Virus record (IMG/VR): IMGVR_UViG_3300042385_000508 | Location: 1 to 23,599 of that record | DNA: 23,599 nt | Direction: 5' to 3' (one strand) | Source of the DNA: a virus | Shown: positions 1-23,599 of the stretch, in pieces | How positions within the stretch are numbered: position 1 is the first letter of the stretch | Layout: every line of letters starts with the position of its first letter | Notes under the pieces: model-generated | What the model was told of the DNA's origin: nothing | The model's database searches: none | The model's input: only the letters and a program-made list of their open reading frames with translations | Program-made: the position numbers and the translations under genes

Positions 1-1
1 T

Positions 2-853
2 AACCAGATTCTAGGTCGCTCGGTCGGGGGTTTCTCTGATGCTAGTGATTATCTTTCTGGTAACACGTCGTTCAACCGTGACCTATGCGGTGCAGCAATG
101 TGGGTGGTCGATGACCAAGTAGCCGCGTCTACCTACGCGGATCAACGTAAGTTTGTGGAACTGACAAAAAGGTGCGTAGCTAACCCACGACTAGAGTACC
201 ATGCCAAGTATGCAGATGCCGTTACGCTGCCGTGGTCGGGTCGTGTTGCTATGTCCCTCAACCTTGACGCAAACTCACTCGCGGCACTGCCATCTCTTGA
301 CTCGTCGAATAGAGACAAGGTATTGGCGCTGCGGCTGAACTCGACTCATAAAGTAACTTTCCTGTCCAACGTAGAAACAGAAGCAACCATCGCTGAAGAA
401 CTGCCATTCTTTCTAAGATGGTTACTAGACTACGAACCACCAGAGCATGTGCTAGCAACTAATAGATTTGGTGTCAAAACGTATATCGATCCATTCATCG
501 AAGCAGCGGCTTATGATAATAGTAGTCGTTCTGAGATTGCTGAGTTGGTGGAGTTCTTTGCTCGCAAGTATCGTGAGGGTGCTGCTGCGTGTGGGACGAA
601 AGTAACCAGTGTGTGGCGAGGAACGCTAACTGATTTCCAAGTTACGCTTCACGAGCTCAACGGGGGAAGGAATGTAGGGTCGTCTAACAACTTAGGATTC
701 GTTCGTCGGGGTATGACCGTGCTCGAAGAAGTAGGACTCATCAATACGAAGATTCGCCCAGTGCGTAGTCGAGGTGAAGGTGGCGGTAAGTTGTGGGAGA
801 TCAACGTCAGTGACGACTACGATATTGACAAGGGTATGTCCGACGAAACCTGA
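2..853 (+). CDS. Phage primase-helicase C-terminal part (DUF5906/D5-type), cut by the left edge
   Basis: The frame is open from the first complete codon at position 2, well upstream of the first ATG at 98, so this is the last 283 residues of a larger protein. The visible part begins inside an SF3/D5-like AAA+ helicase core. NQILGRSVGG is followed by an acidic Walker B-like segment (MWVVDDQVA) and a sensor-1-like strand ending in Asn (RVAMSLN). Behind it lie RFGVKTY and a winged-helix-like C-terminus, as in DUF5906 phage and plasmid primase-helicases. The Walker A motif and any primase domain would be outside the window. The expected role is origin unwinding and priming in phage DNA replication. 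It is the only plus-strand gene and converges on the structural operon, overlapping its last gene by 37 bases. Family assignment is from motif recall; the truncation is certain. Confidence 0.72.
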   Translation, partial: NQILGRSVGGFSDASDYLSGNTSFNRDLCGAAMWVVDDQVAASTYADQRKFVELTKRCVANPRLEYHAKYADAVTLPWSGRVAMSLNLDANSLAALPSLDSSNRDKVLALRLNSTHKVTFLSNVETEATIAEELPFFLRWLLDYEPPEHVLATNRFGVKTYIDPFIEAAAYDNSSRSEIAELVEFFARKYREGAAACGTKVTSVWRGTLTDFQVTLHELNGGRNVGSSNNLGFVRRGMTVLEEVGLINTKIRPVRSRGEGGGKLWEINVSDDYDIDKGMSDET

Positions 854-1284
854 TCGGGAATAAACATCCAGCGGTCTGCGCGAGCGGGTCGCTGGAAACC
901 TTCATGAAGCCACCCTTGTTGAACATAGGTGGCTTTCTCTTTTAGTTTGACGGGATCGATCACTGTGAGTTCGAGATCCTCGCTAGCCACAACGTAGTTA
1001 AGATGGAGCACTACATCATACCTTTCAATATTTTCGTAATCTTGGGGGGTTACGAAACAACCCTGCGGGCTTTTGTAATATGATAGAACTCTAATTAGTT
1101 TGTTTTCAAATTCTATAGTCCACATGGGAGCGTTAGGGACAAGGCAGTTATCGCTACAACCTAGGAGACGACACGCGTGAAACAGCGCATAAAAATTCTG
1201 AAGCTGAATTTTGACCCCCATCTGGTCTGCTCGTTTTTTCATCACACGAGCTTTTGCAATGTCAATCTGTTTTGTAGTCGGCAT
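817..1284 (-). CDS. Hypothetical protein, last gene of the minus-strand operon
   Basis: A 155-residue protein that I do not recognise. It begins with a basic, probably helical segment (MPTTKQIDIAKARVMKKRAD), has a Cys-containing stretch (CRLLGCSDNC, about residues 38-47), then alternating hydrophobic strands and an aromatic, basic C-terminus. No signal peptide or membrane segment is seen. Its ATG overlaps the stop of the gene before it (TAATG at 1284-1286), so it is probably translationally coupled to the connector-like gene and expressed late with virion genes. Its 3' end overlaps the end of the plus-strand primase gene tail to tail. Coding status rests on length, coupling and lack of a competing frame. 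Confidence 0.7.
   Translation of the reverse strand: MPTTKQIDIAKARVMKKRADQMGVKIQLQNFYALFHACRLLGCSDNCLVPNAPMWTIEFENKLIRVLSYYKSPQGCFVTPQDYENIERYDVVLHLNYVVASEDLELTVIDPVKLKEKATYVQQGWLHEGFQRPARADRWMFIPDQVSSDIPLSIS
907..943 (+). terminator. Rho-independent terminator for the primase-helicase transcript
   Basis: An 8-bp stem (AAGCCACC at 907-914 pairing with GGTGGCTT at 928-935) with a 13-base loop is followed by the pyrimidine tract TCTCTTTT. It lies about 55 bases after the plus-strand stop, inside the coding region of the opposing minus-strand gene. The U-tract is interrupted by C, which lowers confidence. Confidence 0.5.
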
Positions 1285-2216
1285 TACATCATCGTACGTA
1301 ACCCAGATAGTTGACCCACACCCGACATGTCAAACTGAATACTGGGTATCGCGCTGCCTCTAGCTGATTCCATTTCAAGCTCCATGTTCTTTTGTGACTC
1401 ATTCCAGTGGTAGGACGCACGCTCAAGATCGGCGTTATCCTCAGCGATGAGCGCGAGTAGGCCGTGTTTGATGGCAGCCAAGTTGGAAATGTAAATCATA
1501 TCATCGTCGCTGACCAGAGGTTCAAACGCTCGCTTAACAAGGACGTGAGCCGTTGTAGTATCCGTCGCTGAAGGTATGCGGTAGCGGCGGTATCTCGTGG
1601 TAGTAGCTGCTGGTCCGACAGTAGCCAACGTCGTAGTCGAGTCGTTTGCAACAGTTCGTATATCTAGGATAGGTCTCTCTTCTGACGCCTGAGAATACTT
1701 AATCGATACGATAGAGGATACAGGAGTGCTGAACGTGATTGTGCTACCCGATACAGTTCCTAAGTAGTATGAAGTACCGTCAGTTCCTACTACACTTAAA
1801 ATAGCTCCCCCTAAATCTACGGCGTCCTTGACTAGATCGTAGTCCGACGGGGTGATATACAGTGAGGATATAGCTGCGGTAACCGAGCGCATAGTTGGGT
1901 GATACCCCGCGTCAATCAGACCCCACAATGCTGGATCGACACTGCTGTTCATACCCGAAGCCTTGAAATCGTGCCACATCGATCGAACGGAAGAAGGAGC
2001 CCCCTTTAACTGGCACATCAAAACGGATTCGGCATTACTAGGCAGAGTGATGCACCCATCGTAGATTGGTAGCTGGTACTGAATAGTCAGATCGCGGTAA
2101 ATGCCACTAGAGTATAGTCGTGGTATTACCTGATTAAGGGCAGCACGTAAATTAGACGCTGGTTCCTTGTAGGTTCCTAGTGATTCTTCAACTTGAGAGT
2201 ATGTTAGTGCGGGCAT
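1284..2216 (-). CDS. Phage virion protein, head-tail connector/adaptor-like
   Basis: A 310-residue protein. The N-terminal 80 residues (LRAALNQVIPRLYSSGIYRD, then strands and RSMWHDF) resemble a type of phage virion protein I associate with connector or tail-tubular roles. There the helix pair lines up a strand region carrying 'L P S N A E S V' and 'W H D F'. The middle (about 110-235) is Thr/Ser-rich and beta-like. The C-terminus (about 235-310) is helical, rich in acidic and Met residues (LERASYHWNE), and ends in a Gly/Met tail. It is coupled to neighbours at its 3' end (TAATG) and has a 47-base AT-rich leader with no Shine-Dalgarno. The connector role is inferred from fold pattern and could be wrong; a structural virion protein is likelier than an enzyme. 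Confidence 0.5.
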   Translation of the reverse strand: MPALTYSQVEESLGTYKEPASNLRAALNQVIPRLYSSGIYRDLTIQYQLPIYDGCITLPSNAESVLMCQLKGAPSSVRSMWHDFKASGMNSSVDPALWGLIDAGYHPTMRSVTAAISSLYITPSDYDLVKDAVDLGGAILSVVGTDGTSYYLGTVSGSTITFSTPVSSIVSIKYSQASEERPILDIRTVANDSTTTLATVGPAATTTRYRRYRIPSATDTTTAHVLVKRAFEPLVSDDDMIYISNLAAIKHGLLALIAEDNADLERASYHWNESQKNMELEMESARGSAIPSIQFDMSGVGQLSGLRTMM

Positions 2217-2263
2217 AGTGTTAGTATAGTTAGATTGAGTGCTATGGTTTTTGTTGTTAGATT

Positions 2264-3178
2264 TTATATTCCTATTGTCACGAAACTAACATTTCTAGTT
2301 GTTAGCGTTACGCCCCCACCGCTCGCTGCGGGCACTGATACTGATCCGAATGAAAAAGAACCGACGTAAATTCCCAATCGCCAGCAATCAACTGTTGTTT
2401 GAGCCGATTCATAAAAAGTCAAATACCCATCGGCTTCATACATGACAAACTCCCACGTCACCAAGTCCAAGTCTTGGCCACTCGCCGCATTGTGAGCGAT
2501 TGATATGCTGTTAGCGTTTTCTGTGACTGTGACCCCAGTTCCTGCCACAATCCTGCGGAGCATCCACTTTCCTGTAGTCGGTTCAAACTTCTGGAGAACC
2601 CCAGCGCCTCCACCGCTGCTGGCAGTATTGTCAAGTAACGAAGGCTGGAACTGATCGATGTGTCCTGTATGGAGTATGTTTAGTTCTACGTTGTCCCCGT
2701 CAGCGACAACCTCACACAGTTGCACGATACGTTTCCCTACCGCACCAACTGGCTCACTACCTCCAATAAGCTGGGGAGCGACAGATGGGGGCCAACTTAC
2801 ATCAACATCGATTAACGCTGAGGTCGCGACACCACTAACATCCTCTGTTATTTCGCAATAGACTTTGTCCCCAACTCCTACAGGGATAGCGCTACCTCGT
2901 GTAGTTGGAAGCCCAGTAATAACAATATGAGCTACAGCGTCGCCTACCATCTTACGGGCTACGACGTGACCATATCGCATTAGCAATACCCTGTTATTGG
3001 AGTCATCGAACTCTAAACGCGGGAACAGCGCGGAACTTTCTTTATCCTCGTATGGGTCACTACCGCTAACGTCAGGACGGGGAGAGTCCACACCAAAAGC
3101 ACCGTAGCTAGACTCGGTGTAAGGTTCCGCGTTGCGTATAGGCGCTGGAGACTGTATTTGGTTTGGTTCCGTGTTCAT
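2264..3178 (-). CDS. Putative phage virion/tail protein
   Basis: A 304-residue protein with a Pro/Asp-rich N-terminus (about 1-45) that looks disordered, then beta-rich segments. Residues about 195-235 contain VAGTGVTVTENANSISI, a pattern common in phage tail and fibre proteins, and the C-terminus has the glycine-rich PAASGGGVTLTTRNV. No enzyme motif, signal peptide or membrane helix is present. Its ATG overlaps the stop of the preceding virion gene (TAATG at 3178-3180), so the two are probably made together. Assignment as a virion component is from composition and neighbours; no specific family is claimed. Confidence 0.55.
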   Translation of the reverse strand: MNTEPNQIQSPAPIRNAEPYTESSYGAFGVDSPRPDVSGSDPYEDKESSALFPRLEFDDSNNRVLLMRYGHVVARKMVGDAVAHIVITGLPTTRGSAIPVGVGDKVYCEITEDVSGVATSALIDVDVSWPPSVAPQLIGGSEPVGAVGKRIVQLCEVVADGDNVELNILHTGHIDQFQPSLLDNTASSGGGAGVLQKFEPTTGKWMLRRIVAGTGVTVTENANSISIAHNAASGQDLDLVTWEFVMYEADGYLTFYESAQTTVDCWRLGIYVGSFSFGSVSVPAASGGGVTLTTRNVSFVTIGI

Positions 3179-4842
3179 TAGGTTCCAGTTCCAGTTAGGG
3201 CTATGGTGTAAGGATTCCTGCTTCCAGAGACGTTACTATTGATGTGCATTGCTGCAACACGGGCTCCTGCTACAGAGGGAGTAAACCTTACTATGAACGT
3301 GGTAGTCCCTGCGGGGGCGACAGGTGGTGTAGGCGCCGTAGTGACAGTATAGTTCGCCGCTGCAACTCCTGTGATTGTGATACCAAGACCTACTAGATTT
3401 GTGGTTCCAGAGTTTCTGATTGTGAACGTCAACGAGAAGTTCGTGCCTACTGTTCGGGAACCGAAATTAACGCTACCGCCATCAGGCAGGGCGGTAAGCG
3501 CGGGCTGCTCTATGGTGATATAAGGCTCGGGCAGTGGGGCGCTAGGTGGTGTGTTAATCTCTGTCACTGCAGGGAACGTAGGGGCGTACGCCGTGCGGAT
3601 CGAACGGACAAATCCTCCACGATAAGGCTCCTGCTGATCGAACGCGACAATAGTAGCGGGCCACGTAAGATAGTTAGTTTCTTGAAAGAATCGTTCGGTG
3701 CCCACAACGTATTTGAATACGGGGTCCGTGGTCCCTGTATCCGCTTTGAACGATACGGAACCATGAAGACAGTCAGGTATGCTGACAGAAAAGAAAGGAC
3801 ATGAATAAATGATGCTTGTTGGGAGCATCGGCACAACTTCAGGTATGTCAAAAGCCGTAGCTCTCCAGTAACGGACAGACCGCTGCTTACAGGGTCCTCG
3901 GTATCCTTCAGGGTGAAACCGCAATACAGGGTGGATATTAGAACCCCCGTCCCGTCGTGACCAGTTAATCATCTCGTAGTGCTGAAGAACTGGGGGCCAC
4001 GAGTAGTTGTCGTTTGTGAAAAAGTCATCAATGACGATAGCCCCAGTTAAGGTCGTGTCGCCGCCGCTATACGCAGTTCCTGAAACGACTGTCTCAGTTG
4101 TAACTGCGTACCATTCGCAAGAAAGTTGTTTGCCAGTGCGCTGGGTTCCATCTGACTGGAGCCCCCAATAACTATTAGTGGGGTCCAAGAAAGCATTAGC
4201 TATACTGACGGAAACGACGGGGGAGGTTCCAGTCGTGTAAGCTGTCTCCGTCTTGTAGAGAAGGTTTACTGACTCAGTCAACCTCCGCCCGTTAAGCGAG
4301 TCGACGCCGATATTACGAGTAGTGCAGCGCTTAACATAAACGTGTACATCAACGACGAACATGGATTCCAATACCTGATCCCCTATGCGGGATTGCTTTC
4401 GCTGGGCTAGCACGTAGTCCGATCCGAATAAGCTTGTGGGCGTCGTGGACGGGTAAACGGGATCTACGTAGGTGACGGGCATCGTGGCGCCCATAGCGGG
4501 TGTAAGAGGGTTGAACGCGTCACGACGAGTAACATACGTGCGTGCAACGGCGTCGAAGTTTTGACCGCCGATGTCTGCCTTTGTAAACTCCCAGTTATAC
4601 TCATCTTGATTATTACGCACTGCGGCATAATAGAACTCGTAAATCCCATCGCGTTCGTTGTTTACTGCTCGGATATAGACGAGTTCGTGGTTCGGCCACT
4701 TAGCGGTATCAGGATGCGGGGTTCCGTATTCTGGAAAGTCTTTGCGCGTGGAGTCCTCAATTTGAGAAAACAAAATATCGCCCACTAAGGGAGTAGGTAA
4801 TACCCTAGTATCTTGTCTTTTTGGTGCTTGAGGAAGCGGCAT
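3178..4842 (-). CDS. Large phage virion protein with a C-terminal ASH/Hydin-type Ig domain
   Basis: A 554-residue protein. Residues about 20-110 (FPEYGTPHPDTAKWPNHELV, then YEFYYAAVRNNQDEYNW) form a distinctive block I associate with uncharacterised phage virion proteins. The middle is beta-rich. The last ~100 residues start with the SVNFGSRTVGTNFSLTFTIR motif and end in IALTGTGT, which is the ASH (ASPM-SPD-2-Hydin) or 'choice-of-anchor D' Ig-like fold. Such domains often decorate surfaces of secreted bacterial proteins and here may give the virion a binding or stabilising surface. It is the first gene of the left cluster, after an 80-base gap from the lysis module and a hairpin 8 bases before its ATG. 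There is no good Shine-Dalgarno. Virion role is inferred. Confidence 0.6.
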   Translation of the reverse strand: MPLPQAPKRQDTRVLPTPLVGDILFSQIEDSTRKDFPEYGTPHPDTAKWPNHELVYIRAVNNERDGIYEFYYAAVRNNQDEYNWEFTKADIGGQNFDAVARTYVTRRDAFNPLTPAMGATMPVTYVDPVYPSTTPTSLFGSDYVLAQRKQSRIGDQVLESMFVVDVHVYVKRCTTRNIGVDSLNGRRLTESVNLLYKTETAYTTGTSPVVSVSIANAFLDPTNSYWGLQSDGTQRTGKQLSCEWYAVTTETVVSGTAYSGGDTTLTGAIVIDDFFTNDNYSWPPVLQHYEMINWSRRDGGSNIHPVLRFHPEGYRGPCKQRSVRYWRATAFDIPEVVPMLPTSIIYSCPFFSVSIPDCLHGSVSFKADTGTTDPVFKYVVGTERFFQETNYLTWPATIVAFDQQEPYRGGFVRSIRTAYAPTFPAVTEINTPPSAPLPEPYITIEQPALTALPDGGSVNFGSRTVGTNFSLTFTIRNSGTTNLVGLGITITGVAAANYTVTTAPTPPVAPAGTTTFIVRFTPSVAGARVAAMHINSNVSGSRNPYTIALTGTGT

Positions 4843-4850
4843 AGGAAAAC

Positions 4851-4869
4851 GCTACACTTTTTGAGTAGC
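4851..4869 (-). promoter_or_regulatory. Stem-loop just upstream of the 4842 start
   Basis: On the minus strand GCTAC pairs with GTAGC around the loop TCAAAAAGT. It ends 8 bases before the ATG of the 554-residue virion protein. It could modulate ribosome access or be a weak terminator (GTTTTCC follows). The stem is only 5 bp, so chance is possible. Confidence 0.25.
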
Positions 4870-4922
4870 AAGTCAATAAGATTATGCGTCGGCTAGATAA
4901 AGTATAGGTGTAATCTAAAGTT

Positions 4923-5555
4923 TTAGACTGCCTTCCACCTGTTTGGCGCGATGACGTTACCCTTGCGCCTTTCAGTTTCTTCGATGAGACAGTATTCAAA
5001 AGTTCTTACTTTTTCTTCCCAGTCATTCTTACCAAAAGGATTGGTGGCGTCCGCAAGCCATGAGACAAATAGTTCACGAAGCGGGGCAAAGATGGCGGTC
5101 TTAGCGGTCTGACATCCCTCGGAGGAAGTGCTTGCTCCCTTTGCGTCGTGGATGTTAATTGCATGAACGCCCCAATGGTCGTAGGTTCCCCCGCCAATCT
5201 TGTCACGTTTCACCAATACTTGCGCGCACTGCCTGAACGCTGGTCTTCCTTTGTGTAGTCCTGCACCATATAGCCAAACGCCCGTAGCGAGGCTTGCACG
5301 CCCTTTGTTGGAGCCTGTGCCCGAACCAGCACGGTATCCTGTTGGATCGGTGTTGGCTTGGTAAGTTACTACACCATGCTGCGGTGAGTAAAGGCACCAC
5401 GCGTCGTCCCATTGATTACGATCGTTCTGTCCTTCTACTCCCATGCTATCGAGATAGTAACCACGGATTGATAGCCAACAACACTTTGTCAGGTCGCAGC
5501 CGTTAGCTTTGAGAATAGATACAACTTCGTCGTGGGTAATGCGTGGGGTGGGCAT
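4923..5555 (-). CDS. Putative phage lysin with an L,D-transpeptidase (YkuD)-like active-site motif
   Basis: A 210-residue soluble protein without signal peptide, the last gene of the lysis module. The region INIHDAKG (His136) followed by STSSEGCQT (Cys148) matches the H...S-x-G-C pattern that marks the catalytic His and Cys of the YkuD fold. The preceding ANTDPTGYRAGSGTGSNKG segment is typical of a set of phage proteins annotated as cell-wall enzymes. I infer that it cleaves or remodels peptidoglycan at lysis, from the motif and from neighbouring holin-like genes. A classical lysozyme or amidase motif is absent. It starts 2 bases after the lipoprotein stop (TAATTATG), so coupling is likely. 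Alternatives: a tail-associated wall enzyme, or a fold of different chemistry. Confidence 0.55.
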   Translation of the reverse strand: MPTPRITHDEVVSILKANGCDLTKCCWLSIRGYYLDSMGVEGQNDRNQWDDAWCLYSPQHGVVTYQANTDPTGYRAGSGTGSNKGRASLATGVWLYGAGLHKGRPAFRQCAQVLVKRDKIGGGTYDHWGVHAINIHDAKGASTSSEGCQTAKTAIFAPLRELFVSWLADATNPFGKNDWEEKVRTFEYCLIEETERRKGNVIAPNRWKAV

Positions 5556-5557
5556 AA

Positions 5558-5686
5558 TTATTTTGCGTCAAGGATTGCGACTACGACTTCTGGATCGGCA
5601 CCATAAGTGCGCGAACCGTCTGGGTTGACCGTTAATGTGCAGCTTGAGTAAGCAAGTGCTAAAATGATTGTAATTAGTAGTTTCAT
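5558..5686 (-). CDS. Tiny lipoprotein (42 residues), possible spanin-like lysis protein
   Basis: Starting at the ATG at 5686, the reading frame gives 42 residues: a basic start (MKLL), a hydrophobic run (ITIILALAY), then SSC at residues 14-16 as a relaxed lipobox, and a mature part beginning CTLTVNPDGSRTYG. The 'NPDGS' stretch after a lipobox is a pattern I associate with small phage and bacterial lipoproteins. The ATG overlaps the TGA of the upstream gene (ATGA at 5683-5686) and the stop is 2 bases before the lysin gene, which supports it as real. An outer-membrane lysis lipoprotein (o-spanin-like, Rz1 analogue) is plausible from size and place, but it lacks the proline-rich character of Rz1. 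Confidence 0.6.
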   Translation of the reverse strand: MKLLITIILALAYSSCTLTVNPDGSRTYGADPEVVVAILDAK

Positions 5687-6123
5687 TTGTATATGATTTT
5701 CACGTTTGATTTCTTACCATAAAATTTCCAGCCGAAGGCACACACGCCAGCGTAAATGATTCGTGCGTCCCAAGGTGCGCGGGGCGCAATTAAATCGCGT
5801 ATCCAACAATCAATCTCTTTACGAGTGAACGGCGTGTTGCGACAACCACCTAGTTGATAACCAAGATCGTGCACTAAGCCGCCGATCATGTTCGCGGGAG
5901 TATCGTTGTAGCACGTTAAGCCATCCCATTCGTAGCCTTCAAAGATAGTCAGTCTGCCGTCGCGGAAGGATGCGATATGGTATAGCCCATCATTCGTCCA
6001 AACGTCAAACGGCTCGATTACGCGACCAATCAGATAGGTTTTGTCTGACGCAAGGCGATATGCCCAGTTGTCAGAGAGTCTGCCGTCGTCGGAGTAAACT
6101 AATTTATTAGTGCTGGTAATCAT
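5683..6123 (-). CDS. DUF1353-like phage protein
   Basis: I choose the ATG at 6123, giving 146 residues (MITSTNKLVY). A longer frame to a TTG at 6186 is possible, but its extra 21 residues lie over the separate small membrane-protein gene. The block GYEWDGLT, then GGLVHDLGYQ, a basic/acidic helix (RKEIDCWIRD) and a C-terminal YAGVCAFGWKFYG match the DUF1353 pattern (W-D-G, then H-D, then D, then an aromatic Gly-rich helix) found in phage lysis or tail regions. The function of that family is not established. The conserved His and Asp residues suggest a metal-dependent hydrolase, which is inference. The 3' end is coupled to the lipoprotein by ATGA. Confidence 0.6.
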   Translation of the reverse strand: MITSTNKLVYSDDGRLSDNWAYRLASDKTYLIGRVIEPFDVWTNDGLYHIASFRDGRLTIFEGYEWDGLTCYNDTPANMIGGLVHDLGYQLGGCRNTPFTRKEIDCWIRDLIAPRAPWDARIIYAGVCAFGWKFYGKKSNVKIIYK

Positions 6124-6217
6124 CGTCGTCAAAAAAGTTTGAGCAAACCATACAAACCATGACAACAACAAAAATTGTAGTCGCAATAATTTTTAAATAT
6201 AAGTGTTGGTCGCTCAT
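6107..6217 (-). CDS. 36-residue single-pass membrane protein of the lysis module
   Basis: From the ATG at 6217 the frame encodes 36 residues: a polar start (MSDQHLYLK), one hydrophobic helix (IIATTIFVVVMVCMVC, residues 10-25), then SNFF and a run of four Asp ending DYQH. The ATG overlaps the TGA of the upstream holin-like gene (ATGA at 6214-6217), and its end overlaps the start of the DUF1353-like gene by 17 bases. The topology (one helix, acidic outer tail) fits a pinholin, an antiholin or a reduced inner-membrane spanin. It is too short to choose between them. The coupling on both sides argues that it is translated. Confidence 0.5.
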   Translation of the reverse strand: MSDQHLYLKIIATTIFVVVMVCMVCSNFFDDDDYQH

Positions 6218-6411
6218 TGTTCAATTCTGCTTGGTGTTTGGTCAATGTAGCTTCGGGCGGTAATCAAACCTGTCATCGCGACTGAAAGCATAAATGATGC
6301 AGTCTCGCGCCAATCGGAAAAATTAACTGTTGGCAATCCTGCGCTGGCACTTGTTCCCATTGCGATAAGAATGTATAGGGATAACCTTGCACTAGATTGC
6401 TTTTGATTCAT
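6214..6411 (-). CDS. Small membrane protein, holin candidate
   Basis: Starting at the ATG at 6411 gives 65 residues (MNQKQSSARLSLY). A longer in-frame version begins at 6456 but would lie over the previous gene, whereas 6411 forms an ATGA overlap (6408-6411) with the previous stop. Two hydrophobic segments are visible, about residues 9-25 (LSLYILIAMGTSASAGL) and about 35-48 (FMLSVAMTGLITA), with a polar C-terminus. Size, two helices and position between another membrane gene and the lysin fit a class II holin. No family match is claimed. Confidence 0.55.
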   Translation of the reverse strand: MNQKQSSARLSLYILIAMGTSASAGLPTVNFSDWRETASFMLSVAMTGLITARSYIDQTPSRIEQ

Positions 6412-6593
6412 TTCTTTTTCTTCAATAGGTTGAAAAGTGTAATGCTGGAAACGCAAATCAGCAGCATTGTCGAAGACGTTTTTAACGCCCAGTCTAATTG
6501 TTCTTGGAATTGTGTAATAACGCCCAATGAAGATGCAGCAATTCCTATTAAACCATTGACGATATTGTATGTCACACTGTGTTCCTCAATCAT
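6408..6593 (-). CDS. Small membrane protein, second holin/antiholin candidate
   Basis: A 61-residue protein with two hydrophobic stretches: about 9-26 (YNIVNGLIGIAASSLGVI) and about 42-57 (TMLLICVSSITLFNLL). It ends in four lysines, a typical cytoplasmic tail of phage holins. It follows the 124-residue Pro-Glu protein after a short gap (stop at 6599) and is coupled by ATGA to the next membrane gene. The two adjacent small membrane proteins could be a holin/antiholin pair or two subunits of one channel. This is inference from topology only. Confidence 0.55.
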   Translation of the reverse strand: MIEEHSVTYNIVNGLIGIAASSLGVITQFQEQLDWALKTSSTMLLICVSSITLFNLLKKKK

Positions 6594-6598
6594 GATAT

Positions 6599-6973
<375 letters not shown>

Positions 6974-6990
6974 AAAATTATAATCTAGAT

Positions 6991-9000
6991 TTAATCATAT
7001 TGCATAGATTTTTGATTGTTTACAAAAAAACGTCTAGTCGCTGCCGTTGTGCCGTTAGTTGCTGACATAACCAATGCCGAATTGCTTGCTGCGCTTGTAG
7101 CGGATGGTGCACCCGATCCCGTTACGGTTGTGCTGTTTACAGTTGCCGTCCATGTGCCGTTACCGTTTGATTGTATAATGCAGTCATAAACAAGCCATGC
7201 GGACATTGTTACGCCCGTTGTAGTCGTTGTGACCGCGCTGCCGTTTGATACTTGCACAAAGATTTCACCAGCGATAACTTTAAACCCAATCGCGGTGTTT
7301 GCCGATTGCAAATCCTGCACGGTTGTCAGTGTTGACGGTAAGCCAAGATAGATGCGAAAAATTGTGTCTGCTCCGGTAAAAACATCTGAGCTAATGCGGA
7401 CATAATGCATTGTTTTTTTAGACCAATCAACCGCTTGTCGAGTGCCTGTGTATTTTTGCCAAGCTCTGAAATCGTTTGCGTCCGAACGGAGTAAAGCACT
7501 TGATCCCGCTGTTGCTAGCGTGTTTAACTGCATCACGTTCGTTGCGGTTGATGATGTGCCAGTGCCTACGTTTGTGGCGGTGTAATCTCCCGTCGCTTTT
7601 GTCCACTCGTAAACTGAGGTGAGTGTGTCTGCGTTACTAACCAAGCCCAAAGCCGTGCGATGCGCCGCTGCCGCCCCCGCGCCATAAGTGTAGCTCGTCG
7701 CGTTAAATGTCGCCGCCGTGCCTAATGTCGCTGAGTTGATTGCTGGCGATGTCAGCGTTTTGTTGGTGAGGGTGTCCGTGCTGTTGCTCCTTACCATTGC
7801 GCCCGTGCTACCGATGTTAATTCCGAGCGCAGTCGCTACGTTTGTGCCGAGTCCAGTGATGCCGTTAAGTGGTACTTCATTCGCTGTTGTCGCGTTGCCC
7901 GCAATAGTAGCATAATCAGCGTTAGTAGCATTTGCGACGGTGCCAGAATCAGTGACGAATCCCCCAGCCCCGTTTGCGTTATTTCCTAAGGCAGTGACAA
8001 CGCCAGTCCCCGCCGTGGTCGTGGCGAGGGTTGTCAGCCCCAAAGCCGTGCGATGCGCTGCCGCCGCGCCTGTGCCGTAGGTGATCGTTGTCGAGTTGAT
8101 TGTCAGCGTTCCCGCAATCGTGCCGTTGGTAAGCTTGTCAGGCACTCCTGTTGTTGATGATGTTAGTGCAAGTGTGCCAGTGGCGTTCGGAATGTATAAA
8201 AAAACGTCTTGCGCTAGATTTAAGACATTAAATCCGTAGCTTCTTTGGGTGGGTAATTCACTTTCCCAACTAAGTCTTGTATTGTCAAAATTGAAAGCCA
8301 CCATTCCAGCCGCCGTCTCAACATCTCCAAACTGGAATCCAGTTGCACCCTCAACTAATCCAAGACTGCCAAGACTAGCCACGCTCAACGCGCAAGTGCC
8401 ATCGCTGGTAGTCGCGCTTGTTACGGCGTTAGTGGCAACTGAGATTTGCCCAAATAAAATCGAATGGTTGTTGGTAAATGCACCCCCCGCCGATGATACC
8501 AAAGTGACGGGGAAAGTGTAGTATGCTGTCGATGTATTTGCCCCTGTCACCGTTGGCGTGCCGCTGATTAGCCACACTTGATTTTTGCTTGAGTCGTCGC
8601 GATCCTGAATAAAGATTTTTTGATTGACGACAAAAAACGAAAGTAAAAGCTCGATGTCGGTGTCGTCATCGGTTAAGTGTGAGACAAGTATGCTAGTCGC
8701 GCTTGTCTGCGTAGCGTTGTTCCAGAGGAGGTAGCCGTTACCCGGGTAGCCGCTCGTTGCGTTAGTCTTGGCTTTATATTGCCACGCCGAGGTTGACCCG
8801 CCGTTTGTGCCGTTGGTGCCTGCTGGAATTCCAAAATTAAAAACAGCAGCCTTCGTTGTTCCGCTGTTCGTGATTGTGGCCGGAGATCCTGCCGCTAATG
8901 AAGTGACAGTTCCGACCGTAATTGTGGCAGCACCGTCGGTCAAGTTTACCTCGACGGTTTCTTCCACCTCGGTGATGTTGATATTGATTGTGTCGCTCAT
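6991..9000 (-). CDS. Tail fibre / receptor-binding protein
   Basis: With the ATG at 9000 the protein has 669 residues. A longer frame from a TTG at 9018 would swallow the GGAGAG ribosome site, and 9000 forms ATGA with the previous stop. The N-terminus (MSDTININITEVEE) is a short virion-attachment segment. Residues about 36-68 (SLAAGSPATITNSGTTKAAV, then FGIPAG) match the 'xAGxPATVTNSG...FxIPAG' motif common in phage fibres just before the shaft. The shaft is low-complexity Thr/Ala/Gly with two copies of AAAAHRTALGL. The last ~200 residues look like a beta-sandwich tip (FRAWQKYTGTRQAVDW onward) that probably binds the host surface. No chaperone or intramolecular protease is evident. Confidence 0.8.
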   Translation of the reverse strand: MSDTININITEVEETVEVNLTDGAATITVGTVTSLAAGSPATITNSGTTKAAVFNFGIPAGTNGTNGGSTSAWQYKAKTNATSGYPGNGYLLWNNATQTSATSILVSHLTDDDTDIELLLSFFVVNQKIFIQDRDDSSKNQVWLISGTPTVTGANTSTAYYTFPVTLVSSAGGAFTNNHSILFGQISVATNAVTSATTSDGTCALSVASLGSLGLVEGATGFQFGDVETAAGMVAFNFDNTRLSWESELPTQRSYGFNVLNLAQDVFLYIPNATGTLALTSSTTGVPDKLTNGTIAGTLTINSTTITYGTGAAAAHRTALGLTTLATTTAGTGVVTALGNNANGAGGFVTDSGTVANATNADYATIAGNATTANEVPLNGITGLGTNVATALGINIGSTGAMVRSNSTDTLTNKTLTSPAINSATLGTAATFNATSYTYGAGAAAAHRTALGLVSNADTLTSVYEWTKATGDYTATNVGTGTSSTATNVMQLNTLATAGSSALLRSDANDFRAWQKYTGTRQAVDWSKKTMHYVRISSDVFTGADTIFRIYLGLPSTLTTVQDLQSANTAIGFKVIAGEIFVQVSNGSAVTTTTTGVTMSAWLVYDCIIQSNGNGTWTATVNSTTVTGSGAPSATSAASNSALVMSATNGTTAATRRFFVNNQKSMQYD
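7644..7695. repeat. Fibre shaft repeat, copy 2 of the AAAAHRTALGL block
   Basis: An imperfect direct repeat of the segment near 8036-8087: both share AAAGCCGTGCGATGCGC followed by GC-rich codons on the plus strand and encode AAAAHRTALGL. The spacing is about 390 bases within one gene. Confidence 0.7.
8036..8087. repeat. Fibre shaft repeat, copy 1 of the AAAAHRTALGL block
   Basis: The partner of the repeat near 7644-7695. The preceding residues are similar too (ITYGTG here, YTYGAG in the other copy), so the repeated protein unit is about 15-20 residues. Confidence 0.7.
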
Positions 9001-9356
9001 CGTGTTACGTCTCTCCAAATTTTAATTGTGCCACCGAAATAGGTGCGCACGAATCCTGCGGTGTCGGTGGTCTCGAAATCATAAACCCAAGTCCCTGCAC
9101 GGAGCGGGAAGTCTAGTATTTCTGGAATAACAAAAGTCCATGCGGCTGCACTGGTGATGGTGATCGTGCCGTCTGATGTGCTGAGTTCGAGCACGGTGTC
9201 CGGGCTTTCGAAGTTCTCGCGGAAATACATGCGAGCAGATGCCACGGCCACAGGTGGTGGTGCGCTGTTCACTTCGATTTCGATCGACTCGATGCCGCGC
9301 CATGAATCGCCGCGAATGCGAGTGCTGAGATTGTAGGTTGCTCGTGGGTCGCTCAT
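8997..9356 (-). CDS. Small beta-rich tail protein (fibre-proximal)
   Basis: A 119-residue protein. RGDSWRGIESIEIEVNS and a later SAAAWTFVIPE ... AGTWVYDFETTDTAG ... YFGGTIKI pattern give an Ig-like or baseplate-wedge type beta-sandwich seen in phage proteins placed before fibre genes. The end (WRDVTR) is typical of these short tail-tip proteins. It overlaps the stop of the previous gene (TAATG) and the start of the fibre gene (ATGA), so equal co-expression with both is likely. I infer that it links the fibre to the tail tip. No enzyme motif is seen. Confidence 0.6.
   Translation of the reverse strand: MSDPRATYNLSTRIRGDSWRGIESIEIEVNSAPPPVAVASARMYFRENFESPDTVLELSTSDGTITITSAAAWTFVIPEILDFPLRAGTWVYDFETTDTAGFVRTYFGGTIKIWRDVTR
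9011..9016 (-). promoter_or_regulatory. Ribosome binding site of the tail fibre gene
   Basis: GGAGAG on the minus strand, 10 bases before the ATG at 9000. It supports that start over the in-frame TTG at 9018. Confidence 0.5.
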
Positions 9357-10627
9357 TATGCTGTGGTGATGTGGAGAGTTGCGAGGGAGATGTCGTAATA
9401 GATGCGACCCGCTGCGAGTGCAGTGTTGGCGGCAGTAAGATCAGCGTATGAGGTGAATCCTAGATTCTCAAAAACCTGTTGTTTCTGCGCGCTGCTCAAA
9501 GCATCGACGGCATCGACGCGCGGGAATCTGTCGTTTGCGACGCTTTCCAATAAGTAAACAGGCCCTGCGGTCTGTGATGCTGGCGTGTTGGGAATGACGT
9601 CTTCGCGGACCGTGCATGATACCTGCAGTGGCGTCCATGTGTCTCCAGTGATGTCATCGACCAACTCGATCTCTAGGGTGGCATCGGCGCGTGATCGACC
9701 AGCAAGCAATTCTGAAATGCCTGTGGTGTTGTTGGATAAGATGCCACTGCGACCAGTCGGGACAATTAGTGCCGCAGAATCGCCGACAATCTGATCAACG
9801 TCACCAAGAGAGGCGGCGAAGGCGATAGAGAAGTTCGGGAAATCTCCCGAAACCGTCACGTTGTCAGCACCGACTCCTGCCAATGCCTCAAGTGCTGCTT
9901 GCACGGTGGCCGCGTCTGCGTCCCATGATAGTGATGCGGTCTCGTCAGTATCAACTGTGAGCGTGTAGGTTCCATCATAGGGGATGGGAGAAAGTGCCAC
10001 TGTTTGAATGTCAGAAATTCCTGTTCCTCCTTCGCGGACTGTGGCGACCACAATCGCTGCGGCTGGAAGATCGTCTGTGAGTTCGACGTATGCAGCAGGC
10101 TGGGCTTGTAGATTGATCAGGTAGATCGCCTGGGTGGAAACTGAGCCAGCGAGCACGGTAGAAATGTATGCGCTCGATGTTGGCGAGATGGAAGTTACGT
10201 CTGCGGTAATCGCTGTGCGGACACCCACGCTGGTGAAGATCACCTTGTAGGAATTCGTTGTCGCAGTGACGGTAACACCACCCGCTGAGATGATCGACGC
10301 TAATAGATTCAGAGCAGCGGATACCTGCGCGGCTGTGGCGTTGTATGCGAGGGCCGTGGTAGTGTTTGCACCGTAGGTCAGGGTGAATGTGCCAGCTGTT
10401 GGAGATGACCCCGGCACTCCGATGCCGAGTCGCACGGTCTGGTCGGTGAGATCAATTTCGCGCCATGGTCGGGCATTCGCTCCGCTGGGTTCGACAAGAC
10501 GAACAGACACTGGCGTTTCGTCTCCGAAAACAAACGATGGAGAAGCTCCTTGGACCGTAGAGGAAAACGAAGAAATGAGTGTGCCACCTTGGACGTTGAC
10601 AATAAAATCTAATGAGCGACCCGCCAT
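9356..10627 (-). CDS. Tail-tip/baseplate protein with a duplicated beta domain
   Basis: A 423-residue beta-rich protein (MAGRSLDFIVNVQGG). It carries two related units. One, about residues 78-132, reads GTFTLTYGANTTTAL...AAQVSAALNLL...GVTVT; the other, about 218-271, reads GTYTLTVDTDETASL...AATVQAALEALAGV...NVTVS. The pattern is a strand pair, an 'A-x-x-V-x-x-A-L' helix and a further strand. The C-terminal 60 residues contain a helical segment (DALSSAQKQQVFENLGFTSY) typical of fibre-linked phage proteins. It follows a gap containing the TTGAAATGA start-associated motif, then TAATG couples it to the next gene. It is probably a structural component of the tail tip. Confidence 0.6.
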   Translation of the reverse strand: MAGRSLDFIVNVQGGTLISSFSSTVQGASPSFVFGDETPVSVRLVEPSGANARPWREIDLTDQTVRLGIGVPGSSPTAGTFTLTYGANTTTALAYNATAAQVSAALNLLASIISAGGVTVTATTNSYKVIFTSVGVRTAITADVTSISPTSSAYISTVLAGSVSTQAIYLINLQAQPAAYVELTDDLPAAAIVVATVREGGTGISDIQTVALSPIPYDGTYTLTVDTDETASLSWDADAATVQAALEALAGVGADNVTVSGDFPNFSIAFAASLGDVDQIVGDSAALIVPTGRSGILSNNTTGISELLAGRSRADATLEIELVDDITGDTWTPLQVSCTVREDVIPNTPASQTAGPVYLLESVANDRFPRVDAVDALSSAQKQQVFENLGFTSYADLTAANTALAAGRIYYDISLATLHITTA

Positions 10628-10633
10628 GCTTAA

Positions 10634-10649
10634 AGGGTCATTTCAACCC
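10634..10649 (-). promoter_or_regulatory. Start-associated motif TTGAAATGA with hairpin
   Basis: On the minus strand GGGT-TGAAATG-ACCC forms a 4-bp hairpin whose loop is nearly identical to those before three other starts. The 9-base core (10638-10646) ends 10 bases before the ATG at 10627. It differs from the other sites by one base (G for C). Confidence 0.55.
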
Positions 10650-10669
10650 GTGAGAATGCGCAGAAGAAA

Positions 10670-11398
10670 TCAGTAGGTGAAATCCACGCTCAATGAGCAC
10701 GATCCACTGTGACCTCCCCCGTCTGCTGTGTTAGATGCAGTTATAAAAGATGAGAAAATTCCGCTGAAAATAGCAGTCTCACTCGCCCAGGTAGCAGTCC
10801 ACGGCAACCTGAGAACTTTGGCATAAAAACTCGGCAGAAGATCCGTTGCGGTTCCGCTCGTTCCTTCGAAAATCTCGATCGTAACCTTCTCTACGGTGGT
10901 ATCAGTGCCTCGCCCCATCGATGGCGGCAATCCTCCGTCATACATGAGGAAGATGATCTTGTAGTTCACATCCGTCACCACATCAGTTCCTGCGGCCCAC
11001 GGATCGCTGATCGTAGCGCGAGAGTAGGGAGTTGCAGTGCAGGTGCCGATCACCACCTCGGCAGGATCTCCACCATAAGCAGCATTCACCTCCCACATGT
11101 AAAGAGGTTTATGCCCCATCGTAAATTCCCCATCCGCTAGAGTCACAGGCAATGGCCCCCACGGTTGCTTTTCCACTATCACACGATCCCACGGTGTGGC
11201 CAGTGAATAGTCCAAGTCGAACACATAACGAGTAGCCACCGTGCCAGCACCTGTGAAATCACGCTCGTCCCTGGTATAGCTCAAGGTCCCCGATAGACCA
11301 AGCTGCGACAATCTCTGCGGATGATTGTAGCTATACCCACGATAGCTTGTGGCCAATGTGGACTTCTTATTTTTGATCAATGACCAAAACGCACTCAT
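10670..11398 (-). CDS. Tail-tip protein, function unknown
   Basis: A 242-residue protein, mostly beta-strand and rich in Thr, Gly and aromatic residues. There is a recognisable stretch FDLDYSLATPWDRVIVEKQPW and a C-terminal SCSLSVDFTY strand. No signal, membrane or catalytic motif is seen. It lies between two other tail proteins in the same operon, starts 3 bases after the previous stop (leader TTTTTTAAAA, no Shine-Dalgarno), and stops 42 bases before the next start. The context (after the tape measure and before the fibre) points to a tail-tip or baseplate role. Confidence 0.55.
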   Translation of the reverse strand: MSAFWSLIKNKKSTLATSYRGYSYNHPQRLSQLGLSGTLSYTRDERDFTGAGTVATRYVFDLDYSLATPWDRVIVEKQPWGPLPVTLADGEFTMGHKPLYMWEVNAAYGGDPAEVVIGTCTATPYSRATISDPWAAGTDVVTDVNYKIIFLMYDGGLPPSMGRGTDTTVEKVTIEIFEGTSGTATDLLPSFYAKVLRLPWTATWASETAIFSGIFSSFITASNTADGGGHSGSCSLSVDFTY

Positions 11399-11401
11399 TT
11401 T

Positions 11402-11917
11402 TTAAAAAATAGATACTTCCCACGCATTGGAAACTCCACCATGGGCCACAGCGATCAGTGGTCCATAGTTGCCTTGGGAGATCGTGAGAGGATCAGGCAC
11501 ACCTGCCACCACCTCAACGGTGCCGATCACCACGTAACGATCGGTGGAAGTGTTCGATGACGGTGTGCTCACCCAGTCCATCGCAGTGGCGGTGAATGCT
11601 CCTGTGGTAGAATTGATCACCACCTTCGCTTGCAGATACCATGTGCCATTAGCTGGTGCGAGTTCCACGGTCTGTGCTTGCAATACTCCTGCCAGCACAC
11701 CAGGTGCAGCAATCAACGAAGTCCCCACAGATATTTGGAAAGGAAGATTTGAACTGGTAGTGCTTTTTCTGTTTTTATTCGCCAAGATCACACCACCGTG
11801 AGTGTTGGTGACTTGCATTCCAGCGCCGCGAGGTGTGCGACGATTGATGGCATCGAGCAATCGAGGATCACCCGGAACACCTGCGTCGAATGAGTTTCCT
11901 TTTCGGTGTGGGTTCAT
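11402..11917 (-). CDS. Tail-tip protein, function unknown
   Basis: A 171-residue protein with a basic, likely disordered N-terminus (MNPHRKGNSFDAGVPGDPRL), then a beta-rich region. The stretch PANGTWYLQAKVVINSTTG and the C-terminal AHGGVSNAWEVSIF look like phage-tail beta structure. It overlaps the stop of the preceding 229-residue gene by TAATG. No membrane helix or enzyme motif is present. It is inferred to be a minor tail protein because it sits inside the tail-tip gene run, but no family is recognised. Confidence 0.55.
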   Translation of the reverse strand: MNPHRKGNSFDAGVPGDPRLLDAINRRTPRGAGMQVTNTHGGVILANKNRKSTTSSNLPFQISVGTSLIAAPGVLAGVLQAQTVELAPANGTWYLQAKVVINSTTGAFTATAMDWVSTPSSNTSTDRYVVIGTVEVVAGVPDPLTISQGNYGPLIAVAHGGVSNAWEVSIF

Positions 11918-12606
11918 TATGGGTAGAGGATGGACGAGAAACCATTCGGGCCGCTGCCCATGATTTGCTCGGTGACTTGGTAAAAACTACCGACTTGGCG
12001 GTAGGGGTAATCGATGACGAGAAATTCTTTCACGTCCGCAGGTTTGCGGAATCCTGGTATCGATGTTTTGCGCGTCATGCGGCGACCTAAGGTTGGAACA
12101 TTTTTCGTCCAGTAAGTGAGTGAAAGCAATGTCGCCGGCACTAGGTAGAATTCGGCACCGAATAAGTCCGTGATTGTGGGGTCGAAGAATCCTAGGAATT
12201 CACCAGTCTCTGAGTCGAACTTCGCACCATTGGCTGTATTGGGAGCGTCAGGAGTTCCCGCAAATGTAACAAAGTCAGGATGAGATGTGACCGGATCTTG
12301 GTTGAGATTTGGAGTATAGGAGATCGTCGGGTCGGTCTTCGCAGAAATCAGTCCAAAGTAGGAACCAGTCATGCGTAATTTTCGCAGAGGCAAATAGGTG
12401 ATCTCGCGGTTGTAAAGTTCGCACCGTGCATCACGCGGATGCGGTGAGTTGATCTGTGGAAGATTGTTGAGTCGCGTTTCGTCGCACTCAAAAACGACTT
12501 GCCCCTCGATCGTTCCGTCGTTCTTTTCCGTCAGTGAAAAATTCGGTTGAATCACCACTCCGTCGGAGTAGTAGTCTGTGACAGTTCCTTTTCTGGTTAG
12601 GCTCAT
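11917..12606 (-). CDS. Minor tail protein directly after the tape measure, distal-tail candidate
   Basis: A 229-residue protein (MSLTRKGTVTDYYSDGVVIQ) with beta-like character. Internal features include FECDETRLNNLP, and GFFDPTITDLFGAEFYLVPATLL in the middle. The first gene downstream of a tape measure in long-tailed phages is commonly the distal tail protein that starts the tip. Position supports that idea, but no signature of the Dit family was recognised. It is coupled to the tape measure by ATGA (12603-12606) and to the following gene by TAATG. Confidence 0.5.
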   Translation of the reverse strand: MSLTRKGTVTDYYSDGVVIQPNFSLTEKNDGTIEGQVVFECDETRLNNLPQINSPHPRDARCELYNREITYLPLRKLRMTGSYFGLISAKTDPTISYTPNLNQDPVTSHPDFVTFAGTPDAPNTANGAKFDSETGEFLGFFDPTITDLFGAEFYLVPATLLSLTYWTKNVPTLGRRMTRKTSIPGFRKPADVKEFLVIDYPYRQVGSFYQVTEQIMGSGPNGFSSILYP

Positions 12607-14276
12607 ACTGGTTCGGGGATGTTGGCGTTTCCTGTTTGTGTTCTGCTCGTGTTCTGAGCGATGGTTTCAAGCACGCTAAGTTGACGCTGTTGGATCGTCT
12701 CACCTGTCAGTAGGTTGGCACTTCCTCCCGCTCCGATGCTGGCTAGAGAACCTGTTGAGATCATCGGTGTGGCGGGTTCTTTCTTTTTCGTGTCCGCCAG
12801 GTCTTTCAGAATATCTTGCATCTCGTAGCCTTTCTCGCGAGCTTGGCGAGTCTTGTCGATCTGAGTGGCTTGATCGCCTGCATCACCCGCTTCTTTCGCA
12901 TCCATCAATAGATTCGCTTGCTCTGCTTTTAGCATGTCTACTTTACCAGCGGGGTCGGCGGTTTCAAAAGCGCGATTGCGTTTCGATTCTTCGTCTTGCT
13001 TTTTCGCTTCGAGCCATCGCTCCATTTCCGCACCGATCTTGTCTGATTCCTTGCTTGCAGCATCGGCGGCTTCTTTGTTGCGCTTATCGATCAGGTCGCC
13101 GCGCTTCTTCTCGTTCTCTAGTATCTCTTTTTCCTTTTGTAGCTTGTCGTTGCCTGTGGCATTGTTCATCTCTTCAATCAAGGCCGCGCGCTCTTTATCG
13201 ATCTCAAGGATCTGCTCGGCGAGCGAAAGGTCTTTCATTCTCGCTTCTTTTTGCATGCCTGCAATTTCCTCCGCTAGCTTCTTTCGCTCCTCTTCTGATT
13301 TGATCGCTTCCTCGATTCCTTCTACAAGGGCGTCATTATTTTTATTCGCGCCACTTTCAACCGGTTTATTGTAAATTTCGTCAAAGACTTCTTTCACAGT
13401 TTCTCCAGTGGCTTCGATGTTGTTTTTGGTTTCATCGAATCCCTTCTTAATTCCGTTTTTGTATCTTTCAAATGCCTCGCCTGCTTTGGAGAAGTTGCCA
13501 GTGAGCGCGAATCCTATCACAGCGGCGCCGTTCTTGATTCCTGTGACGGCAGTGTCCCACGCAATCCCCATTTGAGTAATCGAGCCACCAATGGACGCAC
13601 CGATTGTGCCGCCGATCAGCATGAATGCCTCAATGATCGCAGCACCGCCAACAGAGAGTTTTTGCATGAAAGAATCCCACTGGTCGCCGAAGTTTTCAAG
13701 CGACGCGACGGTCGAATTTGAAACGACGGTCGTGTTTGCGAATTGTGTTTGTAACTCTTGCAGTCCTTGAGAAAGTAGCGGCATCATTTCAGCGCCTGAC
13801 TTGCCTAGAACCTTCATGACAAGTGCTAGGTTCTCTCCCGATCCTTTGCCGTTTTCAAAACCCTTGGCGAGTTCGAGAATCTTCTGCTCGATCGGTAGGT
13901 TTACGAATTCCCCGGCATTCATGCCGAGTGCTGCGAATGCTTCTCCCATTGCTCCGCCTTTTTGTGCGGCTTCGTATGCGTTCTTTGTGACCACCGACAT
14001 CGTCTTAGCAATGCCTTCGATGTCGGACCCTGCGAGCTGTGCTGCGAGTCCTACTCTCTGCATCGATTCCGCAGACTCGCCGAAACGTGTTGCGAGATCC
14101 TGAATGCGACTCATTTCATCGACAAGTTTTTTGATGCCACCAATGACAGCACCGACACCGAGAGCGCCGGCAATCATGCCCTTGGCGCTGCTGGCGAATT
14201 TTGTTGTTTGGCTTCGCATGTCGTCGAGACCTCTTTTGAATGGTCCAGTGTCTGCACCGAATACCCACTTCATCAT
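12603..14276 (-). CDS. Tape-measure protein
   Basis: A 557-residue protein. The N-terminus (MMKWVFGADTGPFKRGLDDM) is the standard start of this family. Gly/Ala-rich hydrophobic stretches (about 33-48 and 209-232, including AIIEAFMLIGGTIGASIGG) and a long charged coiled coil (about 300-460) fill the rest. Such proteins set tail length and are delivered with the DNA. At 557 residues the tail would be fairly short, roughly 80 nm by the usual 1.5 angstrom per residue rule. The start codon is doubled (ATGATG). It is coupled to the preceding chaperone candidate by ATGA (14273-14276) and has a purine-rich GAGG six bases before. Confidence 0.88.
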   Translation of the reverse strand: MMKWVFGADTGPFKRGLDDMRSQTTKFASSAKGMIAGALGVGAVIGGIKKLVDEMSRIQDLATRFGESAESMQRVGLAAQLAGSDIEGIAKTMSVVTKNAYEAAQKGGAMGEAFAALGMNAGEFVNLPIEQKILELAKGFENGKGSGENLALVMKVLGKSGAEMMPLLSQGLQELQTQFANTTVVSNSTVASLENFGDQWDSFMQKLSVGGAAIIEAFMLIGGTIGASIGGSITQMGIAWDTAVTGIKNGAAVIGFALTGNFSKAGEAFERYKNGIKKGFDETKNNIEATGETVKEVFDEIYNKPVESGANKNNDALVEGIEEAIKSEEERKKLAEEIAGMQKEARMKDLSLAEQILEIDKERAALIEEMNNATGNDKLQKEKEILENEKKRGDLIDKRNKEAADAASKESDKIGAEMERWLEAKKQDEESKRNRAFETADPAGKVDMLKAEQANLLMDAKEAGDAGDQATQIDKTRQAREKGYEMQDILKDLADTKKKEPATPMISTGSLASIGAGGSANLLTGETIQQRQLSVLETIAQNTSRTQTGNANIPEPV

Positions 14277-14941
14277 GCGTTACCTCGCTTTCCTTTGGTG
14301 TTGGCGAGCCAGTAATCAAACGTAGGTCCGATGAGTTCTTCTGGTAGTTCGTTTTGAAACTTGGTCATGGCTTCGTCGTCAGTGAGTTTTGAAAGGTCGA
14401 TTTCTGAGTTGTCTAGATCCGCATCATCGAGGAAGCGGAGATCGACTCCGTGGAGTTGTGCAAATTGAGCATCCATCCACATCGCTTTTCCGAGCGTGCA
14501 GTTCCACGCTTCGACCTCGGTGAGTCCGCCGCGCGTCATCAGTGAGCACACGAGACCGAGGCACCGAGGCCCACGATCTACGTGCTTGCTGATAGAGTCT
14601 GAGCCACTGGACGCACGGAAGAAAACTGGTGGCGACGATTGCCGCGCCATCCATTCATAAAAACGTTCAGTCTCTGCGCGGAATGTCGCAGTGTTGCGCG
14701 TAAGTTTTCTCTTCCACCATGCATCGAGCAGTCCAGGTGTGATGTCGCTTTCTCCGTATGTTAACCCACAAACGCGAACCGCAATGAGAAGATCAAGCAC
14801 GCTAACACGATCACCGCCAAGAGCAATCGGGGAGCCGATGGCAGACAAGACGAAGTGATGCCACAGTGAGAAGGTGGCGAGCTTTCGCCCACACACTTTC
14901 GCCACTGGTGGCAGGAAAGAATGGTAAAAGCGATCATCCAC
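14273..14941 (-). CDS. Tail assembly chaperone candidate
   Basis: A 222-residue, mainly helical acidic protein lying between the tail-tube candidate and the tape measure, the place of the lambda gpG/gpGT chaperone. The C-terminal part (DNSEIDLSKLTDDEAMTKF) is acidic. There is no second overlapping frame that would make a -1 frameshift product, and the next gene begins immediately, so it appears to be a single-length chaperone. Hydrophobic segments around residues 22-38 and 46-60 look like buried helices rather than membrane spans. Role is inferred from position, as the family is not recognised by sequence. Confidence 0.5.
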   Translation of the reverse strand: MDDRFYHSFLPPVAKVCGRKLATFSLWHHFVLSAIGSPIALGGDRVSVLDLLIAVRVCGLTYGESDITPGLLDAWWKRKLTRNTATFRAETERFYEWMARQSSPPVFFRASSGSDSISKHVDRGPRCLGLVCSLMTRGGLTEVEAWNCTLGKAMWMDAQFAQLHGVDLRFLDDADLDNSEIDLSKLTDDEAMTKFQNELPEELIGPTFDYWLANTKGKRGNA

Positions 14942-14947
14942 GGAGGG

Positions 14948-15298
14948 TTATGCGTATGAAACGTATTCCGATTTCTTGATGTTGTAGGTCAACGTGACGA
15001 AACCTTGTGACTGTTCCTCGCGGCCTTCGCTGACGATTTCGAACGCCACGCTGTTGTAGGTGTAATTCGCACCAGGCACAAGGGCCGTGAAGCCGGAGCG
15101 TGGGCGAATGGTGAGAGTGCCTTCTGCGTGAAGGTCGTCGTAGCGGCGCTCGATCTCATTGCCGATCTCGTTCACGGTTTCTGCCGTGTTCTTGTTCGAT
15201 GAGTTCAGAGACCAACTGAGAACAGTGGCATTCGTAACGATGGCGACACCGCCGACGATGCCATACAAGTGAGCGGTTCCTTTAGTGGTAAGTGACAT
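14948..15298 (-). CDS. Tail tube (major tail) protein candidate
   Basis: A 116-residue beta-rich protein (MSLTTKGTAHLYGIVGGVAI) lying two genes after the tail-completion candidate and before the chaperone, which is where the tail tube gene lies in lambda-like phages. It is short for a tube protein (lambda gpV is about 246, many others 130-200 residues). The Ig-like C-terminal domain of gpV is absent. The strands LHAEGTLTIRPRSGF and GFVTLTYNIKKSEY fit a tube beta-barrel. Its ATG is 6 bases after the previous stop, without Shine-Dalgarno. Confidence comes mainly from gene order. Confidence 0.5.
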   Translation of the reverse strand: MSLTTKGTAHLYGIVGGVAIVTNATVLSWSLNSSNKNTAETVNEIGNEIERRYDDLHAEGTLTIRPRSGFTALVPGANYTYNSVAFEIVSEGREEQSQGFVTLTYNIKKSEYVSYA

Positions 15299-15304
15299 GA
15301 TAGT

Positions 15305-15505
15305 TTATGGTTTAGCTTTGATTTGTTTGGCAGTGATCGCATCGCCTGTGATTACGCAGTGACCGTCTTTCGGTTCTGCGCTCACTGGCACTGCGGCATA
15401 GATCAATTTCCCTTCGTCATCGCGCAGGTCTGCCTTGCCGTCTTTTGGCTCGACATTGCGGAAATGGTGCTTGTGGCCAGCGGGGTGAAAATAGATCGCA
15501 TCCAT
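15305..15505 (-). CDS. Small hypothetical protein between tail genes
   Basis: A 66-residue protein if it starts at the ATG at 15505 (MDAIYFHPAGHKHHFRNVEP). An in-frame ATG two codons upstream at 15511 gives 68. I prefer 15505 because the TTGAAATCA motif then lies 10 bases away, as at other genes. It is His- and Lys-rich near the N-terminus and ends in KQIKAKP. No known family is recognised. A virion or assembly accessory role is possible from location only. Confidence 0.5.
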   Translation of the reverse strand: MDAIYFHPAGHKHHFRNVEPKDGKADLRDDEGKLIYAAVPVSAEPKDGHCVITGDAITAKQIKAKP

Positions 15506-15511
15506 AATCAT

Positions 15512-15528
15512 TGAGTGATTTCAACTCA
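15512..15528 (-). promoter_or_regulatory. Start-associated motif TTGAAATCA with hairpin
   Basis: On the minus strand GAGT-TGAAATC-ACTC forms a 4-bp hairpin. The 9-base core at 15516-15524 ends 10 bases before the ATG at 15505. The core is identical to the sites near 17082 and 21200. Confidence 0.6.
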
Positions 15529-15987
15529 AGCAGGCTCAGGTGTGAGTTGGCACACGACGACGATCTTGAATTGCTCGATCCAGTCGGCACGCTCGAATTC
15601 TGTCGGCTCGTTTTCTGGCATGGTGTCGTAGATGTGAGGAATGAATCCCTCCCATTCAAAGTCGAGCGCATTGATGAACGTGCTGATTGCTGCCACGTCT
15701 GAGAGCGAATCTTCGACTGTCATTCTCCAAGCGTCCAGAAGTGAGCGCGCATTAGTGGTCTCTGAATCGACGCGCAGTTCGAATCGCATGGAAACGACGC
15801 GAACGCCGGCACTGGTGGGCATGTCGGGATGCGGCACGGAATCCTCGGCAAAGCAGACGAGATACGGCTGTTCGACGATCTCTGCTTTCTCGTGTCCCTC
15901 GTAAATATTGAGGCCAGTAATGATGATACTCTCCATGTAGAGAGTGAGTGATTTTTCGACCTTGCGGGATAGTGAGAGATTGCTCAT
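15526..15987 (-). CDS. Tail completion/terminator protein candidate
   Basis: A 153-residue protein. It has alternating helices and strands with an acidic middle and the stretch RVVSMRFELRVDSETTNARS. Position after the gp10-like protein and before the tube protein matches lambda gpU (tail terminator). It begins with MSNLSLSRKVEKSLTLYM and overlaps the previous stop (ATGA at 15984-15987). A GGAAATC stretch lies 9 bases before the start. Assignment is by position and secondary structure rather than a recognised motif. Confidence 0.5.
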   Translation of the reverse strand: MSNLSLSRKVEKSLTLYMESIIITGLNIYEGHEKAEIVEQPYLVCFAEDSVPHPDMPTSAGVRVVSMRFELRVDSETTNARSLLDAWRMTVEDSLSDVAAISTFINALDFEWEGFIPHIYDTMPENEPTEFERADWIEQFKIVVVCQLTPEPA

Positions 15988-16760
15988 GATACGTTAGATT
16001 TCCTAAGTGCTTTTTCGATTTTCCGATCTTGGATGCGTTTCAAAACTGCACCGACCATGGTGGTTCTGTGACTCAGCGCCATCGATTCGTCTGCTGCGCT
16101 GAATGCTTCGCGTAGATAAGAAACGCCATTGATCATCTCTACGGATAGTTTGTCGCCACTCTCGACCATGCGACCAGTGCCTGGTGCTTTGTGACGTGTG
16201 GCGAATTGTGGAATTCCACGCGTTCCACCGAGCTGGCGTGATGCGGTGGCAAATCCTCCTTTTGCAAATCCTGTCATCTTTACTTTCTGGCGAATGTAGG
16301 CTTGCACCTTTGAGTAGTCGCTGACGACGAGCCGGTGCGTAACACGTTTTTTGAAACGCATCGATTTGTGAAGTTGCCCGAAGTCGAAAAGCCCCACATC
16401 GATTCTCCATCCAGGAATATGCTTGTCGGTGATTTGCTTTGCCTCGGAATATTTCTTGCGCTTGAGAAGTCCCCCGAATCTCTTGCCGACGCCATCTTCT
16501 ATTTTGTTGAGCACGTTGACGATATGGCCCGGGTGTGGATAAACCTCCCGCACTTTCATGGTGATCTTCGATTCGGTTGATTCCTTGTCCGCTTGACTCT
16601 TTCCTTTCGGGCGGGTGACTGCGGCGAAGTCGGTGGCAAGCAATCGCATCTGTGCAGGCAGAATCGAGCGGACTGTTTTCTTTGTCTCGCGAGCGAGGTC
16701 TGACAACGCATCGTTCAGCCTGCGGAGGTCTGCGGGATCTGGTTTGATGGTGACGCTCAT
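15984..16760 (-). CDS. Head-tail joining/minor tail protein, HK97 gp10/gpZ-like
   Basis: A 258-residue basic protein (many Lys/Arg). The N-terminal helix (DLRRLNDALSDLARETKKTV) and the RPKGKSQADKES stretch resemble phage minor tail or neck proteins of the gp10/gpZ class that attach the tail to the head. Downstream are a basic body and a C-terminal helix (VGAVLKRIQDRKIEKALRKS). It has a clean Shine-Dalgarno (AAGGAG, 6 bases before the ATG), the clearest in the window. An overlapping minus-strand frame at 16003-16791 is a shadow. The family call is inferred from position and composition. Confidence 0.55.
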   Translation of the reverse strand: MSVTIKPDPADLRRLNDALSDLARETKKTVRSILPAQMRLLATDFAAVTRPKGKSQADKESTESKITMKVREVYPHPGHIVNVLNKIEDGVGKRFGGLLKRKKYSEAKQITDKHIPGWRIDVGLFDFGQLHKSMRFKKRVTHRLVVSDYSKVQAYIRQKVKMTGFAKGGFATASRQLGGTRGIPQFATRHKAPGTGRMVESGDKLSVEMINGVSYLREAFSAADESMALSHRTTMVGAVLKRIQDRKIEKALRKSNVS

Positions 16761-17071
16761 CAGCCTCTCCTTTCTGGTTCGAGCAGATCAAGAATTAGCG
16801 CACCTGGTCCGTTGTCAACGCGATCGATCTTCCACGTTTTGCCGCGACAAGTGGCGGTCTGCCGACTGGTGGGAACTGTGGCGAATGCACCAGAAGGAAG
16901 GGAGACGCGCAGGCCCCGACGGTTCTCGTCGCCCCCGTCTGCAATCATCAGCTCGGCGCCGATGTCTTCGACTACTCCACGCGCGGTGGCGCTGCCGATG
17001 GTGACGTTCTCTGCATCGAACTGATCGAGCGATGATTCAAACGCGGCTTTGACAAATAAGGCGACTCCCAT
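16760..17071 (-). CDS. Head-tail joining protein, FII-like candidate
   Basis: A 103-residue protein with a beta-barrel-like make-up: an N-terminal helix (MGVALFVKAAFESSLDQF), then strands, ending in VDNGPGALILDLLEP. It is the first gene after the capsid gene and its terminator, which corresponds to lambda FI/FII. FII-type joining proteins are of similar size and have the pattern 'T-W-x-I-D-R-V' seen here as KTWKIDRV. Its stop overlaps the next start. The start is preceded at 10 bases by TTGAAATCA. Confidence 0.55.
   Translation of the reverse strand: MGVALFVKAAFESSLDQFDAENVTIGSATARGVVEDIGAELMIADGGDENRRGLRVSLPSGAFATVPTSRQTATCRGKTWKIDRVDNGPGALILDLLEPERRG
16767..16772 (-). promoter_or_regulatory. 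Strong Shine-Dalgarno of the gp10/gpZ-like gene
   Basis: AAGGAG on the minus strand, 6 bases before the ATG at 16760. It shows that canonical initiation is used by at least one gene here. Confidence 0.7.
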
Positions 17072-17077
17072 ACCAAG

Positions 17078-17094
17078 GGAATGATTTCAAATGA
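17078..17094 (-). promoter_or_regulatory. Start-associated motif TTGAAATCA (no hairpin)
   Basis: The exact 9-base core at 17082-17090 ends 10 bases before the ATG at 17071 and follows the poly-U of the terminator. The flanks (CATT and TTCC) do not pair, so here only the core and spacing are conserved. Confidence 0.55.
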
Positions 17095-17124
17095 AAAACC
17101 CCCGCACCGTTTTCGATGCGAGGG
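17094..17124 (-). terminator. Rho-independent terminator after the capsid gene
   Basis: On the minus strand CCCTCGCA pairs with TGCGGGGG (8 bp, one G-U) around a 10-base loop, and five U follow. It lies 24 bases after the capsid stop, inside the structural operon, and should lower transcription of tail genes relative to capsid. Confidence 0.8.
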
Positions 17125-17148
17125 TGAACACTATACAATGAGCAGAAA

Positions 17149-18297
17149 TTAGTCAGTGAGAAGGCAGATGTGCTCAGGCTTGAGAACCTTAGAACCCCAC
17201 AGAACGCCGATCTCGTAATGAATCATGCGATAGCCGGGATACACTGCAAGCTCAAAGCTCAGGCCGCTGCGTGGGTCAGTGATGACTTCGCGCATGATGG
17301 CAAGGTCTTCGCCGCCGATTGGCACTTCTGGCAAACGAGTTGCAAGGATGATGGCGTTACGGCTGAAGGCTGCATTGGCATCTTGAGCGGAAAGGACGGT
17401 CACAGGGTCATTGTTGGCGATTGCCTTGATGAGACCAGGTGCTGCGATGGTGATGTCTTGGTCGCCATCTCCAGCGGTTCCAGTTGTCACGGTGTAGGTA
17501 TTGCCGCCAATCGTCACAAGTGAACCGGCTGGGATGCTGCCTGTGCCTGTGTCGACGTGGAGCAAGGTGTCTCCGACAGCGTAGCCAGCTACGTTGTCAA
17601 CAAGGTAACTGGCACCAGTGGCGGTGGCAGTAAGACCGATCTGAGCGGACTCACGAACCGAGAAGCCCATGATGTTTCCAAGCACACCTTGACGAAGCAA
17701 GTTTGCGTCGCCTGCGCTGTCAACACTGTTCAACTGTGTCAGGCCGCGCATTGCTGCGGAAGCTGTGGTGTTGAGAACCATGTGGCGATCGCTGAGTGGA
17801 GCGCCGCGATCATCCAAGAATTTCTTGGTGAATGCTGCGTCTTTCAGAGTTGCGCTAAACAATGTCGTTGCATTTGGCGTGATGCCACCAGATGCGCCAA
17901 GAGCAGCGGCGTCGGCGAGATCGTTTTCGATTTCGTTGACAGCAGCACGAATGGCCTGAGCGACTTGATCTTGGGCAACACTCAAAGTGCCGGCTCCTTG
18001 ATTCACAGCGTATTGTTCCTCGGCACTCCATGAGAATGGAAACGCGCGAGCTTTGGTGATGGTGATATTTTCGTTGCCGACAGTCTGGTCCGCGATTGCG
18101 GGGAATGCCATAGCAGCGGTGATGTTCTTGCCTGCTGTATTAGCAGCAGTTTTGAACGAGCGGAGGTTTTGACCAACTGCCACGCGATCGGCCGAAGCGT
18201 CACGAGTTACGGAAGGAATAAAACCGACAAGCTCACGCGACACAACGTCAAGCGCAGTGTAGGCGTCAGCCACGAGGTTGGTGAGGGTATTAGCCAT
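17149..18297 (-). CDS. Major capsid protein (HK97 fold, P22-coat-like style)
   Basis: A 382-residue protein. The N-terminal helix region (TLTNLVADAYTALDVVSREL) is followed by the PFSWSAEEQYAVN segment. Next come a spine-helix block (AIRAAVNEIENDLADAAALG) and DRHMVLNTTASAAMRGL ... VLGNIMGFSVRES, which fit coat proteins of P22-related type. A Gly/Thr-rich insertion (about 240-285, GYAVGDTLLHVDTGTG) could be a surface domain. It follows the protease/scaffold gene by 27 bases and is followed by a terminator, the usual layout for the most abundant virion protein. There is no decoration-protein gene next to it. The leader lacks a Shine-Dalgarno and is AT-rich. Confidence 0.85.
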   Translation of the reverse strand: MANTLTNLVADAYTALDVVSRELVGFIPSVTRDASADRVAVGQNLRSFKTAANTAGKNITAAMAFPAIADQTVGNENITITKARAFPFSWSAEEQYAVNQGAGTLSVAQDQVAQAIRAAVNEIENDLADAAALGASGGITPNATTLFSATLKDAAFTKKFLDDRGAPLSDRHMVLNTTASAAMRGLTQLNSVDSAGDANLLRQGVLGNIMGFSVRESAQIGLTATATGASYLVDNVAGYAVGDTLLHVDTGTGSIPAGSLVTIGGNTYTVTTGTAGDGDQDITIAAPGLIKAIANNDPVTVLSAQDANAAFSRNAIILATRLPEVPIGGEDLAIMREVITDPRSGLSFELAVYPGYRMIHYEIGVLWGSKVLKPEHICLLTD

Positions 18298-18324
18298 AAT
18301 TTTTTAGTAGTTGAGATTATTTTG

Positions 18325-19392
18325 TTAGTCTTGAATTTTCCCGCCAGATTTGACAAATGCCATTTTCTGCGTGGGGTTGAATGAATTGAATTTTTCCAAT
18401 GAGACGATGGAGTCTGTCTCGTCACCTTTCGCGTCAGGGATCTCTCCTTTAAATCCGAGATTGGCGATGCCGAGTTGAACTTTACTTGCCACTTCCGAAT
18501 CGAATGACGCGAGCTTTTCGTTTGCTTCTGCGATCGTTTGCTCTTGGTCGGCGACGGTGGCCTGTGCGGTGGCGAGTGCAGCGGATGCCTTGTCGCGTTC
18601 GCTGGTCAAGCTGTTGATCGTTTCAGAAGCGGTGACTGCATCGGCTTGCAATGCCTCGATAGTTGCGGTGGCTGCGGTGATCTCGTTTTCTAGTTCGGAA
18701 ACGCGAGATTCAAAGCCTGCGATTTTTTCGAGCGCTTGTTTATTGGTGAGGAAAAAATTCATATTGTCAGAAGTAGAATCGTGATTTAATAGTTCGGTGA
18801 TTTCAACTGATGCGGAAACTAGGACCGTATCGGCGAATCCATTGGCGACCGATTCTGATGCATTCATCCATGTCTCAGCTTTCATCATAGTGCGGATCTC
18901 ATCGGCTGGCTTGCCTGTCTTGGCGGCGTAGATGTTTGCAAGGTCAGCGGAAATACTGTCGAGTAGATCAGCGGATTTTCTCAAATAGTCGGCATTGCCG
19001 GCGACGGTATTGGAAGCGTCGTGAATCATCATGCGACCGTGTGGAACGATGGCGACGTGATCACAAGCCATGCAGATGACGCTTGCCATCGATGCTGCCA
19101 TTCCTGTGATGGTGGCATTGACGACGACGCCACGGTCTCTCAAACTTTTGATTTCTTGGTAGATGGTGAATCCGTCGAACACGCTCCCGCCTGGGGAATT
19201 AATTTCGATCTCAAGAGTATCGACCGCATTCTCTGCGGCATTCATGATCTCGCCAAAGTCTGCACCGGAAGCGGATGCACTGGCGCCGAATAGCTTGCCG
19301 ATCTCATCGACGAGTCGTGTGATTGATTGGCGGGTGACGCTCTCGTTGAGCTTCACCTTGCCGCTTTTATTTTCGATTATGATTGTATTCAT
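18325..19392 (-). CDS. ClpP-like head maturation protease with C-terminal scaffold
   Basis: A 355-residue fusion. Residues about 55-200 are an S14/S49-like fold: INSPGGS at 64-70, the nucleophile signature GMAASMAS with Ser101, and MMIHDAS with His124. Residues about 210-310 are a long coiled coil rich in Ala, Glu and Thr (ISEL..., AATATIEALQADA), as in scaffold proteins, and the C-terminus (KFNSFNPTQKMAFVKSGG) is a likely coat-binding tail. An internal ATG at 18762 (residue 211, MNFFLTNKQ) could make the scaffold alone, as lambda Nu3 is nested in gene C. It lies between portal and capsid as expected. The start overlaps the portal stop and is preceded by a purine-rich AAGAAGAAGA stretch. Confidence 0.85.
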   Translation of the reverse strand: MNTIIIENKSGKVKLNESVTRQSITRLVDEIGKLFGASASASGADFGEIMNAAENAVDTLEIEINSPGGSVFDGFTIYQEIKSLRDRGVVVNATITGMAASMASVICMACDHVAIVPHGRMMIHDASNTVAGNADYLRKSADLLDSISADLANIYAAKTGKPADEIRTMMKAETWMNASESVANGFADTVLVSASVEITELLNHDSTSDNMNFFLTNKQALEKIAGFESRVSELENEITAATATIEALQADAVTASETINSLTSERDKASAALATAQATVADQEQTIAEANEKLASFDSEVASKVQLGIANLGFKGEIPDAKGDETDSIVSLEKFNSFNPTQKMAFVKSGGKIQD

Positions 19393-20906
19393 TGGTCTTC
19401 TTCTTTTTTGGTTTTGTCGTCGGTGCTGGTGTCTTCGACTGGCACTTCGTTTGCTGTGAGCATTTCGAACTTGCGACGGTCCACGGTGAACCCTTCGGAT
19501 TCTTCACGCGCGCGGATTTTCTTTTCGTAGCGAAATACGGTCTCGATGCGGTCGTCTTCCAACTGCTCAAGGTCGCCGCCTTCTTCCAGCACGATTTTCG
19601 ATTTGTTGAGAATGCCGATCTTGAAGTCTTCGCGTCTCTGCGCTGCATCGCGGCCTTGATCGACGGAGAATTTGCGTGGCATGATAAAGCCCCATTTCCA
19701 CCAGTCGTTCTGATTCTTAGGTTGTGGCAGGATTCCTTCCTTGATCGCCTTGGCGATTGCCCAGCGGACGGTGCGAATAGCTGCGGTGTAAATGGTGTCT
19801 TGGCGATCTTCTACGGTCATCCGCATCTGCTCTTGAATGTTTCGCACCATCGCGGCGTTGATTTCGTTCGCCTTCCACGATAGCTCGTATGGAACTTTCA
19901 CGCCTTTGCTCATGAGTCTGATGACACGATCTTGGAAGGTGCTCCACATGTCGCCTGGTCGCTCGTGCTTGATCTGCTCGATCTTCCCGCCTGAGTTGCT
20001 GCGGAAGTAGCGGATTGTGCCGTTCTGCAAAAGTTCGGTCGTCGGGTTGGTGTTCTGTGGAAGAATGTTTCCATTCTCGTCCACTGGTGGTTGGTATCCA
20101 GGGTCGTCGATGTCAGGACCGCCTGTCTCGTTGTATTCGACAAGACCAATCGACGAGACCATGAGCTGCGCCATTTGCTCCCATTCGTGGGAGAGAAGTG
20201 ACGAGCGGATAAATTTCAGCGACGACGATCCGGTCGGTAGTCCGCGCGATTGGTCGTGCCAGTTTTTTTCGGCATTGAAAACGCAATCGTTCGCGTCGAT
20301 CTGGATGTCGTCGGTGGCATTGTCGCCGAGAATGTTGTAGGCAATGACAGCACCGCGTCGGTCGTAGATCACGCCGTGGGTCATCTTCGAACCTTTGTAT
20401 TTGCCCTCCTTGATTTCAGTCTCAGCCATGCCTCGTTGTCCGATTCGGTTGGCAGGTATTCTCCGCGTCATCGGCCATCCGCTTGACGTCGGCTCCAGCA
20501 CCACGAGGTAGTCGCCATCGCGGTCGAGAGATACGCAGTCGAGCCAGAGCAGGGACTTGAAATCACTGCCGCTTAGATCGCACATGCCATACCATTGATT
20601 GAGTAGCCAATCGGTGGCGACCTTGCCCCAGTCTTTGTCTTCGCCGTGGAACTTTGCATTCCACGCACGCCCAACAACGTGGTCGGCCTTCATGGTGATC
20701 GCTGCCTCATACGGTGGAAAGTTCATGAACATTTTACGACTTCCTGAAAGCAATGCTTTTCGATCCCAGTCGGGAACGAGCTTGTCAAACGAGTCGGTGA
20801 ATAATGGCTCAAGTGGTTGCGCGCGGTCATTGCGGTTCGCTGCGTTGGCAAAGCGTCCACCGCTGCCACTGGTCACCGGGTTTCCGTATTGGTCGAGAAT
20901 AGGCAT
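19389..20906 (-). CDS. Portal protein (lambda gpB type)
   Basis: A 505-residue protein. DSFDKLVPDWDRKALLSGSR at residues about 38-57 and the following segments are typical of lambda-type portals. It continues with GDYLVVLEP and a YDRRGAVIAYNILGD beta-hairpin, then a helix-rich C-terminal half. It forms the dodecameric channel at the head vertex. Size is close to lambda gpB (533 residues). It lies two genes downstream of the large terminase with the gpW-like gene between, as in lambda. Start and stop are coupled to neighbours (no Shine-Dalgarno at its start). The overlapping plus-strand frames are shadows. Confidence 0.85.
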   Translation of the reverse strand: MPILDQYGNPVTSGSGGRFANAANRNDRAQPLEPLFTDSFDKLVPDWDRKALLSGSRKMFMNFPPYEAAITMKADHVVGRAWNAKFHGEDKDWGKVATDWLLNQWYGMCDLSGSDFKSLLWLDCVSLDRDGDYLVVLEPTSSGWPMTRRIPANRIGQRGMAETEIKEGKYKGSKMTHGVIYDRRGAVIAYNILGDNATDDIQIDANDCVFNAEKNWHDQSRGLPTGSSSLKFIRSSLLSHEWEQMAQLMVSSIGLVEYNETGGPDIDDPGYQPPVDENGNILPQNTNPTTELLQNGTIRYFRSNSGGKIEQIKHERPGDMWSTFQDRVIRLMSKGVKVPYELSWKANEINAAMVRNIQEQMRMTVEDRQDTIYTAAIRTVRWAIAKAIKEGILPQPKNQNDWWKWGFIMPRKFSVDQGRDAAQRREDFKIGILNKSKIVLEEGGDLEQLEDDRIETVFRYEKKIRAREESEGFTVDRRKFEMLTANEVPVEDTSTDDKTKKEEDQ

Positions 20907-20909
20907 AGA

Positions 20910-21188
20910 TCAGCAGAGTCGGGCAATGGTTCGGGATTGTGGCATCGTGCCTCGGTTGATATGTTCCAGCGCCTCGCTGAGAACTTCGAACCACTCGGAA
21001 TTGGTCATGCTGGCAAGCTGCGTGAAGCTGCTTCCATTGGTGGACCCGCTCACCATTTGTCCACCTTTATTGGTGGCAATCTCGGTCAGCACAGCGGTCT
21101 GCCATGTTTGGAGCTGTTCAAGATTCGTGTCTGACACGTTGCCATAACGAATCAGAGCTTTGAGAAAAGCATTGGAAGGTCGCGCCAT
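20910..21188 (-). CDS. gpW-like head-tail joining protein
   Basis: With the ATG at 21188 the protein has 92 residues (MARPSNAFLKALI). An in-frame TTG two codons upstream is possible but less likely. A helix-strand-helix order (QTAVLTEIATNKGG, then QMVSGSTNGSSFTQLASM, then SEWFEVLSEALEHIN) resembles gpW, a small protein added to the head after DNA packaging. Lambda gpW (68 residues) sits between terminase and portal too. The TTGAAATCA motif lies 11 bases before the ATG. Assignment is by position plus fold pattern. Confidence 0.6.
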   Translation of the reverse strand: MARPSNAFLKALIRYGNVSDTNLEQLQTWQTAVLTEIATNKGGQMVSGSTNGSSFTQLASMTNSEWFEVLSEALEHINRGTMPQSRTIARLC

Positions 21189-21196
21189 TTCCAATG

Positions 21197-21211
21197 TGGT
21201 GATTTCAACCC
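21197..21211 (-). promoter_or_regulatory. Start-associated motif TTGAAATCA with hairpin
   Basis: On the minus strand GGT-TGAAATC-ACC forms a 3-bp hairpin. The 9-base core at 21200-21208 ends 11 bases before the ATG at 21188. Confidence 0.55.
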
Positions 21212-22980
21212 GACGATTCCGACGACTCGATCTTGAGCACTCCGCGAATTGCGCAGGCCACGATGCCCATGACCTCGGTGTCCCAAAGGTGGTTATGGTA
21301 GTGAGACTTTATTTTCTCCCATCGCCATTTGCCGGGTGCGTATTCTTTCTTCGTCTCGCTCTGCATTTGGACGATGTAGTTTTTTGAAGCATCGAGCGGG
21401 ACACCAAAAAGCCCTGGGCGCTCCATGATGCCGGCAAGTGCATCTTTTGCGCGGAGGTTGGAAAATCCGATCGTCCGGTAGGAGAGTTGGTCGCTGGTCC
21501 GTCCGTATTGATATTTCGAGTAAATCTTCTTGACCTTGCGTGGTCGCTTCGGTGTGCCGACCTCGTAGGTGTAACCGTCGGCGCTGTCTTGTCCGCACAA
21601 GATATTCCAGTGTTGGTTGATGTCAGATCCGCAGTGGCGGTATATCTGGCGCACGATCTCGTCGATGTTGTATTTGCCATCGATGAAGACGTCGCGGTTC
21701 TCTAAACCGAAGCGTTCCTGTAGATCGAACAAACTTTGCCAAGTCTCTGGCTTGCCTTCCCACAGCAAGCGACTGCGCGGTTCTCCGATCTGCCACGCGC
21801 GGATCGAGCACCAGAAGCCGACCTTCTGAACGTCGATTCGCATGTGGCGGGTGTGCTCGTTCTCCCACTTCTCTCCTTCGTTGTAGGCACTTTTCTGATA
21901 CGGATCGCTTCCAGTGTCGAGCGTCGGGACTTCTGGCTTCTCGACCCAAAACTGCGCGAGCCGTTTCATGATGAACTGCTTGCGCGGTTCTTTGTCTCCA
22001 TTCTTCCACGCTTCCTCGGCGAGTAACCATTCCTGCACAAGCGAGCGCATCTGGATTCGCGGATTCGCCATTGCGGGAATGTAGCGGGTGACTCGACCAG
22101 GTATGTGGGAATTGTTCCGACAAATGTAGAGTGATTTTTCCGTGAGTCGTTTCCGTCCGGTGGCAGTGTCAGGGAATGACTCTGCGCAGTTCTCGTTCGC
22201 GCATTCGTAGCGGACGGTCTCGAAGATTGCAGGCCAGTCGAAATCGTCGTTGCCGTCTCTGATTTCTTCATACTTCACCGATGACCATTGGAAGATTTGC
22301 TCGGTGCCGCATTCGCAGCAGGTGAAACCACGATCAAAGCCGAGTCCATCTTTCGTGAATTTGTGCCAGTCGCTCCCTTCGTAGCCACCTTGAGCGACGC
22401 CAAGATGTTTACGGTTCCACCGATCATGGTGTCTTTTCAAAAGTTCACCGTGGATTCCATGCTTCCAAATCCATGCTTCCTCGGCCAGCGTGTAGCGCAT
22501 CGACTTCTCCTGTGTGTTGGTCAGGTTGGCACCACCTGTGAGGTATTCCATGGATGGGAAAATGATTGTGTCCTTTCGGTCTTTGTGTCGATCGGCTCCG
22601 CGTGGAATCAATTTTGCCGTGGCTTCGCATTTCATGAATGCTGGCTTCATGCGGGTCTCCATCCATTCCTCGGTTGTCTTGTCGGTCTGCCCGATCAGCA
22701 GCGTCGGACCAGGTGCTTCGGAAACAATCCAGCACGACGCGCATTCCAGCACCGCACTTTTGCCCATGCCAGTATGACCGACCGCGCAGGATTCGTAGAC
22801 GTCAGGGTCGGCGAGGTCATCGAGGATAGCATCGCAATGCCCACCAGTCTGGAACTTTGAACCGATCGGCGAATTGGTCATGTAGACATTTTCCCCGCAC
22901 CACTGCGATGGGCGCATGTCTTGCCGGGGTGCGTGATTTGCGCGCCAGCCCTCGGCCCATGGATTTAATGCTTCGATCAT
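21205..22980 (-). CDS. terL: Terminase large subunit, GpA type
   Basis: A 591-residue protein that cuts and pumps DNA into the head. It shows a Walker A-like GHTGMGKS (residues 68-75), a Walker B-like strand RYTLAEEAW (162-170), and a zinc-ribbon-like pair (CCECG at 221-225 and CANENC at 260-265), characteristic of the GpA family. The nuclease half contains VFIDGKYNIDEI and a conserved NHLWDTEVM near the C-terminus. It is somewhat shorter than lambda gpA (641 residues). It starts at the stop of the small subunit (ATGA at 22977-22980). The GpA type with a small gpW-like protein after it suggests lambda-like packaging, likely at cos sites, though the site itself is not seen. Confidence 0.93.
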   Translation of the reverse strand: MIEALNPWAEGWRANHAPRQDMRPSQWCGENVYMTNSPIGSKFQTGGHCDAILDDLADPDVYESCAVGHTGMGKSAVLECASCWIVSEAPGPTLLIGQTDKTTEEWMETRMKPAFMKCEATAKLIPRGADRHKDRKDTIIFPSMEYLTGGANLTNTQEKSMRYTLAEEAWIWKHGIHGELLKRHHDRWNRKHLGVAQGGYEGSDWHKFTKDGLGFDRGFTCCECGTEQIFQWSSVKYEEIRDGNDDFDWPAIFETVRYECANENCAESFPDTATGRKRLTEKSLYICRNNSHIPGRVTRYIPAMANPRIQMRSLVQEWLLAEEAWKNGDKEPRKQFIMKRLAQFWVEKPEVPTLDTGSDPYQKSAYNEGEKWENEHTRHMRIDVQKVGFWCSIRAWQIGEPRSRLLWEGKPETWQSLFDLQERFGLENRDVFIDGKYNIDEIVRQIYRHCGSDINQHWNILCGQDSADGYTYEVGTPKRPRKVKKIYSKYQYGRTSDQLSYRTIGFSNLRAKDALAGIMERPGLFGVPLDASKNYIVQMQSETKKEYAPGKWRWEKIKSHYHNHLWDTEVMGIVACAIRGVLKIESSESSG

Positions 22981-23546
22981 TTGTTGAAAATATCAGAGAG
23001 TTCCGCGCACTTCTGGCGGGCGTAGTCGCGCAGCTCCTTCTTCATCTGCGCGGCGGTTAGTCCTTCGAGGCGTGGTGGAAGGTCGTCTTCGATGGATTCC
23101 CACGCGGCCTTGGATGCTACGGCAGCACGAGCGCCGGCATCCATCGAGGAGGTCATCGGCACGAACTGCCCCATTTCCACTTGCGTTCGGTGAAGTTCTT
23201 TCAGACCGCCGATCTTGGTCTTGATCTTTCGCGCGGTCTCGTAGTCGGGAGCGCCGATCAATGCACGCTGTAATTCTCCGAGTTGTTTTTCCAATTCGTC
23301 TGGCGTCTCGCTTGGCAAGTCGTCGTGCGTTTTTGGTTGCTTTAGTCCAGCAGGTGGGCGCTCAGAATTCTTGAGCTGACCTTTCAGCTTCTCGACATCG
23401 TGCAGATCATAGCCTTTCTTTTTCCAGAATCGCACCATTGCGCGAGTCACGGGAAATCCCATCTCGACGGTCAGGCGAGCGGCGGCAGCGTGTTGACCTT
23501 CTGGCTTTTCAAGCGGTCGTTTTGGTTTATTCTTGGTTGTGGTCAT
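22977..23546 (-). CDS. terS: Terminase small subunit
   Basis: With the ATG at 23546 the protein has 189 residues (MTTTKNKPKRPLEK). A longer frame from 23573 adds 9 residues. I prefer 23546 because of the conserved basic start and a weakly related GGAAATAA element 10 bases upstream, but the longer form cannot be excluded. Residues about 28-60 (FPVTRAMVRFWKKKGYDLHD) form a Nu1-type winged helix-turn-helix for binding the packaging site. A coiled-coil region follows (LEKQLGELQRALIG, then TARKIKTKIGGLKE) for oligomerisation, and the C-terminus is the part that binds the large subunit. It is coupled to the large subunit by ATGA. Confidence 0.72.
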   Translation of the reverse strand: MTTTKNKPKRPLEKPEGQHAAAARLTVEMGFPVTRAMVRFWKKKGYDLHDVEKLKGQLKNSERPPAGLKQPKTHDDLPSETPDELEKQLGELQRALIGAPDYETARKIKTKIGGLKELHRTQVEMGQFVPMTSSMDAGARAAVASKAAWESIEDDLPPRLEGLTAAQMKKELRDYARQKCAELSDIFNK

Positions 23547-23599
23547 GGCTACAGTGTTATTTCCTGAATTCATAGAAATCTACCGAGAGGGAGGTAACC

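Follow-up and report, generated by a model that had tools for sequence, protein, structure and literature searches.

The question raised by this locus is why one short sequence recurs at a nearly constant distance before the start codons of four phage genes. The window, as the whole analysed stretch of 23,599 nucleotides is called here, is a 23.6-kb IMG/VR virus fragment carrying a lambda-like late operon on the minus strand. The operon contains both terminase genes (small and large), a 92-aa gene located as gpW is in lambda, the portal gene, a gene for a fused protease-scaffold, the major capsid gene, connector genes, tail genes and the gene of the tape measure protein. All gene starts are calls of a simple script. 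By terminase and portal the closest cultured relative is the Verrucomicrobia phage P8625, with merely 24–27% identity. For the relative L023/L049 the large terminase is 94% identical and the DNA identity to the window amounts to 72–81%. Comparison of the 92-aa gene with PHROG and Pfam gave no match.

Repeated tag in the window

In the initial annotation the motif was placed 11, 10, 10 and 10 bases before four ATGs, and all four sites and spacings proved to be exact (Table 1). The claim of a non-random repetition was confirmed as well: TTGAAATSA occurs six times in the window, both strands included, against 0.76 copies expected (100 dinucleotide shuffles, largest count 3). The list of copies was right for the four start-linked ones and had missed two intragenic ones. 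At 18798–18806 (minus strand) a copy lies inside the protease-scaffold gene, where it is read as Val-Glu-Ile-Thr and lacks a suitably spaced start codon; at 20557–20565 (plus strand) another lies antisense inside the portal gene. Both were excluded from the element count.

The tag at 21200 overlaps the stop codon of terL (TGA, 21207–21205), so that the gap measures just 16 bases. At the site of the 66-aa gene (g66) an additional in-frame ATG is present at 15511. Since a relative has GTG in this position and ATG in the position of 15505, the latter is the conserved start of g66.

Table 1 Features of the window that are associated with the tag (all on the minus strand; p values against shuffles)
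Feature	Position	Strand	Description	Relatives or basis
Tag TTGAAATCA	21200..21208	-	ends 11 bases before ATG 21188 of the 92-aa gene	TTGAAATCG in L023/L049; TTGAMA in the same place in L024, L028, L044 and others
Hairpin CATTGGAA-ATGGCGCGACC-TTCCAATG	21170..21196	-	start codon in loop	strong, p=0.002
92-aa gene	20910..21188	-	lambda gpW position, between terL and portal	orthologs in 20+ loci
Terminator-like stem-loop	17098..17125	-	3' of the major capsid gene, ends 7 bases before the next tag	conserved in L023
Tag TTGAAATCA	17082..17090	-	ends 10 bases before ATG 17071 of the 103-aa gene	identical in L023
Hairpin ATTCCC-TTGGTAT-GGGAGT	17064..17082	-	AT of start codon in loop, G in stem	marginal, p=0.057
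103-aa gene	16760..17071	-	after the capsid gene, head-tail connector position	orthologs retain the upstream TTGAMA
Tag TTGAAATCA	15516..15524	-	ends 10 bases before ATG 15505 of the 66-aa gene	kept in L023, as TTGAAATCC in L044
66-aa gene (g66)	15305..15505	-	3' of the tag	ortholog comparison
Tag TTGAAATGA	10638..10646	-	ends 10 bases before ATG 10627 of the 423-aa gene	exact TTGAAATCA in L049
Hairpin TGACCC-TTTAAGCATGGC-GGGTCG	10617..10640	-	start codon in loop	moderate, p=0.044
423-aa gene	9356..10627	-	tail-related, 3' of the tag	PHROG tail families

Conservation in related phages

In L023/L049 the tag was found before all four orthologous genes with unchanged spacing. A 58-base segment running from the terminator through the tag into the start of the 103-aa gene is near-identical in the window and L023, with diverging flanks. 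In more distant relatives the exact 9-mer is mostly missing or lies within coding sequence. This scarcity resembled a refutation at first and was overturned by aligning the orthologous starts of at least 20 loci: TTGAMA (M = A or C) stands in the same place in phages with only 30–60% protein identity. Its versions include TTGACAC in L024, TTGAAACCG in L028, TTGAAACG in L044 and TTGACATCGCC, present three times, in L041. The spelling 3' of TTGAMA is fairly uniform inside one phage and variable between phages, and the end of TTGAMA is separated from the start codon by about 13–16 bases. TTGAMA was located at -19/-20 in 17 of 251 genes of the phage family, compared with 0–2 genes at any other single offset. 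We regard the tag and its fixed spacing as established. Judged from these alignments, the 9-mer of the window represents a local extension of TTGAMA, a shorter signal at -19/-20. The survey of related phages proposed with the initial annotation thus turned out in favour of the motif, which keeps its fixed spacing at starts and is not found in other parts of genes.

Hosts and phage specificity

Verrucomicrobiota genomes, reached by a 16S probe, were searched for related portals, which were detected in 19 of 388 genomes; none was detected in 301 Chloroflexota genomes. In the prophages around these portals TTGACA stands about 19–22 bases before many late-gene starts, with up to about nine copies per prophage. 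These prophage relatives point to Verrucomicrobiota as the presumed hosts of the window phage.

The tag was present at the start of 18 of 214 genes of the phage family and of 4 of 1309 host genes sampled from six prophage-bearing genomes (Fisher p=1e-12). For the prophage regions the count was 65 of 562 genes against the same host genes (Fisher p=2e-30); these regions were chosen partly for carrying the tag, so that this fraction is higher than an average prophage would show. Neither the positional peak nor the contrast to the host depends on this selection. Three phages of other hosts gave a single match in 168 genes. Furthermore, TTGACACGC N9-12 ATGG is near chance in the 388 Verrucomicrobiota genomes, with the exception of three matches in the prophage of G195 and single ones beside the portals of G238 and G138. 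Because the sampled host genes and the phages of other hosts are almost free of the tag, the tag is a phage signal rather than a general host signal, and its phage specificity is regarded as established.

A Shine-Dalgarno site is a purine-rich stretch of the GGAG type that lies 5–10 bases before the start and is complementary to the 3' end of the 16S rRNA. The frequency of GGAG, GAGG and AGGA equals the background in phage and hosts, i.e. no enrichment of Shine-Dalgarno sequences was detected. This is in line with PMC10783764, which counts Verrucomicrobia with the 'SD-scarce' organisms that have a conserved anti-SD. Host 16S sequences complete at the 3' end carry the usual CCTCC. Pairing of the tag with the host 16S rRNA was considered and rejected, as none of 13 16S sequences, complete or partial, contains TGTCAA; it is also disfavoured by the A/C variation of the tag, which could not pair with one base.

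Predicted hairpin at the start codon

The central omission of the initial annotation is a hairpin at the start codon. Typically an inverted repeat comes next after the tag at the prophage sites, and its loop, or the junction of loop and stem, contains the start codon. Examples are TTGACA-CGGGCGTTTCC-TGTATAT-GGAAACGCCCG, TTGACAC-CGTTGCCGC-AGGCATGAGCAAA-GCGGCAACG and TTGACA-TTCGCCG-TGTTTTTTA-TGGCGAA. Tagged starts scored higher for a start-codon hairpin than other starts of the same genomes (p=7e-11); a fixed score was exceeded by 52% of the former and 14% of the latter. When the arms were swapped within the genome for 16 prophage regions, the pairing with the own arm was 12.47 versus 10.29 ± 0.28 for swapped arms (0 of 1000 permutations), and control starts showed no excess of pairing. 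The excess pairing at start codons in prophages is hence regarded as established; in the window's own phage family the same test was weaker (21 of 1000).

Within the window the four sites jointly gave p=0.001 against shuffles, and a hairpin is predicted at three of them. The site of the 66-aa gene at 15516 has no convincing hairpin (p=0.52). For the 10638 site L049 has a different stem, ACGCC-TAAAGCAT-GGCGT (p=0.034), whose position is moved by 2–3 bases; the predicted hairpin persists here while the bases change. Even inside a single prophage the sites have different stem sequences, which favours a structure over a protein-bound DNA palindrome. An additional small hairpin located between the tag and the start did not exceed shuffles, and a search of the element against Rfam gave no match at or above the gathering score. 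Between relatives the stems shift, so that they are not alignable column by column.

Proposed function and alternative explanations

The best reading, in which we place slightly more than even confidence, is a two-part control element acting on the RNA level at the start sites of late genes. Acting in cis, it would be read in the mRNA where the late (structural) genes start. Its first part would be the tag UUGA(A/C)A, beginning about 19–22 bases before the start codon and lengthened to UUGAAAUCA in the lineage of the window. The second part would be the predicted hairpin: its 5' arm begins 0–8 bases past the tag, the start codon occupies the loop or the border of loop and stem, and the first codons make up the 3' arm. 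The element is found in phages and prophages of Verrucomicrobiota where a late gene begins in a gap, out of reach of stop/start coupling. The hairpin would set a low or conditional rate of initiation, and the tag would be the sequence-specific handle for a putative ribosome-associated or RNA-binding partner, activating or repressing. From the fixed distance to the start codon together with the start-codon hairpin we infer an action on translation; the initial annotation had offered recruitment of ribosomes or binding of a regulator as possible roles, and of the levels of control the hairpin favours translation. The element probably controls the timing or the strength of late-gene translation. 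Co-occurrence over 36 contigs was examined for a phage-encoded partner; it singled out structural genes alone and gave no trans-acting candidate. Since no non-structural phage gene follows the element, the putative partner is more likely encoded by the host. A further-reaching version, which we consider possible but doubtful, is an initiation system of the late genes of Verrucomicrobiota phages that replaces Shine-Dalgarno pairing by a UUGACA tag, single-stranded and some 20 bases upstream, an adjoining hairpin presenting the start codon and a putative host factor hardly used in this form by cellular genes.

Among the alternatives, a promoter inside the hairpin in the style of T4 gene e is the main rival, though unlikely. 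TTGAMA would then be the core of a phage-specific late promoter with transcription starting a few bases further on, within or after the 5' arm; mRNA from read-through would fold and stay silent, while mRNA started at the tag would lack the 5' arm and be translated nearly leaderless. The order of tag, 5' arm and start codon matches that of T4 gene e (PMC3014915). A promoter would also account for the strict spacing, the phage-specific spelling of the tag and its location just past the terminator at 17125–17098. In P8625, moreover, TTGACA stands at exactly -36 before four genes and is followed at 17 bases by TATTGG or TATCTG in three cases. However, neither the window family nor the prophages have a -10 sequence at the expected distance, a 6-base promoter would be poorly specified, nine sites in a single operon would be many, and a scan of early-module proteins from one relative revealed neither a phage RNA polymerase nor a sigma factor. 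An ordinary sigma-70 promoter, in which a TATAAT-like hexamer would come 16–18 bases after TTGACA, was rejected: there is no -10 hexamer at 15–19 bases (2.26 of 6 positions versus 2.48 in shuffled sequences), and no promoter match was obtained at the sites.

A DNA-binding site of a phage regulator, operator or stoperator, that lies at gene starts by chance is improbable. Mycobacteriophage stoperators are asymmetric repressor-binding sites that stop transcription in lysogens. Several of the relatives are prophages and one contig encodes an integrase, and the spelling of the tag is uniform in each phage and different between phages (TTGAAATCA, TTGACATCGCC, TTGACACGC), as would suit such a site. 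An operator, however, needs no fixed distance to the start codon; moreover, the inverted repeats vary in sequence between sites, and TTGAMA is common to very distant phages. We consider it very unlikely that the tag marks boundaries for the exchange between phage modules, a role that the initial annotation had suggested. The major capsid gene of the window is 92–94% identical to that of a distant phage group and 49% identical in the nearest relative, and one boundary of this swap lies 4–7 bases upstream of the 17090 tag, at the end of the terminator; yet a tag is missing from the other boundary (18324), vertical conservation keeps it before the same genes, and no fixed recombination product was seen. 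An equally slight chance is given to a general translation-initiation signal of the host that the phages merely share. Some such signal must exist in hosts without Shine-Dalgarno enrichment, but the tag occupies this position in just 4 of the 1309 sampled host genes, and the genome-wide frequency given above is near chance save in or beside some prophages. A host-wide signal was rejected on this account, being already largely refuted by the host-gene counts.

How phyla poor in Shine-Dalgarno sites select their start codons is only partly understood, and the element offers a direct way into this question. Its tag, spacing and structure are defined, it has several copies per genome and it is nearly absent from the sampled host genes; the tag can serve as bait for the partner, and the element can be moved to reporters. 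Furthermore, it is a sequence signature to recognise the phage lineage and to correct start-codon calls in metagenomes.

Comparison with known systems

The initial annotation described the motif as start-associated, not Shine-Dalgarno-like and akin in concept to sequences of mycobacteriophages, and this description holds. Cluster K mycobacteriophages possess start-associated sequences (SAS/ESAS) (PMC3203893). Like the tag, SAS are short, repeated, asymmetric and phage-specific sequences at a fixed short distance from a subset of gene starts and are rare in the host; inverted repeats are present near about half of the sites (PMC3203893), comparable to the hairpin described here. In contrast, SAS has the consensus GGGATAGGAGCCC and is located 3–7 bases before the start, whereas TTGAMA is found at -19/-20 and hence does not belong to the SAS consensus. 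The inverted repeat of SAS lies upstream of the SAS, while that of the tag surrounds the start codon.

Inhibitory hairpins in the initiation region are known for the T4 genes e, soc and 49 (PMC3014915). In gene e the hairpin blocks early read-through transcripts, and the late transcripts begin at a late promoter (PMC3014915). Common to both systems is a phage gene start locked in a hairpin that recurs in related phages, here as a predicted structure. As in the type of gene e, the start codon lies in a predicted RNA helix repeated in relatives, strongly in the prophages and more weakly in the window family. The T4 hairpin sequesters the Shine-Dalgarno sequence and/or the AUG with the late promoter TATAAATA beside it; here a Shine-Dalgarno sequence and a known promoter are lacking, and the conserved tag adjoins the stem on its 5' side.

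Phage Mu mom has a translation inhibition structure and the activator Com (PMC6483171). It shares with our element the start codon in a stem adjoining a sequence-specific RNA site, but concerns one gene with a dedicated protein on an upstream hairpin, whereas many genes share one tag in the late operons studied here. The operators of T4 RegA (PMC3014915) are similar in that many phage mRNAs have a common initiation region recognised by a protein; these sites are A+U-rich and unstructured, unlike the hairpin element. Searches of the open-access literature did not yield the combination of a tag at -20 and a start-codon hairpin. Start-associated repeats and start-codon hairpins are each known singly; here they are combined and recur through the late operon of a phage lineage whose hosts show no enrichment of Shine-Dalgarno sequences.

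Major capsid gene

The protein encoded by the major capsid gene of the window was compared with its relatives by identity. It was 92-94% identical to the capsid protein of a distant phage group (L001-L020), and the terminase of this group showed just 30-35% identity to that of the window. For the nearest relative (L023) the capsid protein was 49% identical. The boundaries lie immediately outside the gene or where its terminator ends. Judged by these sequence comparisons, the capsid gene is a clean single-gene swap.

Features and their coordinates
Feature	Sequence	Position	Strand
Major capsid gene	window	17146-18324	
Protease and scaffold, one fused gene	window	18325-19392	
Protease and scaffold, separate genes	L049	4208-5543	
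Insert, about 300 bases	L023/L049	8370-8690	
GAGCCT hexamers	window	6615-6650	minus
TTGACA at exactly -36 of four genes	L059 (P8625)	5448, 10772, 15594, 22442	

Variation at other genes

In the window a single fused gene encodes protease and scaffold, but in L049 the two are separate. There, the scaffold start bears TTGAAATCG and a small hairpin (GTCA-CAATGA-TGAC), with shorter spacing than at other sites. The L023/L049 insert lies directly 5' of the tag (TTGAMA-type start motif) of the 66-aa gene, lengthens the preceding gene and ends with a decayed second tag copy, TTTGAAATCCC. Close to the end of the 124-aa gene, a short hexamer run encodes Glu-Pro repeats. Two related prophages (G435a and G435b; L320-L323) were found in one genome, with about nine tag sites each; this pair is suitable experimental material.

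Comparison with phage P8625

In P8625, the closest cultured relative by terminase and portal, TATTGG/TATCTG was found 17 bases 3' of TTGACA at three of the four sites. The inverted repeat GTATC...GATAC was clear at two of these three; at the third a weaker one lies directly 5' of the ATG. The TTGACA sites of P8625 may represent promoters that are near-leaderless and accompanied by an operator or a hairpin.
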